Of a stretch of 64,000 bases of DNA, positions 1 through 64,000 are shown piece after piece. A program made the translations under genes and the position numbers. Under the pieces are notes generated by a model that was not told where the DNA came from, searched no databases, and was given only the letters and a program-made list of their open reading frames with translations. Every line of letters begins with the position of its first letter. Position 1 is the stretch's first letter. Source of the stretch: Microlunatus sp. Gsoil 973 (GTDB taxonomy: Bacteria > Actinomycetota > Actinomycetes > Propionibacteriales > Propionibacteriaceae); the NCBI RefSeq assembly GCF_009707365.1, contig NZ_CP046122.1, positions 4,154,001-4,218,000 on the forward strand. Direction: 5' to 3'.

Positions 1-1
1 G

Positions 2-457
2 CGGGCCGACCTGGGCGCCGTGATCGCGAGGTCCGGTTACCGGCGGGAGCAGATCGACGGGCTCTCGGTGACCTATGTCGCAGGCCGCAGGTCGGTGGCC
101 TGCAGCCTGGGCGGGCGGACCGCGGAAGTGATCGTCTCGGCCGATCTCGACCTGAGGCTGTCGTCCGGGGAGCTGCGCGCGATCATCGAACACGAGCGGG
201 CGCATCTGCGCAGCATCCACCTGCTGGTGTCCCGCCTGGCGATGCTCAACCGGGCCTGTTTCCCGCAGATCCGGGCCGCCCGGCAACTGACCCGGGCAAC
301 CGCGCTGCTGATCGAGCTGATCGCCGACGACGCGGCCGTCCGCCGGTGCGGCCGGGCCGACCTGATCTCCGCGCTGTCCAAGCTGGCCAACCACTCCGAG
401 ACCGGCGGGGACGACGTCCTCGCGCTTCGCGCCGAGCGGCTGGCGCTGGCCGCCTAG
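2..457 (+). CDS. M56-family metallopeptidase, C-terminal part (5' end outside window)
   Basis: The reading frame is open from base 2, so the gene starts upstream of the window. A GTG at base 20 could serve as a start but lacks the N-terminal membrane helices expected of the family. The visible part carries a zinc-protease HExxH motif (HERAH, bases 191-205) followed by a helical segment with a downstream ELIADDAAVRR stretch, where M56/M48-type enzymes place the third zinc ligand. M56 proteins (BlaR1/MecR1-like) are membrane proteases often paired with a BlaI repressor; none is visible here. The stop overlaps that of the convergent phosphatase gene by 4 bp. The family call rests on the motif and its surroundings only. 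Confidence 0.72.
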   Translation, partial: RADLGAVIARSGYRREQIDGLSVTYVAGRRSVACSLGGRTAEVIVSADLDLRLSSGELRAIIEHERAHLRSIHLLVSRLAMLNRACFPQIRAARQLTRATALLIELIADDAAVRRCGRADLISALSKLANHSETGGDDVLALRAERLALAA

Positions 458-975
458 CTCACCGACTGCTGCTGCAACTCGCGTATCCGATCGAGCACGC
501 CCGGGATGGCTGCCTCGACAGCGGCCAGCGTGTCCTCGAAACCCTCCGGTCCGCCGTACCACGGATCGGGCACGCCCGAACCCGGCTGTGCGTCCGGGTC
601 GAACTCGGTCAGCAGCGCCATCCGGCCTTCGTCCAATGCGCTATCCACGTCGCCGAGGCGTCGCATCCGCTCGATGTGCAGCGGCTCCATCGCGATAACC
701 AGATCGGCGCCGTCGATCTCCTCGGCGGTGATCTGGTGGGCCACGTGGTCACCGTCGCGATAGCCGTACTGCCGGAGCACCGCTGCGGCCCGCGGATCCA
801 TCGGCCGGCCGAGTTCCTCGGTGCTGGTGGCCGCGCTGCTGAACCGAACGTCCGACAGCCCGACTGCGGACGCCCGCTGCTCGGCGACTCGCTCGGCGAT
901 GGGCGATCGACAGATGTTGCCCCAACAGACGAACACGACTTCGACGTCGGGCTTGACCGGCTCGCCCGTGGTCAC
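454..975 (-). CDS. Low-molecular-weight protein-tyrosine phosphatase
   Basis: A cytoplasmic phosphatase of 173 residues, normal for the family. The P-loop FVCWGNICRSP lies near the N-terminus, with the nucleophile Cys17, a second Cys22 and the phosphate-binding Arg23. The general-acid loop is seen further on as DPWYGG. LMW-PTPs hydrolyse phosphotyrosine or, in some bacteria, act on arsenate or on kinases that control polysaccharide export; the substrate cannot be read from the sequence. Its ATG overlaps the stop of the upstream membrane-protein gene (ATGA, 972-975), so the two are translationally coupled. The 3' end meets the convergent peptidase gene tail to tail. Confidence 0.92.
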   Translation of the reverse strand: MTTGEPVKPDVEVVFVCWGNICRSPIAERVAEQRASAVGLSDVRFSSAATSTEELGRPMDPRAAAVLRQYGYRDGDHVAHQITAEEIDGADLVIAMEPLHIERMRRLGDVDSALDEGRMALLTEFDPDAQPGSGVPDPWYGGPEGFEDTLAAVEAAIPGVLDRIRELQQQSVS

Positions 976-1364
976 CGGCGAACCCGGTTCTCGTCACGGT
1001 CGCGGAGGAACGTGTTCAACAGCCAACTGACCACGGAGACGATCAGGGCGCCGAGCACCGCGGTCCAGAAGCCGCCGACGTGCCAGCCGAGGTCGAACTG
1101 GCCGGCGAGCCACGATGTCAGCATCAACAACAATGCGTTGATCACCAGCAGGAACAAGCCGAGGGTGAGCAGCAGGATCGGCAGCGTGACGAGTTTGAAG
1201 ATCGGCTTCACGATGGCGTTGACGACACCGAAGATCAGGGCGACCACCAGCATTACCAGGACCTTCCGGCCGGTACCGGACGCGGTCAACGTAATGCCGC
1301 TCAGCAACCACGTCGCGACCGCAAGGGCCGCGGCATTGGCGAGCAGTCGCACAATCCATCTCAT
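972..1364 (-). CDS. Small four-helix membrane protein (actinobacterial phage-holin-IV-like / DUF360 family)
   Basis: About 130 residues, mostly four hydrophobic helices with short polar loops, starting MRWIVRLLANAAAL and ending in a charged tail DRDENRVRR. This is the layout of the phage_holin_4 superfamily found on most actinobacterial chromosomes, which has no demonstrated lytic role there. An upstream in-frame start at 1412 would add 16 arginine-rich residues. I chose the ATG at 1364 because homologues normally begin directly at the first helix. It overlaps the phosphatase gene by 4 bp, so a membrane function linked to that phosphatase is possible but unproven. Confidence 0.82.
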   Translation of the reverse strand: MRWIVRLLANAAALAVATWLLSGITLTASGTGRKVLVMLVVALIFGVVNAIVKPIFKLVTLPILLLTLGLFLLVINALLLMLTSWLAGQFDLGWHVGGFWTAVLGALIVSVVSWLLNTFLRDRDENRVRR

Positions 1365-1460
1365 GACACCGATGGTGCCACGTCGGACCCAGCGGCGGCA
1401 TCGGTGAGACACCTGATCCCGCCGTCAGGCTTCCGGGTCGGCGGCGTAGGTTCTCCGATC

Positions 1461-2432
1461 ATGGAATACGTACGACTGGGAAACACCGGCCTGCAGGTAT
1501 CGCCGATCTGCGCCGGCTGCATGTCCTGGGGTGATCCGAACAAGGGACGTCCCTGGACGCTCACCGAGGACGAGGCACGTCCGCTGATCAAGCAGGCGAT
1601 CGAGGCCGGCGTCAACTTCTTCGACACCGCCAACGTGTACGCCGCCGGCAGCAGCGAGGAGATCACCGGCCGGGCGATGAAGGACTTCGGGAACCGGGAC
1701 AACATCGTTCTGGCCACCAAGGTGCACGGCCGGATGAGCGATGGCCCGAACGGTCAGGGATTGTCCCGCAAGGCGATCCTGCAGGAGATCGACAACTCGT
1801 TGCGTCGGCTGGGCACCGACTACGTCGACCTCTACCAGATCCATCGCTTCGATCCGAACGTGCCCATCGAGGAGACGATGGAGGCCCTGCACGACGTCGT
1901 CACGGCAGGCAAGGCGCGCTACATCGGCGCGTCATCCATGTACGCCTGGCAGTTCAGCAAGGCGCAGTACGTGGCGATGATCAACGGCTGGACCCCGTTC
2001 GTGAGCATGCAGAACCACTACAACCTTCTCGCCCGCGAGGAGGAGCGGGAGATGCTGCCGCTGTGTGAGGATCTCGGAGTCGGCGTGATCCCGTGGAGCC
2101 CACTGGCGAGGGGCCGGTTGACCCGGCCGTGGGAGGAGACCACGAAGCGGTCGGAGACCGACACCTTCGGCCAGAATCTCTACCAGGACAGCGATCGGCA
2201 GATCGTCCAAGCGGTGCTGGACGTGGCGAACGCGCGGGGCGTACCGGCGGCCCAGGTGGCACTGGCGTGGGTCAACTCCAACCCGGTGGTCACCGCACCG
2301 ATCGTCGGAATGAGCAGGCCGCAGCACCTCGCCGACGCCATCGCATCACTCGACCTCGAGCTGACCGATGAGGAGATCACACAGCTGGAGGCGGCGTACA
2401 CCCCGCGCTATCCGGCGGAGCTGCCCCGCTGA
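1461..2432 (+). CDS. Aldo/keto reductase (AKR, NADPH-dependent oxidoreductase)
   Basis: A 323-residue TIM-barrel reductase beginning MEYVRLGNTGLQVSP, the usual opening of the YajO/AKR11-12 type. The active-site Asp/Tyr region (FFDTANVYAAGSSEE) and catalytic Lys/His segment (ATKVHGRM, YQIHRFD) are present, with the C-terminal nucleotide-binding GMSRPQHLADA stretch. It reduces aldehydes or ketones; the natural substrate is unknown. The start was placed at the ATG at 1461 because upstream in-frame sequence reads across the divergent gene. There is no good Shine-Dalgarno sequence, but TAGGTT (1447-1452) ends 8 bases before the ATG, a possible leaderless promoter. It is followed by the family A repeat array. 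Confidence 0.93.
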   Translation: MEYVRLGNTGLQVSPICAGCMSWGDPNKGRPWTLTEDEARPLIKQAIEAGVNFFDTANVYAAGSSEEITGRAMKDFGNRDNIVLATKVHGRMSDGPNGQGLSRKAILQEIDNSLRRLGTDYVDLYQIHRFDPNVPIEETMEALHDVVTAGKARYIGASSMYAWQFSKAQYVAMINGWTPFVSMQNHYNLLAREEEREMLPLCEDLGVGVIPWSPLARGRLTRPWEETTKRSETDTFGQNLYQDSDRQIVQAVLDVANARGVPAAQVALAWVNSNPVVTAPIVGMSRPQHLADAIASLDLELTDEEITQLEAAYTPRYPAELPR

Positions 2433-2464
2433 TCATCAGCGGATCCTTCGGCGGGCTCGCGCTA

Positions 2465-2990
2465 GGTCGGTCCCGCACCGGTAACTCGGTCCCGCACCGG
2501 CAACTCGGTCCCGCACCGGCAGCTCGGTCCCGCACTGGCTGCAACGGGTGCGGGGTCGAGCAAGCGGTGCGGCGCCGAGCAGGTGGTGCGCGGTTGAGCA
2601 AGCGGTGCGGTGCGGGTCGGTAAGGGACGGTCCGTACGGGCGGTCGGTCCCGCACCGGCAACTCAGTCCCGCACCGGCAGCTCGGTCCCGCACCGGCTGC
2701 AACGGGTGCGCGGTCGAGCAAGCGGTGCGGCGCCGAGCAGGTAGTGCGCGGTTGAGCAAGCGGTGCGGGAGCGGTCGGTAGGCGGTCCGTACGGGGCGGT
2801 CGGTCGGTCGGTCCCGCACCGGTAACTCGGTCCCGCACCGGCAGCTCGGTCCCGCACCGGCTGCAACGGGTGCGCGGTCGAGCAAGCGGTGCGGCACCGA
2901 GCAGGTGGTGCGCGGTCGAGTAAGTGGTGCGACGCGGACCACGTGGTGCGCGATCGAGTATCCGGTGCGGGAACGGTGGTGCGGCCTCGA
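2465..2990. repeat. Tandem phased dyad array, repeat family A (three units)
   Basis: This fills the 616-bp gap between the AKR and MBL genes. Three units begin at 2465, 2642 and 2806. Each has CCGCACC boxes at exact 19-bp steps on the left and GGTGCGG boxes at 19-bp steps on the right, mirror-symmetric about a 10-bp centre. In unit 1 left boxes start at 2473, 2492, 2511 and 2530, right boxes at 2547, 2566, 2585 and 2604. In unit 2 left boxes start at 2650, 2669 and 2688, right boxes at 2705, 2724, 2743 (degenerate) and 2762. In unit 3 left boxes start at 2814, 2833 and 2852, right boxes at 2869, 2888, 2907, 2926, 2945 and 2964. Each unit could form a long hairpin or cruciform. Long open frames crossing it are by-products of the periodic sequence. 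Confidence 0.9.
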
Positions 2991-3048
2991 TCACCCGGTC
3001 TCGCGCCCGGTTCTCGCGCCGGTCTGGCGCCCGGTCTCACAACTGGTC

Positions 3049-3735
3049 TCACACGTTGTCGCGCTCGGCGCCGATCGTTGTGTCCGGTCCATGTCCGGTC
3101 TTCACCACGGTCGCGTCGGGCAGCGTGAGCAGCTTGGTCCGGATTGACTCCAGGATCTGGTCGTGATCGGAGAAGCTGCGTCCGGTCGCCCCGGGACCGC
3201 CCTCGAAGAGGGTGTCGCCGGTGAAGACCACCCCCGCCGGGTAGCCCGGGAACTCCTCGGCGTAGAAGCACACCGAACCCGGCGTGTGCCCGGGTGTGTG
3301 GATCACGCGAAGATCAACGTCGGCGATCGGGATCACTTGGTGATCATGCAGGCTGCCGGACGGTGGCGCCCGGTGGGTGAGTCGCCACACCGGGAGATCG
3401 TCCGGGTGCAACAACACCCGGGCATCCGTGGCCAGGCCGAGATCCGGCGCGTACCGTACGTGATCATCGTGGCCGTGGGTGCACAGGATGGCGATCACCC
3501 TCCGGTTCGCGATCACCTCGAGGATCTCGGTGACGTCGTGAGGCGCGTCGATCACCACGCATTCGGCATCGTCGCCGACGACCCAGATGTTGTTCTCGAC
3601 GTCGAACGTCTGCCCGTCCAGGGTGAAGGTGCCACTGGCGACCGCATGATCGATTCGGGCATCGCCGTGCGGGCCGAAGTCGGGATCCTCGTCAGATTCC
3701 GACTCGACCTCGAACTCGGCATCCCACTCGCTCAT
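3049..3735 (-). CDS. MBL-fold metallo-hydrolase, partner of mycothiol-dependent formaldehyde dehydrogenase
   Basis: A 228-residue metallo-beta-lactamase-fold hydrolase. The zinc motif HxHxDH is seen as THGHDDH (His87, His89, Asp91, His92), with further ligands in [15 protein letters not shown] and KTGHGPDT. The N-terminus is unusually acidic (about 25 residues rich in Glu and Asp). It resembles glyoxalase-II-type enzymes. Its ATG overlaps the stop of the mycothiol dehydrogenase gene (ATGA, 3732-3735), as the homologous pair is arranged in mycobacteria. By that context it probably hydrolyses the S-formylmycothiol or a related thioester made by its neighbour. The function is inferred; the fold is clear. 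The stop lies at the edge of the repeat-rich stretch. Confidence 0.88.
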
Positions 3736-4823
3736 TTACCCATCACCACGACCGACCGGAGCACCTGACCGGAGGCCATCGTCGCGAAGGCCGCCTCGAC
3801 CTCACCGATGCCGATCTCTTCGCTGACGAACTCGTCCAGCGGCAATCGTCCCTGCAGATACAGGTCGATCAACATCGGGAAGTCCCGTTCCGGCAAGCAG
3901 TCGCCGTACCAGCTGGACTTCAGCGAGCCGCCGCGACCGAACAGGTCGAGCAGCGGCATCTCCAGGGTCATCTCCGGCGTCGGTACGCCGACCAGCACGA
4001 CGGTCCCGGCCAGGTCACGGGCGTAGAACGCCTGTTTCCAGGTCTCCGGCCGGCCGACGGCGTCGATCGCAACGTCGGTGCCGAACCCGCCGGTCAGTTC
4101 GGCGATCGCCGGGACCGGGTCGGTGTTCCGCGAGTTGATCACATGCGTCGCGCCGAGCGTCCTGGCCTGCTCGAGCTTCCGGTCATCGATGTCGACCGCG
4201 ATGATCTTGCTTGCCCCGGCGAGTCGGGCACCGGCGACAGCCGCACCGCCGACGCCGCCGCAACCGAACACGGCGACCGTGTCACCGCGGGTCACGTTGC
4301 CGGTGTTGATCGCCGCACCGAGGCCGGCCATGATGCCGCAGCCGAGGAGACCGGCTGCTGCCGGCCGGGCGGCCGGATCGACCTTCGTACATTGCCCGGC
4401 CGCGACCAGGGTCTTGTCGGCGAAGGCACCGATGCCCAGTGCAGGAGACAGCTCCGTGCCGTCGGCCAAGGCCATCTTCTGATCGGCGTTGAAGGTAGCG
4501 AAGCAGTACCAGGGACGGCCACGCTTGCACGCCCGGCAGGTGCCACAGACCGCTCGCCAGTTCAAGATCACGTAGTCACCGGGGGCGACCTCGGTGACAC
4601 CGTCGCCGACCGATTCCACGACACCGGCCGCCTCATGGCCGAGCAGGTACGGATAGTCCTCGCCGATGCCGCCCTCGCGGTAGTGCAGGTCGGTGTGACA
4701 GACGCCGCAGGCCTGGATCTCGACGACAGCCTCCCCGGGTCCGGGATCGGGGATGATGATCGGCACCAGTTCGACCGGCGCACCCTTGGCTCGCGAGATC
4801 ACACCGTTCACCTGCTGCGGCAT
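3732..4823 (-). CDS. mscR: S-(hydroxymethyl)mycothiol dehydrogenase
   Basis: A 363-residue zinc alcohol dehydrogenase of the MscR/AdhE2 type, which oxidises the formaldehyde-mycothiol adduct with NAD+ (and acts as an S-nitrosomycothiol reductase). The start [14 protein letters not shown] and the phrase [20 protein letters not shown] are typical of this subfamily. The catalytic zinc Cys is in CGVCHTD with LLGHEAAG; the structural zinc Cys cluster is CGTC..C...C; the Rossmann motif is [12 protein letters not shown]. The start at 4823 has a good Shine-Dalgarno GAAGGGG; an upstream in-frame extension to 4973 is not family-like. With the overlapping MBL gene it forms a two-gene formaldehyde detoxification operon, which also indicates that the host makes mycothiol. 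Confidence 0.93.
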
Positions 4824-4951
4824 GGCTGCCCCTTCACGTCGATGGAGTCGTGCGGTCCGTACCGAGCATCGTAGAAGGAAGCTTCTGTCCCGGACAGACC
4901 CACACCCCGCATGAGCGAGCCTTGGGCGTCGATCCGCAAGAATGGGTCCCG

Positions 4952-6340
4952 ATGTCACAGACGACTGCCACAAACCACCGCCCCAACATCGTGCTGATCC
5001 ACTGTCACGACCTGGGCCGCCATCTCGGTGCCTACGGCGCCGCTGCCGTCAGCTCGCCGAACCTGGACGACTTCGCGGCCGACGCAGTGCTGGCCGACCA
5101 GATGTTCTGCCCCGCGCCGCAGTGCAGCCCGTCCCGGTCCAGCCTGTTCACCGGCCGGTGGCCGCACAGCAACGGCGTGCTCGGCCTGACCCACGACGGC
5201 TTCGACTGGGACCTGCATGCCGATGAGCGGCATCTGGCCTCCTGGCTTTCAGCAGCCGGCTATCGCACCGAACTGGTCGGGATGCATCACGAGTCCAAGA
5301 CCGGCCCCGCCGACCAGGTCGCCGAGCGGCTCGGCTTCGACCGGGTCGACACCGGTGGACTGGCTGATGTGATCGTCGCCAAGTCCGACGACGCCCTCGC
5401 TCGCCTGGCCGGAGCCGAACAGCCGTTCTACGTCCAGATCGGTTTCACCGAACCGCACCGGATGTCCGGCGACCGGGATGCGCCCGGCGTCATGGGATTT
5501 CTCGGCAACCACGTCGAGCCTGACTCGAGCAAGGGCATCCAGGTGCCCGGCTGGCTGGTCGACGACGAACCGGCGCGGCAGGAGGTCGCCGAACTGCAGG
5601 GAGCGATCCGGCTGATGGACGATGCCGTCGGGCGGGTGCTGCAGACCATCGACCGGCTCGGCCTGACCGACAACACGATCACGATCTTCACCACCGACCA
5701 CGGTCTTGCGCTGCCGCGGGCCAAGTGCTCGCTCTACGACCCCGGCCTGGGGATCGCCTTCGCCGTCCGTTGGCCGGCCGGCGGTTGGACCGGAGGCGTA
5801 CGCCTGGATCAATTGCTCGTGAATCTTGATGTCGTACCGACCCTGCTGGACGCGGCCGGAATCGGCACCCACGGCGCCGACCTGCAGGGACGGAGTTTTG
5901 CGCCGCTGCTTTCCGGGCGGCCGGAGTCGTACGACGCGCGGCATGCGGTCTTCGCCGAGATGACCTACCACGACTACTACGACCCGCGCCGGTCGATCCG
6001 TACCGACCGGTACAAGCTGATCATGAACTTCAGCTCGGCACCGACCTTCATGGATCCGAGCCAGTCCTGGAACCGCCGGTGCACCCCCGTCGTCTCGCCC
6101 AACGGCAACATCGGCTCCCACCCGGCCGTCGAGTTGTACGACCTGGAGGCAGATCCGTACGAACTGAATGATCTCGGGCTGGATCCCGACCACGCGGAGG
6201 TCCGGGCTCAGTTGCTGGCCGACCTGGCCGACTGGATGGCATCGACCGACGATCCGCTGCTCGACGGAGCTGTCACCAGTCCGGCACACGCCAACGCGGT
6301 CGGCTTCCTGCGGCTGCCGCCGGGTGGGCGCTCGCGATAG
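4952..6340 (+). CDS. Sulfatase (formylglycine-dependent, N-sulfoglucosamine-sulfohydrolase-like)
   Basis: A 462-residue sulfatase. The modification motif is [12 protein letters not shown]: Cys58 would be converted to formylglycine by an FGE-type enzyme not seen in this window. Other sulfatase features are the N-terminal metal region [13 protein letters not shown] (only one of the usual two consecutive Asp, Asp20, is present; His19 precedes it), SKTG and FTTDHG. There is no signal peptide, so it probably acts in the cytoplasm or on imported sulfated sugars. The start was placed at the ATG at 4952, just ahead of the conserved first strand [10 protein letters not shown]. No strong ribosome binding site is visible. 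The substrate is unknown. Confidence 0.88.
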
Positions 6341-6373
6341 CGAGGGTTCGGGGGCGACCCGGACCCCCGGGTC
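6331..6373 (+). terminator. Stem-loops after the sulfatase gene
   Basis: Two short perfect hairpins follow one another at the end of the gene: CTCGC-gata-GCGAG (6331-6344, containing the stop codon) and GACCCGG-accc-CCGGGTC (6356-6373). Neither is followed by a T-tract, so factor-dependent or weak termination is more likely than a classical intrinsic terminator. Confidence 0.4.
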
Positions 6374-6780
6374 GGTTCGGTCCGCGGACTTCTTCCGGGG
6401 CGGTTGCTCCGCGGGCTCCGCAACCACAGCGGTTGCTCCGCGGCTCCACAATCGCCGATAGACCTCACGTATGGGATTGATCGTGGAATCCAATAGGTGG
6501 GCGAATCGTCGGTAAAACGATGAATGAGTTCCGACGGATGTCGGATAGGGTAGTAACCCGGCTGCGAAGAAACTCTTCGCACCAAGGCTTCCGGGATCCC
6601 AGTTGACCTCAACCCGCGTTGAGCTTGCACACTGGCCACGGCCCCGCCGTCATTGCCGGTCGGTCCGTGCAAGCGGACTCGCGCAACGCGGTCCGACCAG
6701 CGACGTCAGGTGGGTCCTGTGAGCCTCAAAGAGCGCGCCACCGCACTGCTCTCCGCCCCTGAATCACCGAGGTATGCCCC
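6374..6780. other. Gene-free stretch with hairpins and short repeats upstream of the ABC exporter
   Basis: I see no credible gene here. The direct repeat GCGGTTGCTCCGCGG occurs twice near 6400-6445. A perfect 7-bp hairpin GCGAAGA-aac-TCTTCGC lies at 6564-6580. A dyad CTCAAC-ccgc-GTTGAG lies at 6608-6623 and could bind a repressor of the exporter. The length and structure suggest an untranslated leader or control region for the downstream ABC operon. No riboswitch class was recognised. Confidence 0.35.
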
Positions 6781-8715
6781 ATGTCCGCCGATTTATCGGC
6801 ACCGACGTCAACGGCGTCACCACAGAAGGACCTCCCGAACACCGACCAGGAGCCGGCCACTGCCAATCGGCTGCTGACCGCCCTCGACCGTCCTGCGGCG
6901 ATCCTGCCGCCGCCAGCGCCCAAACCGGGTAAGGACGGCAACCCCAGACCCCGCCGCTCGTACGAGTCGCTGCTGCGGATGCGCAGCTACATGACGCCGT
7001 ACCTCGGCCGGTTCGTCTCCATGTTCATCTTCGGCGCGCTCAGCGTCGCTGCGACCATCGTCGTCCCGCTGGTCACCAAGGCGGTCATCGACGGCCCGGT
7101 CACCCACTCCGACCATCGTGGGCTGTGGACGCTCGGCGCGGCGGCGGTGGGTCTTGGCGTCGTCGAAGCGATCGTGATCTTCCTGCGTCGGTGGCTGGTC
7201 TCCAAGGCCACCCTGGGCGTCGAGTACGACATCCGGATCGACCTGTACGCCAAGCTCCAGCGGCTGCCGATGCCCTTCCACGATCGTTGGGAATCCGGGC
7301 AGTTGCTCTCCCGGATCATGAGCGACCTGTCCACCATCCGCCGCTTCCTGAGCTTCGGCCTGCTGTTCCTGTTCCTGAACTCCGGGCAGATCATCGTCGT
7401 GACGATCATCCTGCTCAACCTGTACTGGCCGCTCGGAGTCGTGGTACTGATCTCGATCGCGCCCATCGTCTGGCTCTGCTTCAAGGTCAACCGGCGGTAC
7501 GTGCGGCTCTCCCGCAGGATCCAGGACGAGACCGGTGACGTCGCCTCGACCATCGAGGAGGGTGCACACGGTCTGCGCGTCATCAAGTCCTTCGGCCGGG
7601 CCGACTACATCTTCTCCAAGTTCGACAAGCGCAGCGTCCAGCTGTACGACACTTCGATGCAGAAGGTGCGACTGCAGGCGCAGTTCTGGACCTTCCTCGA
7701 GGTGATCCCGAACGCGACCCTGGTCGTCGTGCTCGCCCTCGGCGCCTACGCCGCCGGCCACGAACTGGTCACCCTGGGCACCCTGGTCGCCTTCAGCACC
7801 CTGATGACCTCGCTGACCATGCCGATCGCCACCCTCGGTATGCAGATCTCCCAGGCGCAGGAGGCGATGACGGCCTCCGACCGGCTGGCCGAGATCTTCG
7901 ACACCGAGATCGAGATCGCCGATGGCCCAGCCGAGCTGAACCAGCCGGTCCGTGGCCACCTCCGGCTGGAAGGCGTCGGCTTCACCTTCCCGAAGGCCGA
8001 GGGCCCGGTCCTGCACGACGTCAACCTCGACATTGCGCCGGGCGAGACGGTCGCCGTGGTCGGGGCAACCGGCTCCGGCAAGACCATCCTGACCGGTCTG
8101 GTGCCGCGGTTGTACGACGTCAGCGACGGACGGATCACCATCGACGGCCTCGACATCCGCGACATGCGACTCAAGGACCTCCGCCAGGTCGTCGCGACAG
8201 CGTTCGAGGAGCCGACGCTGTTCTCGATGTCCGCCCGGGAGAACCTCACCCTCGGCCGGCCCGACGCGACCGAGAGCGAGATCGACGAGGCGATCGACGT
8301 CGCCCAGGCCCACTTCGTCTACGACCTGCCCTGGGGCCTCGACACCAGGATCGGTGAGCAGGGCATGAGCCTGTCCGGCGGACAGCGCCAGCGGCTCGCC
8401 CTGGCCCGCGCGGTGCTGACCAAGCCGGCCGTGTTGGTCCTGGACGACACCCTGTCGGCGCTGGACATCCACACCGAGGCGCTCGTCGAGCAAGCACTGA
8501 AGCGAGTGCTGGCCGGCGTCACCGGCATCGTTGTCGCGCACCGGGCGTCCACAGTGCTGCTGGCCGATCGGGTCGCGATGCTGTCCGGCGGCACCATCAC
8601 CCACGTCGGCTCGCACACCGAACTGCTGGATACCGTTCCGGAATACCGCGAACTGCTCAGCGCCGACTTCAACCCGCAGGACGAGTTCGATCTGCTCGAG
8701 GAGGTCGCCCGATGA
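6781..8715 (+). CDS. ABC exporter half-transporter, subunit 1 (degenerate catalytic site)
   Basis: A 644-residue ABC-type half-exporter: polar N-terminal ~65 residues, six transmembrane helices, then a nucleotide-binding domain. Walker A is GATGSGKT, the signature LSGGQRQR, and the H-loop VVAHRAS. Walker B ends LDDT, so Asp replaces the catalytic Glu. The Q-loop region reads AFEEP, with Glu in place of the usual Gln. This half should therefore supply a non-hydrolysing ATP site, as in heterodimeric exporters of the TM287/288 and BmrCD type. The next gene overlaps by ATGA (8712-8715) and encodes the partner. The cargo is unknown; drugs, lipids or peptides are possible. A weak GAGG precedes the ATG. 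Confidence 0.92.
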   Translation: MSADLSAPTSTASPQKDLPNTDQEPATANRLLTALDRPAAILPPPAPKPGKDGNPRPRRSYESLLRMRSYMTPYLGRFVSMFIFGALSVAATIVVPLVTKAVIDGPVTHSDHRGLWTLGAAAVGLGVVEAIVIFLRRWLVSKATLGVEYDIRIDLYAKLQRLPMPFHDRWESGQLLSRIMSDLSTIRRFLSFGLLFLFLNSGQIIVVTIILLNLYWPLGVVVLISIAPIVWLCFKVNRRYVRLSRRIQDETGDVASTIEEGAHGLRVIKSFGRADYIFSKFDKRSVQLYDTSMQKVRLQAQFWTFLEVIPNATLVVVLALGAYAAGHELVTLGTLVAFSTLMTSLTMPIATLGMQISQAQEAMTASDRLAEIFDTEIEIADGPAELNQPVRGHLRLEGVGFTFPKAEGPVLHDVNLDIAPGETVAVVGATGSGKTILTGLVPRLYDVSDGRITIDGLDIRDMRLKDLRQVVATAFEEPTLFSMSARENLTLGRPDATESEIDEAIDVAQAHFVYDLPWGLDTRIGEQGMSLSGGQRQRLALARAVLTKPAVLVLDDTLSALDIHTEALVEQALKRVLAGVTGIVVAHRASTVLLADRVAMLSGGTITHVGSHTELLDTVPEYRELLSADFNPQDEFDLLEEVAR

Positions 8716-10640
8716 GCGCGCCGGTCCAGACCAAGAACGAGTCACGCCGCAAGGCCCGGACCGCCAAGCCGGGCCTGCCCCGGCTCGGTGGCCTCGCCGA
8801 ACGCGTTGCCGAGGCCGAGGACAATGTCAAGGAGTGGCGCGGGGTCGGAGCTGAGGACAGCTCCGAGCTGAGCGCCCGGGGCAGCGTCTTCCTCAAACAC
8901 CGCAGCCGTCGACTGTTGGGCAACCTGCTGGCCCCGCACAAGTTCACCGTCGGGGTGATGATCGCGGTCGTCGTGATGGAGAACGCCGCCCGGCTGGCCA
9001 TCCCGTTCCTGGTCAGCCTCGGCATCGACCGCGGCGTGCCACCGATCATGAAGAACGGCAGCATCCACACCCTGGTGATGATCGTGCTGGCGATGCTGGT
9101 GACGATCATCGTCCAGGGCGCCAGCCGGATCGCCTTCCAGTGGATGTCCGGGAGGGTCGGACAGGACGTCCTTCTCGAGGTACGTCGCCGGGTGTTCAAG
9201 CACTTCCAGAAGTTGGATGTGAAGTTCCATGACCGGTACACGTCCGGCCGGGTGGTGTCCCGGCTGACCAGCGATGTCGAAGCCATCCAGGAGATGCTGA
9301 ACGGCGGCTTCGACAGCCTGATCCGCGCCGTCCTCATCCTGGTCGGCGTCGGCGTGATGTTGTTGACGATGGACCTCAAACTCGGCATCGTCTGCCTGCT
9401 GAGCTTCCCGATCCTGATGCTGCTGGTCCGCTGGTTCTCGGTGAACTCCTCCAAGACATACCGGAAGGTCCGGGAGTTCTCGGCGATGGTGATCGTGCAG
9501 TTCGTTGAGACGATGACCGGCATCCGCGCGGTCCAGGCGTACCGCCGCGAGCCGCGCAACGCCGAGATCTTCGAGGATCTTTCCGGTAGCTACCGCGACG
9601 TCAACACCACCGCGTTCCGGCTGGTCGCCCTGTTCATGCCGGGCGTCAAGCTGATCGGCAACATCACCATCGGCATCGTCGTCCTGTACGGCGGCTACCG
9701 GGCGCTCGAGGGTGATCTGACGATCGGCGTACTGACCGCCTTCCTGCTCTACCTGCGGATGTTCTTCGATCCGATGCAGGACATCAGCCAGTTCTACAAC
9801 CTTTTCCAGTCCGCCTCGGCGGCGCTGGAGAAGCTGTCCGGCGTCCTGGAGGAGCGGCCGACCGTCGTCGAGCCGACCAAGCCGACCCCGATCGACCGGG
9901 CCGGTGGCCGCGTCGAGTTCGAGCACGTCGACTTCGCCTATGTGGAGGATCGACCGGTCCTGCCCGATCTTGACCTGACCATTCCGGAGGGGCAGACGGT
10001 CGCCCTGGTCGGCACCACCGGCGCTGGGAAGACGACCATCGCGAAGATGATCTCCCGGTTCTACGATCCGACCGGCGGCCGGATCACCCTGGACGGCATC
10101 GATCTGCGGGACCTGTCGGACGACGATCTGCGCCGCAACGTCGTCATGGTCACCCAGGAGAACTTCATGTTCGACGGGACGATCGCCGACAACATCCTCT
10201 TCGGAAAGCCGTCGGCGTCCCGCCAGGAGGTCATCGACGCCGCCAAGGCGGTGGGTGCGCACGAGTTCATCTCGGCGCTGCCCCAGGGTTATGACACCGA
10301 CGTGGAGAAGCGTGGTGGCCGGTTGTCTGCCGGGCAACGGCAGCTGGTCGCGTTCGCGCGGGCATTCCTGGCCGATCCGGCGGTGCTGATCCTTGACGAG
10401 GCCACCTCCAGCCTGGACATTCCCAGCGAGCGACTGGTGCAGCAGGCGCTGCAGACGATCCTGGCCAGTCGGACCGCGGTGATCATCGCCCACCGGCTGA
10501 GCACGGTCGAGATCGCAGACCGGGTGCTGGTCCTGGAACACGGCCGGATCATCGAGGACGGCAGCCCGGCGGAACTGATGCACGCCCAAGGTGGCCGCTA
10601 CGCGGCTCTCCACGACGCCTGGGAAGAATCCCTGGCCTGA
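8712..10640 (+). CDS. ABC exporter half-transporter, subunit 2 (catalytic half)
   Basis: A 642-residue half-exporter with the same layout as the preceding gene. It has a canonical Walker A (GTTGAGKTT), Q-loop (VTQENFMF), Walker B with catalytic Glu (LILDEATSSLD) and H-loop (IAHRLST). Its signature reads LSAGQRQ rather than LSGGQ. In a heterodimer this altered signature faces the degenerate Walker B of subunit 1, so both deviations fall in one composite ATP site and the other site stays canonical. This complementarity argues that the two proteins work as an obligate heterodimer. The gene ends just before a strong intrinsic terminator. Confidence 0.93.
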   Translation: MSAPVQTKNESRRKARTAKPGLPRLGGLAERVAEAEDNVKEWRGVGAEDSSELSARGSVFLKHRSRRLLGNLLAPHKFTVGVMIAVVVMENAARLAIPFLVSLGIDRGVPPIMKNGSIHTLVMIVLAMLVTIIVQGASRIAFQWMSGRVGQDVLLEVRRRVFKHFQKLDVKFHDRYTSGRVVSRLTSDVEAIQEMLNGGFDSLIRAVLILVGVGVMLLTMDLKLGIVCLLSFPILMLLVRWFSVNSSKTYRKVREFSAMVIVQFVETMTGIRAVQAYRREPRNAEIFEDLSGSYRDVNTTAFRLVALFMPGVKLIGNITIGIVVLYGGYRALEGDLTIGVLTAFLLYLRMFFDPMQDISQFYNLFQSASAALEKLSGVLEERPTVVEPTKPTPIDRAGGRVEFEHVDFAYVEDRPVLPDLDLTIPEGQTVALVGTTGAGKTTIAKMISRFYDPTGGRITLDGIDLRDLSDDDLRRNVVMVTQENFMFDGTIADNILFGKPSASRQEVIDAAKAVGAHEFISALPQGYDTDVEKRGGRLSAGQRQLVAFARAFLADPAVLILDEATSSLDIPSERLVQQALQTILASRTAVIIAHRLSTVEIADRVLVLEHGRIIEDGSPAELMHAQGGRYAALHDAWEESLA

Positions 10641-10679
10641 CCTCAACCCGCGAGGCTGGCCAGGTCCAACAGCCACCAG

Positions 10680-10717
10680 CCCCGATCGTGCGGCGTCATG
10701 CCGACGATCGGGGTTTT
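10680..10717 (+). terminator. Intrinsic terminator after the ABC exporter operon
   Basis: A long GC-rich hairpin: CCCCGATCGT (10680-10689) pairs with ACGATCGGGG (10704-10713), and the inner CGGC-gtcat-GCCG extends the stem, with one bulged G. It is followed at once by TTTT (10714-10717). An ATG lies inside the loop but is not a credible start for the next gene. Confidence 0.85.
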
Positions 10718-10733
10718 GTGGTTCCATCGACCT

Positions 10734-11195
10734 GTGGCTGTCGTGGTGCAGGTGAACTTCGTCGTCGCGGATCTCGAACGTAGCCGGGACTTCTACCAGC
10801 GGCTGGGCTTCAGCTTCCGCAGCCGGAGTCGGCTCGGGGTCGACGCCGTCGAGGCCTGGGTCGCGGACAACGGCGGCGTGACCGTTGTGCTGCACTCACC
10901 GGAGTTCGCTCGCTGGTGGGATGCCGCCACACCCGGACCGACATCCGGCGGACCGCAGATCGATCTCGAACTCGAATCGGCCGATGCCCTGCAGGCTGTC
11001 GTGGACGACCTGCACACCGCCGGCGGCACGATCGGCAAGGAGCCGACCGATATGACCTGGGGCCAGCGTTTCGCGATCGTCGTCGATCCCGACGGCTACC
11101 GGATCGGACTCAAGGCTCCGTCGCCGAAGGGGGCGCCACCGGGCTCACAGACGGAGTCCCCGCCGGCGTCGCAGCCCCAGTCGCAGCCCGACTGA
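10734..11195 (+). CDS. VOC (glyoxalase/bleomycin-resistance) family protein
   Basis: About 153 residues with the paired beta-alpha-beta-beta-beta units of the vicinal-oxygen-chelate fold: FVVADLERSRDFYQRLGF opens the first and the second ends FAIVVDPDGYRIGLKAP. It may bind a metal or a small hydrophobic ligand; the substrate is unknown. The C-terminus is a low-complexity Ser/Pro/Gln tail. I chose the GTG at 10734, close to the first conserved strand. The in-frame ATG at 10698 lies inside the terminator hairpin and would add a poorly conserved leader. A second VOC gene follows 52 bp downstream; the two are divergent paralogues in sequence. Confidence 0.78.
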   Translation: MAVVVQVNFVVADLERSRDFYQRLGFSFRSRSRLGVDAVEAWVADNGGVTVVLHSPEFARWWDAATPGPTSGGPQIDLELESADALQAVVDDLHTAGGTIGKEPTDMTWGQRFAIVVDPDGYRIGLKAPSPKGAPPGSQTESPPASQPQSQPD

Positions 11196-11247
11196 TCCTG
11201 TCGGGTTCTTTCAAGACGTACGCTCCCGGCCGTGCTTGGCTGTCTGC

Positions 11248-11670
11248 ATGACCGAAGCACAATCTGATGCAACTCAAACCAAGACAGCTCAATCCGAGGA
11301 CGCCGCACCGGTGGCCGCTGTTGCGATGTTCACCATTGACTGCGAAGATCCGAAGCCGCTGCTGGACTTCTACTCCAAGTTCCTGGGGATGACCATCGCC
11401 TACCAGGACGAGAATGTGGGAATGCTGACCGGAGAAGCGGGTCCGGCCATCGGATTCGGCAAGGTGGACAACTTCCATCCTCCGGCCTGGCCGGACGAAG
11501 CCAGCGACAAGCAGTTCCACCTCGATCTCAAGGTGGCTGACATCGACGCGGCTGCCAGGGCGGCGGTCGAACTCGGTGCGACTCAGCCCAAGCACCAGCC
11601 GGGGGAGACCTGGCGGGTGCTGCTCGACCCGGCCGGTCATCCGTTCTGCCTCACCCTGTGGCAGGCCTGA
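11248..11670 (+). CDS. VOC family protein (second copy)
   Basis: A 140-residue VOC-fold protein. A polar, Gln/Thr/Ala-rich N-terminal stretch of about 27 residues precedes the first module (AMFTIDCEDPKPLLDFYSKFLG). The second module ends LLDPAGHPFCLTLWQA, matching the common actinobacterial group in which the PAGHPFCL segment carries a metal-ligand-like His. The start is the ATG at 11248. The gene converges on cobA, with a GC-only hairpin between them. The function is unassigned; members act as dioxygenases, glyoxalases or resistance proteins. Confidence 0.82.
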   Translation: MTEAQSDATQTKTAQSEDAAPVAAVAMFTIDCEDPKPLLDFYSKFLGMTIAYQDENVGMLTGEAGPAIGFGKVDNFHPPAWPDEASDKQFHLDLKVADIDAAARAAVELGATQPKHQPGETWRVLLDPAGHPFCLTLWQA

Positions 11671-11723
11671 CCAGCACTGCCGACTGCCGGTGATCGCCCG
11701 ATCGATCCGGCATCATTGAAGCC

Positions 11724-11743
11724 CGCGCGATCGATCCCGCGCG
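11724..11743. terminator. GC hairpin between convergent genes
   Basis: CGCGCG (11724-11729) and CGCGCG (11738-11743) pair around an 8-base loop. It sits between two converging stop codons, so it could end transcription from both sides. There is no T-tract. Confidence 0.35.
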
Positions 11744-11746
11744 TGA

Positions 11747-12862
11747 TCAGGCAGGGGTGAAGCCGGCGACCGACCCGATGACGACGGTCGCCGGCGCCCC
11801 CAGGCCGGCCTCTGCCGCGCGGGCGGCGATGTCGGTCAGTGTGCCGCGCTCGGTACGCATCGAGGACATTGTTCCGTCGGCGACGACGGCCGCCGGTGTC
11901 GCCGGATCCAGGCCGTAACCGATCAGCGCGTCGGTGATCACCGCCAGGTTCGCCATGCCCATCATGATCACCAGAGTGAGTCCGGACTGTGCCAGTGCCT
12001 CCCAGTTCACCGTGGACCGCCGGTCGCTCGGCGGGACGTGTCCGGTGACCACGGTGAATCCCTGGGAGAGTTGACGATGGGTCAGCGGGATGCCGGCGGC
12101 GGCAGGGGCGGCGCTGGCGGACGTGACGCCGGGAATGATCGTCACCGGAATGCCGGCTGCCGCGCAGGCCTGCCATTCCTCCCCGCCGCGGCCGAAGATG
12201 AAACTGTCGCCACCCTTGAAGCGGACGACGGTGTTTCCCTTGAGCGCGCGATCGACCAGTAACTCCTCGATGGTTCGCTGGGCGACGCCCGGGCCACGCG
12301 GGATCTTGCCGACGTCGATGATCTCCGCCTCCGGTCTGGCGTGAGCCAGCGCAGACAGCGGCGCAAGGCGGTCGGCAGCGATCACGTCGGCGTTCCTGAT
12401 CGCGTCGAGTCCGGCGACCGTGAGCAGCCCCGGATCACCGGGCCCACCACCGACCAGGATCACCCGGCCGGCCCGTTGTCGATCCTGACCTCCGGCACCG
12501 GGCTCGAGCCGCACTGCGGCGAGGTTCGCCGCCGCCGCCAGAGCCAGCACGTGATCATCATCGCGTTGATCACCGGAGCAAGCTACGACCAGAGCAGCTC
12601 CGTCGATCGAATCCGCCACCGGCCGGTCGGTGATCAACTCCAGCCGGCCACGATCGGCCAGGTCTTGGATCGCCGGTCCGACCCCGTCCGCGACCACCCG
12701 CACCAGCGCGCCGGCCTCGAGCAGGGCCGTCACCACTGTCGGCACCAGCGGGCCGGCACCGATCAGCACGACCTGCCGGTCGCCCACCTCAATGCCACGC
12801 CAGGAACCCACGCCATCTCCACGGGTTGATCGAACCTCCCGCTCCGGCGGGATCAGTGTCAT
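11747..12862 (-). CDS. cobA: Uroporphyrinogen-III C-methyltransferase with N-terminal Rossmann-like domain
   Basis: A 371-residue protein. The last ~240 residues are a SUMT-type methyltransferase: GRVILVGGGPGDPGLLTV (SAM-binding start), RFKGGDSFIFGRGGEE and GVTSASAAPAAAGIPLTHR are diagnostic. It uses SAM to make precorrin-2 from uroporphyrinogen III, the first step to siroheme and cobalamin. The first ~130 residues begin VVLIGAGPLVPTVVTALLEAGA, a Rossmann-like start resembling the CysG N-terminal dehydrogenase/ferrochelatase domain, but shorter and divergent, so its activity is uncertain. It can supply siroheme for the NirB encoded at 53.5 kb, although the genes are 40 kb apart. A GGGAG precedes the ATG at 12862. 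Confidence 0.9.
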   Translation of the reverse strand: MTLIPPEREVRSTRGDGVGSWRGIEVGDRQVVLIGAGPLVPTVVTALLEAGALVRVVADGVGPAIQDLADRGRLELITDRPVADSIDGAALVVACSGDQRDDDHVLALAAAANLAAVRLEPGAGGQDRQRAGRVILVGGGPGDPGLLTVAGLDAIRNADVIAADRLAPLSALAHARPEAEIIDVGKIPRGPGVAQRTIEELLVDRALKGNTVVRFKGGDSFIFGRGGEEWQACAAAGIPVTIIPGVTSASAAPAAAGIPLTHRQLSQGFTVVTGHVPPSDRRSTVNWEALAQSGLTLVIMMGMANLAVITDALIGYGLDPATPAAVVADGTMSSMRTERGTLTDIAARAAEAGLGAPATVVIGSVAGFTPA

Positions 12863-13271
12863 TCTCCCGTACCGCTGGCCACTCGCTCGCCGGTGTCCAT
12901 CCGCGAAGGTTTTCGCACAATGGTCGATACTTGCGGTTGCTGATTTTCGCCGCCGGCCCCGCGTTGAGGAAGGCCATGAGGTGTGATCGTGCGGGCAGCC
13001 GACAGATCAAGCGTTGATCTGGGTGCGATCACCATATGACCTAGTCAGATCGGGTTAATCGGTCCGGTCCAGCGGCCCATCCACCGGGATATGCAACAAT
13101 CCGGTAGCGAAGTCGTCACTGAATCGTTGCATGCGGTTGACAACGTGCGACGCCGGGATCATCCTTGGTCGAGTCGCCGGATGGGGTCAAAGTCGAACGC
13201 CGGCCTCGATAGTTTTCGTTCGACGAAGAACAAAGAACCCGGCTCTCGGGACGGGTTCGGAAGGACAAGAC
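12863..13271. promoter_or_regulatory. Promoter region of the sugar ABC importer, with dyads that may be LacI operators
   Basis: A gene-free stretch between divergent genes. A consensus -35 TTGACA (13137-13142) is followed after 17 bp by CATCCT (13160-13165). Inverted repeats ATGCAAC (13091-13097) and GTTGCAT (13126-13132), and CGTTG (13125-13129) with CAACG (13141-13145), flank or overlap that -35 element. A separate perfect dyad TTCGT-tcg-ACGAA lies at 13215-13227, next to a possible -10 TAGTTT (13210-13215). The LacI gene at the end of the operon is the obvious candidate binder; which dyad it uses cannot be decided here. Confidence 0.45.
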
Positions 13272-14609
13272 ATGGCATCTCCGAATCCGCGTCCAGCGCT
13301 GTCCCGCCGGGGGTTCCTCGGCGTCGCCGGCACTGCCGGGATCGCCACAGCCGGACTGCTGACCGGATGCAACCGGGCCGCCACGGGCGGCTCGAGCGGC
13401 GGCGCGAAGCCGCTGAAGTTCTGGAACATGCCCTGGGGCAACACCCAGTTCAACCCGCTCGACAAGAAGATCACCACCAGCTACAAGCCGGCCGCTGGGC
13501 TCAGCCCGGCGACGTATCAGGTGATCCAGTGGGCCAACTTCACCCAGACCTTCTCCTCGGCCATCGCCTCGAACACCGGTCCTGCCGTCAGCTCCGGCGG
13601 TGGCACGCAGGCATTCCAGTTCGAGGCGCAGGGCAAGATCGCCTACGCCGACGATCTGCTGGATTCGTGGAAGGAGGACGGTCTGTACGACGACTTCCTG
13701 CCGGGCCTGATCGACACCATGAAGGTCGACAAGGGTTTCGCCGCGGTCCCGTACAACCTCGACATGCGCGTGCTCTGGTACAACACCAAACTGCTCGACC
13801 AGGCGGACGTCGAGCCGCCGAAGACCTGGGACGACTTCCTCAAGGTGTGTGCGGCCCTGAAGAAGAACAACATCTACGGCTACGGAACGGCCGCGGGTGC
13901 GGGTGCGTACACCGGCGGCCACATCCTGGTCAGCTGGATGATCGGCAATGGTGGCGGCCTGTTCGACGCCAACCATGAGCCCAACATGGTGACGCCGGAG
14001 AACATCCAGGCGATCGATTTCGTCCTGGAATGTGTGCAGAAGGGCTATGTCGATCCGCGCAGCCCCAGCTACACCAGTGCCAACGCGCAGTCCCAGTGGA
14101 GGGCGCACAAGTTCGGGATGGGCTTCGACACCGCCGGGTTGGCCAACAACATCGGCGGCACGGTCGCGAAGGAGATCACGGTCGGCAGCCCGCTGACCAG
14201 CCCGTCGGGCAAGAAGGGCATGCTCTACTTCCCGAACAACATCATGATGTACACGAACACGCCGAGCCAGAAGTCCTCCGAGGCGTTCCTGACCTACTAC
14301 TACAAGAACATGGCTCCGCTGTGGACCCAGAACACCGGCATCGGTCTACCGCCGCTGAAGTCGATCACCCAGACCGACGGCTTCCGCAAGGACAAGAACG
14401 CGGTGAAGGCGATCGAGGAGTACCAGCCGATCTCCCGGACGTGGGCGGCACCCGGATCCAAGGCCCTGTTCCTCGGCGTCACCACGGTCGACGGCACGCC
14501 CTCCATGGACACGTTCACCCAGTCCGTGCTTGGGGGTAAGACAACCGCCAGGGCAGCGCTGACCAAGCTCCAGGACGCGACCGCCAAGGCGATCAAGGCC
14601 CTGGGCTGA
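13272..14609 (+). CDS. Extracellular sugar-binding lipoprotein of an ABC importer
   Basis: A 445-residue family-1 solute-binding protein. The N-terminus has a twin-arginine motif (SRRGFLG) and a lipobox (LTGC), so it is probably exported by Tat and anchored as a lipoprotein. The mature part has the usual features of carbohydrate-binding proteins (KFWNMPWGN, VPYNLDMRVLWYNTKLLDQ, PKTWDDFLKVC). A strong Shine-Dalgarno GGAAGGA precedes the ATG at 13272. The downstream permease starts within the stop codon (TGATG). With the two permeases it forms a CUT1-type importer. No ATPase gene is present, so a shared MsiK-like ATPase elsewhere is likely. The sugar is unknown. Confidence 0.93.
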   Translation: MASPNPRPALSRRGFLGVAGTAGIATAGLLTGCNRAATGGSSGGAKPLKFWNMPWGNTQFNPLDKKITTSYKPAAGLSPATYQVIQWANFTQTFSSAIASNTGPAVSSGGGTQAFQFEAQGKIAYADDLLDSWKEDGLYDDFLPGLIDTMKVDKGFAAVPYNLDMRVLWYNTKLLDQADVEPPKTWDDFLKVCAALKKNNIYGYGTAAGAGAYTGGHILVSWMIGNGGGLFDANHEPNMVTPENIQAIDFVLECVQKGYVDPRSPSYTSANAQSQWRAHKFGMGFDTAGLANNIGGTVAKEITVGSPLTSPSGKKGMLYFPNNIMMYTNTPSQKSSEAFLTYYYKNMAPLWTQNTGIGLPPLKSITQTDGFRKDKNAVKAIEEYQPISRTWAAPGSKALFLGVTTVDGTPSMDTFTQSVLGGKTTARAALTKLQDATAKAIKALG

Positions 14610-15562
14610 TGTCAGCCGTCTCCGAAGGCCTGGAGAAGGCACGGCGAGGAGTCGGGGTTGCCGGTGTCGGCCGCCCCGGCGCCTCGCCGCGCCGGCGGCC
14701 CACCCGCGGCGCGCTGACGCTGGTCCTGTTCGCGGTGCCGTCCTTGGTCCTCCTGCTGCTCATCAACCTGTATCCGTTGCTGTACGCGGCGTTGCAGTCG
14801 GTCCGCAACGGCACGCTGATCAAGACCGGCACCTTCGTCGGACTGGACAACTACATCAACGTGTTGACGCAGAGTGCCTTCTGGGACTCCGCGTTGTTCA
14901 CCTTGATCTTCACCGTGACCGGCGTCTTCGGCAGCTGGGCGTTGGGCCTCGCACTGGCCATGATGCTTCGTACCAGGATCCCTGCGGGCGGGTTGTTCAA
15001 GGTACTCCTGTTGCTGCCCTGGGTGGTCCCGGTGGTGGTGTCCGCAACGTCGTGGAACTGGCTGGTCGCAACACCGCAGAGCCCGTTGCCGATCCTGGCC
15101 GAGGCGCTCGGCTTCGGCAACGTACTGTTCCTCAGCTCACCGATCCTGGCGAAGATCACTGTGTGCGTGTTCAAGGTCTGGATCAGCTTCCCGTTCATGA
15201 TGATGATGATGAGTTCGGCGTTGACGTCGGTCGACGTCAACGTCTACGAGGCCGCCAAGGTCGACGGTGCGTCCGGTTGGAAGACGTTCCGTAGCATCAC
15301 CATGCCGCTGATCTCCCGCTCGACCTACATCAGCTGGATCCTGATGACGATCTTCTGCGTCAACGACTTCCCGACGATCTTCCTGCTCACCGGCGGCGGA
15401 CCGGTGAACTCCACGACCTCGCTGGTGGTAATGGCGTATCGGACCGTGTTCCAGGACTTCCAGACCGGGACGGGCGTGTCCATCGCCTTCCTGATGACGG
15501 CGGTTCTGGTTGTCGTCTCGGTCGCGCTGTACCGCCAGATCGCAAAGGTGAACATCGAATGA
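14609..15562 (+). CDS. Sugar ABC importer permease, MalF type
   Basis: A 317-residue inner-membrane permease with six predicted helices. The EAA loop is seen as VYEAAKVDGASGWKTFRSITMPLI, which contacts the ATPase. The N-terminus is a ~30-residue basic, cytoplasmic tail. It overlaps the binding-protein stop (TGATG) and the next permease start (ATGA, 15559-15562), so the three genes are translationally coupled. Confidence 0.93.
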   Translation: MSAVSEGLEKARRGVGVAGVGRPGASPRRRPTRGALTLVLFAVPSLVLLLLINLYPLLYAALQSVRNGTLIKTGTFVGLDNYINVLTQSAFWDSALFTLIFTVTGVFGSWALGLALAMMLRTRIPAGGLFKVLLLLPWVVPVVVSATSWNWLVATPQSPLPILAEALGFGNVLFLSSPILAKITVCVFKVWISFPFMMMMMSSALTSVDVNVYEAAKVDGASGWKTFRSITMPLISRSTYISWILMTIFCVNDFPTIFLLTGGGPVNSTTSLVVMAYRTVFQDFQTGTGVSIAFLMTAVLVVVSVALYRQIAKVNIE

Positions 15563-16440
15563 CCGAAACCATGTTGGAGCACAGCGCTGCCACGGTCAGC
15601 CCGCGGCCCGCTCCGCGGCGCAGGAGCCGGCCGTTGGACGAACGCGGCAGGTGGTGGCGCTTCGTGGTCATCCTGTTCGTCACGATGATCGTCATCGTGC
15701 CGATCGTCGCTGTCGGCTACCTCTCGTTGCAGCCGGGCCAGGGCAGTTCGGCGACCGGCTTCACCTTCGAGAACTTCGGTCTGGTCTTCACCCAGACCAA
15801 CGTCGTGTACTGGCTGGAGAACAGTCTCGGCGTCACCCTGGTGACAGTGGTGATCGCTGTCGCCGTCGCGGCGCCGGCCGGCTACGTCCTTTCCCGGGTA
15901 CGCAACCGGCTGGTGTCGTCCTACTCGCTGGTCCTGTTCGTCGTCCAGTCGCTGCCGGTGATCACTGCGGTGATTCCGCTGTTCATCCTGTTCGCCAAGC
16001 TCGACCTGGTCGACAACCTTGGCGGCGTGGTGATCGTCTACGTCGGGTCCACCCTCTCGGTGGCGATCTGGATGCTTGCGGCCTATTACGACTCGATCCC
16101 GATCTCGCTGGAGGAAGCGGCATGGATGGACGGCTGCTCGTTGTTCGGCGGATTCCTCCGGGTCGTGCTCCGCAACTCCCTGCCCGGGGTCCTGTCAACG
16201 GCGATCTTCAGCTTCCTGTTGGCCTGGAACGATTACCTGGTTGCGGTCGTCTTCCTGCGGTCCGACGTCAACTACACCCTGCCGGTCGGCCTGGAGACCT
16301 TCTTCCAGCAGAACTCGACCAACTGGGGCCTGGTGATGGCGGTTGCCGTGGTCATGATGCTGCCGCCGGTGATCATGTTCGCCGCGCTGAACAGGTACTT
16401 CAGTGTCGGCGGCATCGGGGGTGCGCTTGCCGGCCGATGA
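15559..16440 (+). CDS. Sugar ABC importer permease, MalG type
   Basis: A 293-residue inner-membrane permease. The EAA loop is LEEAAWMDGCSLFGGFLRVV. The C-terminal NRYFSVGGIGGALAGR resembles the usual MalG-like ending (FVRGLTAGAVKG). It pairs with the preceding permease to form the channel. The regulator gene begins inside its 3' end. Confidence 0.92.
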   Translation: MTETMLEHSAATVSPRPAPRRRSRPLDERGRWWRFVVILFVTMIVIVPIVAVGYLSLQPGQGSSATGFTFENFGLVFTQTNVVYWLENSLGVTLVTVVIAVAVAAPAGYVLSRVRNRLVSSYSLVLFVVQSLPVITAVIPLFILFAKLDLVDNLGGVVIVYVGSTLSVAIWMLAAYYDSIPISLEEAAWMDGCSLFGGFLRVVLRNSLPGVLSTAIFSFLLAWNDYLVAVVFLRSDVNYTLPVGLETFFQQNSTNWGLVMAVAVVMMLPPVIMFAALNRYFSVGGIGGALAGR

Positions 16441-17521
16441 GGCCGTTGGAGAGAAGTCGCCGCTGTCCCGGGCGACCCTGTCGCGGATCGCCTCGGCCGC
16501 CGACGTATCCGTCTCCACGGTCTCGAAAGTGCTGAACGGCCGGACCGGCGTCTCGGACGCCACCCGGGCGCGCGTGGAGGCGCAACTGCACCGGCACGGC
16601 TACCAACGGCGCGGCCTACGCGACAGCGCGCCGCTGATCGAGTTGGTGTTCGTCGAGTTCACCACCGTCTGGGCGCTGGAGATCCTGCGCGGCGTCCAGG
16701 CGGTGGCCCGATCCCGCGGCCTCGGTGTCGTGGTCACCGAGAGCGGGGACTACAGCGGCCCGGGTCCGGAGTGGATCGACGGGGTCATGCAGCGCAACCC
16801 GATCGGCGTCGTTCTGGTGCTGTCCGGGGTCTCGCAGTCGCAGCTGCGCCAGTTGCGGTCGCGGCGGATCCCCTTCGTGATCGTCGATCCGGCCGGTGAT
16901 CCGGCACCGGGGGTGGCGTCGGTCGGCTCAGCCAACTGGAACGGCGGGTTGATCGCGACCCGGCATCTGCTCGGTCTCGGCCACCGCCGGATCGCGGTGA
17001 TCGGTGGGCCGGAACAGATGATGTGCTCCCGGGCGCGGCTGGCCGGCTTCCGGTCGGCGATGGACGAGGCGGGCGTCGCCGTCTGCGAGGAGCTCATCCT
17101 TGCCGGGGATTTCGAACGCGACAGCGGCCTGGAGCTGGGCAGGCGACTGCTGGCGGCGCCGGACCGGCCGACAGCGATCTTCGCCTGCAACGACCTGATG
17201 GCCCTCGGTGTCTACGAGGCGGCTCGACAGGCGGGGCTCAGCATCCCTGATGATCTTTCGGTCGTCGGCTACGACGATCTCAGCGTCGCCGAGTGGGCCG
17301 GGCCGCCGCTGACCACCGTACGGCAGCCGTTGCTCGACATGGGCCGGCAGGCCAGCGCGATGCTTCTTGATCTTGACCTCGGCACCGAGGCGCCCCGGGT
17401 CGACCTGGCCACCGATCTGGTGATCCGGAACAGCACCGGTCCGGCCGACCCGGCTACCAGGCGTACGAGATCAGCTCTGCCAGCAGATCATCGGCGTCCA
17501 GCAGCAGCCCGCGTCGACTGA
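16403..17521 (+). CDS. LacI-family transcriptional regulator of the ABC importer operon
   Basis: About 372 residues. The N-terminal helix-turn-helix and hinge are classic LacI (TLSRIASAADVSVSTVSKVLNGRTGVS), followed by a periplasmic-binding-protein-like sensor domain with the usual PTAIFACNDLMALGVYEAARQ and DLSVVGYDDL segments. The start is uncertain: GTG at 16403 has AGG upstream; GTG at 16421 is also in frame and would still keep the whole DNA-binding domain. Both lie inside the preceding permease gene, so it is co-transcribed with the importer it presumably controls. The effector is unknown. The 3' end converges on the RIO-like kinase gene and overlaps it by about 68 bp. Confidence 0.9.
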   Translation: MSAASGVRLPADEAVGEKSPLSRATLSRIASAADVSVSTVSKVLNGRTGVSDATRARVEAQLHRHGYQRRGLRDSAPLIELVFVEFTTVWALEILRGVQAVARSRGLGVVVTESGDYSGPGPEWIDGVMQRNPIGVVLVLSGVSQSQLRQLRSRRIPFVIVDPAGDPAPGVASVGSANWNGGLIATRHLLGLGHRRIAVIGGPEQMMCSRARLAGFRSAMDEAGVAVCEELILAGDFERDSGLELGRRLLAAPDRPTAIFACNDLMALGVYEAARQAGLSIPDDLSVVGYDDLSVAEWAGPPLTTVRQPLLDMGRQASAMLLDLDLGTEAPRVDLATDLVIRNSTGPADPATRRTRSALPADHRRPAAARVD

Positions 17522-18314
17522 ACCAGTCGCAGACGTTGCGGCAGTCCCGCGCCAGGAAGTCCATACCGTGCGGGTTGCCGACAATGTCGGTGACCTGGGG
17601 AAGATCGATGATCACCAGCCGATCGTCGGCAACCAGGATGTTGTAGGCGGACAGGTCGCCGTGGGTCTGCTGGCGACCCGCGAGCACGCGCATCGCCTGA
17701 TGCAGTTGCTCCCAGTAGGACTCGAGTTGATCAGGTTCCGGCCTGGTCTGCGCCAGCCGCGGCGCGCCCGTCCCGCCGACGGTGGTGATGAACTCCATCA
17801 GGATCTCGGTGCCGTCCAGTTGCACCGGATACGGGACCGGTACGCCTGCCTGCCAGAGGTCGCAGAGCACACCGAACTCGGCGGCGGCCCATTGGCCGGC
17901 CTCGACCGAGCGGCCGTGCCGGGTGTGCTTGGCCATGGCCCGCCGGTCCCGGCTGTTGCGGGTCCGCCGGGACTCGGTGTAGCTGGTGTCGCGATGGAAC
18001 TGGCGCTCGTCGGGCGACCGATACCGCTTGGCCGCCATCACCACTGCGCGGTCGCCCTGTCCAGGCGGTAGCGCCCGTTCGATCAGGTAGACGTCGGCCT
18101 CCTTACCGGTCTTGAGGATGCCGAGTTCGGTCTCGATCGCCTGGTCGGTGATCACCCAGTCCGGCACTGGTTCGGGGCCGATCGGAATGCCGGGATCGTC
18201 ATAGCGCGACCAGCGTTGGTCGGGTCCGACGTCATCGAGGGCCTCGAAGGCGAAGCCGAAGAGGGAGTTGAACGGATCAGCGGTGTTCTGCTGCTCCGGA
18301 AGGTGTGAAGTCAA
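17454..18314 (-). CDS. RIO1-like atypical serine/threonine kinase
   Basis: A 286-residue kinase of the RIO group. The catalytic loop is THGDLSAYNILV (RIO consensus HGDLSEYN), the metal-binding Asp is in VIIDLPQ, and the ATP-binding Lys in AAKRYRS after LKTGKEADVYL. RIO proteins act in ribosome maturation in archaea and eukaryotes; in bacteria their role is open. No ATG fits: the best start is TTG at 18314, preceded by AGGAG at a 5-base spacing, and just upstream of the first natural residues TSHLPEQQ. Its 3' end overlaps the LacI gene on the other strand. Confidence 0.85.
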   Translation of the reverse strand: MTSHLPEQQNTADPFNSLFGFAFEALDDVGPDQRWSRYDDPGIPIGPEPVPDWVITDQAIETELGILKTGKEADVYLIERALPPGQGDRAVVMAAKRYRSPDERQFHRDTSYTESRRTRNSRDRRAMAKHTRHGRSVEAGQWAAAEFGVLCDLWQAGVPVPYPVQLDGTEILMEFITTVGGTGAPRLAQTRPEPDQLESYWEQLHQAMRVLAGRQQTHGDLSAYNILVADDRLVIIDLPQVTDIVGNPHGMDFLARDCRNVCDWFSRRGLLLDADDLLAELISYAW

Positions 18315-18628
18315 AGCAATCTCCTGAGAGGTGGATCGGCAGCTGGGCGCAATCCGTAACGGCGATGGACACGTCGCACCTCCTCCTCTCAGGCCGGCCC
18401 CGAACGGGGCGGCGTACCAACCTGGGCATACCAGTCGAGGGCAGCCTGCAGCAAAACAACTCGGTACCGCAAGTTCTTTTCTGTGGCCGGCCGTCGGCGA
18501 GGTACTTTGGGCGCCACAGGCCACCGCCCCACGACTGGCATCACCGGCCACAAGCCGGACCGGCCGCGGGACACGGATCGTACTTCGGGCTCTGCGGTGA
18601 TCCCGCAACGACGCGAGAGGACGCACGG
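18315..18628. promoter_or_regulatory. Divergent control region between RIO-like kinase and dehydrogenase operon
   Basis: I see no gene in these 314 bases. A dyad centred on CGGTACCG (18462-18469), flanked by AACT and AAGTT, is a possible operator for the dehydrogenase operon; actinobacterial bkd genes are often controlled by Lrp-type proteins, but none is encoded nearby. A TACTTT hexamer near 18502 could be a -10 element. These are weak signals. Confidence 0.3.
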
Positions 18629-19777
18629 ATGAGCGAGTTGAGTGGGCTTGCCGGACCACGAGCAGGTGCAGGCGCGGATATCGACTACGTCCAGCTGCTC
18701 ACCCCTGAGGGTGTTCGGATCGGCAACGACGAGTACGACTTCACCGGCGACGACGACCAGATCGCCGGCTTGTACCGGGACATGGTCCTGACCCGCAGGT
18801 TCGATCTGGAAGCCACCGCCCTGCAGCGCCAGGGCGAACTCGGGCTGTGGGCCCCCTGTCTCGGCCAGGAGGCCGCCCAGGTCGGATCCGCTCGGGCACT
18901 GGGGCCAAGGGACCACGTCTTCCCGACCTACCGCGAACACGGCGTGGCCCGCTGTCTCGGGGTCGACCCGGTCGACCTGCTGCGGATGTTCCGCGGCATC
19001 GACCACGGCAACTGGGACGTCGAGACGCACCGGTTCAACCTCTACACAGTGGTGATCGGCGCCCAGACCCTGCATGCGACGGGTTACGCGATGGGCCTGG
19101 AGCGCGACGGGCTGGTGGGAACAGGTGATCCGGAGCGGGACGCCGCGGTGCTTGCCTACCTGGGTGACGGGGCGACCAGTCAGGGTGACGTCAGCGAGGC
19201 GTTCGTCTTCTCCGCCTCCTACAACGCGCCGGTGGTGTTCTTCTGCCAGAACAACCAGTGGGCCATCTCCGAACCGATCGAACGCCAGTCCCGGATTCCG
19301 CTCCACAAGCGGTCGTCCGGATTCGGCATCCCCGGCCTCCGCGTCGACGGGAACGACGTGCTGGCCAGCTACGCGGTGACCCAGAAGGCTCTCGAGCACG
19401 CCCGATCCGGCAACGGGCCCACCTTCATCGAGGCCTACACCTACCGGATGGGTGCCCACACCACCTCCGACGACCCCACCAAGTACCGATTGGCCGATGA
19501 GGTCGAACATTGGCGCTTGAGGGATCCGATCGCCCGGGTGAGGGCCTATCTGGCCCGCAGCGGTGGCGCCGACGACGCGTTCTTCGCCCGGATCGACGCC
19601 GAGGCGGAGGACCTGGCCGCCGACGTCCGCAAGCGCTGCCTCGACCTTGCCGATCCCTCACTGATCGACGCCTTCGACCAGGTGTACGCCGAACAGACGC
19701 CCTACCTGACCGAACAGCAGGCCGCCTACGCCGCCTACCTGGAGACCTTCGAGGACGCCGAAGGCGGTACGCGATGA
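18629..19777 (+). CDS. bkdA: 2-oxo acid dehydrogenase E1 component, alpha subunit
   Basis: A 382-residue thiamine-diphosphate enzyme subunit. The TPP motif is seen as GDGATSQGD...QNN. The phosphorylation-loop-like segment YRMGAHTTSDDPTKYR is typical of branched-chain or pyruvate dehydrogenase E1 alpha. It decarboxylates a 2-oxo acid and passes the acyl group to the E2 lipoyl arm. The start at 18629 has GAGAGG 8 bases upstream. The beta-subunit gene overlaps by ATGA. By similarity to the mycobacterial three-gene operon, branched-chain 2-oxo acids are the likely substrate, but pyruvate cannot be excluded; the symbol is given on that basis. Confidence 0.9.
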   Translation: MSELSGLAGPRAGAGADIDYVQLLTPEGVRIGNDEYDFTGDDDQIAGLYRDMVLTRRFDLEATALQRQGELGLWAPCLGQEAAQVGSARALGPRDHVFPTYREHGVARCLGVDPVDLLRMFRGIDHGNWDVETHRFNLYTVVIGAQTLHATGYAMGLERDGLVGTGDPERDAAVLAYLGDGATSQGDVSEAFVFSASYNAPVVFFCQNNQWAISEPIERQSRIPLHKRSSGFGIPGLRVDGNDVLASYAVTQKALEHARSGNGPTFIEAYTYRMGAHTTSDDPTKYRLADEVEHWRLRDPIARVRAYLARSGGADDAFFARIDAEAEDLAADVRKRCLDLADPSLIDAFDQVYAEQTPYLTEQQAAYAAYLETFEDAEGGTR

Positions 19778-20748
19778 CCACGATGACCATCGCCAAGGCG
19801 CTCAATGCCGGCCTGCGCCGGGCGCTCGAGGCCGATCCCAAGGTCGTTCTGGCCGGGGAGGACATCGGCAAACTCGGCGGCGTCTTCCGGGTCACCGAGG
19901 GACTGCAGAAGGACTTCGGCGAGGCACGCGTGATCGACTCACCGCTGGCCGAGTCCGGCATCGTCGGCACTTCGGTCGGCATGGCGCTGCGCGGCTACCG
20001 GCCGGTCTGCGAGATGCAGTTCGATGGCTTCACCATGCCGGCCTTCGACCAGATCGTGAACCAGGTCGCCAAACTGCGCTTCCGCTCGGGCGGCAGGATC
20101 ACCATGCCGATGGTGATCAGGATCCCGTGCGGCGGCGGGATCGGCGCCGTGGAACATCACAGCGAGTCACCGGAGGCGTACTTCTGCCACACCGCCGGGC
20201 TCAAGGTGGTCGCCGTGTCCAACCCCAACGACGCGTACTGGATGATCCAGCAGGCGGTCGCCTCGGACGATCCGGTGATCTTCTTCGAGCCCAAGCGCCG
20301 CTACCACGAGCGCGGTGAGGTGCAGGAGGCCGGAGAGCCGCGGCCGCTGCACAGCGCGCAGGTGCTCCGCGAGGGCACCGATGTGACCTTGCTGGCGTAC
20401 GGGCCGATGGTCAAGGTGTGCGCCGATGCCGCCGTGGCCGCCGAGGATGAAGGCCGGAGCATCGAGGTCATCGATCTTCGGACGCTGTCGCCGCTCGACA
20501 TGTCGGTGATCACTAGGTCCACCGAGAAGACCGGACGGCTGATCGTCGTGCACGAGGCGCCGGGCAACGCCGGCCTTGGCGCGGAGATCGCTGCCCGCAC
20601 CACCGAACAGTGCTTCTACTCCCTGGAGGCGCCGGTGCTGCGGGTGACCGGATTCGACACGCCCTATCCGCCCAGCCGGTTGGAGGAGGAGTACCTCCCT
20701 GATCTTGACCGAGTACTCGACGCGGTCGACCGGTCACTGGCCTACTGA
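19774..20748 (+). CDS. bkdB: 2-oxo acid dehydrogenase E1 component, beta subunit
   Basis: A 324-residue beta subunit with the usual features: GEDIGKLGGVFRVT near the N-terminus, FDGFTMPAFDQIVNQVAK, and the C-terminal EAPGNAGLGAEIAA and TGFDTPYPPSRLEE. It completes the heterotetrameric E1. The gene overlaps the alpha gene by 4 bp, and the E2 gene follows 18 bp later with its own binding site (CAGGAG). Confidence 0.92.
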   Translation: MTTMTIAKALNAGLRRALEADPKVVLAGEDIGKLGGVFRVTEGLQKDFGEARVIDSPLAESGIVGTSVGMALRGYRPVCEMQFDGFTMPAFDQIVNQVAKLRFRSGGRITMPMVIRIPCGGGIGAVEHHSESPEAYFCHTAGLKVVAVSNPNDAYWMIQQAVASDDPVIFFEPKRRYHERGEVQEAGEPRPLHSAQVLREGTDVTLLAYGPMVKVCADAAVAAEDEGRSIEVIDLRTLSPLDMSVITRSTEKTGRLIVVHEAPGNAGLGAEIAARTTEQCFYSLEAPVLRVTGFDTPYPPSRLEEEYLPDLDRVLDAVDRSLAY

Positions 20749-20766
20749 GGATTCAGGAGTGTTGCG

Positions 20767-22137
20767 ATGAAGCAGTTCCTGTTGCCCGATCCGGGAGAGG
20801 GCCTGGTGGAGGCCGACATCGTCAGCTGGCACGTCAAGCCCGGCGACGAGGTCAAGATCAACGACGTCCTGGTCGAGGTGGAGACCAGCAAGTCGATCGT
20901 CGAACTGCCCAGCCCGTACGCCGGCACCATCAGCAAGCTGCTGGTGAACGAGGGCGACACCGTCGACGTCGGGGCGCCGATCGTGCTGATCGACGACGGC
21001 GAGGCAGACGGTTCGGAGGAGAGTCCGGAACGGGTGTCCATGCTGGTCGGATACGGACCGCGGACCGGTCAGAGCAAGCGCCGCAGCCGGAGGCGGTCGG
21101 AAACTCCCGCCGAACCCCACGCGGCCATCGCGGAGAGCTTCGGCACACACCTGCCGGTCTCCCACCGACATGATCATCATGAGCCGCTCCAACCGGTGGC
21201 ATCCGAGCCGGTCGGGCCACCGCTCCCGCAGCCGGGCTCGCCGGCGGCCGAACCGGTTCCCACCGGCGGTCCGGTGCTGGCCAAGCCGCCGGTTCGCAAG
21301 CTGGCCAAGGATCTCGGCATCGACCTGACCGCTCTCACCGGCACCGGCCAGGGCGGGGTCATCACCCGCGAGGACGTCCAGGCGGCCGCGAAACCGGCAC
21401 CGGACGCCCGCATCCCGCAGCGGGACACCGCTGACGAGCGCGTGCCGATCAAGGGCGTACGGAAGGTGACCGCTGAGGCTATGGTGCGCTCCGCGTTCAC
21501 CGCACCCCACGTCACGGAGTGGATCACCTGCGACGTGTCAGCGACCATGGAGCTGGTCGAGAAGCTCAAGCTGCACAAGGATCTGGCCGGCATCCGGGTG
21601 TCACCGTTGGTGATCATCGCCCGCGCCTGCCTGCTCGCGATCCGACGCTCGCCGTCACTGAACGCCAGCTGGGACGAGGCCACTCAGGAGATCGTCTACC
21701 ACCGCGCCGTCCACCTCGGGATCGCGGCAGCGACCCCTCGTGGGTTGGTGGTGCCCAACATCAAGAACGCGGACCGGATGGGGCTCTCCGAGCTCGCCGG
21801 GAGCCTCGTTGAGTTGATCAACACGGCCCGTGAGGGCAGGTCCCAACCGGCTGAGCTTGCCGGCGGGACGTTCACGATCACCAACGTCGGCGTCTTCGGA
21901 GTCGATGCCGGCACGCCGATCCTCAATCCTGGGGAATCCGGGATCCTGGCGGTCGGCGCCATCAGCCGCAGACCGTGGGTGGTCGGCACCGGTGACCGGG
22001 AGCGGATCGAGCCGCGCTGGGTGACCACGCTGGCGGTCAGCTTCGATCACCGGATCGTCGACGGTGAGCAGGGTTCACGGTTCCTCGCCGATGTCGCCGG
22101 AATCCTCAGCGATCCCGCGACAGCTCTGCTCTTCTGA
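20767..22137 (+). CDS. bkdC: 2-oxo acid dehydrogenase E2 (lipoamide acyltransferase)
   Basis: A 456-residue E2 with three domains in order: one lipoyl domain (lipoylated Lys42 in VETSKSIVE), a long basic/proline linker, an E3-binding peripheral domain (RKLAKDLGIDLTALTGTGQG), and the catalytic acyltransferase ending DHRIVDGEQGSRFL, with the conserved HxxxDG. It transfers the acyl group to CoA. It is the last gene of the operon. No E3 (dihydrolipoamide dehydrogenase) gene is here, so E3 is shared with other complexes. Confidence 0.93.
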   Translation: MKQFLLPDPGEGLVEADIVSWHVKPGDEVKINDVLVEVETSKSIVELPSPYAGTISKLLVNEGDTVDVGAPIVLIDDGEADGSEESPERVSMLVGYGPRTGQSKRRSRRRSETPAEPHAAIAESFGTHLPVSHRHDHHEPLQPVASEPVGPPLPQPGSPAAEPVPTGGPVLAKPPVRKLAKDLGIDLTALTGTGQGGVITREDVQAAAKPAPDARIPQRDTADERVPIKGVRKVTAEAMVRSAFTAPHVTEWITCDVSATMELVEKLKLHKDLAGIRVSPLVIIARACLLAIRRSPSLNASWDEATQEIVYHRAVHLGIAAATPRGLVVPNIKNADRMGLSELAGSLVELINTAREGRSQPAELAGGTFTITNVGVFGVDAGTPILNPGESGILAVGAISRRPWVVGTGDRERIEPRWVTTLAVSFDHRIVDGEQGSRFLADVAGILSDPATALLF

Positions 22138-22183
22138 TCGGTCGGCGACCAGCAGTCGGCGTTCGGGCCGGTTGCTCGGGTCG

Positions 22184-22912
22184 TCAGTCCTCGATCTTGG
22201 CCCGAATGTGCCGTGCATCGTCGGCCACCCTGACCAGGGCCAGCGACGCCTCGAGCACGATGCGCACGAAGAGCAGCCAGAGCAGCGCGGGGATCCAGCC
22301 CAGCAACAGGGCGATGATGCCGAGCGCGACTGATCCGTCTCCGCCGCCGAGGCCCCGTGCGGCGACCCCGGCGATCAACCCGGTCAGCCCGCCACCGATC
22401 CACCACAGCGCGGCAACGATCAGCGCCAGAACGTAGATGATCTTGACCAGGCCAGGGGTGGCGTAGCTGTTGAAGCCGAAGTCGAAGGCGGCGCGCAGCG
22501 GATTGGCATCGCTGATCCGGCGCTGGCTGTGTTGTTGCGGCTGCCAGGTCCGGTACGGCGTACCCCCGCCGGTCGGGCCGGTCGGTGCTGTGGTCGGTGC
22601 TGTCGGCGGCGGAGTGGGCGGCGGAGTGGGCGGCGCGGCGTACTGGTTGTAGGGATCGCCGGTCGGCTGGTTGTAGGGACCGCCGGACTGTTGTGGGTTG
22701 TAGGGGTTGTACGGATTGTCCGGTGCCTGGTTGTAGGCACCGGCGTACGGCTGGTCGGCGCTGCCCTGCCCATGCGGCGGCAGCGGCTGGGTGTCTTCCG
22801 GCCGGCCGGCCGATTGGCCGGACCCGGTGATCCGTTGGTTGGGCTGCCCGAACTGTTGCGGCTGGTGCTCAGGCGGCTGGTCACCCTCAGGGGCGTTGGG
22901 CGGTTGGGTCAT
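22184..22912 (-). CDS. DUF4282 membrane protein with proline/glutamine/asparagine-rich N-terminus
   Basis: About 242 residues. The first ~120 are low-complexity and rich in Pro, Gln, Asn and Tyr (NPYNPYNPQQ, PPTPPPTPPPT). The rest has two or three hydrophobic helices and ends LVRVADDARHIRAKIED, as in the DUF4282 family. The Pro-rich tail probably lies in the cytoplasm and may bind other proteins, as in many actinobacterial cell-envelope proteins. I preferred the ATG at 22912 (AGGA upstream) over the GTG at 22933. The function is unknown. It is convergent with the E2 gene. Confidence 0.85.
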   Translation of the reverse strand: MTQPPNAPEGDQPPEHQPQQFGQPNQRITGSGQSAGRPEDTQPLPPHGQGSADQPYAGAYNQAPDNPYNPYNPQQSGGPYNQPTGDPYNQYAAPPTPPPTPPPTAPTTAPTGPTGGGTPYRTWQPQQHSQRRISDANPLRAAFDFGFNSYATPGLVKIIYVLALIVAALWWIGGGLTGLIAGVAARGLGGGDGSVALGIIALLLGWIPALLWLLFVRIVLEASLALVRVADDARHIRAKIED

Positions 22913-23040
22913 GGTCCCATCCTGCCCAGTCACGGTCCAGGCTGACCGTACGCAGCCACAATTCGGCCGGCAAGTCGAACGGCAATTCGACCGGCGGTTC
23001 GTGCCGTCGAAGCTGACCGGGAAATCGGGCCGGACTCCTC

Positions 23041-23092
23041 TTGGCGCCCCGGTTACCAGCGGGTAGTATCAGACCAAGTTACTGGCCGGTAA
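23041..23092 (+). promoter_or_regulatory. Promoter with TetR-like operator for the acyl-CoA dehydrogenase gene
   Basis: TTGGCG (23041-23046) and TAGTAT (23064-23069) are spaced by 17 bp. A near-perfect dyad TTACTGGCCGGTAA (23079-23092; one mismatched pair) lies right where transcription should begin. This shape is typical of TetR-type repressors of fatty-acid degradation genes in actinobacteria, which release on binding acyl-CoA. No TetR gene is in the window. Confidence 0.6.
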
Positions 23093-23127
23093 CAACGGCT
23101 CGACGAAGACCCGAGGTGCAACTGCCG

Positions 23128-24987
23128 ATGACCCACTACAAGTCGAATCTCCGCGACATCAAGTTCAACCTGTTCGAGTTGCTTGGCCGCTCCGAGGTTC
23201 TGGGCACCGGGCCGTACGAGGACATGGACGTCGAAACCGCCGAGGCGGTGCTCGACGAAGTGAACCACCTGGCCACGACGAAGCTGGCCGAGTCCTTCGA
23301 GGCGGCCGACCGGGAGCCGCCGGTCTTCGATCCGCAGAGCCACACCGCCCCGCTCCCGGACGCGTTCAAGAGGTCCTACCGCGCCTGGATGGAGTCGGAG
23401 TTCTACAAGATCGGACTCGCTGCCGAGGTGAACGGTCAGCCGGCGCCGCCCTCGTTGCGGTGGGCGATGAACGAACTCGTCCTCGGCGCCAACCCGGCCG
23501 TCTACATGTACGCCTCCGGCCCGAAGTTCGGCGAGATGCTGTTCCGCAACGGCACCGAACGCGACCAGCAGATCGGCAAACTGATCGCCGAGAAGCTCTG
23601 GGGCGCGACCATGGTGCTGACCGAGCCGGACGCGGGATCCGACGTCGGCGCCGGTCGCACCCGCGCTCTCCCGCAGCCGGACGGCACCTGGCACATCGAG
23701 GGCGTCAAGCGGTTCATCACCTCCGCCGAGCACGACCTGTCCGACCAGATCGTCCATCTCGTCCTTGCTCGGCCGGTTGGCGTCGAGGGAGTCGGCGGGC
23801 CCGGCACCAAGGGACTTTCGCTGTTCATCGTGCCGAAGTACGAGTTCGATCTCGAGACCGGCGACCTCGGGGAGCGCAATGGTGTCGTGGTGACCAACGT
23901 CGAGCACAAGATGGGTCTCAAGGTCTCCAACACCTGCGAGCTGACCCTCGGTGGCGACAAGCCGGCGATGGGCTGGCTGCTCGGTGAGGTGCATGACGGC
24001 ATTGCCCAGATGTTCCAGGTGATCGAGGACGCCCGGATGATGGTGGGCACCAAGGCCATCGCGACCCTCTCCACCGGCTATCTGAACGCGTTGGAATACG
24101 CCAAGAGCCGCGTCCAGGGTGCCGACCTGACCCAGAACCGTGACAGGTCCGCGCCGCGGGTGACCATCACCCATCATCCCGACGTGCGACGCTCGCTGCT
24201 CAACCAGAAGGCCTATGTCGAGGCGATGCGCTCGCTGGTCCTCTACACCGCGAGCATCCAGGACAAGGTTGCGATCGCGGCCGCGGCGGGCGTCGAGGAC
24301 GACGACGCGATCAAGCTCAACGATCTGCTGCTGCCGATCGTGAAGGGCTACGGATCGGAGAAGTCCTGGACCCTGCTGGGCACCGAGGCCCTGCAGACCT
24401 TCGGCGGCTCCGGCTTCCTGTCCGATTATCCGCTGGAACAGTACGTCCGCGACGCCAAGATCGACACGCTGTATGAAGGCACGACGGCGATCCAGGGCCA
24501 GGACCTGTTCTTCCGCAAGATCATCCGCAACCAGGGCCGAGCGCTCGGCCAGCTGCAGTCGGAGATCCAGCAATGGGTGGCCGACGAGTCGGGCAACGGC
24601 CAGCTCAAGGACGAACGCGAGCTGCTGGCCAAGGCGCTGGAGGATGTCGAGGCGATCGGGACGGTGATGGCCACCCACGCCATGACCTCCGACCCGCGGG
24701 TTCCCGGCGGGGATCCGCGCAATCTGTACAAGGTCGGTCTGAACACCACCCGGCTGCTCTTCGCCCTGGGCGACGTCGTCTGCGCATGGCTGCTGCTGCG
24801 CGGCGCCGAGGTCGGCCTGGCCGCACTCAATGGCGAGCAGCCGGAGTCGGAGAAGCGGTTCTACGAAGGCAAGGTTGCCTCGGCTCGCTGGTTCGCCCAC
24901 ACCGTGTTGCCGAAGCTTGCTGCCGAACGGGTGATCGCCGAATCCACCGACCTGTCGGCGATGGAGCTCGATGAAGCGGCCTTCTGA
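23128..24987 (+). CDS. Acyl-CoA dehydrogenase (FadE5-like, long form)
   Basis: A 619-residue flavoenzyme, longer than the usual ~380, matching the FadE5/very-long-chain type with a C-terminal extension. FAD-binding and substrate loops are [14 protein letters not shown] and FITSAEHDL. The catalytic Glu is in [15 protein letters not shown]. It carries out the first step of fatty acid beta-oxidation and passes electrons to ETF. An N-terminal ACDH_N-like segment begins [16 protein letters not shown]. The start at 23128 follows the promoter and operator described separately. The stop codon lies inside a 13-bp tandem repeat. Confidence 0.93.
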
Positions 24988-25007
24988 AGCGGCCCTCTGA
25001 AGCGGCC
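24972..25007. repeat. 13-bp tandem repeat spanning a stop codon
   Basis: TGAAGCGGCC starts at 24972, 24985 and 24998, giving three copies with a 13-bp period. The first copy encodes the last residues of the acyl-CoA dehydrogenase and the second begins with its stop codon. As 13 is not a multiple of 3, loss or gain of a copy would change the C-terminal frame. Confidence 0.8.
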
Positions 25008-25079
25008 TGCTGATCGGTTACCCGATCCGTTCCGGTCCGCCCGTCCGGTCGGAGCTGCTCCGCGTGTACCGTCGGTCGA

Positions 25080-27389
25080 GTGGGATTGAGGGACGGCCTT
25101 CGCCGGCTGATCGGACGTGCCGGGACAACCAACGTCGGCCGGTACGGTTCGGCCATCGCGGCGGCCGGTGAGCTCGAGGCGGAGATCGGGTCACTCGACG
25201 ACGCCGGTCTGCGCCAGGCGTACGACGACATCCGCGGCGACCTGGACGACGATCCGACCCAGTCCGAATTCTGTGCTGTGGTTCGCGAAGCCGCCCGCCG
25301 CACGATCGGCGAGCGGCCGTACGACGTCCAGCTGCAGGGCGCGTTGGCGATCATGAACGGCACCGTGGTCCAGATGGCGACCGGCGAGGGCAAGACCCTT
25401 GCCGGAGCGATCGCCGCCCTCGGCCTGGTCGCCCGGGGTCATCGGGTCCAGGTGATGAGCGTGAACGACTATCTCGCCCGCCGGGACGCCGAATGGATGG
25501 GCCCGATCTACGACCTGCTCGGGGTCGGTGCCGGATGGGTCACCAGCAACGCCGACCATGATCATCGAAAGACGGCGTACGCAGCCGACATCTGTTACGG
25601 CTCGGTCAGCGAGATCGGCTTCGACCTGTTGCGGGACCGGCTGCGGACCGATACCGACCAGATCGTGCAACCGGAGCCGGACGCCTTGATCATCGACGAG
25701 GCGGACTCGGTCATGATCGACGAGGCCAAGGTGCCGCTGGTGCTCGCCGGCAGCCTTCCGGTCTCCGACGACGGCGGCAGCATGGCTGCCATCGCCGCCC
25801 AGCTGACCAATGATGAGGACTACCAGACCTCCGACGAGGGAACCCAGGTCAACCTCACCGACGCCGGTCTGGCACGCGTGGAGAAGTTGCTCGGCGTTGA
25901 TGATCTCTACGCAGAGGGCAACGAACTGCTGCTGACCCGGATCAATGTCGCGCTGCACGCCGAGGTCCTGGTACAGCGCGACGTCGATTACATCGTCACC
26001 GCTGACACCGTCCGGCTGGTGGACCCCAACCGCGGACGGGTGGCCGACCGGCAACGCTGGCCGGACGGCCTGCATGCCGCCGTCGAGGCCAAGGAGGGGC
26101 TCCCGATCACCGATCGCGGCGAGATCCTGGACACCATCACCGTGCAGGCGTTGATCAAGCACTACAAGACGGTCGGCGGGATGACCGGTACGGCGCTGGC
26201 CGCGGCCGAGCAGTTCCGGGAGTTCTACCAGCTGGAGACCGGATCACTTCCCACCCACCGGCCGTTGATCCGCGTCGACGAGCCTGACCGGATCTTCGAG
26301 ACAGCCGAGGATCGCGACGCTGCCATGGTGGAGTTGATCAAGGAAAGCCATGAGCACAGCAGGCCGGTGCTGATCGGCACCCACAGCGTCGCCGGTTCGG
26401 AGAAGATTGCCGGGCTGCTGGCCGATGTGGGTGTCGACGCCGCCGTACTGAACGCCAAGAACGACACCGAGGAAGCCGCCGTGATCGCCGCCGCCGGCCG
26501 ACTCGGAGCGGTCACCGTGTCCACCCAGATGGCCGGCCGGGGAGTCGACATCAAGCTGGGTGGCGACGATCCGGGCGAACATGATCAAGTGGCAGAGCTC
26601 GGCGGGCTGCTGGTGATCGGCCACGGCCGCTATCACACAAGCAGGCTGGATGATCAACTCCGCGGCCGCGCCGGCCGGCAGGGCGATCCGGGCACCTCGG
26701 TGATCTTCGTCAGCCTCGACGACGATCCCACCACCGCCGAACTGCATCTCCGGCAGTCCGAGATCGATGTCGAGACCGGCGAGGTCACCTCATCCCGGGT
26801 CGCCGGCCAGGTCGAACACGCCCAGCGGATCACCGAGGGCGCATTGCTGGACACTCATCGCAACAGCTGGAATTACAGCCAGCAACTCGACGCCCAGCGC
26901 ACCGACGTGCTCGCCTATCGCGATCGGGTGCTGCGCACCGGTCTGGCTGCCGAGGAATTGGCTCGGTCGTGCCCCGACCGGTGGCAGGCACTGGCCGGAG
27001 ATGTCGACGAGCCGGTGCTGCGGGAGGCGGCCCGGCAGCTGTTGCTGCACCAGATCGACCGAACCTGGAGCGATCACATCGCGTTCACCGAGGATCTGCG
27101 CGAGGGCATCCATCTGCGAGCACTCGGCCGGGAGACGCCGCTGATGGCCTACCACGCTGCCAGCGACCGGGCCCACCGCGAACTCCGCAAGACCCTGCTG
27201 GACCGTGCTGCCGAAGCGTTCGACAAAGCGGTGATCACGGCCGACGGCCTGGACGAGGCGGCCTCGGGAATAGAGCGTCCGACCTCGACCTGGACCTACA
27301 TGGTCGACGATCAGGCGTTCGGCTCACCGGAGGACCGCTTCCTCAACGCCGTCGGCGGGGTGATCCGGCGCGCTGTACGCGGCGACTGA
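25080..27389 (+). CDS. secA2: Accessory protein translocase ATPase SecA2
   Basis: A 769-residue SecA-family ATPase. It has Walker A (ATGEGKT), the DEAD-like LIIDEADSVMIDEA, STQMAGRGVDIKLGG and the helicase-type arginine motif in RGRAGRQGDPG. It is shorter than housekeeping SecA (about 900) and lacks the C-terminal zinc-binding SecB-interaction tail, as SecA2 proteins do. It exports a subset of proteins with the SecYEG channel. The start is GTG at 25080. There is no Shine-Dalgarno sequence, but TACCGT (25067-25072) ends 7 bases before it, so translation may be leaderless. No secY2 or obvious substrate lies next to it. Confidence 0.92.
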   Translation: MGLRDGLRRLIGRAGTTNVGRYGSAIAAAGELEAEIGSLDDAGLRQAYDDIRGDLDDDPTQSEFCAVVREAARRTIGERPYDVQLQGALAIMNGTVVQMATGEGKTLAGAIAALGLVARGHRVQVMSVNDYLARRDAEWMGPIYDLLGVGAGWVTSNADHDHRKTAYAADICYGSVSEIGFDLLRDRLRTDTDQIVQPEPDALIIDEADSVMIDEAKVPLVLAGSLPVSDDGGSMAAIAAQLTNDEDYQTSDEGTQVNLTDAGLARVEKLLGVDDLYAEGNELLLTRINVALHAEVLVQRDVDYIVTADTVRLVDPNRGRVADRQRWPDGLHAAVEAKEGLPITDRGEILDTITVQALIKHYKTVGGMTGTALAAAEQFREFYQLETGSLPTHRPLIRVDEPDRIFETAEDRDAAMVELIKESHEHSRPVLIGTHSVAGSEKIAGLLADVGVDAAVLNAKNDTEEAAVIAAAGRLGAVTVSTQMAGRGVDIKLGGDDPGEHDQVAELGGLLVIGHGRYHTSRLDDQLRGRAGRQGDPGTSVIFVSLDDDPTTAELHLRQSEIDVETGEVTSSRVAGQVEHAQRITEGALLDTHRNSWNYSQQLDAQRTDVLAYRDRVLRTGLAAEELARSCPDRWQALAGDVDEPVLREAARQLLLHQIDRTWSDHIAFTEDLREGIHLRALGRETPLMAYHAASDRAHRELRKTLLDRAAEAFDKAVITADGLDEAASGIERPTSTWTYMVDDQAFGSPEDRFLNAVGGVIRRAVRGD

Positions 27390-27395
27390 TCCGCT

Positions 27396-27907
27396 TCAGC
27401 CCCGCACCGGCTCCAGCAGACGATGCGGCCGGCGTAACGCGACCGAGACCCGGTCGGTGCGCCGACCGGGATTGTCCGGGTCCGGAGTGCTGACCACGTC
27501 ACCGGGTGGCGGAGTCACGTCGCAGGTGGGACAGCGCGCCGCGTCGTCCAGCCGGGTGCCGCAGAGGTGGGTGAGGATCCGCGACGGCCGCCGCTCAGGG
27601 TTGGCGTACTCGCGGCCCCAGGCCGACAGCGACATCAACACCGGGTGCAGCGCGACCCCGACCGGAGTCAACTCGTACTCGGGATGCCCGTGGCCCTCGA
27701 GCTTGGCGACCACCCCCGATCCACCAGGTGGTTGAGGCGCTCGGTGAGCACCCCCTTGGAGATGTCCAGCCGTGCCTGGAGGTCGCTGAACCGCCGCACG
27801 CCGAGAAACAGGTCGCGCACGATCAGCAACGTCCAACGTTCGCCGACGACCTCCAGGGCCCGGGCGATCGTGCAGTCCTGCTTGTCGTAACCGAATCCCA
27901 GTGCCAT
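27396..27907 (-). pseudogene. HxlR-family transcriptional regulator, frameshifted
   Basis: The first part (from the ATG at 27907) reads GYDKQDCTIARALEVVGERWTLLIVRDLF, a typical HxlR winged helix, and reaches LNHLVDRG. There the frame runs into nonsense and stops at 27668. The family continuation VVAKLEG...YELTPVGVALHPVL is found in another frame, running on to 27396. The shift maps to a run of five C on the plus strand (27713-27717); one extra base would restore a protein of about 170 residues. This may be a true mutation or a homopolymer base-calling error. The start has TATACT (27915-27920, minus strand) 7 bases upstream, a leaderless pattern. It is divergent from the MFS exporter it presumably represses. 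Confidence 0.85.
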
Positions 27908-28007
27908 GGATCACAGTATAGCTATTTGGTCTTGTGATCGAACCGATCATGCTCTAGTTTTGGTTCCGTCACGAGACCAAGTGGCGGTGAGCGGTGGAAG
28001 GGTGACC
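27908..28007. promoter_or_regulatory. Divergent HxlR/MFS promoters with a shared inverted-repeat operator
   Basis: TTGGTCTTGTGA (27926-27937) and TCACGAGACCAA (27969-27980) form a 12-bp inverted repeat with one mismatch. For the MFS gene, TTGTGA (27932-27937) and TAGTTT (27955-27960) are spaced by 17 bp. For the HxlR gene, TATACT on the minus strand (27920-27915) is the -10 element. The left repeat arm thus overlaps the MFS -35 element and the HxlR spacer, ideal for one repressor to control both genes. Confidence 0.65.
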
Positions 28008-29438
28008 ATGACCAACTCAGTTGTTGACGCACCGGCCAGGGGTGCAAGCCCGGCATCCGAAGGACTGGCCGGCAGGCGGTCGACCCTGGTGATCGCTGCA
28101 GCGGGTACCTTCCTGGCGCTGGCCGCGTACACCCTGCCGTTGTCCGACTTCACCACACTGGCATCGGCACTGTCGGCCGGACCGGCCGCACAGACCTGGA
28201 TCTTGAGTTCGATGAGCATCGGGTTGACGGCAGCGATGCTGCTCAGCGGCACGCTCGCCGACCGGCACGGACGTCGGCGGATGTTCCTGATCGGGTCGGC
28301 CGTGCTCGCCGCGGGATCGCTGCTCGCCGTGCTGTCCGCCACGGTGTCCGGTGCACTCCGTCCGGATGCGTTCATCGCGGGCCGGATCGTCGAAGGAGTC
28401 GGCGGCGCGGCCGTCGTCGCCAGCGCGCTGGCCCTGTTGTCGGAGGCGTTTCCCCGGCCGACCGAGCGAGCCCTTGCCAGCAGCGTTTGGGGCGCCTCGC
28501 TCGGTGCCGGGATCGCCATCGGGCCGGTCGGTGCGGCGATCGCCGATCAGGTCGGGCACTGGTGGATCTCCTATGCCGGGCTCGGCGTGCTCGCCCTGGT
28601 GCTGATCGGTGCCGGAGCCATGGCGCTGGTCGAGTCGAGATCGGTGCTGCGGCAGCGCCCCGACCTGCTCGGGACCGGACTGTTCGTCGCGGCCACCGGC
28701 CTGGCCCTGGTGGCCCTGGTGACGCTGCGCACCTCCGCCTCCGCCATGGTTCCGCTGATCATGATCGTCGGCGCCGCGGCACTGGCGGTGATCTTCGTCT
28801 TCAGCCAGCTGCGCCGGGCCGAACCGATGCTCGACCTGAAGCTCTTCCGCCGCCCGCGGTTCGCGGCGGCCCACCTCGCCGGGTTGATGGTCGGATTCGG
28901 TTCGATCGGGATCGCATCTCTGGTGGGAACCTATTCCGCGGTCGTCCTGGGACTGAACGTCTGGCAGACCACCGGGCTGATCGCGGTGTGGGCGGGCATG
29001 AGCACCATCACCGCGCTCGCGGTGCGCTGGCTGCCCGACTGGTTCCACGGCGGGCGGCAGCTGGGTTGGGGCATGCTGGCGATCGCCGTCGGACAGTTGA
29101 TCATGATCAACACCTATTCGACCTGGCAGCTGGTGATCGGGCTGCTGGTGTCGGGAATCGCCGCAGGTGTGGTGAACGCCGGCCTCGGCCGGGAGACCGC
29201 GGCCAGTGCACCGAGCGGGCGCAGCGGTCTGGGCAGTGGCGTCAACAACACCGCCCGCTACCTCGGCTCGGCGATCGGTGTCACTGTGGCGGCCACCCTG
29301 CTGCTGCACGGCGGTCACGACGTACGACTGCTGCACACCGGCTGGAACGCCGCAGTGGTGGTCTGCTCCGTCGCGATTGCTCTCGGCGGCATCGCGGTGC
29401 TCCGCCTCGGGCTGCGCGCGGCGCGGGTCGACGGCTGA
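28008..29438 (+). CDS. MFS drug exporter, DHA2 (14-helix) family
   Basis: A 476-residue major-facilitator transporter with about 14 hydrophobic helices. Motif A is seen as GTLADRHGRRRMF and motif C-like glycine-rich segments as GASLGAGIAIGPVGAA. Related proteins (EmrB/QacA type) export drugs and dyes with the proton gradient. The Shine-Dalgarno GGAAGG precedes the ATG at 28008. The divergent HxlR gene and the shared inverted repeat suggest inducible expression; if the regulator is truly broken, the exporter may be constitutive. Confidence 0.92.
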   Translation: MTNSVVDAPARGASPASEGLAGRRSTLVIAAAGTFLALAAYTLPLSDFTTLASALSAGPAAQTWILSSMSIGLTAAMLLSGTLADRHGRRRMFLIGSAVLAAGSLLAVLSATVSGALRPDAFIAGRIVEGVGGAAVVASALALLSEAFPRPTERALASSVWGASLGAGIAIGPVGAAIADQVGHWWISYAGLGVLALVLIGAGAMALVESRSVLRQRPDLLGTGLFVAATGLALVALVTLRTSASAMVPLIMIVGAAALAVIFVFSQLRRAEPMLDLKLFRRPRFAAAHLAGLMVGFGSIGIASLVGTYSAVVLGLNVWQTTGLIAVWAGMSTITALAVRWLPDWFHGGRQLGWGMLAIAVGQLIMINTYSTWQLVIGLLVSGIAAGVVNAGLGRETAASAPSGRSGLGSGVNNTARYLGSAIGVTVAATLLLHGGHDVRLLHTGWNAAVVVCSVAIALGGIAVLRLGLRAARVDG

Positions 29439-29465
29439 GCTCGGCCGGCGCCCCCACCCGGCGCG

Positions 29466-30362
29466 TCAGTCGTCGGCCAGCCGGGACAGCGCGTCGGAGA
29501 CCTGTTGTTCTGCTTCTTCCTTGGTTGAGCGAAGTTCGTCGCGTTCCTGCGCCAGTCGGTCGCGTTCCGCGACTGCCTTGTCCGCCTCCCGTTCGGTCCG
29601 CTGGAGTTGATCACGCAGATCGGCAAGCCGATCCGTCCGGCGGTCGGCGTCCTCGGACGCGCGCTGCAGCCGTTCCTCGATCCGGCTGAGCCTTTCGTCG
29701 ACCCGGTCGAGAGCATGCTGGGCCGAGGACAGGGCATCGAGGCGCCGCTGGTGCTCGGCCTCTGCCCGGTCGTCTGCCTGGTCGCCGCCCTGGTCGGTAT
29801 CGGCCGGAACGCCGGTCTCCGTCTGCTCCTCCGCAGTCTCCGCGGTCGCGGCGCTGCCACCGGCCGCCGGTTGGGCCGCGAAGATCATCTCCGGCCCGAA
29901 ACCGCCGTAGGACTGTGGCTGGGTCAACCGACCGTTCCGTACGAGATCGGCCACCTCCGGATCCGACAGTGCTGCCTGCAGGGTGTCCGTCACCTCACGC
30001 AGGGTGGCCTCCGACGGCCGGTGCCCGCGTGATTCGGCGAGCCGGCCGCCACGTTTGACCAGAGCAGAGATCGCCGAATTGCGTTGCCGGGACAGCTGTC
30101 GAAGATCATTTCCGGAGAGCCGTTGCTGGGCCTCGGCAAGGGCCGTACCGAGATCGAGAAGCGCACCGACCTCGTCCGTGGCCTGGAATGACAAGAGGTT
30201 GACGACCCACGCCGATCGGGTCGGCCGGCGGAGGGCGGTGATCTCTTTGGCAAGATCGCGATCACCCGCCGCACGTGCCTCGGCAGCCCTGGCCTTGCGG
30301 ATCGCGACGAAGTCCTCGGGCGAACCGTCGTACAACTCGCGGGCGACTGCGTCGAGGTCCAT
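29466..30362 (-). CDS. Conserved actinobacterial protein with C-terminal coiled coil, function unknown
   Basis: About 298 residues from MDLDAVARELYDGSPEDFVAIRKARA. The N-terminal ~180 residues form a conserved alpha-helical region with a recurrent actinobacterial signature (RRPTRSAWVVNLL). The last ~100 residues are a heptad-rich coiled coil of Glu, Arg, Asp and Gln. There is no signal peptide or membrane helix, so it is cytoplasmic. The start could also be ATG at 30371 or GTG at 30377. I do not recognise a function. It is convergent with the MFS gene. Confidence 0.75.
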   Translation of the reverse strand: MDLDAVARELYDGSPEDFVAIRKARAAEARAAGDRDLAKEITALRRPTRSAWVVNLLSFQATDEVGALLDLGTALAEAQQRLSGNDLRQLSRQRNSAISALVKRGGRLAESRGHRPSEATLREVTDTLQAALSDPEVADLVRNGRLTQPQSYGGFGPEMIFAAQPAAGGSAATAETAEEQTETGVPADTDQGGDQADDRAEAEHQRRLDALSSAQHALDRVDERLSRIEERLQRASEDADRRTDRLADLRDQLQRTEREADKAVAERDRLAQERDELRSTKEEAEQQVSDALSRLADD

Positions 30363-30410
30363 GGGCCCCATTGTCACCGATCGCCGGACGACATCCCGGA
30401 CGTCGGGTGG

Positions 30411-31253
30411 TCAAGCCGGGTACGACTGCTGCATCCGTACGGCCTCGGCCAGCCGTTCCTGGTCCTGGCCGGCCGGATCGGTGAGGTAGGCGACCAGGGT
30501 CCGGTCCTGGTCGACTGCATAAAGCTTCACCGGTTCCAGCTCGATCCTGCCGATCAACGGATGGTGCAACTGTTGCCGGGACGGGCTGAAACCTTCGAGG
30601 TCCCGGCGCTCCCACAACTCGTCGAACTCCACCGACATCCGCCGCAGTCTGTCGACCAACCGGGTGAACCGTCCGCCGGACAACAGATCCGAAGCCTGGG
30701 AACGGAACAGCGCCACCATATGCGCCGCATCCTCGTCCCAGTTGATCACCAGCTTGCGGGCCCGCGGCGCGGTGAAGGTGTACCAGAGCATGTTGCGCTG
30801 ATCGCCGTGGAACTCCGAGAAGTCTCCGAACATCGCAGCATGCGCACGGTTCCAGGCCAGCACATCGAAACGATGATTGGTGATCATCGCGGGGCACGGG
30901 TCGAGTTGTTCCAGCAGCAGACGGTAGCCGGCCTGGACGTCGCCGGACTGTTCCGGGTCCCGGACCGGCGGCAGCTGCCCGGCCAGCCGGAAAAGGTGTG
31001 CCGTCTCCGGCTCGTCCAGGTCCAGAGCCCGCGCCAGGCTGCTGAGCACCTGCTCCGACGGCCGGATGTCCCGCGCCTGTTCCAGCCAGGTGTACCAGGT
31101 GACGCTCACCCCGGCCAGTGCGGCGACGTCTTCGCGGCGCAGTCCCGGCGTCCGCCGCCGACCGGTGACCAGCCCGACCTCTTCGGGAGACCGGCGCCGG
31201 CGCCGGGTACGCAGGAACGCCGCAAGTTCCTCGCGTTCGGCGTCTCGGCTCAC
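30411..31253 (-). CDS. MmyB-like XRE-family transcriptional regulator
   Basis: A 280-residue regulator: an N-terminal helix-turn-helix (RREDVAALAGVSVTWYTWLEQ) followed by a MmyB ligand-binding (PAS-like) domain (DVLAWNRAHAAMFGDF, NMLWYTFT). Such regulators are frequently divergent from a short-chain dehydrogenase gene, as here. The start is GTG at 31253; TAGGCT on the minus strand (31260-31265) ends 6 bases before it, so the mRNA may be leaderless, although GGCGGG could act as a weak binding site. Confidence 0.92.
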   Translation of the reverse strand: MSRDAEREELAAFLRTRRRRRSPEEVGLVTGRRRTPGLRREDVAALAGVSVTWYTWLEQARDIRPSEQVLSSLARALDLDEPETAHLFRLAGQLPPVRDPEQSGDVQAGYRLLLEQLDPCPAMITNHRFDVLAWNRAHAAMFGDFSEFHGDQRNMLWYTFTAPRARKLVINWDEDAAHMVALFRSQASDLLSGGRFTRLVDRLRRMSVEFDELWERRDLEGFSPSRQQLHHPLIGRIELEPVKLYAVDQDRTLVAYLTDPAGQDQERLAEAVRMQQSYPA

Positions 31254-31413
31254 CCCGCCAGCCTAGGACGCCCGATCGCGTCGGTGGGCGCTCCTGGGTG
31301 GTGCCGGAACTACCAGGTCCGCGACTGCTCGCAGCAACACCGTCTGGCAGCAGGCCGTGCGAGGACCAATCGTTGTTGGCGTCACAACGGCTCGAACGAA
31401 AGGAAGCACAACC

Positions 31414-32130
31414 ATGGAACTGCAAGGACGACATGTCATCGTTATCGGCGGAAGCACCGGCATCGGGCGGGCGGTGACCGACGACGTGATCGCCGCAGGC
31501 GGCATCGCAACCGTCGGCAGCCGGTCGCGAGAGAAACTGGAGAAGGTACGCGCCGATCACGGTGACCGCGTCAAGATCAACACCGTCGACGTCACCGACG
31601 AGGACTCGGTGCGCGACTTCTTCGCCGCAGCCGACGACGCCGACCACCTGGTGATCTGCCCCGGTGACATGGCCGTCGGATCGGTGACCGAGGTGACCCG
31701 CGAAGCGATCGACGCCAGCCTCGGCACCAAGATCGTCGGCCAGCTCTGGTGCGTCCGGCACGCGCTGCCCCGGCTGGCCGGACCCGGATCGATCACCCTG
31801 ATCGCCGGTGGCGCCGGATTTCGTGCCATGGCCGGCATGCCGATCACCTCGGCCGCCAATGCCGGCATCGGCGGACTCGGCCAGAGTCTGGCGTTGGAAC
31901 TCAAACCCCGGCGGGTGAACGTCATCGTCGCCGGTGTCGTCGACACGCCGCTGTGGGACTTCCTCCCCGATCCAGCACGTCAGGATCTTTACACCGGTGC
32001 AGCCGCACAGGCGCCCGTCGGGAGGATCGGGCAACCTTCCGACATCAGCTCCACCGTCCTGCACGTCATGGCCAATGACTTCATCGACGGGGCAGTGATC
32101 CCGGTCGACGGCGGGGCGCTGATCAGCTAG
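31414..32130 (+). CDS. SDR-fold protein lacking the catalytic residues
   Basis: A 238-residue Rossmann-fold protein. The cofactor motif GGSTGIGRAV and the C-terminal MANDFIDGAVIPVDGG are typical of short-chain dehydrogenases. The active site is not: where YxxxK is expected the sequence is TSAAN (Tyr to Thr, Lys to Asn), and the catalytic Ser region reads LIAGGAGF without Ser. Members of this atypical group exist, but their reaction is unknown; the protein may bind nucleotide without redox chemistry. AAAGGA precedes the ATG at 31414. It is divergent from the MmyB-like regulator, which probably controls it. Confidence 0.88.
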   Translation: MELQGRHVIVIGGSTGIGRAVTDDVIAAGGIATVGSRSREKLEKVRADHGDRVKINTVDVTDEDSVRDFFAAADDADHLVICPGDMAVGSVTEVTREAIDASLGTKIVGQLWCVRHALPRLAGPGSITLIAGGAGFRAMAGMPITSAANAGIGGLGQSLALELKPRRVNVIVAGVVDTPLWDFLPDPARQDLYTGAAAQAPVGRIGQPSDISSTVLHVMANDFIDGAVIPVDGGALIS

Positions 32131-32314
32131 CGACGCCCGGCCGCGCGCCAGGTCCTTCCGTACCCCGGTTGCCTCCGTCCGTACGCAGGGCTGCTCCCCG
32201 CCGTACGTGCGGTTCGTCCTCGCCGTGCGTGGCGGTTCGTCCTCGCCGTGCCCCGTTGCTCCAGTCCGTATGCTCGGTTGGTCCCGTCCCGTACCCACCG
32301 GTCGGTCCCGCCGC
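32131..32314. other. Gene-free stretch with a 20-bp direct repeat
   Basis: I see no gene. A perfect 20-bp direct repeat lies at 32209-32228 and 32232-32251 (GCGGTTCG...GCCGTGC). It leads into the family B repeat cluster. Confidence 0.6.
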
Positions 32315-32700
32315 AAGGTCAAAGTTCGACGGTGGGGTTGTCGCCGTCGGCGTGTCGGAGCCGTTGGGTCAACCCTTGATCTTCGGTGTTGGGGGACGGG
32401 GTCTCCTCTTCGTACGAAGGTCAAAGTTCGACCGTGGGGTTGACGCCGTCGGCGTGTCGGAGCCGTTGGGTCAACCCTTGATCTTCGGGGTTGGGGTCGG
32501 CCGAGTCTCCTCTTCGTACGAAGGTCAAAGTTCGACCGTCGGGTTGTCGGCGTCGGCGTGTCGGAGCCGTTGGGTCAAACCTTGATCTTCGAGGTTGGGG
32601 GGCGGGCCGAGTCTCCTCTTCGTACGAAGGTCAAAGTTCGACCGTGGGGTTTTCGGCGTCGGCGTGTCGGAGCCGCTGGGTCAAACTTTGATCTTCGGGG
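32315..32700. repeat. Tandem palindromic repeats, family B (four units)
   Basis: Four units start at 32315, 32417, 32521 and 32627 (periods 102, 104 and 106 bp). Each runs from GGTCAAAGTTCGACC through a conserved core CGTCGGCGTGTCGGAGCCG to a right arm near GGTCAAACTTTGATC. The arms are inverted copies, so each unit can form a stem-loop. The fourth unit has the best-matched arms; in the first two the right arm has drifted to GGTCAACCCTTGATC. Units 2-4 are preceded by the palindrome TTCGTACGAA. The fourth unit overlaps the 3' end of the vanW-like gene. The same family recurs at 58.2-58.5 kb. Confidence 0.9.
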
Positions 32701-33641
32701 ATGACCGGTGGGTGATCTTCGGGGATGGCGGGTGCGTGACCGTCGGGGTTGAGGGCACTGGGCTCATCGACCCCGTCCGGGACGTACTTGACCAGGGCGC
32801 AGTTCTTCTTGATCAGCTCGCTGCGTACCCGATCTCCGGTACGCCGGTCGATGACGTCCCGCCAGATCTGGTTTCGCCGGAACCAGTCGCCCTCGCGCTC
32901 GATGAAGTCCTCGTTCCTGGCGTACACCGAGTAGGAGTACGGCACAGGCCGGTCGGCACGGATCTCACCTTCCAGATACCGCTCGCCGACGTGCACGCGG
33001 ACCTGGAAGGTGGCATCGGTGTCGTTGCGGAAGCGCAGGTCGACGTAGTTGTAGTAGACCGCACAGCCAACGCCCCAGGGCAACACCCTCCCGTTGTCGG
33101 GAAACGGGTCGAAGGAGTGTTCGGAGCGCTCGGTGACCGTCAGCGGGCTGTGCAGCACCATCCAGTGCAGCAGGTTCGCCAGCTGGCAGATCCCTCCGCC
33201 CGGGCCCGCCTTCGCCTCGCCGTTGTCCAACAGCATGCCGTCCAGGTAGCCCTTGCGGCGACTCGCCCGGCCGACCAGCCGACAGAAGGAGAACTCCTCG
33301 CCCGGCTTGATCAGGATGCCGTCGATCCGGGTTGCGGCCAGCTCGAGATTGCGGACCTTGTTGTGCTGCATCCACATCTCGGAGTTGCCCAGCGTTCGCA
33401 GCAACAGCGATTTGTGCTGCTTGATCCTGACCGGGAGGTCATCGGTCGCCCGGTCGGTCGCCCAGCAGACGCCGGAGCGCAGCCAATGCCAACTCCTGCG
33501 CAGCCGCAGCAGCTCGACGGCGAGCGGATACAGCGCCGGGACCCGTTCGGTCAGCCGTCTGTGTCGGACCCGCAGGGCAGGCGGGATGTCGACGGGCGCC
33601 TCGGACGGGTCATCGGCGCGCGCCGCGGTTTCGATGGTCAT
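32631..33641 (-). CDS. VanW-family protein
   Basis: A 336-residue protein with the VanW core: PGEEFSFCRLVGRASRRKGY, GPGGGICQLANLLHWM and HSFDPFPDNGRVLPWG. VanW proteins accompany some vancomycin-resistance clusters, but their biochemical role is unknown; here there are no other van genes. There is no signal peptide. The start at 33641 has AGAAGGGGG upstream. The last ~22 residues (from PEDQSLTQRLRHADA) and the stop codon are encoded by a family B repeat unit. Just before them the motif IPED occurs twice (PAIPEDHPPVIPED), from a short direct repeat in the DNA. The original C-terminus may therefore have been replaced. Confidence 0.88.
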   Translation of the reverse strand: MTIETAARADDPSEAPVDIPPALRVRHRRLTERVPALYPLAVELLRLRRSWHWLRSGVCWATDRATDDLPVRIKQHKSLLLRTLGNSEMWMQHNKVRNLELAATRIDGILIKPGEEFSFCRLVGRASRRKGYLDGMLLDNGEAKAGPGGGICQLANLLHWMVLHSPLTVTERSEHSFDPFPDNGRVLPWGVGCAVYYNYVDLRFRNDTDATFQVRVHVGERYLEGEIRADRPVPYSYSVYARNEDFIEREGDWFRRNQIWRDVIDRRTGDRVRSELIKKNCALVKYVPDGVDEPSALNPDGHAPAIPEDHPPVIPEDQSLTQRLRHADAENPTVEL

Positions 33642-33801
33642 GGTTCCCCCTTCTGCGAATGAGAAGGTAGCGAGCCGGCGGGTCCCGTGGGGTGACCGAC
33701 AAAGCCAAGTCAAGAGTTTGCCCGGGACGTGATGCGCCCGAGTGGCTGCTGTGAGGAGAGGGACGCCGCACCGCCGACCCGGAGCGCCGGGCGGAGCCCT
33801 C

Positions 33802-33813
33802 TACAGTGAAGTC
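33802..33813 (+). promoter_or_regulatory. Leaderless-type -10 element
   Basis: TACAGT (33802-33807) ends 6 bases before the ATG at 33814, and no Shine-Dalgarno sequence lies between. Transcription would start at or next to the A of the ATG. Confidence 0.55.
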
Positions 33814-34257
33814 ATGCCACTGACGGGTGAATATGTTCCCAGCCCGGTGAAGAGAACCCGGGACCAGGTCGAACTGTACGAACGCACCGGAGGCCGTGAA
33901 GGCTACCTCCTCGAAGGCACCGAATGGCCGGTGGTGATCTTCACCACCCGCGGCAACAGGTCCGGCAAGCTGCACAAGTTCCCGCTGATGCGTGTCGAGC
34001 ACGACGGCAGGTACGCCATGGTGGCGTCCATGGGCGGGGCGCCGAAACACCCGCTCTGGTACCACAACCTGAAGGCCGATCCGGACGCCGTCACCGTGCA
34101 GGACGGGGAGAAGATCATCGACGGTCACGCCCGGGAACTGACCGGCGAGGAGCGGGAGACCTGGTGGCGACGGGCGGTCGATGCCTATCCTCCGTACGCC
34201 GAATACCAGACCCGCACCGACCGGCTGATCCCGGTCTTCCTGGTCGAACCGAGGTAA
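33814..34257 (+). CDS. F420 (deazaflavin)-dependent nitroreductase-family protein
   Basis: A 147-residue split-beta-barrel protein of the DDN family, which binds coenzyme F420 and includes the nitroimidazole-activating Ddn of mycobacteria. Seen: FTTRGNRSGKLHKFPLMRVEHDG and SMGGAPKHPLWYHNLKADP, both highly characteristic. It may act in F420H2-dependent reduction of quinones or other compounds. Leaderless expression is likely from the -10 element placed 6 bases upstream. Confidence 0.9.
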   Translation: MPLTGEYVPSPVKRTRDQVELYERTGGREGYLLEGTEWPVVIFTTRGNRSGKLHKFPLMRVEHDGRYAMVASMGGAPKHPLWYHNLKADPDAVTVQDGEKIIDGHARELTGEERETWWRRAVDAYPPYAEYQTRTDRLIPVFLVEPR

Positions 34258-34303
34258 CCGGGCATCGGTGATCCCCGGACGTCTGCGGCGGGGGTGTTGT
34301 AGT

Positions 34304-34315
34304 TAGATTGGCGCC
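34304..34315 (+). promoter_or_regulatory. Leaderless-type -10 element
   Basis: TAGATT (34304-34309) ends 6 bases before the ATG at 34316, with no Shine-Dalgarno sequence between them. Confidence 0.55.
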
Positions 34316-35437
34316 ATGACCAATGGCGTACGCAAAGTGGCGGTGCTCGGCGCGGGCATGATCGGCGAAGTACACCGGCGGGCGGCTGTCCTGGCCGGTG
34401 CCGAGGTGGTCGGGGTGATGGCGTCGACTCCGGAGCGGTCCCAGGAGGTCGCCGCGCAGTGGGGCGTTGCGAAGGCGTACGGGACCATCGACGAGGTGGT
34501 CGCCGATGATCTTGATGTGGTGCACATCTGCACTCCCAACGCCTCCCATGTGCCCTATGCGGTGGCCGCCCTCGAGGCCGGCAAGCATGTCGTCTGTGAG
34601 AAGCCGCTGGGCGTCAGCCTGGCCGACGCCCAGCACGCCGCCGAGGTGGCCGAACGCACCGGGTTGATCAACACCATGCCCTTCGCCTACCGCTTCCATC
34701 CGATGGCCCGCGAGATGCGTGCTCGCGTGCAGGACGGCGGATTCGGGGCGCCCAACCTGATCCACGGCAGCTATCTGCAGGACTGGCTGCTCGACCCGCG
34801 AGCCAGCAGCTGGCGGGTCGATCCGCAGGCCGGTGGCCCGTCGCGCGCCTTCGGCGACATCGGCTCACACTGGTGCGACCTTGCCGAGTGGGTCACCGCC
34901 GAACGGATCACCGAGGTCGTCGCCGACACCTCGATCGCCATCAAGCAGCGTCCCGCCGCGACCGCTGCATCGTTCAGTGCGGCACCGACCGATGCGCCGC
35001 TGGCCGACGTCACCACCGAGGACAGCGCGCTGATCCTGTTCCGCACCGATCGGGGCACCTCGGGATCGGCAGTGATCAGCCAACTCGCGGCCGGCCGCAA
35101 GAACCGACTGTGGTTGGAGGTGGACGGCGCGTCCCACAGCGCCGTCTTCGACCAGGAACATGCCGAGGAACTCTGGATCGGCGGCGAGGACCAATCCCTG
35201 CTGCTGGTCCGCGACCCGAATCACGGTGCGAGCGAACAGCGCAGGCTCTCCCACCTGCCGGCCGGTCACGCCCAGGGCTATGCGCAGTGCTTCGAGAACT
35301 TCGTCGCCGACACCTACGCCGCCATCGACGGCGAGGCGCCCGAGGGGCTGCCGACCTTCGCCGACGGCCTCCGGGCAGCGCAGATCTGCGATGCCATGCT
35401 GCGTTCGGCCGAGTCCCGCAAGTGGGAGACGGTCTGA
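34316..35437 (+). CDS. Gfo/Idh/MocA-family NAD(P)-dependent oxidoreductase
   Basis: A 373-residue sugar-type dehydrogenase. The Rossmann motif is VAVLGAGMIGEVHRRAA, followed by the signature CEKPLGVS, with the Lys of EKP as a catalytic residue, and a C-terminal alpha/beta domain with a possible active-site His in DIGSHWCDLAEWV. The substrate is likely a sugar or inositol derivative; it cannot be read from the sequence. Its stop codon is directly followed by the family A palindrome. Confidence 0.93.
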   Translation: MTNGVRKVAVLGAGMIGEVHRRAAVLAGAEVVGVMASTPERSQEVAAQWGVAKAYGTIDEVVADDLDVVHICTPNASHVPYAVAALEAGKHVVCEKPLGVSLADAQHAAEVAERTGLINTMPFAYRFHPMAREMRARVQDGGFGAPNLIHGSYLQDWLLDPRASSWRVDPQAGGPSRAFGDIGSHWCDLAEWVTAERITEVVADTSIAIKQRPAATAASFSAAPTDAPLADVTTEDSALILFRTDRGTSGSAVISQLAAGRKNRLWLEVDGASHSAVFDQEHAEELWIGGEDQSLLLVRDPNHGASEQRRLSHLPAGHAQGYAQCFENFVADTYAAIDGEAPEGLPTFADGLRAAQICDAMLRSAESRKWETV

Positions 35438-35521
35438 CCCCACCTCCCGCACCAGCCGCTGCACGCCGCACCGTGTGCACACGGTGCGGCGTGCAGCAAG
35501 TGGTGCGGGTGTGAGGTGGGG
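35438..35521. repeat. Family A phased dyad, single copy, covering the ribosome binding site of mpg
   Basis: A perfect 40-bp palindrome lies at 35458-35497. Outside it CCGCACCA (35447-35454) pairs with TGGTGCGG (35501-35508), and CCCCACCTC (35438-35446) pairs with GAGGTGGGG (35513-35521). Box starts are CCGCACC at 35447 and 35466, and GGTGCGG at 35483 and 35502: the same 19-bp step and 10-bp centre as in the array at 2.5 kb. The right outer arm contains the Shine-Dalgarno sequence of the glycosylase gene and the left arm its complement. It may also serve as a terminator for the upstream gene. Confidence 0.9.
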
Positions 35522-36118
35522 ATGACGTTCGAGCTGGACGGCGATGTCGTTGTCGCTGCCCGATCGCTGCTCGGTGCCGTACTGCGGCGTGGTCCGGTCG
35601 CGGTACGGATCTGCGAGGTCGAGGCCTACGACGGCGCCGTGGACCCGGCATCGCATGCCTACAACGGGAAGACCGACCGGAACTTCGTGATGTTCGGTCC
35701 TGCCGGACATCTCTACGTCTATTTCACCTACGGCATGCACCACGCCTGCAACGTGTCGGCTGGTCCGGTCGGCCGCGGGTGCGGAGTGCTGTTGCGATCC
35801 GGCGAGGTGATCGCAGGACACGACGAGGCCAGGCAACGGCGGGGGAGCCGCATCGTCGATCGTGATCTCGCCCGCGGGCCGGGCCGGCTGGCCCAGGCAC
35901 TCGGCATCACCCGGGCCGACAACGGTGCCGACCTGCTCCACGGTGGCGAGATCGGCCTGACCCCGCGGATTGATCCGGTGACCAAGATCAACACCGGTCC
36001 CCGGGTCGGGATCACCAAGGCCGTCGACCTGCCGTGGCGGTTCTGGATCGCCGACAGCCCGTACGTCTCCGCCTACCGTCCAGGGGTCGTCCGGGACCGC
36101 CGCCGCTCCGCCGGGTGA
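35522..36118 (+). CDS. mpg: DNA-3-methyladenine glycosylase (AAG/Mpg family)
   Basis: A 198-residue base-excision repair glycosylase of the AAG type, which removes alkylated purines. Seen: RICEVEAYDGAVDPASHAYNGKTDRNFVMFGPAGHLYVYFTYGMHHACNV, described here by its parts: the catalytic Glu in EVEAY, the DxASH box and the intercalating Tyr region YVYFTYGMH. The ATG at 35522 is preceded by GAGGTGGGG; the GTG at 35516 would lie within that sequence. The binding site sits inside the family A palindrome, so translation may depend on RNA folding. Confidence 0.93.
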   Translation: MTFELDGDVVVAARSLLGAVLRRGPVAVRICEVEAYDGAVDPASHAYNGKTDRNFVMFGPAGHLYVYFTYGMHHACNVSAGPVGRGCGVLLRSGEVIAGHDEARQRRGSRIVDRDLARGPGRLAQALGITRADNGADLLHGGEIGLTPRIDPVTKINTGPRVGITKAVDLPWRFWIADSPYVSAYRPGVVRDRRRSAG

Positions 36119-36133
36119 CGGCCGGAGCCGTGG

Positions 36134-37477
36134 CTACAGTTCGGTCAGCGACGACATCAGCGTGGGGATGAACTCGGCGACGGTCGGGTGGATCGGCAAC
36201 GCGTCCCGGACGGCCTTGTAGCCGATCTTGGCCTGCATCGCCAGCCCGACCTGTTGGGCGAGATCGTCACCGCTGAGGCCGTAGAAGGTCGCACCGAGGA
36301 TCTCCTCGGTGTCGGCATCGACCAGCACCCGCATCAACCCGGTCGTCTCGCTGTCCAACACCGCCCGGCTGACCCGGGACATCGGCAACTCGGCCTTCAA
36401 CACTCGGCGACCTGACGTCTCGGCCTCAGCCTGGGTCATCCCGACCCGGCCCAGCGGCGGATCGGTGAACATGGCGTACGCGGTGATCCTGCCGTCCAGA
36501 CTGCGGTCGGGATCGAGCAGGATCTGGCTGTCCTGGTAGGCCGTGTGGGTGAAGGCGCCGTGCCCGTTCACGTCACCGAGCGCCCATACCCGCGGAACCG
36601 ACGTGGCGAACCGCGAATCGATCCGCAGGTAGCCCCGCTCGTCGACCTCCAGTCCGTGATCATCACCGAGCAGATCGATGTTGGGTCGGCGCCCCGCGGC
36701 CACCAGCAGGTGGCTTGCTGTGACCTGGGTACCGTCCGCGCAGTTCACCTGCACCCCCTCGCCGGCAGGTTCGACCCCTGTCGCCCGCGCCGCAACGATC
36801 CGTACGCCCTCCTCGCGCAGTGTCGTTGCGACCGCCTCGGAGACGTCATCGTCCTCCCGCGGCGCGATCGAGCCGATGATGGTCACCTCGGAACCGAAAC
36901 GGGCGAACATCTGTCCGAACTCGCAGCCGATGTAGCTGCCGCCGATGATGATCAACCGCTCCGGCAGACTGGTCAGTTGCAGCAACTCGACCTCGGTCAG
37001 GTACGCCACCTGGTCAAGGCCGGGGATCGGTGGCGCGCTCGCCCGGGCGCCGACATCGAGATAGATCTCCGGCGCCTCGAGTTCGCGGTCACCGACGGTC
37101 ACCCGGTGGGGACCCTGCCCGGAGGTGTGCAGTTGCGCCGGGCCGATGATCAACTCCAGATGTTCCAGAGACAGCAACCAGTCGTGCAGGCCGGATCGCC
37201 AGCCGTCGATCATGGTGTGCATCCGCTGCATGACGGCAGGAAAGTCGACGGTCACCTCGCCGGTGTGCACGCCGTAGTCGGCTGCCCGACGGGCCCGGTA
37301 CGCCGCCTGTGCGCTGGCCCGCAGCGCCTTGGTCGGGCGACAGCCGTGGTTCAGGCAGGTCCCGCCGACCTGCTCCAGTTCGATCAAGGCGACTCGGTCG
37401 TGGCGTCCGGCGAGATCTCCCGCAACTCCGGGGCCGGCCTGGCCGGCCCCGATGACGATGGCGTCGAAACGGTCCAT
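36134..37477 (-). CDS. FAD-dependent pyridine nucleotide-disulfide oxidoreductase (mercuric-reductase/mycothione-reductase-like)
   Basis: A 447-residue class I flavoprotein disulfide reductase: FAD motif VIGAGQAGPGVAG, redox-active disulfide GGTCLNHGCRPTK, NAD(P) motif IIGGSYIGCEFGQMF, second FAD motif VWALGDVNGHGAF, and a C-terminal His-Glu pair in HPTVAEF. The His and Arg in CLNHGCRPTK differ from the CLNVGC[VI]PSK of lipoamide dehydrogenase and match a MerA-like group of unknown substrate. There is no N-terminal heavy-metal domain or C-terminal vicinal Cys, so mercury reduction is unlikely. TAGGTT on the minus strand (37484-37489) ends 6 bases before the ATG, a leaderless pattern. Confidence 0.88.
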   Translation of the reverse strand: MDRFDAIVIGAGQAGPGVAGDLAGRHDRVALIELEQVGGTCLNHGCRPTKALRASAQAAYRARRAADYGVHTGEVTVDFPAVMQRMHTMIDGWRSGLHDWLLSLEHLELIIGPAQLHTSGQGPHRVTVGDRELEAPEIYLDVGARASAPPIPGLDQVAYLTEVELLQLTSLPERLIIIGGSYIGCEFGQMFARFGSEVTIIGSIAPREDDDVSEAVATTLREEGVRIVAARATGVEPAGEGVQVNCADGTQVTASHLLVAAGRRPNIDLLGDDHGLEVDERGYLRIDSRFATSVPRVWALGDVNGHGAFTHTAYQDSQILLDPDRSLDGRITAYAMFTDPPLGRVGMTQAEAETSGRRVLKAELPMSRVSRAVLDSETTGLMRVLVDADTEEILGATFYGLSGDDLAQQVGLAMQAKIGYKAVRDALPIHPTVAEFIPTLMSSLTEL

Positions 37478-37578
37478 GGCCTCAACCTACGCCTGTACCA
37501 CCGGCCTCATCAGACTCATTCGTCACGACTTGTGAATCTCGTTTCCCGGCGGGTTCTCCGGGACGTAGTCTGAGTCAC

Positions 37579-38049
37579 ATGGCCGTACAGCTCGGGTTGT
37601 GCGTGCTCGCCATCGTGATCATGGCGGGCCTGCCGATCCTGATCCTGTTCGGTCAGGACGCCGCCGTCCGGCAGATGGATCGCACCCTCCGGACGATCCA
37701 GGGTCGACGGGTCGACCGCTCCCTGGAGGAACGTCTGGAACATCACCGCAACGTCCGTGCGCTGAAGAATCAGCGCGGCATGCCGATCGAGCGACTCGGA
37801 GCGGACCTGCGCCGGCTGCGCCACCTCATCCAGCACAGCGAGCACCACTCCGCCACCCAGCAGGAGGCGCTGCGCCGCGCGTACGACAGCGCGTTGGCCG
37901 ACACCTGCCAGATGTTGTCGATCGAGCACGAACTTGACCGGCCGACGGCCGGCATCGAACGCGACATCGAGCGGGTGCGGATCGAGGCGAACCTCGAGTC
38001 GCGCGGCATAGTGCTGACCCCGCCGCGTCGGCACGACCAGAACGCCTGA
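37579..38049 (+). CDS. Hypothetical single-pass membrane protein with helical cytoplasmic domain
   Basis: 156 residues: one N-terminal hydrophobic helix (LGLCVLAIVIMAGLPILILF) followed by a highly charged, helical region rich in Arg, Glu and His (RSLEERLEHHRNVRALKNQRG). I do not recognise the family. TAGTCT (37566-37571) ends 7 bases before the ATG with no Shine-Dalgarno sequence, so the transcript is probably leaderless. It is divergent from the disulfide oxidoreductase gene. Confidence 0.72.
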   Translation: MAVQLGLCVLAIVIMAGLPILILFGQDAAVRQMDRTLRTIQGRRVDRSLEERLEHHRNVRALKNQRGMPIERLGADLRRLRHLIQHSEHHSATQQEALRRAYDSALADTCQMLSIEHELDRPTAGIERDIERVRIEANLESRGIVLTPPRRHDQNA

Positions 38050-38226
38050 TCAGCCTGCGGCTGCCGACCGGTAATCGGGAATAGAGTTCCGGCCCCCGGG
38101 TGTTCAGTTGGTTGAGAGTTTCGAAGTCGAAGTATTCTCCCACCGAATTCACCCGCCGATTCATCGTGCCCGCGTAGGCTCGAGTCGAATCGGTCGATGC
38201 TGCCTGCAGCAAGGAAAGGTCCGATC

Positions 38227-38376
38227 ATGTTTCGCCTCGGCCAGGCTCGCCGCCGCCGTGAGGTTGCCCGCAACCGCCGTGCCCTCGACCGCGCCATCGC
38301 CAGCGCACCCACCCCGGCGATGCGCGACGAGTTGATCATCGTCGCCCAGCGCGACGGCATGTACGGCAAGCGCTGA
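38227..38376 (+). CDS. Small basic protein of 49 residues, function unknown
   Basis: A short gene: MFRLGQARRRREVARNRR at the start, then ALDRAIASAPTPAMRDELI and the end AQRDGMYGKR. It has a strong Shine-Dalgarno (AAGGAAAGG) at good spacing, and TAGGCT (38175-38180) may be its -10 element. It is Arg-rich and helical. Codon use is that of a real gene: third positions are mostly G or C, and the reading frame lacks rare codons. It could bind nucleic acid, but that is a guess. It lies in an otherwise empty gap. Confidence 0.68.
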   Translation: MFRLGQARRRREVARNRRALDRAIASAPTPAMRDELIIVAQRDGMYGKR

Positions 38377-38474
38377 CCCAGCTGGCGGCGAAGGACCGGC
38401 CGGTTCGGTCCGGGACGATTCGGTCCGGACGGATCGGTCCGGGCGGTCCGATGAACCCCGTGCGGGTGAGTTGA

Positions 38475-39212
38475 TCAGGGAAGCATCGGCCGGAACAGTG
38501 CGATCAGGCTCGGCAACAACACCGCCGTCCCCAACGCGAGGCCGAACAGGGAACAGATCAGGAAGAAGCCGGCCCACAGGCCGCCGGGAATCCGGGTCAG
38601 CCGGGCCAGTTGAGCCACGTCCGAACCGCGATCGCCACCCTGCCGGCGCTGCATGATCAACTCGACCACGGGTTTGGGTGCGGCGATCAGCAGCACCCAG
38701 GTGATCAGGTAGGCCACCGCCGACTGCCAGGCCGGTGGCACGTACCAGCTGATCGCGAAGACGGCCGCCCCGGCGACCAGGAGCACCAGCACACCGTAGA
38801 AGTTCCTGATCAACAACAGCATCACCGTCAGCAGGGCGACCAACAACCAGAGCAAACCGATGCTGTGTCCGGCGACGAGCATCGCCGCAGCGCCCAGCCC
38901 GGCCAACGCGGGGCCCAGGTAGCCCACCGCCAGCATGATGATCATGCCCGGTCCGCGTGCTCGTCCCCGGGACACCGTCAGACCCGAGGTGTCGGAATTC
39001 AGCCGGATGCCGGTGAGGCGGCGGCCGACCAACAGCGCTGCCGACGCGTGCGCGCCCTCGTGGGTGATCGTCACCAGCAGGCGGGTGATCGGCCAGCATC
39101 GCCGATACAGCACGAGCACCAGTCCCAGCACGGCGATCGTCCCGACCAGTCCAGGAGGCGGTGCCGGCTGGGTAGCTGTTGCGCGTCGCCAGATTTCGGT
39201 GATCACCTCCAC
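38475..39212 (-). CDS. M50-like integral membrane metalloprotease
   Basis: A 245-residue protein with about six hydrophobic helices. The zinc motif HExxH is HEGAH in [27 protein letters not shown], inside an early helix, as in the compact M50B-like family of actinobacteria. The second M50 motif (NxxPxxxxDG) is not obvious; the nearest candidate is KPVVELI. The substrate is unknown. The start is probably GTG at 39212; GGAGG overlaps the region and GTG at 39206 is an alternative. Confidence 0.82.
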
Positions 39213-39368
39213 ATGGGCAACCCTGCCCTATTCATTCGCCCACCACATCAACCCCGGGCGGTGGGCGCGTCGCACGACAGTAAGGTTCGACGTGGGCGGG
39301 AACAGGCGTCCCAGCCCGGATGGTTGCCGAGAAGTACGTTCAACCCTCACGTGAACAGGCGGGTAGTC

Positions 39369-41042
39369 ATGACAACACCGGTCGATCCCACATCCACCGC
39401 GGCCTGGGCGAAGCTGACCGAACTGCACGCGAGTCTCCAACCCGACCTGCGCGGTTGGTTCGCCGCGGACCCTGATCGGGCTGCGACCTTCACATTCCGT
39501 GCCGCAGACCTGCTTGTCGATCTGTCCAAGAACTTCCTCACTGCCGAGATCAGGCAAGCGCTGGTCGAACTCGCCGAGCAGGTCGGCCTGACCGACCGCA
39601 TCGAGCAGATGTTCACCGGCCGGCACATCAACGTCACCGAGGATCGGGCCGTCCTGCACACCGCGCTCCGGGCACCCGAGGGCACCGAACTCGAGGTCGA
39701 CGGCCAGGACGTCGTCGCCGACGTGCACAAGGTGCTGAAGAAGGTCTACGACTTCGCCACCAAGGTGCGCAGCGGCGAGTGGACCGGGGTCACCGGCAAG
39801 CCGATCGAGACGGTGGTCAACATCGGGATCGGCGGTTCCGATCTCGGCCCGGTGATGGCGTACGAGGCCCTCCTGCCCTATCGGCAGGAGGGGCTGACCG
39901 CCCGCTTCATCTCCAACATCGACCCGACCGACGCGTACCTGAAGACCCACAATCTCGATCCGGAGACCACGCTCTTCATTGTCAGCTCCAAGACCTTCGG
40001 CACCTTGGAGACACTGACCAACGCCCGGCTCGCCCGCAGTTGGCTGCTGGGCGGGTTGGCGAAGTCCGGGGCGATCTCCGCTGACGAGGACTCCAGCAAG
40101 CAAGCGGTCGCCAAACACTTCGTTGCGGTCTCCACCGCGCTGGACAAGGTGGCCGCCTTCGGCATCGACCCCGCGAACGCGTTCGGTTTCTGGGACTGGG
40201 TCGGTGGGCGCTACTCGGTCGACTCGGCGATCGGCACCTCGCTGGTCGTGGCGATCGGACCGGAGAACTTCGCCGACTTCCTCGCCGGTTTCCGCGCGAT
40301 GGACGAACACTTCCGGCATACGCCGACGGCGGAGAACGTGCCCGCGCTGATCGGCCTGCTCAACGTCTGGTACAACAACTTCTTCGGTGCCCAGACCCAT
40401 GCCGTGCTGCCGTATTCGCAGTACCTGCACCGGTTCCCGGCGTACCTGCAACAGCTGACCATGGAGTCCAACGGCAAGGGTGTTCGCTACGACGGCAGCC
40501 CGGTGGTGACGCAGACCGGTGAGGTGTTCTGGGGCGAGCCCGGGACGAATGGCCAACACGCCTTCTACCAGCTGATCCACCAGGGCACCCGGCTGATCCC
40601 GGCCGACTTCATCGCCTTCGCCAATCCGGCGCATCCGCTCACCGACGGCGACGCGGACGTGCACGAACTGTTCCTGGCGAACTTCTTCGCCCAGACCCGG
40701 GCGCTGGCCTTCGGCAAGACCGCCGACGAGGTCCGGGCCGAGGGCACCGCGGAAGAGATCGTTCCCGCCCGTGTGTTCACCGGGAACCGGCCGACCAATT
40801 CGATCATGGCTCCGGCGCTGACGCCGTCAGTGCTCGGGCAGTTGATCGCCCTCTACGAGCACATCACCTTCACCCAGGGAACGGTGTGGGGCATTGACAG
40901 CTTCGACCAGTGGGGTGTGGAACTTGGCAAACAACTCGCCCAGGAGGTCACTCCAGCGGTCGCTGGTGACGCCGACGCGTTGGCCGATCAGGACTCCTCG
41001 ACCCAGTCGCTGATCGGCTACTACCGCCGACACCGGTCCTGA
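39369..41042 (+). CDS. pgi: Glucose-6-phosphate isomerase
   Basis: A 557-residue isomerase of normal length, interconverting glucose 6-phosphate and fructose 6-phosphate. Signature segments: [27 protein letters not shown]-like [16 protein letters not shown], the second PGI signature in [19 protein letters not shown] (here [18 protein letters not shown]), and the catalytic Glu/His region [23 protein letters not shown]. The C-terminal Lys is in [15 protein letters not shown]. The ATG at 39369 is chosen because upstream in-frame sequence reads through the divergent gene. Confidence 0.97.
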
Positions 41043-41174
41043 CCGCCGGAGCACCGCGACCGGGCGTGCGGGCCGGTGGGCGCCGCCTGTCGGCACGACG
41101 CGACCGGGCGGGCCGGGTCTCGCCCTTCGGCCCGGTCTCTCGCCATTTGGTATTCCCGATTACCCTGGTGGGTT

Positions 41175-41618
41175 ATGTGGGTCGGATGGGTCGCGTTGCT
41201 GGTGGTGCTACTGGTGACCGTCGCCTTCGTCGGCTATCGACGGCGCACGGACGGGCGATTCCGTGCCGTGGCACCTGCCGGCTCCGCCGAACCGCCCCGC
41301 CTGACCGAGGCCGACCTGGGTAGGCCGTTGGGCCGTGATGCGACCGTCGTCCAGTTCTCCAGCGAGTTCTGTGCGCCGTGCCGAGCAGCCGAACGGGTCA
41401 TCACCGACGCCGTTGCCGAGCACGACGGCGTCGGGTACGTCGATCTCGATTCGGCCGAGAAGCTGGACTTGACCCGGCGGCTCAACATTCTCCGGACGCC
41501 GACCGTGGTGATCACCGACCGCACCGGCCGGGTCGTCCACCGGACCGCCGGGGTACCGACCAAGCAGTCCCTGCAAGAGTCCGTGCAAGCCGCCCTTTCC
41601 GCAGGAGCCAGCCGATGA
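41175..41618 (+). CDS. Membrane-anchored thioredoxin-fold protein (TlpA-like)
   Basis: 147 residues: an N-terminal membrane anchor (VGWVALLVVLLVTVAFVGY) and a thioredoxin domain with the redox motif FCAPC (SSEFCAPCRAAERV). The cis-Pro is in LRTPTVVI. It is predicted to face the outside and reduce or oxidise exported thiols. TACCCT (41161-41166) lies 8 bases before the ATG at 41175, and GGTGGG could be a weak binding site. It overlaps the DUF4395 gene by ATGA (41615-41618), a common pair in actinobacteria. Confidence 0.88.
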   Translation: MWVGWVALLVVLLVTVAFVGYRRRTDGRFRAVAPAGSAEPPRLTEADLGRPLGRDATVVQFSSEFCAPCRAAERVITDAVAEHDGVGYVDLDSAEKLDLTRRLNILRTPTVVITDRTGRVVHRTAGVPTKQSLQESVQAALSAGASR

Positions 41619-42079
41619 CCACGCCAAGCCACACCGCCGAACTCGCTGCACAGCGTGAGGCCGGCTGGATCGACCCCAGGGGTCAGCGTTTCGGGGCCGG
41701 GATCACCACCGTCGTCCTGGCAATTGCCCTCGTCCTGCAGAACCCCTGGATCCTGCTGTTCCAGGCGCTGATCTTCGCGGTCACGGTGGCGGCCGGACCG
41801 GCTGGCGGTCCGTACGGGCTGATCTTCCGCCGGATGATCCGCCCGCGGATCTCCGCGCCGCTGGAACTGGAGGATCCGAGACCGCCACGCTTCGCCCAAC
41901 TGGTCGGCCTGATCTTCTCCGTTGCCGGCGTGATCGGCTTCGCCAGCGGCGTCTGGCTGCTCGGGCTGATCGCCACCGGATGCGCCGTGGTGGCCGCTCT
42001 GTTGAACGCGTTGATCGGCTACTGCCTTGGCTGCGAGATGTACCTGCTCGGCCGTCGGCTGCTGTCGGCGCGCCGCTGA
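41615..42079 (+). CDS. DUF4395 membrane protein
   Basis: A 154-residue membrane protein with about four helices. A CxxC pair near the C-terminus (YCLGCEMYLL) is a hallmark of DUF4395. Coupling with a thioredoxin gene suggests that it passes electrons across the membrane to it, in the manner of DsbD or CcdA, but this has not been shown for the family as far as I know. Confidence 0.87.
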   Translation: MTTPSHTAELAAQREAGWIDPRGQRFGAGITTVVLAIALVLQNPWILLFQALIFAVTVAAGPAGGPYGLIFRRMIRPRISAPLELEDPRPPRFAQLVGLIFSVAGVIGFASGVWLLGLIATGCAVVAALLNALIGYCLGCEMYLLGRRLLSARR

Positions 42080-42099
42080 TCACCGCGACGAGCGGCGCG
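42069..42099. terminator. Bidirectional hairpin between convergent genes
   Basis: CGCGCCGCT (42069-42077) pairs perfectly with AGCGGCGCG (42091-42099) around a 13-base loop. It contains the end of the DUF4395 gene and lies just before the stop of the convergent PIG-L gene. There is no T-tract. Confidence 0.45.
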
Positions 42100-42104
42100 G
42101 GGGT

Positions 42105-45100
42105 TCATCGCGGGTTCAGATCCAGCGCCTGGACCAGGCCGTCGTCGGAGACGTAGGAGACCAGCAGCCTGCCGCTGGTCCGTACTTGATCACGGGCGGC
42201 GCTGTCCAGAGGAATCGTCACCAGTTGCCTCCCGGGGTGCACCGTCACGGTGCGGTCGCCGAGTGCGTGTCCACTCATGTCCGGCGACCAGGCCGGAATG
42301 CCGCCGTCCGACGTGGCACACGGGGTGAAGCCGTAGTCCGGTGGCGGATCGTCGGCGGCCGGACAACTGGTCGAATAGACCGGGATGTCCCCGCTGGGAT
42401 CGTGCCAGGCGAAGACGTGTGCGGTGCCGCTGCTCCGCGAGTCGATCACCAGCGAGGCGCCGGTCGGAGTGACCCGGGCGTCCTTCACCGAAATACCGTT
42501 TCGGGCCGTCACCGGCGGGCGACCGGCGATCGGGACCCCGTTGCGGGCCGACTGGATGATCGTCTGCGGCGAGTCGGCCCCGCTCAGGTTGGTGTGGCCG
42601 AGGATCGGCGGCGGCGCCTGCGTCGGTTGATCCTCGGGCGGGGTGTAACCGGGCATCGTCGCGACACCCCACCGGTACGGGTCCGACTGCACGCTGCCGA
42701 AGGCGCTCCAGGCCAGCCGGGTACTGATGTCGATGTGCCGCAATTCGGTGGTCCCGTCCGCCGCGGTGTCGTCGTTGTCGTAGGGGGTGATGTTGATCGC
42801 CAGATGATCCGGGTCGATGGCCTCCGGCAGGTCCGCGATCGGGATCTTGACCTCGAGGTCATAACCGCCGCCGGTATAGGCATGATCAACAGTCGTGCTG
42901 TTCGAACCCACCCACGTCGCCGTCGAAGCGACCTCGACGCCGGCTGCATTCGGGGCGTCCTGCACCGTGTCGGCCAGTGGCCCGGTCGCGTAGCCCTGAT
43001 GATTGTCGGCGTCCCTCTCCCAGCAGGGACCGTTCACGCCGTTGCCGTTGCTGTTGTCCGGGTCATCGGTGTAGGGGAAGACGCCCAGCTTGAAGGTGTC
43101 CGCCGTGTCCATCGCATCCTGGGAGGCGTTGCCCTGCGGATCGATCTGGAACTCCACCGAGTCGGCCAACCAGTGAGCGACGCATTCCGCCGGGGTCACG
43201 GCATAGGACTGGTAGTCGTCGAGGACGTGGACGAAGAAGTAGAGCGCGTCATCGGACCAGCTGACCTTGGCGTAAGTGCCGGGACCGTCCGCGGACTCGC
43301 CGCAGTCGGCGGGCGTGGCACATCCCGAGGCCCCCTGCCAGATCCGGCCGATGTCCAGTTTCGGACCGGGATACTCGGCGGCGGACGCGTGCCCGTCGAC
43401 CACCGGCGCCCCGCTCACCTGCCGGATCGAGGTCGCCGGCACGATCGACACGGCCAGGGTGTCGGTCGACGGTTGGGATGAGCCCTGGGCGGTCGTGGTG
43501 ATCGGGATGGACGCCTGTTGTCCCGCCGGGAGCGTGGTGTCGGTGTTGGTCACGCTGAAGGTGACTGTCGTCGTCTTTCCCGGGGCGAGCAGCCCGTAGT
43601 CCTTCGTGGTGGCGTCGGCGGTGAAGTCCGCGGGCAGTTCGAGGGAGACCCGTCCCCTCTGCGGTCGGTCGGACCAGTTGTGCACATCGACCGGAATCGT
43701 CATCGACCGGCCGAGCACGACCGTGGCCACCGCGTCCGAGCGGCCGAGCCGCCGGGCGGCGGGCGCGGTGTCCTGAAGCCAGGAGTCGTACTCGGCCCAT
43801 TTGCCCCAGCGCTGGTAACGGCCCTCGGCAGGTGCGACAAGCTGGACGACGTTGTCGGTGTAGCCGCTCGCCCTGCCGGCGGTGACCTGTGCCGCGATCT
43901 TGGCGTACTGGCCGATCGCACCTTCGGCAGCCGGCGTGACCGTGAAATCGACGGTGGTCTCGTCGGCGCGACCTGTCACCGCAAGCCGTTTCTGGCCGTC
44001 GCTGGTCCAGCCGGCGGGCAGCATCAGCCTGGCCGTGGCGTTCGGGATCACTCCCTTGCCTGCTCGCAGGTGCAGGGTCACCGTGAACGGCTGGCCCGGC
44101 ACGACGTAGAAGTCGGAGAAACTCAGATACTCCAGGGTGCCCAGCGGCAGTCCGCCCGGATCGGGTTTGCTTGCCCCGAAGAAGATCGCATCGTCCAGGC
44201 CGGCCTTCGGGTTGGCCGATCCGTCGGCACGCGTGTTGGGCTGGAAGGGCACCCAGGAGTCGGTCATCGCGAACCGGGAACAGCCCGGTGCCGAAGTGCC
44301 CATGTACATGGTCCTGCTCTGCGTCGGATAGGCCGAGCGGCCCTCGTCGGCGACCTGCTGCCAGATCTTCGGCGTTCCCGCCGGTCGGCCCTGCAGGTTG
44401 CCCTTCGGCCAGCGGTACGGCGAGTCGTAGCCGGTCCACACTCCGGCGACGGTCGACGGGTTGGTCGCGGCAGGGATGAAGCCACCAGCGCAGTTGGGGC
44501 TGGTCGGGGTTCCGCCGGTGCCCGTCGTGCTGCCGCCGGAGAAGATCTTCTTGACCTGCCAGGTGCTCACTGCGTGGGGACCGGTGAGCTGGTCGGGGAA
44601 CATGGTCGGATCCGCGGCCGCCCGAACGCCTTCCCAGATCAGCCGTCCGGCCTGTTGATGGTTGCCGTGCCCAGCGGCGAGGGTCGGCGTGAACCCGATG
44701 AAGATGTCGGGCTGGGTGGTGCGGATGATCCGGGTGACGCGCCGCAGGGTCTCCTGCTCGTCCCAGATCTGCTGGGTCAGCGGTGCGCTCTGGTTGTAGA
44801 AGAAGTCGACCCGGTCAACGTAGAACAGGTCGACGGTCCCTGACCGGTAGTGGGCGATCCGGTCCTCGTTCTCCCGGCGGAGCCCCAACGCCTGTCCGCT
44901 CTCGGTCCCGTACGCGTTTCCGCCGCCCTCGCCGCGGGTGATCTGGATGATCCCGCAGCGGGTGCCGTACTTCCGGTGCCAGACGCCACACGGGCCGATG
45001 ATGCTGGTGTCGTCGTCGGGATGGGCCCACTCGCCCATCACGTTGATCTTGGTGCCCGGCGGGGCGATGTAGCCGGAGCCGTGATGGGGCAGCGGCGTCG

Positions 45101-45197
45101 CGGCGGCCGGGTGTGCGGACGCCGAACCGACGGCGGCCGCCAGCACCGCGAGAACCAGCAGCAGCTGACGAACGGGGCGTGAGTGAGGGAACCGCAT
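42105..45197 (-). CDS. Large secreted PIG-L (LmbE) family deacetylase with NEW3-like and CBM9-like domains
   Basis: A 1030-residue exported protein. It opens with a signal peptide (basic MRFPHSRPVRQ, hydrophobic LLLVLAVLAAAVGSASA, cleavage near AHPAA). Residues ~40-280 are the PIG-L deacetylase domain with the metal motif AHPDDD and AAGHGNHQ. Two beta-sandwich regions follow that resemble NPCBM/NEW3-type repeats (VDVHNWSDRPQRGRVSLELP). Then comes a CBM9-like module (AKVSWSDDALYFFVHVLDDY, VEFQIDPQGN) and a C-terminal unknown domain. PIG-L enzymes remove N-acetyl groups from glucosamine conjugates; this one likely acts outside the cell on a sugar polymer. GGAG precedes the ATG at 45197. Confidence 0.88.
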   Translation of the reverse strand: MRFPHSRPVRQLLLVLAVLAAAVGSASAHPAAATPLPHHGSGYIAPPGTKINVMGEWAHPDDDTSIIGPCGVWHRKYGTRCGIIQITRGEGGGNAYGTESGQALGLRRENEDRIAHYRSGTVDLFYVDRVDFFYNQSAPLTQQIWDEQETLRRVTRIIRTTQPDIFIGFTPTLAAGHGNHQQAGRLIWEGVRAAADPTMFPDQLTGPHAVSTWQVKKIFSGGSTTGTGGTPTSPNCAGGFIPAATNPSTVAGVWTGYDSPYRWPKGNLQGRPAGTPKIWQQVADEGRSAYPTQSRTMYMGTSAPGCSRFAMTDSWVPFQPNTRADGSANPKAGLDDAIFFGASKPDPGGLPLGTLEYLSFSDFYVVPGQPFTVTLHLRAGKGVIPNATARLMLPAGWTSDGQKRLAVTGRADETTVDFTVTPAAEGAIGQYAKIAAQVTAGRASGYTDNVVQLVAPAEGRYQRWGKWAEYDSWLQDTAPAARRLGRSDAVATVVLGRSMTIPVDVHNWSDRPQRGRVSLELPADFTADATTKDYGLLAPGKTTTVTFSVTNTDTTLPAGQQASIPITTTAQGSSQPSTDTLAVSIVPATSIRQVSGAPVVDGHASAAEYPGPKLDIGRIWQGASGCATPADCGESADGPGTYAKVSWSDDALYFFVHVLDDYQSYAVTPAECVAHWLADSVEFQIDPQGNASQDAMDTADTFKLGVFPYTDDPDNSNGNGVNGPCWERDADNHQGYATGPLADTVQDAPNAAGVEVASTATWVGSNSTTVDHAYTGGGYDLEVKIPIADLPEAIDPDHLAINITPYDNDDTAADGTTELRHIDISTRLAWSAFGSVQSDPYRWGVATMPGYTPPEDQPTQAPPPILGHTNLSGADSPQTIIQSARNGVPIAGRPPVTARNGISVKDARVTPTGASLVIDSRSSGTAHVFAWHDPSGDIPVYSTSCPAADDPPPDYGFTPCATSDGGIPAWSPDMSGHALGDRTVTVHPGRQLVTIPLDSAARDQVRTSGRLLVSYVSDDGLVQALDLNPR

Positions 45198-45296
45198 TGC
45201 GATCACTCCGAGGGTGTACGGGCACAGCGTGCCGACGGATCGCACGCCGTTGACAGCCCCGATCAGCAAGGCGGGCAGGTGATCATCACCGGTTGA

Positions 45297-46214
45297 TCAC
45301 GGTAGAACTCCAAGATCAACTCCGCAAGGGCCTGCCCGCCCTGTGATCCCCTCACTCGTCTGCAGTGTCGGGATCAGTCGTCGTCCGCGTCCTGAGGATC
45401 GTCGCTGTCGGCTTCCTGGTCGGAGCCGACGTTCGGTCCCCTGCGAGCGGAGCTTGTCCACCTCGGCCATGGCGTTACGAAGATCGCTGAGCCAGGACTC
45501 GGTGTGCTCGCCGACCAGCTTGACGGCCCAGGACAGGGCCTCCGACCGGGACCGGGCAACGCCGGCGTCGACCAGAGTGTCGAGCACCCGGCGCTCGGGT
45601 TGCTTCAGCCGGGTCATCACCGGTACGGAGATGTGGGTGAAGAGTGCCTCGGTGTCGCCCGCGGCGGCGCCCCAGGAGACCTTGCGTCCGTAGCGCGCCT
45701 GCGCCTCATCGGCTATCTCCATCCGGGTCTCCCGGCTGTCGGAACGGAACCGGCTGATCCGGCCCTCGGCCTCGGCCCCGGTCAGCTGCCCCGTATCCGC
45801 GAGAGTGCCGATCACCACGATCTCCTCACGGTCGACCGTGACGTCGACCTCGGAGAACCATTCCGAGGGCAACCGACCGGCGAACCACTCGTTGGCGTCG
45901 TCTGCCGGAGGCAGATCGCCCTGTTGCCAGCCGCCCGGCCGGCCGAAGCCACGGGGTCCGCGGTGCCGCCCACCGCGGCCCCACGGCACATTGGCCGGGT
46001 CACTGAGGAATTCACGAAGGGCCTCGGGGCCGCCTTCGGCGAACGGATGCCCGGGGTGACCCGGATGCCCGCCCCGACGCCGGCGCCGCTCCTGGCCCGG
46101 CTCACTGTCGTCATCGCGGCGACGGCCGCGGCCTCCACCGCGGCCATCCGGGCCGCGTCGTGCGGGTCCGAACCCAGCTCCGGGACTGCCTCCGGGGAAA
46201 TCAGTGTCGCGCAT
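45297..46214 (-). CDS. Conserved actinobacterial protein, probably frameshifted near its C-terminus
   Basis: About 305 residues as it reads. It starts with a long Gly/Arg/Pro-rich region (GRGGGRGRRRDDD, HPGHPGHPF), followed by a conserved domain (NEWFAGRLPSEWFSEVDVTVDREEIVVIGTLADT) and a helical end (LVGEHTESWLSDLRNAMAEVDKLRSQG). After RSQG the frame becomes arginine-rich and unlike a protein. In another frame the same DNA reads RRGPNVGSDQEADSDDPQ and ends DADDD at 45374. One fewer G in a run of four near 45440 would join the two and give a natural acidic tail. The Shine-Dalgarno AAGGAGG fits the ATG at 46214. The function is unknown. Confidence 0.68.
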   Translation of the reverse strand: MRDTDFPGGSPGAGFGPARRGPDGRGGGRGRRRDDDSEPGQERRRRRGGHPGHPGHPFAEGGPEALREFLSDPANVPWGRGGRHRGPRGFGRPGGWQQGDLPPADDANEWFAGRLPSEWFSEVDVTVDREEIVVIGTLADTGQLTGAEAEGRISRFRSDSRETRMEIADEAQARYGRKVSWGAAAGDTEALFTHISVPVMTRLKQPERRVLDTLVDAGVARSRSEALSWAVKLVGEHTESWLSDLRNAMAEVDKLRSQGTERRLRPGSRQRRSSGRGRRLIPTLQTSEGITGRAGPCGVDLGVLP

Positions 46215-46228
46215 CATGCCCTCCTTCC

Positions 46229-46269
46229 TTCGTACGAACATGTGCTGATTACATGATTACACAATTACA
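46229..46269 (-). promoter_or_regulatory. AT-rich promoter with three 8-bp direct repeats and a palindrome
   Basis: TGATTACA (46246-46253), TGATTACA (46254-46261) and CAATTACA (46262-46269) follow one another without a gap, unusual for this GC-rich DNA. The 10-bp palindrome TTCGTACGAA lies at 46229-46238, between these and the start codon. The tandem octamers probably bind a regulator of the adjacent unknown gene. Confidence 0.5.
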
Positions 46270-46347
46270 AAGGAACGCAAGGGGGCCGGATCCGGGAGGG
46301 AACGGGTGAGGTGCGGGAGGAGCCGATCTCGGGCGACGCGAGCCGGG

Positions 46348-47055
46348 TCAGTTCCGAACCAGCTCGGGAGCCCCCGCGGCGGGGTCACCGATCGGGGGCC
46401 GGTGAGCGGCGAGATCGTAGACCGTCTTGACACAGGCGAGCTGGTCCCGGACGACGCCCTTGACCCAGGCGAGCCGCCGGTTCCTGACGGTCCGGTCGCC
46501 GACTCCGACCGCATCGAGCCCGACAGCGCGAGCGGTACCAACCGCGCGGGGCAGGTGGTAGCTCTGGGTGATCATGGTCGCCTGACGGATCCCGAAGACG
46601 TCCCGCGCCCGGACAACGGAGTCGTAGGTGTCGAAGCCGTAGCGGTCGACGATGATCTTGTCCTTCGGAACGCCATGATCAACGAGATAACGCCTCATGG
46701 CCTCGGTCTCGTCGAAGAACTCTGCCGCATGATCACCCGTCACCAAGATCATCGAGATCCTGCCGCGGTCCAGCAACTCGCGGCCGAGGTCCAGCCGTGC
46801 CCGGAGAAATGCGGACGGCGCGCCGTCGGCGTAGACCAGCGCGCCGAACACGATGCCGACCGGCGTGACCGGCACGTCCTGGAGTGAATAGAGGTGACCG
46901 TGCGCCTGGCGGCGAACATAGCCGACGGCTGCCGCCGTCGACACGACCCCAAGAGTCGACACGACCCCAACACCGGCCGCCAGCAATCCGACGCGCCCGA
47001 CCCGGGGGATTCGGTCAGACTGCCTCCGAAGCTTGCGGTCGCGGTGTCGAGGCAT
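46348..47055 (-). CDS. YdcF/SanA-family (DUF218) membrane-anchored protein
   Basis: A 235-residue protein: a basic N-terminus, one membrane anchor (LLAAGVGVVSTLGVVSTAAAVGY) and a DUF218 domain (VTPVGIVFGALVYADGAPSAFLRARLD, MILVTGDHAAEFFDETEAM, ATMITQSYHLPRAVG). SanA of E. coli is linked to envelope barrier function; the enzymatic role of the family is uncertain. The start is ATG at 47055; TACCAT on the minus strand (47062-47067) ends 6 bases before it, so the mRNA may be leaderless. It is divergent from the glycosylase gene. Confidence 0.88.
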   Translation of the reverse strand: MPRHRDRKLRRQSDRIPRVGRVGLLAAGVGVVSTLGVVSTAAAVGYVRRQAHGHLYSLQDVPVTPVGIVFGALVYADGAPSAFLRARLDLGRELLDRGRISMILVTGDHAAEFFDETEAMRRYLVDHGVPKDKIIVDRYGFDTYDSVVRARDVFGIRQATMITQSYHLPRAVGTARAVGLDAVGVGDRTVRNRRLAWVKGVVRDQLACVKTVYDLAAHRPPIGDPAAGAPELVRN

Positions 47056-47139
47056 GGATCCATGGTAGGTGGGCCATGCCGTGCCACCAGCGCGGCGAAG
47101 CGATGCTTGGCAGATTCTTCGCAACATCGCGGTTCTCGA

Positions 47140-47152
47140 TAGCGTTGGGAGC
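47140..47152 (+). promoter_or_regulatory. Leaderless-type promoter of the Nei2 gene
   Basis: TTCGCA (47118-47123) and TAGCGT (47140-47145) are spaced by 16 bp, and the -10 hexamer ends 7 bases before the GTG at 47153. Confidence 0.5.
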
Positions 47153-47947
47153 GTGCCCGAAGGTGACACCGTCTGGCGCGCCGCCCACCTACTGCATCGC
47201 GCATTGGCCGGAAATTCCCTGACCAGGTGTGAATTCCGTGTGCCTGCGCTGGCGACGACCGACCTGACGGGCCGGATCGTGACCGAGGCGGTCTCCCGTG
47301 GCAAGCATCTGCTGATCAGATTCGACAACGGGTGGAGCCTGCACAGCCATCTGCGGATGGAGGGATCCTGGCGGATCTTCGCCGACGGGCGCCGCTGGAA
47401 TGGTGGACCCAGTCACGAAATCCGTGCTGTCCTCGGTGTCCCGGGCAGTACCGCGGTTGGCTACCGGCTGGGCGTCCTGGAGTTGGTCCGGACCGATCAG
47501 GAGTCCGCCGTCGTGGGCCATCTCGGTCCCGACCTGCTCGGACCCGAGTGGGATCTCGCCGAAGCTGTTCGACGACTGCGTGCCGAGCCAGACCGGGCGA
47601 TCGGAGAGGCGCTGCTCGACCAACGGAACCTCGCCGGGATCGGTACCGTCTACCGGGCGGAGATCCTCTTTCTGCAGGGCATCCATCCGCGGACGCCGGT
47701 GGGCCAGGTTCGTGATCTTGAACGGCTGTGCGAGCGGGTCCGCCAGTTGTTGATCATGAACCGCTCGGGGTTCGAACAGAACACCACCGGTGATCGCCGA
47801 CCGGGACGCAGCCATTGGGTGTACGGCCGCGCCGGCCGGGAATGCCGCAGGTGCGGCACTGCGATCGCGATGGAGGAGTTCGGACCCTACGGACAGGAGC
47901 GGGTCAGCTACTGGTGTCCGCACTGTCAGCCACTGCGACCTGGATAG
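47153..47947 (+). CDS. nei2: DNA glycosylase of the Fpg/Nei family (Nei2-like endonuclease VIII)
   Basis: A 264-residue repair enzyme. The N-terminus PEGDTVWRAAHLLHRAL has the catalytic Pro2 and Glu3 of the family, in the form typical of actinobacterial Nei2 rather than MutM (which begins PELPEV). The helix-two-turn-helix is at LLDQRNLAGIGTVYRAEILF. The zinc finger is CRRCGTAI...WCPHC. It excises oxidised pyrimidines and cuts the backbone. The start is GTG at 47153, because the enzyme needs Pro directly after Met. Its last 44 bases overlap nirD on the other strand. Confidence 0.92.
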   Translation: MPEGDTVWRAAHLLHRALAGNSLTRCEFRVPALATTDLTGRIVTEAVSRGKHLLIRFDNGWSLHSHLRMEGSWRIFADGRRWNGGPSHEIRAVLGVPGSTAVGYRLGVLELVRTDQESAVVGHLGPDLLGPEWDLAEAVRRLRAEPDRAIGEALLDQRNLAGIGTVYRAEILFLQGIHPRTPVGQVRDLERLCERVRQLLIMNRSGFEQNTTGDRRPGRSHWVYGRAGRECRRCGTAIAMEEFGPYGQERVSYWCPHCQPLRPG

Positions 47948-48290
47948 TGCCGTCGACGACGCGGCTCGGATACAACTCAAGTCGCAGGTCGGGGTTGCTG
48001 AGACACTCGCCGGTGTGCAGGCTGTACGCCTCTTTGTACAGGGGTGAGGCGATGGTCGGTACGCCCTGATGGCTGCCGATGATGCCGCGGGCGATCACCG
48101 CCGACCCGGTCCGTGGATCACGGTTGGCGGTGATCACCACACGGTCGTCCCACAGCCGGAACACCGCCACCTGGACGCCGTCGACCAGCGCAGCCTCGCC
48201 CCATTCCGGTTCCAGGTCGGTCAGTTCGCAGATCGGGTACCAATCCTCGACCGCTGTGATCGATCCCGCCCGTTCCATGATCGTCGTCAT
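47904..48290 (-). CDS. nirD: Assimilatory nitrite reductase small subunit
   Basis: A 128-residue Rieske-like-fold protein of the NirD type. It has YPICELTDLEPEWGEAALVDGVQVAVFRL, IIGSHQGVPTIASPLYKEAYSLHTGEC and no Cys/His pairs for a cluster, as expected of NirD. It supports NADH-dependent reduction of nitrite to ammonium by NirB. Unusually it is not next to nirB: it closes the leftward narK-nasA-reductase operon (ATGA overlap with the previous gene at 48287-48290), while nirB lies 5 kb away and is transcribed to the right. Confidence 0.93.
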   Translation of the reverse strand: MTTIMERAGSITAVEDWYPICELTDLEPEWGEAALVDGVQVAVFRLWDDRVVITANRDPRTGSAVIARGIIGSHQGVPTIASPLYKEAYSLHTGECLSNPDLRLELYPSRVVDGTIQVAVADSADTSS

Positions 48291-49831
48291 GCCACTGCCA
48301 CCTCCGGTGTGTTTCGTAGTAGTTCACAGATTCGGTCCTTGCAGGTTCCACAGCCGGTGCCCGCCCGGGTCGCCCGGCCGACGGCCGCCAGGTCGGCATT
48401 GCCCTCGCCGATGGCAGCGACTATCTCGGCCGCGGAAACGCCGGCGCAGCGGCATACGGTTGCCTCCGGCCCGAGTGGATCGGTGCCCATCGCCTGATCC
48501 GGACCGTCATGGCGCAGCAGGGCGGAGCGATCACTGGGCAGTTCGGCGCGCCGCTCGTACAGCAACGTCAACTCCGCTGCAGCCCGGGGCAGCCCGACGC
48601 AGATCAGCCCTTCCAGGCGGCCGTCGCGGGTGATCATCTTCGCGTACCGACTGAGCTCCGGATCGCTCCACTGGGCCACGCGCAGCTCTCCGTCCTGCAG
48701 CAGGGAGTCCAGTGGGTCGGCGTCCACCGCTCCGGCCGAGACCACCGAGAGACCGGATGCCTTCACCGTCAGCACCGGTCCGCCCTCATCCGGCGCATTG
48801 GTCGTCAGCCGACCGTCATCGGGATCGGCGAGCTGCCGGGCGACCCGCGACGCCTGGGCCCACCCCGGCCCGATCAGCCCACTGGGCGCGTCGGCGGCCC
48901 GACAGCCGGCGCAGTTCTCGTCCGCGCACCGGATTCGGGCGCAGTCACCGATCGCGAAGATGCTTCGATCACTGATCGACCGAAGATCATGATCGACCAG
49001 AATCCCGTTGTGACAGGAGATTCCTGCTCGGCGTGCGAGTCCGGTCCGCGGTTCGGCACCGCAACACAACACCAACCCGTCGCCGCTGATCTCCCGCCCG
49101 TCGGCCAGCTGCAGGCCGACGAACCTGCCCTGAGTGAGCCGTAGCCCTTGCGCCCTGGCCTGCGCGATCACCGTCACGTCCTGCCGGCGCAGATGCCGGG
49201 AGACGATGGCAGCCGCCGTCTGGTCGAGGTTGCGCTCCATGGGCACCCGGCCGGTGTGCACCAGGCTGGTCCGGACCCCCGACCCGGCGGCGGCCAGCGC
49301 GAATTCCATGCCGAGTACGCCACCGCCCAAAATGATCACGTTTCGGCCGGCACCGACGATCGCTGCAACCCGGTCGGCGTCGGAAAGATCACGAAGCACG
49401 GCGACGCCATCGGGCAGCCTGGCATCCTCGCCGGAATCCTGGACTGCCAGCCCGGCCAGCCGCGGAACGCGTGCGGCGGCCCCGGTTGCGAACACCAGCG
49501 CGTCGTAGGCGAATTCGTCGCCATCGTCGAGAGTGACGTAGCGACGTTCCCGATCGATCGCCGTTACGGAGGTGCCGAGCCGGAGGCGTACGCCGTCGGC
49601 CGCCAGTTGCTCCGGGTCGGCCATGATCATCAGTTCCCGGTCAGTGCGCCCGAGTGCCAGCTCGCCGATCATGATCCGGTTGTAGGCCGGGTCCGGCTCG
49701 GAACCGACGACCAGGAGCTGCAGTCGGTGATCGCGGACTGCGGGCCGCAACTCCTCGACCAAACGGGCCGCGACCGGTCCGAAGCCGATCACGACCACAC
49801 GGCGAGCCCTGCGCCGTCGCTGCTGCAGCAT
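48287..49831 (-). CDS. FAD-dependent electron-transfer subunit of assimilatory nitrate reductase, with BFD-type [2Fe-2S] domain
   Basis: A 514-residue NAD(P)H-dependent flavoprotein. FAD motif VVVIGFGPVAARLVEEL, NAD motif VIILGGGVLGMEFALA, and second FAD motif IFAIGDCARI. The C-terminal bacterioferritin-associated-ferredoxin-like domain has the four Cys in VCRCAGV...GCGTCKDRI. It resembles the first half of NirB and the NasB-type reductases that feed electrons to the catalytic NasA/NasC. An extra Cys-rich insertion (CADENCAGC) follows the second FAD motif. It starts within the stop of the nasA gene (TGATG), so the two are coupled. Confidence 0.88.
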   Translation of the reverse strand: MLQQRRRRARRVVVIGFGPVAARLVEELRPAVRDHRLQLLVVGSEPDPAYNRIMIGELALGRTDRELMIMADPEQLAADGVRLRLGTSVTAIDRERRYVTLDDGDEFAYDALVFATGAAARVPRLAGLAVQDSGEDARLPDGVAVLRDLSDADRVAAIVGAGRNVIILGGGVLGMEFALAAAGSGVRTSLVHTGRVPMERNLDQTAAAIVSRHLRRQDVTVIAQARAQGLRLTQGRFVGLQLADGREISGDGLVLCCGAEPRTGLARRAGISCHNGILVDHDLRSISDRSIFAIGDCARIRCADENCAGCRAADAPSGLIGPGWAQASRVARQLADPDDGRLTTNAPDEGGPVLTVKASGLSVVSAGAVDADPLDSLLQDGELRVAQWSDPELSRYAKMITRDGRLEGLICVGLPRAAAELTLLYERRAELPSDRSALLRHDGPDQAMGTDPLGPEATVCRCAGVSAAEIVAAIGEGNADLAAVGRATRAGTGCGTCKDRICELLRNTPEVAVA

Positions 49832-51912
49832 CAGGCGTCCGCCGTGCGGGTGACCGTCACCCGGCTGGTCTTGAACTCCGGCATGCCCGAAACCGGATCG
49901 GTGACGGCCGCGGTCAGCAGGTTCGCCGATTGCGCACCGGGGAAGTGGAACGGCAGGAACACCGTGTCCTGTCGGATCCCCGTTGTCAGCCCGGCGCGGC
50001 AGCGGACCCGGCCGCGCGGGCTGCTGACCAGCACCTCATCGCCGTCACCGATGCCGAGTTCGGCAGCCGTCACCGGGTGCAGCTCCAGCCGCGCGTCGGG
50101 TGCGGCCGCAGCCAGCTCGTCGACCCGACGTGTCTGGGCACCGGACTGGTAGTGCTCGAGCAACCGTCCGGTGATCAAGGTCAGCTGCTTCCCGGTTGCC
50201 GGTGGGTCGGCCTGCTGGCCCGGCCTCACGGCCACCATGATCGCCCGGCCGTCGGGTGTCGAAAACCGATTTGCGAACAGCCGCGGGGTGCCGGTCGTCG
50301 CGTACGGCCAATGGACCGGCTGGTCGCCGTCGAGCAGGTCGTAGTCGATTCCTGAGTAGTCGGCGATCCCACCCTCGCTTGCCCGGCGCAACTCGTCGAA
50401 GACATCCTCGGGGCGGCTCGGGAATGCCGACGGCGCCCGAAGCCGTTCGGCCAGTTCGCGCAGGATCTTCAGTTCGCTCCTGGCTCCGCCCGGGGCCGGC
50501 AGGGCGCTTCGGCGACGGATGACCCGACCCTCGAGATTGGTCATCGTGCCGTCTTCCTCGGCCCACTGCAGCACCGGTAGCACCAGATCGGCGTGGTGCG
50601 CGGTCTCCGACATCACGAAGTCACTGACCACCAGGAAGTCCAGGGCGTGCAGCCGCTTCGTCAGCGCCGCGGCATCGGGTGCCGAGACGAGCAGGTTACT
50701 GCCGTGGACCAGGAGCATCCGCACGCCGTCGGGTTCGCCGAGTCGCTCCAGCAGCTGCACGGCCGGCAGGCCGGGACCCGGCAGCTGATCAGGTTCGACA
50801 CCCCAGACCGCGGCAATGTGCGCGCGGGCGCGGGGATCGGTGATCTTGCGGTAGCCGGGGAGTTGGTCGGACTTCTGCCCGTGTTCCCGGCCCCCCTGGC
50901 CGTTGCCCTGGCCGGTGAGCGTGCCGTAGCCGGAGTCCGGCCGGCCCGGCAGACCGAGCAGCAGTGCCAGGTTGATCGCGGCGGTTGCCGTATCGGTGCC
51001 GTTGACATGCTGTTCCACACCGCGGCCGGTGATCAGATAGCAGCCGCCATTGTCCCGAGCCCAGGCCAGCCGGCGGGCCATCTGCCGCACCTGTTCGGCC
51101 GGTACGCCGGTGATCGACTGCACACGCTCCGGCCACAGATCGGCGACGCTGCGGCCGACGTCGGCGAGCCCGCTGACCCGCGATGCCACATAGTCACGAT
51201 CGAACAGCTGTTCGGTGAGAACGACGTGGGTGAGCCCGAGCAGCAGTTCCAGGTCGGTACCCGGGACAGGCTGCAGGTGGACACCCGAACCACCGGCCGT
51301 GAGCATCGCAGTCGCCGATACCCGTGGATCGACGACGATCAGCCCTCCTGCCTGCCGTGCACCTGCCAGATGCTGCACGAGGGGTGGCATCGTGTCGGCG
51401 ACGTTCGAGCCGAGGAACATGATCGTGTTGGCCCGGTCGAGGTCCTCGACCGGGAACGGCAGCCCGCGGTCGATCCCGAAGGCGCGGTTGGCCGCCGCGG
51501 CCGCGGACGCCATGCAGAACCGGCCGTTGTAGTCGATCATCGAGGTGCCGAGCGCGACCCGGGCGAACTTGCCCAGCAGGTAGGCCTTCTCGTTGGTCAG
51601 GCCCCCGCCGCCGAAGACCGCAACGGCATCCTTGCCGTGCTCTGCCTGGACACGGCTGACCTGCTCGACGATCAACTCGTACGCCTGCTGCCAGCTGATC
51701 GGCCGGTGACGGCCGTCCGCACCACGGAGCAGGGGCGTGGTCAGGCGGTCCGGGTGCCGCAGCAGTTGCGCGGCGGTCCAGCCCTTGCGGCACAGCCCGC
51801 CGCGATTGGTCGGGAAGTCCCGGCCGGACACCGTGACCGATTCGCCGTCCGTGGTCAGCGTCATCGCACACTGCAGCGCACAGTACGGGCAGTGCGTGTC
51901 GACCGTGGTCAC
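49831..51912 (-). CDS. nasA: Assimilatory nitrate reductase, molybdopterin catalytic subunit
   Basis: A 693-residue Mo-bisMGD enzyme reducing nitrate to nitrite in the cytoplasm. The N-terminal [4Fe-4S] ligands are Cys8, Cys11, Cys15 and Cys41 (HCPYCALQC...GGLCRKG). The Mo-ligand Cys is in DYNGRFCMASA. Later MGD-binding segments include LFLGSNVADTMPP-like IMFLGSNVADTMPP, GRGVEQHVNGTDT and the C-terminal LITGRLLEHYQSGAQTRR. The start is GTG at 51912, overlapping the narK stop (GTGA). Longer upstream extension reads through narK and is rejected. There is no Tat signal, as expected of the assimilatory type. Confidence 0.94.
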   Translation of the reverse strand: MTTVDTHCPYCALQCAMTLTTDGESVTVSGRDFPTNRGGLCRKGWTAAQLLRHPDRLTTPLLRGADGRHRPISWQQAYELIVEQVSRVQAEHGKDAVAVFGGGGLTNEKAYLLGKFARVALGTSMIDYNGRFCMASAAAAANRAFGIDRGLPFPVEDLDRANTIMFLGSNVADTMPPLVQHLAGARQAGGLIVVDPRVSATAMLTAGGSGVHLQPVPGTDLELLLGLTHVVLTEQLFDRDYVASRVSGLADVGRSVADLWPERVQSITGVPAEQVRQMARRLAWARDNGGCYLITGRGVEQHVNGTDTATAAINLALLLGLPGRPDSGYGTLTGQGNGQGGREHGQKSDQLPGYRKITDPRARAHIAAVWGVEPDQLPGPGLPAVQLLERLGEPDGVRMLLVHGSNLLVSAPDAAALTKRLHALDFLVVSDFVMSETAHHADLVLPVLQWAEEDGTMTNLEGRVIRRRSALPAPGGARSELKILRELAERLRAPSAFPSRPEDVFDELRRASEGGIADYSGIDYDLLDGDQPVHWPYATTGTPRLFANRFSTPDGRAIMVAVRPGQQADPPATGKQLTLITGRLLEHYQSGAQTRRVDELAAAAPDARLELHPVTAAELGIGDGDEVLVSSPRGRVRCRAGLTTGIRQDTVFLPFHFPGAQSANLLTAAVTDPVSGMPEFKTSRVTVTRTADA

Positions 51913-53279
51913 GATCGTGCCTCGACCCGGCCCCGGACGTACACCGTGATCGTGATGATCATCAGCACCAGGTACGCCGCCGCAAAGCCCAGGAACGCTC
52001 CGGCGTAACCACCGGTCGCCTGCTTGGACGCGCTGAGGATCTGCGGCACGAGGAAGCCGCCGTAGGCGCCTATCGCCGCGATCAGGCCCAGTGCGGCAGC
52101 TGCCTTGCGTTGCTGACTGACGGTACCGTCGCCGGCGCGGGTGGTGAAGATCACCGGGATCATCCGATACGTGGAGCCGTTGCCGACGCCGGTTGCGACG
52201 AACACGAACAGGAAGCAGCACAGGAAGATCACGAAGCTTCTTATCGGCAGCGCGATCACCAGCGCCAGGGAACCGAGCATCATCGCGACGAAGGCGGCGG
52301 CGGTGACCCTTGCCCCGCCGAACCGATCGGCCAGCCGACCGCCGTACGGCCTGGCGAGGGATCCCACCAGCGCGCCGAGGAAGGCAAGGGATACCGATGC
52401 GGTGCCGATCGGCAGTGCGGCGAATTCGGGGAACGTGTCGTTGATCAACTTCGGAAAGACACCGGAGAAGCCGATGAAGGAGCCGAAGGTGCCGACGTAG
52501 AGCAGCGCCAGCAGCCACAGATGTGGCTCTTTGGCGGCTGCAAGGCTTCCGGCGACATCGCTGCGGGCGCCGCTGAGATTGTTCATGAACTTCCAAGCGC
52601 CGAATGCGGTGATCAGCAGCAGCGGCACCCACAGCAGCCCGGCCACCGGCAGGTTCGGCCCGGCGTTCGGCGCGAATATCGTGATCGACACGGCGATCGG
52701 CACCACGAACTGGGTGACCGACGCTCCGAGGTTGCCTCCGGCTGCGTTCAGTCCGAGCGCCCAACCCTTCTCCCGGACCGGGAAGAAGAAGGTGATGTTG
52801 GCCATCGAACTGGCGAAGTTGCCGCCGCCGAGCCCGCTCAGCGCGGCGATGATCAGCAGCACCGGGAACGGTGTCTGTGGTCGGCCGACGACGACGGCCA
52901 GGCCGATGGTCGGGATGAGCAGCAACAGTGCGGAGATGGTCGTCCAGTTCCGACCACCGAAACGCGCCACCAGGAACGTGTAGGGAAACCTCATGGTCGC
53001 CCCGACCAGGCTGGGCACCGAGATCAGCCAGAACGTCTCGGCTGTGGTGAGGCTGAACCCGGCCTTCGGCAGCAGCACTGCGACAACACTCCACAACTGC
53101 CAGACGACGAAGCCGAGGAACTCGGTGCAGATCGACCAGCCGAGATTCCGACGGGCGACCGGGCGGCCGAGGCGTTCCCAGAAGGTCGGGTCCTCGGGTT
53201 CCCAGTGATGGATCCAGGTTCCGCCCGGAATGCTGTCGACGGCCCCGACCTGATCCGCGGAGGTGCGCAGAAGGCTCAT
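51909..53279 (-). CDS. narK: Nitrate/nitrite transporter, MFS family
   Basis: A 456-residue transporter with 12 hydrophobic helices. Nitrate-porter signatures are present: GGGNFASSMANITFFFP and GNGSTYRMIPVIF. The conserved Arg of the nitrate site is in VGATMRFPYTFLVARFGGRNW. It begins the leftward operon. TAGCCT on the minus strand (53287-53292) ends 7 bases before the ATG at 53279 and no Shine-Dalgarno is present, so the operon mRNA probably starts leaderless. GlnR-like boxes lie upstream. Confidence 0.94.
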   Translation of the reverse strand: MSLLRTSADQVGAVDSIPGGTWIHHWEPEDPTFWERLGRPVARRNLGWSICTEFLGFVVWQLWSVVAVLLPKAGFSLTTAETFWLISVPSLVGATMRFPYTFLVARFGGRNWTTISALLLLIPTIGLAVVVGRPQTPFPVLLIIAALSGLGGGNFASSMANITFFFPVREKGWALGLNAAGGNLGASVTQFVVPIAVSITIFAPNAGPNLPVAGLLWVPLLLITAFGAWKFMNNLSGARSDVAGSLAAAKEPHLWLLALLYVGTFGSFIGFSGVFPKLINDTFPEFAALPIGTASVSLAFLGALVGSLARPYGGRLADRFGGARVTAAAFVAMMLGSLALVIALPIRSFVIFLCCFLFVFVATGVGNGSTYRMIPVIFTTRAGDGTVSQQRKAAAALGLIAAIGAYGGFLVPQILSASKQATGGYAGAFLGFAAAYLVLMIITITVYVRGRVEARS

Positions 53280-53470
53280 TGCCGAAAGGCTAGGAACAAG
53301 CTGTTTCGGCGGCTGCACAGAACCGTTACCGCCCGGTTCCGGACATCTCACGGTGGCGGGCGGCTCCGGTGAGGCCTCGGGAACAGTGTTGTTACAGACG
53401 TGACGCGGTCGCGAAACCGGAGCTTCGTACTGTCCTGGGCAAGCTGAGCCGTCAATTGCCCGGAGGACCC
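53280..53470. promoter_or_regulatory. Shared narK/nirB control region with GlnR-like phased boxes
   Basis: Toward nirB: GGAAC (53380-53384), GTTAC (53391-53395), GACGC (53402-53406) and GAAAC (53413-53417), each 11 bp from the next with 6-bp gaps. This is the spacing of the actinobacterial GlnR box (gTnAC and GaAAC half-sites). Toward narK: GTTAC (53325-53329) and GTTCC (53336-53340), again with a 6-bp gap; on the minus strand they read GGAAC-n6-GTAAC. CTCAC (53347-53351) is a weaker third match. GlnR, and NnaR encoded at the end of the nirB operon, are the likely binders. Confidence 0.6.
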
Positions 53471-56068
53471 ATGCCGTCGAGCCCGAACTCCCACCGCATC
53501 GTTGTCGTCGGCGGCGGCCCGGCCGCGTTCCGGCTGGTGGACGCCCTGACCACCCGCGGGCTGGACGGCCGGACGGTGACCGTGGTCGGCGAGGAACCCC
53601 ACCCGCCCTACGACCGGGTCAACCTGGCCAGGCGCTGGGACCCGGGCACCGATCTGCGGCTGGGCGATCCGTCGTTGTGGCAGCGACCCGATGTCGCGCT
53701 GCTGAGCGGTGAACGGGTCACCGAGATCGATCGCCAGGAGCGTGTCGTCCGCACCGACGCGGGGCGGGCGCTGGAGTACGACGAGCTGGTGCTGGCCACC
53801 GGTTCCAACGCCTGGGCGCCGCCGGTGCCCGGCGCCGAGCTTGCGGGCGTGCACGTGTATCGCACGATCGCCGACGTGGACCGGATGAGGCAGCACCTCG
53901 GCTCGCTGACCGGCAGGAAGAAGCCGACAGCACTGATCGTCGGCGGGGGGCTGCTCGGGCTGGAAGCCGCCGGGGGTCTGGTGACACAGGGCGTTGACGT
54001 CCGGGTCGTGCAGTTGGCGCCGTGGTTGATGCCGGCGCAGCTCGACCAGGGTGGTGGCCAGGCGCTCGGCCGGTTGATCAGCGACCTGGGCGTCCAGGTG
54101 CAGAACGACGTCGGGCCGCGGCGGATCGAACGCTCCGAGACCGGATCGTTCGCGGTCACCCTGACCGACGACAGTCTCGTCGCCGCCGATCTGGTGATCT
54201 TCGCGGTAGGCGTCCGGCCGCGCGACGAACTGGGACGGGACGCCGGTCTGGAGATCGGCCCCCGGGGCGGCGTCGTGGTCGACGATGCCTGCCGGACCAG
54301 CGACCCACGGATCTGGGCGATCGGAGAGGTGGCCTGCCTGCCGGAACGGGGCTGCGTCGGCCTGGTCGCGCCGGCCAACGCGATGGCCGAGGTGGTTGCC
54401 GACCGAGTGCTCGGCGGAGAAGGCACCTTCCCCGGCGTCGACGACTCGACCAAACTCAAGCTGTCCGGTATCGATGTCGCGGTCTTCGGTGATGCGCTGA
54501 GTCGTACCGAGGACTGCCTCGACGTGGTCTACGCGGACCCGGCGCGCGGCGTCTACCAGAAGCTGGTGATGAGCGACGACGGGCGGACGCTGCTCGGCGG
54601 CATCCTGGTCGGTGACGCTGCGGCGTACGCGTCCCTGCGGCCGATGGTCGGCCGGGAACTCGGCGCCGAGCCGGCAAGCTATCTCGCCGCGGCGGGGGCG
54701 GAGTTGCCCGGCGCCGGCGAACTTCCCGACGACGCCCAGGTCTGCTCCTGCAACGCCGTGTCCGCCGGAACCATCCGCGGCGCGGTGCGGGGCGGCTGTT
54801 GTGATATTGCCGGTCTGAAGGCCTGCACCAGGGCGGGGACACAGTGCGGCTCCTGCGTCGGTCTGGTCCAGAAGCTGCTCAACACCGAGCTGGCGGCGGC
54901 GGGGGTGGAGATTCCCAAGGCGGTCTGCGAGCATTTCGCCCTGTCCCGGTCGGAGCTCTTCGAGGCCGTCCGGATCGCCGGTCCGGCCTCGTTCACAGCG
55001 ATCGTCGAGCGCTTCGGTGTCAGCCACGAGGACGGGACCGTGAACCGTGGCTGCGACATCTGCAAGCCGATGGTCGCCTCCATCCTGGCATCGCTGCACG
55101 ATGAGTACGTTCTCTCCGACGGGCGCGGAACCCTTCAGGACACCAACGACCGGGCGCTGGCGAACCTGCAGAAGGACGGCACCTATTCCGTCGTTCCGCG
55201 GATCCCCGGTGGCGAGATCACCCCGGCCAAGCTGAAGGTGATCGCGGAGGTGGCCGAGGACTTCGGCCTCTACACCAAGATCACCGGTGGTCAGCGGATC
55301 GACCTGTTCGGGGCCCGGCTTGATCAATTGCCGGACATCTGGGAGCGGCTGATCCAGGCCGGGATGGAATCCGGGCACGCGTACGGGAAGGCCGTACGGA
55401 CGGTCAAATCCTGTGTCGGGTCGACCTGGTGCCGCTACGGCGTCCAGGACTCGGTCGGCATGGCCATCGAACTCGAACTGCGCTATCGCGGGCTGCGCTC
55501 GCCACACAAGATCAAGTTGGGCGTGTCAGGGTGTGCCCGGGAATGTGCCGAGGCGCGCAGCAAGGATGTCGGCGTGATCGCCACGGACAAGGGCTGGAAC
55601 CTGTACGTCGGAGGAAACGGCGGCTTCACCCCGCGGCACGCCGAACTGTTGATCGGCGATCTGTCCGACGAGATGTTGATCAAGGTCATCGACCGGTTCG
55701 TGATGTACTACATCCGGACCGCCGACCGGCTGCAGCGGACCGCGGCCTGGATCGCGGAGCTGGACGGTGGCCTTGATCATCTCCGTGAGGTGATCCTTGA
55801 GGACTCATTGGGCATCTGCGCCGATCTGGAAGAGGCGATGGAACGGCATGCCCGCAGCTATACCGACGAGTGGGCCGCCACCCTGGCCGACCCGGAACGG
55901 CTGCGGCGCTTCCGCAGCTTCGTCAACGCCGCCGAGCCCGACCAGACGATCACCCGCGTTCCGGAGCGGGGGCAGTGGCGGCCGCCGCATCCTCACGAGG
56001 AGGACTCGGCAGTGCCGCAGAACGCTGTGCTGGCATGGGGTCCCACCATCCCGGTCCGTGGTCGATGA
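53471..56068 (+). CDS. nirB: Assimilatory nitrite reductase large subunit (siroheme/[4Fe-4S])
   Basis: An 865-residue enzyme reducing nitrite to ammonium with NADH. In order: FAD/NAD domain (VVVGGGPAAFRLVDAL; LIVGGGLLGLEAAG), BFD-like [2Fe-2S] domain (VCSCNAV...CGSCVGLV), ferredoxin-like half domains of nitrite/sulfite reductases, and the siroheme-[4Fe-4S] Cys set in SCVGSTWCRYG and SGCARECAEARSKDVGVI. The start at 53471 has GGAGG 4-5 bases upstream. It overlaps nnaR by ATGA. Siroheme must be made from the product of the methyltransferase encoded at 11.7 kb or a homologue. Confidence 0.95.
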   Translation: MPSSPNSHRIVVVGGGPAAFRLVDALTTRGLDGRTVTVVGEEPHPPYDRVNLARRWDPGTDLRLGDPSLWQRPDVALLSGERVTEIDRQERVVRTDAGRALEYDELVLATGSNAWAPPVPGAELAGVHVYRTIADVDRMRQHLGSLTGRKKPTALIVGGGLLGLEAAGGLVTQGVDVRVVQLAPWLMPAQLDQGGGQALGRLISDLGVQVQNDVGPRRIERSETGSFAVTLTDDSLVAADLVIFAVGVRPRDELGRDAGLEIGPRGGVVVDDACRTSDPRIWAIGEVACLPERGCVGLVAPANAMAEVVADRVLGGEGTFPGVDDSTKLKLSGIDVAVFGDALSRTEDCLDVVYADPARGVYQKLVMSDDGRTLLGGILVGDAAAYASLRPMVGRELGAEPASYLAAAGAELPGAGELPDDAQVCSCNAVSAGTIRGAVRGGCCDIAGLKACTRAGTQCGSCVGLVQKLLNTELAAAGVEIPKAVCEHFALSRSELFEAVRIAGPASFTAIVERFGVSHEDGTVNRGCDICKPMVASILASLHDEYVLSDGRGTLQDTNDRALANLQKDGTYSVVPRIPGGEITPAKLKVIAEVAEDFGLYTKITGGQRIDLFGARLDQLPDIWERLIQAGMESGHAYGKAVRTVKSCVGSTWCRYGVQDSVGMAIELELRYRGLRSPHKIKLGVSGCARECAEARSKDVGVIATDKGWNLYVGGNGGFTPRHAELLIGDLSDEMLIKVIDRFVMYYIRTADRLQRTAAWIAELDGGLDHLREVILEDSLGICADLEEAMERHARSYTDEWAATLADPERLRRFRSFVNAAEPDQTITRVPERGQWRPPHPHEEDSAVPQNAVLAWGPTIPVRGR

Positions 56069-57162
56069 CCGGAGACCGGATCAGCGACGAGCTGCTCGGT
56101 TACACGGTCGGCGTCACCGCCGATCGGCGTTCGGGCGACCTGATCGCTGCTCTGGTCCGGCGTGGCGCCGAGGTGGTGCACGCCCCGACGTTGCGGATCG
56201 TGCCTGCCGAGCACGATGATCATCTGCTGGCCGACACCCGCGCGGTGATCGCCGCCCGGCCGGAGTGTGTGCTGGCTACGACGTCGCACGGTTTTCGGGC
56301 CTGGATGGAGGCCGCCGACGCGGCCGGACTCGGCGCGGAGCTGATGGAGGTTCTGGCCGGTGCGGCGATCATGGTCCGCGGTCCCAAGGCGCGGGGCGCG
56401 GTTCGCGCGGCGGGTTTGAATGAGTGGGGCAGTGGCGCGGAGGAGACCACCGCGGCGCTGGTCGACCTGGCGATCGGCAGTGGCGTCGCCGGTCGGACGA
56501 TCGCCGTACAGCTGCACGGTTACGTCGATCATGATCAGCTCGGCCGGCTGACGGCAGCGGGTGCCCGGGTGCTGACGGTTGCGCCGTATCGCTGGGCGCC
56601 GCCGCCGGACGGCCGGCCGACCGAACGGTTGATCGACGCGATCATCACCCGGCAGGTCGATGCGGTGACCTTCACCAGCGCCCCGGCAGCAGACGCCCTG
56701 CTGCAGGCCGCCGGGCGGGTCCATCGATCGGAGAAGCTGCTTGCCGCATTGGACTCCGACGTGCTGCCGGCGACGGTCGGGCCGGTAACAGCCGACCCGC
56801 TGCGGCGGGCCGGGGTGAAGCCGGTGCACCCGGACCGTTACCGGCTGGGCGCACTGGTCCGTACGGTGACCGACGAGCTTCGGTCACGGATCTGCCGGGC
56901 GGATTCATCGGCCGGCGTTGTGGAGTTGCGCGGCCGCTTGGTGGTCGTCGGCGACCGCAGACTGCTGTTGCCACCCAGCGGCGCGATGATCATGAAGGCG
57001 TTGGTCCGGGCCCAGGGGGCCGTGGTGCCCAAGAGTCAACTGAGCTCGTTGGTCGGAAATGATGATCACGCCCTGGAGGTGGCCATCGGCCGGTTGCGCG
57101 GCGCGCTGGCCACTCCAGGGTTGGTGACCACGGTGGTACGCCGTGGCTATCGGCTCACCTGA
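56065..57162 (+). CDS. nnaR: HemD-like regulator of nitrate/nitrite assimilation (NnaR type)
   Basis: 365 residues: an N-terminal uroporphyrinogen-III-synthase-like domain (YTVGVTADRRSGDLIAALVRRGAEVVHAPTLRI) and a C-terminal OmpR/PhoB-type winged helix (PPSGAMIMKALVRAQGAVVPKSQLSSLV...RLRGAL, ending VRRGYRLT). This fusion is the NnaR architecture, a regulator that works with GlnR on nitrate and nitrite genes in mycobacteria and streptomycetes. Overlap with nirB (ATGA) ties it to the pathway. Some annotations call such proteins uroporphyrinogen-III synthase; whether this one keeps enzyme activity cannot be seen. It is convergent with the next gene (12 bp gap). Confidence 0.87.
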   Translation: MTGDRISDELLGYTVGVTADRRSGDLIAALVRRGAEVVHAPTLRIVPAEHDDHLLADTRAVIAARPECVLATTSHGFRAWMEAADAAGLGAELMEVLAGAAIMVRGPKARGAVRAAGLNEWGSGAEETTAALVDLAIGSGVAGRTIAVQLHGYVDHDQLGRLTAAGARVLTVAPYRWAPPPDGRPTERLIDAIITRQVDAVTFTSAPAADALLQAAGRVHRSEKLLAALDSDVLPATVGPVTADPLRRAGVKPVHPDRYRLGALVRTVTDELRSRICRADSSAGVVELRGRLVVVGDRRLLLPPSGAMIMKALVRAQGAVVPKSQLSSLVGNDDHALEVAIGRLRGALATPGLVTTVVRRGYRLT

Positions 57163-57173
57163 GAGCCGGAAGG

Positions 57174-57998
57174 TCAGCCGAAGACGTCGGGATCCGGACC
57201 GGTCCGGTTGCCGGCGTCCAGAGCGTCGATCGCGGCAAGGTCGTCCGCGGTCAGCTCGAAGTCGAAGACGTTGAAGTTCTCTTCGATGCGCGACGGGGTG
57301 ATCGACTTCGGGAAGACGATGTACCCCTTCTGCAGATGCCAGCGGATGATCACCTGGGCGGGCGTCTTCCCCGTCCGTGCAGCGATCTCGGCGACGGTGG
57401 CGTTGTTCAGGTCCGCACCCAGACCGAGCGGGCTCCAGGATTCGATCTTGATGCCGTGCTTCAGGCTGCCGTTGACGGCGGTCTGGTTGGTGAAGGTCGG
57501 GTGGATCTCGATCTGGTTCACCGCCGGCACCGCGCCGCCGTCGGCGACGAGCTTGTCCAGGTGGTCGGGCTGGAAGTTCGAGACGCCGATGGACCTGGTC
57601 AGTCCCTGCTCGAGGGCGTCCTGCATGCCGCGCCAGGTCTCGACGTAATCGCCGGAGTTCGGAGTGGGCCAGTGGATCAGGTAGAGGTCCACGTAGTCCG
57701 TGCCCAGCTTGGACAGGCTGTCCTTGAGCTCGGTGACGGCGTCGCCGCGCTCATGCTTGCCGTTGGCCAGCTTGGTGGTGATCCACACCTCGCCGCGCGA
57801 CAGTCCGGACTTGGCGAACGCCTCGCCGACACCCTGTTCATTCTGGTAGCCCTGTGCGGTGTCGATGTGTCGGTAGCCGACCTCCAGCGCCTTGGCAACG
57901 GTTGCCACGATGTCGTCGTTCGACACCTGCCAGACGCCGATGCCGAGCTGGGGGATCGCCCGCCCGTCGTTCAGCGTGATGGTAGGGACCTGTGTCAT
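57174..57998 (-). CDS. Aldo/keto reductase (2,5-diketo-D-gluconate reductase type)
   Basis: A 274-residue reductase of the AKR5 group: ITLNDGRAIPQLGIGVWQV, GYRHIDTAQGYQNEQGVGEA (catalytic Asp and Tyr), ITTKLAN (Lys), YLIHWPTP (His), and the cofactor segment VFPKSITPSRIEENFNVFDF. The substrate is unknown. AAGGAG lies about 10 bases before the ATG at 57998, and the palindrome TTCGTACGAA (58017-58026) is just upstream of it, as in the promoter at 46.2 kb. Confidence 0.94.
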   Translation of the reverse strand: MTQVPTITLNDGRAIPQLGIGVWQVSNDDIVATVAKALEVGYRHIDTAQGYQNEQGVGEAFAKSGLSRGEVWITTKLANGKHERGDAVTELKDSLSKLGTDYVDLYLIHWPTPNSGDYVETWRGMQDALEQGLTRSIGVSNFQPDHLDKLVADGGAVPAVNQIEIHPTFTNQTAVNGSLKHGIKIESWSPLGLGADLNNATVAEIAARTGKTPAQVIIRWHLQKGYIVFPKSITPSRIEENFNVFDFELTADDLAAIDALDAGNRTGPDPDVFG

Positions 57999-58154
57999 CG
58001 GTATGTACTCCTTGGGTTCGTACGAACTCGGACCGGGCTCGCGGCCAACCTAACCGAACGCGTTGACCCGCCGCTAATGCCGGACCCACTACCCCTCGAA
58101 CCAGGTGACGACCCATCCGTACGTGTCAAGAACCTCCCAGGCCCCTCGCCGACC

Positions 58155-58231
58155 TCCCGTCTCGCCCGTTCGCGACCCCCTCGTCTCGCCCGGTTCGCGA
58201 ACCCCTCGTCTCGCCCGGTTCGCGGACCCCC
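58155..58231. repeat. Short tandem repeat, ~25 bp, three copies
   Basis: GTCTCGCCC followed by a GTTCGCG-type palindromic segment starts at 58159, 58183 and 58208. A related GTTCGCGAAC palindrome also precedes each family B unit downstream. The surrounding 597-bp gap (57999-58595) contains no gene. Confidence 0.75.
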
Positions 58232-58245
58232 GCGGTCTCGCGAAC

Positions 58246-58485
58246 CTCAAAGTTTGTCCGCGTGGCTTTCCGCGTCGGCGTGTCGGAGCCGTACGGTCAA
58301 ACTTTGACCTTCCGAGGAGGGGCGGGCGCGACCCGGGCGGTGCCGGGAGCGGCCCTCCCCTCACCGCGCCCAACCGGTTTCCAAGCCCGTCTCGCCCCGT
58401 TCGCGAACCTCAAAGTTTGCGCGTGCGGCTTTCCACGTCGGCGTGTCGGAGCCGTACGGTCAAACTTTGACCTTCCGAGGAGGGG
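58246..58485. repeat. Palindromic repeats, family B (two units)
   Basis: Two 77-bp units lie at 58246-58322 and 58409-58485. Each runs CTCAAAGTTTG, then the core CGTCGGCGTGTCGGAGCCG, then GGTCAAACTTTGACC and a GAGGAGGGG tail. The arms are inverted copies with about 10 matching pairs. The core is identical to that of the units at 32.3-32.7 kb. They lie between the divergent AKR and argS genes, outside any coding frame that looks real. Confidence 0.9.
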
Positions 58486-58487
58486 CG

Positions 58488-58545
58488 CGGCCAGGGGACC
58501 CCCCGGCCAGGGACCCCCGGCCAGAGACCCCCGGCCAGGGACCTC
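58488..58545. repeat. Minisatellite, 14-16 bp, four copies
   Basis: CGGCCAG followed by GGGACCCCC-type sequence starts at 58488, 58504, 58518 and 58532. It directly follows the second family B unit and ends about 50 bp before argS. Confidence 0.75.
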
Positions 58546-58595
58546 CCGCCCGGTGGCGGAATCGGGTGGCCGGCGGGTGAGATACTTGGTGCATC

Positions 58596-60233
58596 ATGTC
58601 CTCCCTTCAGCAGACGCTCAGCGCCCGGATCCAGGCGGTCACCGGGATAGATCCCGAGCTGCGGCCGGCCACCAAACCCCAGTTCGGCCATTTCCAGTCC
58701 AACGTTGCGTTGCGTCTGGCCAAGCAGGAGGGCAAACCGCCGCGCGAGGTGGCGAGCGCGATCATCGACCGGCTGGAGCTGGCCGACATCGCCGAACCGC
58801 CCGAACTCGCCGGCCCCGGTTTCATCAACCTGCGGCTCAAGGCCGAGACCTTGGCATCCGCCGCATCGGAACAACTCGTCGACGATCGGGTCGGCGTGGC
58901 GCAGACCGACGACCCGAAGGTCGTGGTGATCGACTACTCCGCACCCAATGTGGCCAAGCAGATGCACGTCGGCCACCTGCGGTCGACGATCATCGGCGAC
59001 AGTCTCAATCGGGTGCTGACCGTGCTGGGACACACGGTCATCCCGCAGAACCACATCGGCGACTGGGGAACCCAGTTCGGCCTGCTCGTCGAGGAGATCC
59101 TGGCAGAGGGCATCGACCCGATGGCCCTGGATCTGGTCTCGGCAGAGGACCTTTACCGGCGGGCCTCGGAGCGCTTCAAGACCGATGAGGAGTTCGCCCG
59201 CCTGGCCCGCAAGCGGGTCGTGCTGCTGCAGTCCGGCGACGAAAAGACTCTGGCCATCTGGCGGCAGCTGATCGAGATCTCCAAGGCGGCCTTCAACGCC
59301 GTCTATGCGCGGCTGGGCGTCAGACTCAACGATGATCATCTTGCCGGGGAGTCCAGCTACAACGACGATCTGGCCAAGGTCGTCCAGGAGTTGGAGAACA
59401 ACGGCACCGCGGTGATCGACCAGGGCGCCCTCTGTGTCTTCGTCGAGGGCTTCAACGCGCCCATGATCATCCGGAAGTCCGACGGTGGCTACGGCTATTC
59501 CACCACCGATCTCGCCGCCATCCGTCACCGCGTCCAGGACCTGCATGCGGATCGGATCATCTACGTCGTCGGCGCCGAGCAGTCCTTCCACTTCGATCAG
59601 GTCTTCGCGGTCGCCACAAAGGCCGGCTTCCTGCCGCCCGGCGTCTCGGCTGAACACGTACGCTACGGGCTGGTCCTGGGCGAGGGCGGCAAGCGGCTCC
59701 GCACCCGGGAAGGCGGGACGATGAAGCTCGTCGACCTGCTGGATGCGGCGGAAGAGAAGGCGGCACCCGCTGTGGCCCTCGCGGCGATCAAGTACGCCGA
59801 CCTGTCCAGCGGTCTCAACAAGGACTATGTCTTCGACATCGACCGGATGGTGGCGACCACCGGCAACACCGGACCGTACCTGCAGTACGCCCATGCCCGC
59901 ACCCATCAGGTGCTTCGCAAGGCCGAGGCAGAAGGCATCGCCCTACCGGAGAAGATCACCGTGCTGGACGAGCCGGCCGAGCAGGCGCTCGCCCTGCTGC
60001 TTCCTCGCCTCGGCGAGGTCGTCGAGGAGGTCGCGCAAACGCTCCAACCGCATCGGCTCTGCGGTTACCTGCATGACGTTGCGGTGGCGTACTCGACCTT
60101 CTACGAGCAGTGCCCCGTGCTCAGGTCCGAGGGTGACGTACGCGCCTCCCGGCTCGCGCTCTGCCTGGCAACCCAGCGGGTGCTGGCCACCGGCCTGGAC
60201 CTCCTCGGCATCCAGGCGCCCGACCGAATGTGA
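58596..60233 (+). CDS. argS: Arginyl-tRNA synthetase
   Basis: A 545-residue class Ia synthetase charging tRNA-Arg. Seen: an N-terminal additional domain, the HIGH-type motif HVGHLRSTIIGD after DYSAPNVAKQM, and the KMSK-equivalent GGKRLRTREGG, the usual ArgRS variant. The C-terminal DALR anticodon-binding domain ends LDLLGIQAPDRM with the Arg/Met ending typical of ArgRS. GATACT lies 9 bases before the ATG; no clear Shine-Dalgarno is seen. It is convergent with ppgK. Confidence 0.97.
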   Translation: MSSLQQTLSARIQAVTGIDPELRPATKPQFGHFQSNVALRLAKQEGKPPREVASAIIDRLELADIAEPPELAGPGFINLRLKAETLASAASEQLVDDRVGVAQTDDPKVVVIDYSAPNVAKQMHVGHLRSTIIGDSLNRVLTVLGHTVIPQNHIGDWGTQFGLLVEEILAEGIDPMALDLVSAEDLYRRASERFKTDEEFARLARKRVVLLQSGDEKTLAIWRQLIEISKAAFNAVYARLGVRLNDDHLAGESSYNDDLAKVVQELENNGTAVIDQGALCVFVEGFNAPMIIRKSDGGYGYSTTDLAAIRHRVQDLHADRIIYVVGAEQSFHFDQVFAVATKAGFLPPGVSAEHVRYGLVLGEGGKRLRTREGGTMKLVDLLDAAEEKAAPAVALAAIKYADLSSGLNKDYVFDIDRMVATTGNTGPYLQYAHARTHQVLRKAEAEGIALPEKITVLDEPAEQALALLLPRLGEVVEEVAQTLQPHRLCGYLHDVAVAYSTFYEQCPVLRSEGDVRASRLALCLATQRVLATGLDLLGIQAPDRM

Positions 60234-60261
60234 TACCGATCGGGTGATCCGCCGATAGCGG

Positions 60262-61107
60262 TCAGGCGCCGCCGTTCGGGTCGACCACGGCATTGGTGAT
60301 CGGCTCGTTCCGGTGGGTGGCGTAGTCGTTGGCAAGCCACGCCGCACCGACGATGCCGGCCTGGTTCTGCAGCTTCGCCGGAACGATCTCGGCGTTCAGT
60401 GTCAGCAGCGGCAGGAACTTCTCGGCCTTCCGGCTGACGCCGCCGCCGACCACAATAAGGTCCGGCCAGATCAGCGACTCCAGCACCGAGTAGTAGCGCT
60501 GCAGACTCTTCTTCGCCCAGGCCTTGTAGGAAAGACCCTTGTCTTCCTTGTACTTGGCCGAGGCACGCGACTCGGCGTCGTGGCCGTCGATCTCGATGTG
60601 CCCGAACTCCGTGTTGGGCACCAGTACTCCGTGGTGGATCAGTGCGCTGCCGATCCCGGTACCGAGTGTGGTCAGCAGCACCAGACCGGGATGATCCTTC
60701 GCGGCGCCGTACTTCACCTCGGCGACGCCGGCGGCGTCGGCGTCATTGACCAGGACGATGTCCCTGCCCAGAACGTTTTCGAACGTCTTCTCGGCGGGAT
60801 GGTTGATCCACGATTTGTCGATGTTGGCCGCGGACCGGGTGACGCCATGGGTGACCACCGCCGGGATGGTGATCCCGATCGGCCCTTCGCCGATCACCTC
60901 GGCGAAGGCGTCGACCACGTCCCGGACCACCTTGGCAACGTTCTCCGGCGTCGATTCCGACGGCGTCTCGAACCGGACCCGGTCGGCGACCAGCTCACCG
61001 GTCGCAAGATCAACGGGGGCGCCCTTGATGCCGCTGCCACCGATGTCGATGCCCAGAACCGGACGATCCTGATGCGACGGCGTGGTTTCGGCTCCTGCGT
61101 CGGTCAT
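60262..61107 (-). CDS. ppgK: Polyphosphate-dependent glucokinase
   Basis: A 281-residue ROK-fold kinase that phosphorylates glucose with polyphosphate (and often ATP). Phosphate-binding motif [17 protein letters not shown], catalytic region [26 protein letters not shown] and [14 protein letters not shown]. The Cys-rich zinc motif of many ROK proteins is missing, as in PPGK. With pgi at 39.4 kb it fits entry of unphosphorylated glucose into glycolysis. TACGCT on the minus strand (61114-61119) ends 6 bases before the ATG, a leaderless pattern. PPGK is well known from Microlunatus and other polyphosphate-storing actinobacteria. Confidence 0.95.
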
Positions 61108-61153
61108 GGCAGCAGCGTAACCAACCGGGACGCCGTACGGTGAGCCACCGGGA

Positions 61154-63496
61154 TCAGGCGCCGAGTTCGGCCAGCGCGTGCGGGTAGACGGCCGGATCAG
61201 ATGCGTAATAGATCGCGTAGTAGCGCCGGTAGACGTCGAGCCAGTGTGCGATATCCGGCATCCGGTTGCCGTACAACATCATCGCCTGGCGGTGGAGGTA
61301 CGCCTGGTCCTCCTGCACGCCGGGGGCGCCCTCCAGGCCCATCAACGTGATGGCACCCGCGATATCCATCACCGGATCGGCTGCCAGGGTGTGCGGGCTG
61401 AAGTCACCGACGCCGCTGATCATCGGGCTGCCGTCGGGCAGCACATCGACGAACACATTGCCGGGGAAGTAGTCGCCGTGCACCAGCCGGGGCGCGCACT
61501 GCCGGTCACGGACTTCGGCGATCACCCGATCGACGGCTTCCGTCGGAAGATCACGATCCAGCCATTCCTTGGTATGTCGTACGGCGGTCCACAGTTGATC
61601 CTCCAGCAGCGCTCCGAGCGTCGGGAAGCGTCGCGGATCCTCACCGAAGATCCGGCCGAATCCGTCGGCAGGCAAGGGCAATTCCTGGATCCGGCCGGCG
61701 ACCTGGAGAAACTGCAGCAACGCCTGGCGTCGGAGTTCCGGGGTTGCCGTGGGCAGCCAGGCGGACAACGACGTACCGGGTATCCGCCGGTCGACGGTGT
61801 AGGTCCGGCCGGACAGTTCGCCCGATTCGATGATCAACGGAGTGCGGAAGCCCAGGTCGTGGCGGGCGAAGGTGTCATAGGCAGGGCGGAGTTGTCGGAC
61901 CATCGCCGCCGCCGCTCGATGATCATCCTTGTAGAGCCGCAGGACCTGATCAATGCCGAGCGGATACACCGTTGACTCGCCGCCGGCACCCAGCGGCGCG
62001 ACGCCGACGATCCCGAACCGCTCCAGAACCGGGATGTCACCGGGAGCCGTCGGTGCCACCCGGCGGGCCGCGCGTGCCCGATCCAGTTCGCTGAGCGCCA
62101 GCAACCGCGCGTCGGCGGGATCCAGGTGATGGGCCACCAGGTCGACCGGACCGCGTGGGGTGTCGACGTGCACACTGGCCAGCCGCAGCCAGCGCTGCAG
62201 GGGACCGCGGGTGATGCGCACCGATTGCACCTTGGCGTGGGGCACCAGGTCGGTGCTGCGGTTCAGGAACCCGTGACGGCTGACGATCACGGCCGCGTTC
62301 CAGCCGTAACGCAGCGTCCAGCCGTCGAACCAGCGGATCAACCGCGCCCGCCGCGGCGACGGATGGAGGTCGAGCCGGTCCAGATCCGCACCGGGTAGCA
62401 CCCGGGTCAACGCCGTCCTGACCTGGGCGTCGTCGGCGACGGGCAACAGGATGCTAGAGACGTCGGTACGGTTCTCGTCGCGTCCGCTGCTGGCGCCGTA
62501 ACCCAGCACATCGATATCCACCCGGGACCACCCGAAGGGTCGCCAGAGGATCGGCTGGGCGATGCGTACGCCCTGGATCCGGTTCAACGGCAGCGACTGG
62601 CTGGTCAGGTTGGTCAGCCCGCGGGTGATCCGCAGACCTCGGGAGGATTCGGCGAGGGTGTAGTTGAACTGGGCGGCCACCCGCCGGCTGACCAGACCGA
62701 ACCCCGCGAAGACCATCGGGATGAGGCCGGCCAGGCTGACCACCGGCTGGCCGAGGACGGCGCCGACGATGAGCAGGACGATCAACACCATGATCGTCCA
62801 CAGGAACTCGGTGGACAGGACGAAACCGGCGATCAGTCGAGCCGGCGTGATGGTGACCAGTCTCCGTTCCGATGCGCTGAGGTCGGTCAGCGCGCTGGCC
62901 CGGGGCAGCGTCGACGAGCCGGCCATCGTCACCCGGTCGCCGTGTGCCCTGGCCAGCAGGTAGTCCCGGATCTGGGTGCCGTGTTGCCGGGTCAGATAGC
63001 GCAGGGTCGTCCTGCTGTCCCCGGCTCCGGCCTCGATCCGCAACTCAACCAGGCCGAAGACGCGCGCCGCCAACGGCTGCACGATGTCGACGGACTGGAT
63101 CCGTTCGAACGAGATCCGGCGGGAGCGTTTGGCCAGCCAGCCGGTCTCCACCCGCAGCTCGTCGTCGTCGATCACGAACCGCGTGAAGTACCAGGTGACG
63201 AAGCCCGCCGCCGCGGCGAGCACGACGATGCCGAAGACGATCAGCACCAGCCAACCGAAGCCGAGCCGGAGCAGATCCTTGATCGGCGACTCGCCGCTAC
63301 CGTCGGGGACCAGTTGCCGCCCGACACCGAACACGATCACCAGCAACACCACCCAACCGCGGATCAGCGGGGTGAGCGGATGAGGCCGGGCGGTCTCCTT
63401 GACGCGTGGGGCCGTCGGGGAGGGCGGAAGGCGGGCCGGTGACGGGGGTTGCGACGCGGCCGGCGGCCGGGACGGAGACGGAGGCGGAGACGTCAT
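61154..63496 (-). CDS. YdbT-like bPH2 membrane protein fused to a phosphotransferase-type kinase domain
   Basis: A 780-residue two-part protein in one uninterrupted frame. Residues 1-36 are Pro/Ser-rich. Residues ~40-470 match YdbT: paired membrane helices and three bacterial PH (bPH2) segments ([50 protein letters not shown]). From ~480 an aminoglycoside-phosphotransferase/fructosamine-kinase-like domain follows: a Gly-rich loop [12 protein letters not shown], a Lys in LRLYKDD, the catalytic loop HGDYFPGN (His673, Asp675, Asn680) and the metal Asp698 in SGVGDF. The N-part probably lies in the membrane with YdbS, encoded by the overlapping upstream gene (ATGA, 63493-63496). The kinase substrate is unknown. 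Confidence 0.85.
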
Positions 63497-63993
63497 AGAC
63501 CCGACGCCCTGGCCTCACCCAGCTCGCTCAACCGGTCTCGCAACCGGGCGGCCTCCTCGGGCAACAGACCGGGGATCGCCGCGTCGGTCGACGCGCTGGC
63601 GGTGACCAGCTGCACCGTGGCCAGGCCGTAGGCCCGCTGCAGCGGTGTGCTGCGCACTTCGACCAACTGCATCCGGCCGTACGGGACGGTGACCATGGTC
63701 CGGAAGAGCACGCCGTTGGTGATGTACAGGTCCTCCTCCCGCTCCAGGTAGCCCCAGGACGCCCAGTTGCGGCCGACGACGATCCACCGGGCGACCAGGA
63801 TCGCGGCGCCGACGACGATGATGACGCCCGCCAGCCACCACAGTCCTGCGGCCAGGCCGGCGATCAGCGCACCGGCAAGGAAGACGACGCCGATGCCGAT
63901 CACCGAGGTCAGGCGCCGCATCGAGCGGTAGTTCGGCGAAAGTCGCTGCCAGGGCGCGCCGGGCGTGGCGAACAACTCCTCCATGGTGCTCAC
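63493..63993 (-). CDS. YdbS-like PH (bPH2) domain membrane protein
   Basis: A 166-residue protein: two membrane helices (VIGIGVVFLAGALIAGLAAG; LWWLAGVIIVVGAAILVARW) then a bPH2 domain (DLYITNGVLFRTMVTVPYGRMQLVEVRSTPLQRAYGLATVQLVTAS, seen in parts as VPYGRMQLVEVRST and LATVQLVTAS). YdbS/YdbT pairs are common in Firmicutes and actinobacteria; in Bacillus they are linked to envelope and antimicrobial-peptide resistance. The start is GTG at 63993 or ATG at 63984. It overlaps the fused YdbT-kinase gene, so both are made together. Confidence 0.88.
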   Translation of the reverse strand: MSTMEELFATPGAPWQRLSPNYRSMRRLTSVIGIGVVFLAGALIAGLAAGLWWLAGVIIVVGAAILVARWIVVGRNWASWGYLEREEDLYITNGVLFRTMVTVPYGRMQLVEVRSTPLQRAYGLATVQLVTASASTDAAIPGLLPEEAARLRDRLSELGEARASGL

Positions 63994-64000
63994 CCGCCCA

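Follow-up and report, generated by a model that had tools for sequence, protein, structure and literature searches.

Mirror arrays of 19-bp-phased boxes in Actinomycetes and the endonuclease-like gene family that appears to accompany them

What is a row of short boxes, repeated at an exact step and mirrored about a short centre, doing between two genes of Microlunatus sp. Gsoil 973, and does a protein read it? The row lies in the window, a stretch of 64,000 nucleotides (G000:C1:4154001-4218000) from a genome of 4.91 Mb, and occupies positions 2467..2990, with no strand, as three palindromic units in tandem, delimited with TRF and by their lattice. Unit 1 (2473..2610) has four left CCGCACC boxes, the fourth ending in T (2473, 2492, 2511 and 2530), and four right boxes GGTGCG followed by G or C (2547, 2566, 2585 and 2604). 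Unit 2 (2650..2768) has three left boxes (2650, 2669 and 2688) and four right ones (2705, 2724, 2743 with one mismatch, and 2762), and unit 3 (2814..2970) three left (2814, 2833 and 2852) and six right (2869, 2888, 2907, 2926, 2945 and 2964). All three are of the kind that we call type B and share the 10-bp centre GGCTGCAACG. The 19-bp step and 10-bp centre reported by an earlier, sequence-only reading are exact to the base in every unit, with a mismatch in a few boxes. The mirror symmetry that it also described holds for the inner pairs that exist, whose positions sum to 5083, 5399 and 5727, and is restricted to these because units 2 and 3 have longer arms on the right than on the left. TRF resolves the array into 2.8 copies of a 164-bp period with 91% matches, and a 14-bp pattern of box plus linker (at most one mismatch) has 20 matches in the window, 19 of them inside the array, against 2.6 expected from shuffles.

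Two convergent genes, both named by eye, enclose the array, which fills the space between them. Upstream lies an aldo/keto reductase-like (AKR) gene (1461..2432, plus strand), whose 3′ end is 41 bp from the first exact CGCACC box; downstream, a metallo-beta-lactamase-fold (MBL) hydrolase-like gene (3049..3735, minus strand) turns its 3′ end to the array. TRF also reports 12-bp repeats (CCCGGTCTCGCG) at 2991-3050, adjoining the array before the MBL gene.

Three tandem units that are about 91% alike might be explained by ordinary tandem duplication or as an assembly artefact. Tens of loci, however, show the same lattice, as do other genera and arrays built from other boxes, which rules out the artefact and leaves this explanation with next to no probability. 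Over both strands of the whole genome, CCGCACC-n12-CCGCACC is found 166 times and its reversed control once, and CCGCACC n46-48 GGTGCGG 49 times against 0 for the control. Spacing was scored in a 464-kb sample made up of the window and 20 stretches of 20 kb at even intervals, the even stretches being the unbiased part, to which the window was added; the other stretches targeted in this work were chosen for holding arrays. There, the distance is a multiple of 19 for 142 of 240 same-orientation box pairs at most 120 bp apart and takes the form 16+19n for 138 of 155 facing pairs, and neither outward-facing pairs nor the reversed box give comparable spacing peaks. Further copies and a clear excess of 19-bp spacing, on which the sequence-only reading had staked its case, were both found. 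The arrays also proved to be intergenic, a point that it had proposed to test: 52 of 53 arrays in the own-genome stretches examined lie between genes, with gene starts and gaps taken from our own simple gene caller.

By their linkers, the arrays of this genome fall into two families. Type A is a palindrome of 62 bp that has the linker core TGCA and mostly carries GTGTAC or GTACAC at the centre; type B, the family of the window array, forms multi-box arrays with the linker core TCG and the centre CTGCAG or CTGCAA. The window holds one type A element as well, a single 62-bp palindrome without strand at 35447..35508, laid out as CCGCACC-n12-CCGCACC-GTGTGCACAC-GGTGCGG-n12-GGTGCGG and beginning about 10 bp past the stop of a plus-strand gene at 34337-35437. 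Of 27 type A elements, 22 are no more than 60 bp from the 3′ end of a gene and 2 sit in divergent gaps, for which random placement gives 19% and 44%, respectively; the corresponding count of arrays close to a 3′ end (60 bp or less) in six further groups is 71 of 92, over a baseline of 16-28%. Such placement argues for regulatory or architectural sites, at which a resident AbiEi-like DNA-binding factor would use the arrays as roadblock terminators or chromosome organisers and its nuclease would act rarely or never. Type B is less bound to 3′ ends (9 of 25 within 60 bp) and 6 of its 25 arrays occupy divergent gaps, which counts against that account; we regard it as possible, on the unlikely side. 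The window contains further tandem repeats: one of 106 bp at 32315-32700 (3.7 copies, 92% matches) with a consensus unlike the boxes, and others of 25 bp (58146-58241) and 14 bp (58488-58548) in the gap preceding a gene at 58596.

The claim that selection acts on boxes and spacing and spares the linkers is strongly supported by orthologous Tsukamurella arrays, which keep their boxes while the linkers diverge. Box positions are identical at 244 of 246 and the remaining positions at 301 of 458, counted over 8 non-redundant pairs at 4 sites, not all independent, out of 22 pairs of which some came from overlapping loci. The arrays compared were located by exact boxes and scored on the exact boxes of the first sequence only, which favours conserved boxes. 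Regulatory sites would share this preference for boxes over linkers.

A structured RNA, the other reading offered at the outset, is not supported for type B and fared unevenly elsewhere. The arms co-vary in genomes G011 and G006 (0 of 1,000 shuffles reach the observed value), in one Arthrobacter group, Nocardia and a Mycobacteriaceae MAG (0 of 300 each) and weakly in our own type A (15 of 1,000). The arms of our own type B and of Tsukamurella are less complementary than shuffled ones (990 of 1,000 and 299 of 300 shuffles reach the observed complementarity), and no excess over shuffles is seen in the other Arthrobacter group (272 of 300) or in Pseudonocardia (112 of 300). Arm covariation as a general rule was rejected, since it holds in some sets only; as boxes are kept and covariation is patchy, the constraint shared by all is on box and phase, and arm pairing is family-specific. 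Rfam gave no array match at the gathering level for 17 loci, and a known RNA family was discarded as a candidate, the microRNA matches in the window being weak and far under the cut-off. Hairpins or bidirectional terminators selected as RNA, with no protein reading the boxes, would suit palindromes near 3′ ends and the families in which arms co-vary; they leave the exact 19-bp phasing and the gene-specific boxes described below unexplained, and we consider them very improbable.

Comparison of array neighbours points to one gene of about 300 amino acids, flanked on both sides by arrays in our own genome, in G006 and G003, in Tsukamurella ocularis and in Pseudonocardia; a Williamsia homologue likewise has boxes in both flanks. 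Our own genome holds two close copies, gene a (4662279-4663187, plus strand) and gene b (3464726-3465607, minus strand), and a distant third match. The units in the flanks of gene a are type A (3 of 3), and the type A element of the window is cognate to it. Those flanking gene b are all of the other kind, type B, with CTGCAG centres (11 of 11), which assigns the window array to gene b, at a distance of about 0.69 Mb.

Modelling of the two products, each of about 302 amino acids, predicts an AbiEi-antitoxin-like part followed by a C-terminal domain, the first with the AbiEi-like antitoxin fold and the second with that of the Vsr/EDxHD superfamily. The C-terminal domain can be aligned to I-Bth0305I, a homing endonuclease, and to Vsr, at 10-16% identity. 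Vsr/EDxHD endonucleases have canonical active-site histidines; in our family, E191, D223, E234, D236 and K240 occupy nuclease-like positions and are invariant in 26 of 26 aligned members, which argues against regulatory sites with an idle nuclease. The Pfam matches of these 26 members include no transposase domain, NCBIfam gave a single odd match (1 of 26), and a PDB sequence search with members found no match.

PADLOC models for AbiEi match all 26 aligned members, and 110 of the 148 genomes sampled from the class have a homologue, so a widespread family may be going under the toxin-antitoxin label by default. The PADLOC matches, with a C-terminal fold related to restriction-type nucleases, would also fit a defence role, in which an orphan restriction-like nuclease has the arrays as decoys or self-marks. 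Against it, the AbiEii partner (PF08843) was not found in our own genome, so that an AbiEi/AbiEii pair was rejected there; it occurs in 7 of 20 genus genomes, at places other than the listed homologues, and the viral contigs searched held no stretch of four CGCACC boxes, a result on which carriage of the arrays by phages was also rejected. We judge a defence role improbable.

From homologue to homologue, the box changes with the gene while the ruler stays. Among 27 of the 30 genus loci (three short or truncated ones were left out), 23 homologues have flanks that share a word recurring on a lattice whose step is 19 or 20, and 0 to 3 score at other steps. Control genes score in 12 of 235 cases at step 19, in none at 20 and in 0-4 at other steps, these controls coming from our own genome, which itself holds real CGCACC arrays. 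About a dozen different boxes are found beside the genus homologues, including CCGCACC, GAGGCACC, CTCGCTTC, GGCACACC, CCGCGAC, GCGGCAG, CCGCGCC and TTCACACC; the flank word at L277 and L287 is CGCGCG, of low complexity. Such turnover among related proteins would be unusual for a host regulon.

The pairing of box and gene predicts that a GGCACAC lattice will be found where its cognate gene is, and counting tested this: there are 37 occurrences on the 19-bp lattice in G014, which has the gene, and 1 in the 19 other genus genomes. Five dispersed G014 arrays have two or three left and two to four right boxes at step 19, four of the five in convergent gaps. The GAGGCAC lattice occurs 6 times in G003, twice in G010 beside a decayed homologue, and not at all in the 18 remaining genus genomes. 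At L374 (G012) and L375 (G010) the gene is decayed and boxes persist alongside; arrays seem to outlive their gene. The suggestion in the sequence-only reading that a protein binds this DNA thereby gains strong support, the box appearing to tie each array family to one endonuclease-like gene.

In a class-level set of 29 loci, 9 of which were left out because the motif missed the ORF, 6 of 20 readable homologues show a lattice, and 15 of 20 have an inverted word of at least 15 nt common to both flanks (controls, 0 of 237 and 4 of 252). Three class-level relatives, L302, L303 and L305, are homologous gene cassettes with long inverted repeats and outer ends of the AATGATCATGTT type; L303 and L305 sit behind similar gene ends, yet their inner palindromes differ. 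Protein and repeat may possibly have drifted together at one site here.

A search of 84,980 species genomes for four CGCACC boxes (a quad) returned 70 stretches, all in actinomycete-named records: Tsukamurella, Arthrobacter, Paenarthrobacter, Pseudonocardia, Nocardia and Microlunatus endophyticus, and also Rhodococcus rhodnii, Williamsia, Naasia and MAGs. Within the family, 8 of 198 genomes have a quad, our own counted, and all six quads of G012 are identical in every letter to quads of Microlunatus endophyticus. Each of 24 named genomes with quads has a homologue, over the class background of 110 of 148. Only 30 of the homologues listed for these 24 genomes had loci, 11 at step 19, 6 at step 20 and 4 at step 15, and 10 of the 30 carry at least two GGTGCG boxes per side. 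By eye, 19-bp and 22-bp steps alternate at L142, L130 and L118 (Paenarthrobacter, Arthrobacter), and L115 and L139 (Tsukamurella) show outward-facing box pairs with a 10-bp gap.

The site of the window array can be followed in relatives. Among 17 genomes with MBL loci, the AKR and MBL genes are adjacent in our own genome, G011, G003, G017 and G014. The endonuclease-like gene lies between them in G003, G014 and G017, and these three form one clade (98/98), beside CGCACC boxes in G003 and GTCTGC boxes in G014 and G017, all at 19-bp steps. The G011 gap has neither gene nor lattice, and our own has type B arrays with no tblastn trace of the gene. The gap may hold the gene, arrays only or neither, and among the relatives compared we saw no precise insertion, target duplication or empty site. 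That gene cassettes stay at one place is a further point for regulatory sites. Insertion into terminator loops, hinted at by a few G011 flanks, was rejected after a shuffle test that was negative in all six sets.

Upstream of the gene, TTRTCCACAG (at most one mismatch) occurs within 200 bp in 40 of 48 homologues, twice in 12 of them and often near −60; such a site precedes 6 of 301 control genes and is absent from all 48 downstream flanks, and a second set gave 10 of 27 homologues against 5 of 373 controls. At L267, TTGTCCACAG sites precede the start codon at −88 and −60, with the array lying beyond them. We take these sites to be DnaA-box-like, and they suggest that expression of the endonuclease-like gene may be coupled to replication.

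Taken as a whole, the window array is probably a non-coding member of a repeat-endonuclease system. The N-terminal AbiEi-like part would bind the boxes as a row of subunits at 19-bp spacing, two rows meeting at the 10-bp centre; we infer the binding because the box follows the gene, the ruler stays and the boxes are under selection. The endonuclease-like domain would then nick or cut at the palindrome, and repair would copy arrays, and rarely a gene cassette, into other positions between genes, for the most part immediately after a gene, as the endonuclease-like fold, the dispersal and the gene-less arrays lead us to propose. In the window, the site that houses the gene in relatives would hold a member lacking it, and such a system would leave room for the host to employ arrays as terminators or roadblocks.

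Several known systems share part of this picture. The arrays are mirror palindromes of short boxes with partly conserved 12-bp linkers, unlike CRISPR, with its long identical direct repeats and unique spacers. The cassettes L302, L303 and L305 resemble MITE or IS elements in their long inverted repeats, and differ in that no transposase matched and neither target duplication nor empty site was shown. Compared with Vsr/EDxHD enzymes such as I-Bth0305I, the gene here lies between palindromic arrays in intergenic gaps, with no intron seen. Type IV toxin-antitoxin systems of the AbiE kind have an AbiEi antitoxin (PMC3985639); our proteins have an extra, endonuclease-like C-terminal domain and arrays on both flanks.

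The sequence-only reading had found no known repeat class with this geometry. Literature searches agree, in that among the open-licence papers listed none was recognised as dealing with the arrays or with their link to the gene; the logic nevertheless resembles that of REP and BIME sequences, which go with REP-associated tyrosine transposases (RAYTs; PMC2817692). As in REP/RAYT systems, extragenic palindromes are dispersed and a protein gene lies between cognate repeats that are themselves dispersed. A RAYT gene is flanked by its cognate repeats, which outnumber it as they do here, and a conserved tetranucleotide of the GTAG type marks the hairpin foot. Here the protein is AbiEi-like and Vsr-like and the repeats form a multi-box 19-bp lattice with a 10-bp centre and a box that varies by gene. 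A RAYT partner was rejected: the HUH transposase domain Y1_Tnp (PF01797) is present in 0 of 20 genus genomes by a search that was positive in 5 of 14 control genomes.

Because it works in a REP/RAYT-like manner without a RAYT domain, and neither repeat nor protein matches a known system whole, the repeat-gene pairing appears from sequence to be new, its mechanism being a proposal. We lean towards a second, independently evolved REP-like system, in which the members of a large actinobacterial AbiEi-like/Vsr-like family, each reading a private box on a common 19-20 bp ruler, spread these boxes as mirror arrays, protein and box drifting together between paralogues. If the pairing is true, it explains dispersed palindromic repeats in Actinomycetes and supplies dozens of natural protein-box pairs for learning DNA specificity; if protein and box do drift together, box turnover is a readable specificity code. 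The pairing would also make it possible to examine, beside REP/RAYT, how REP-like systems might arise twice from enzymes that are unrelated.
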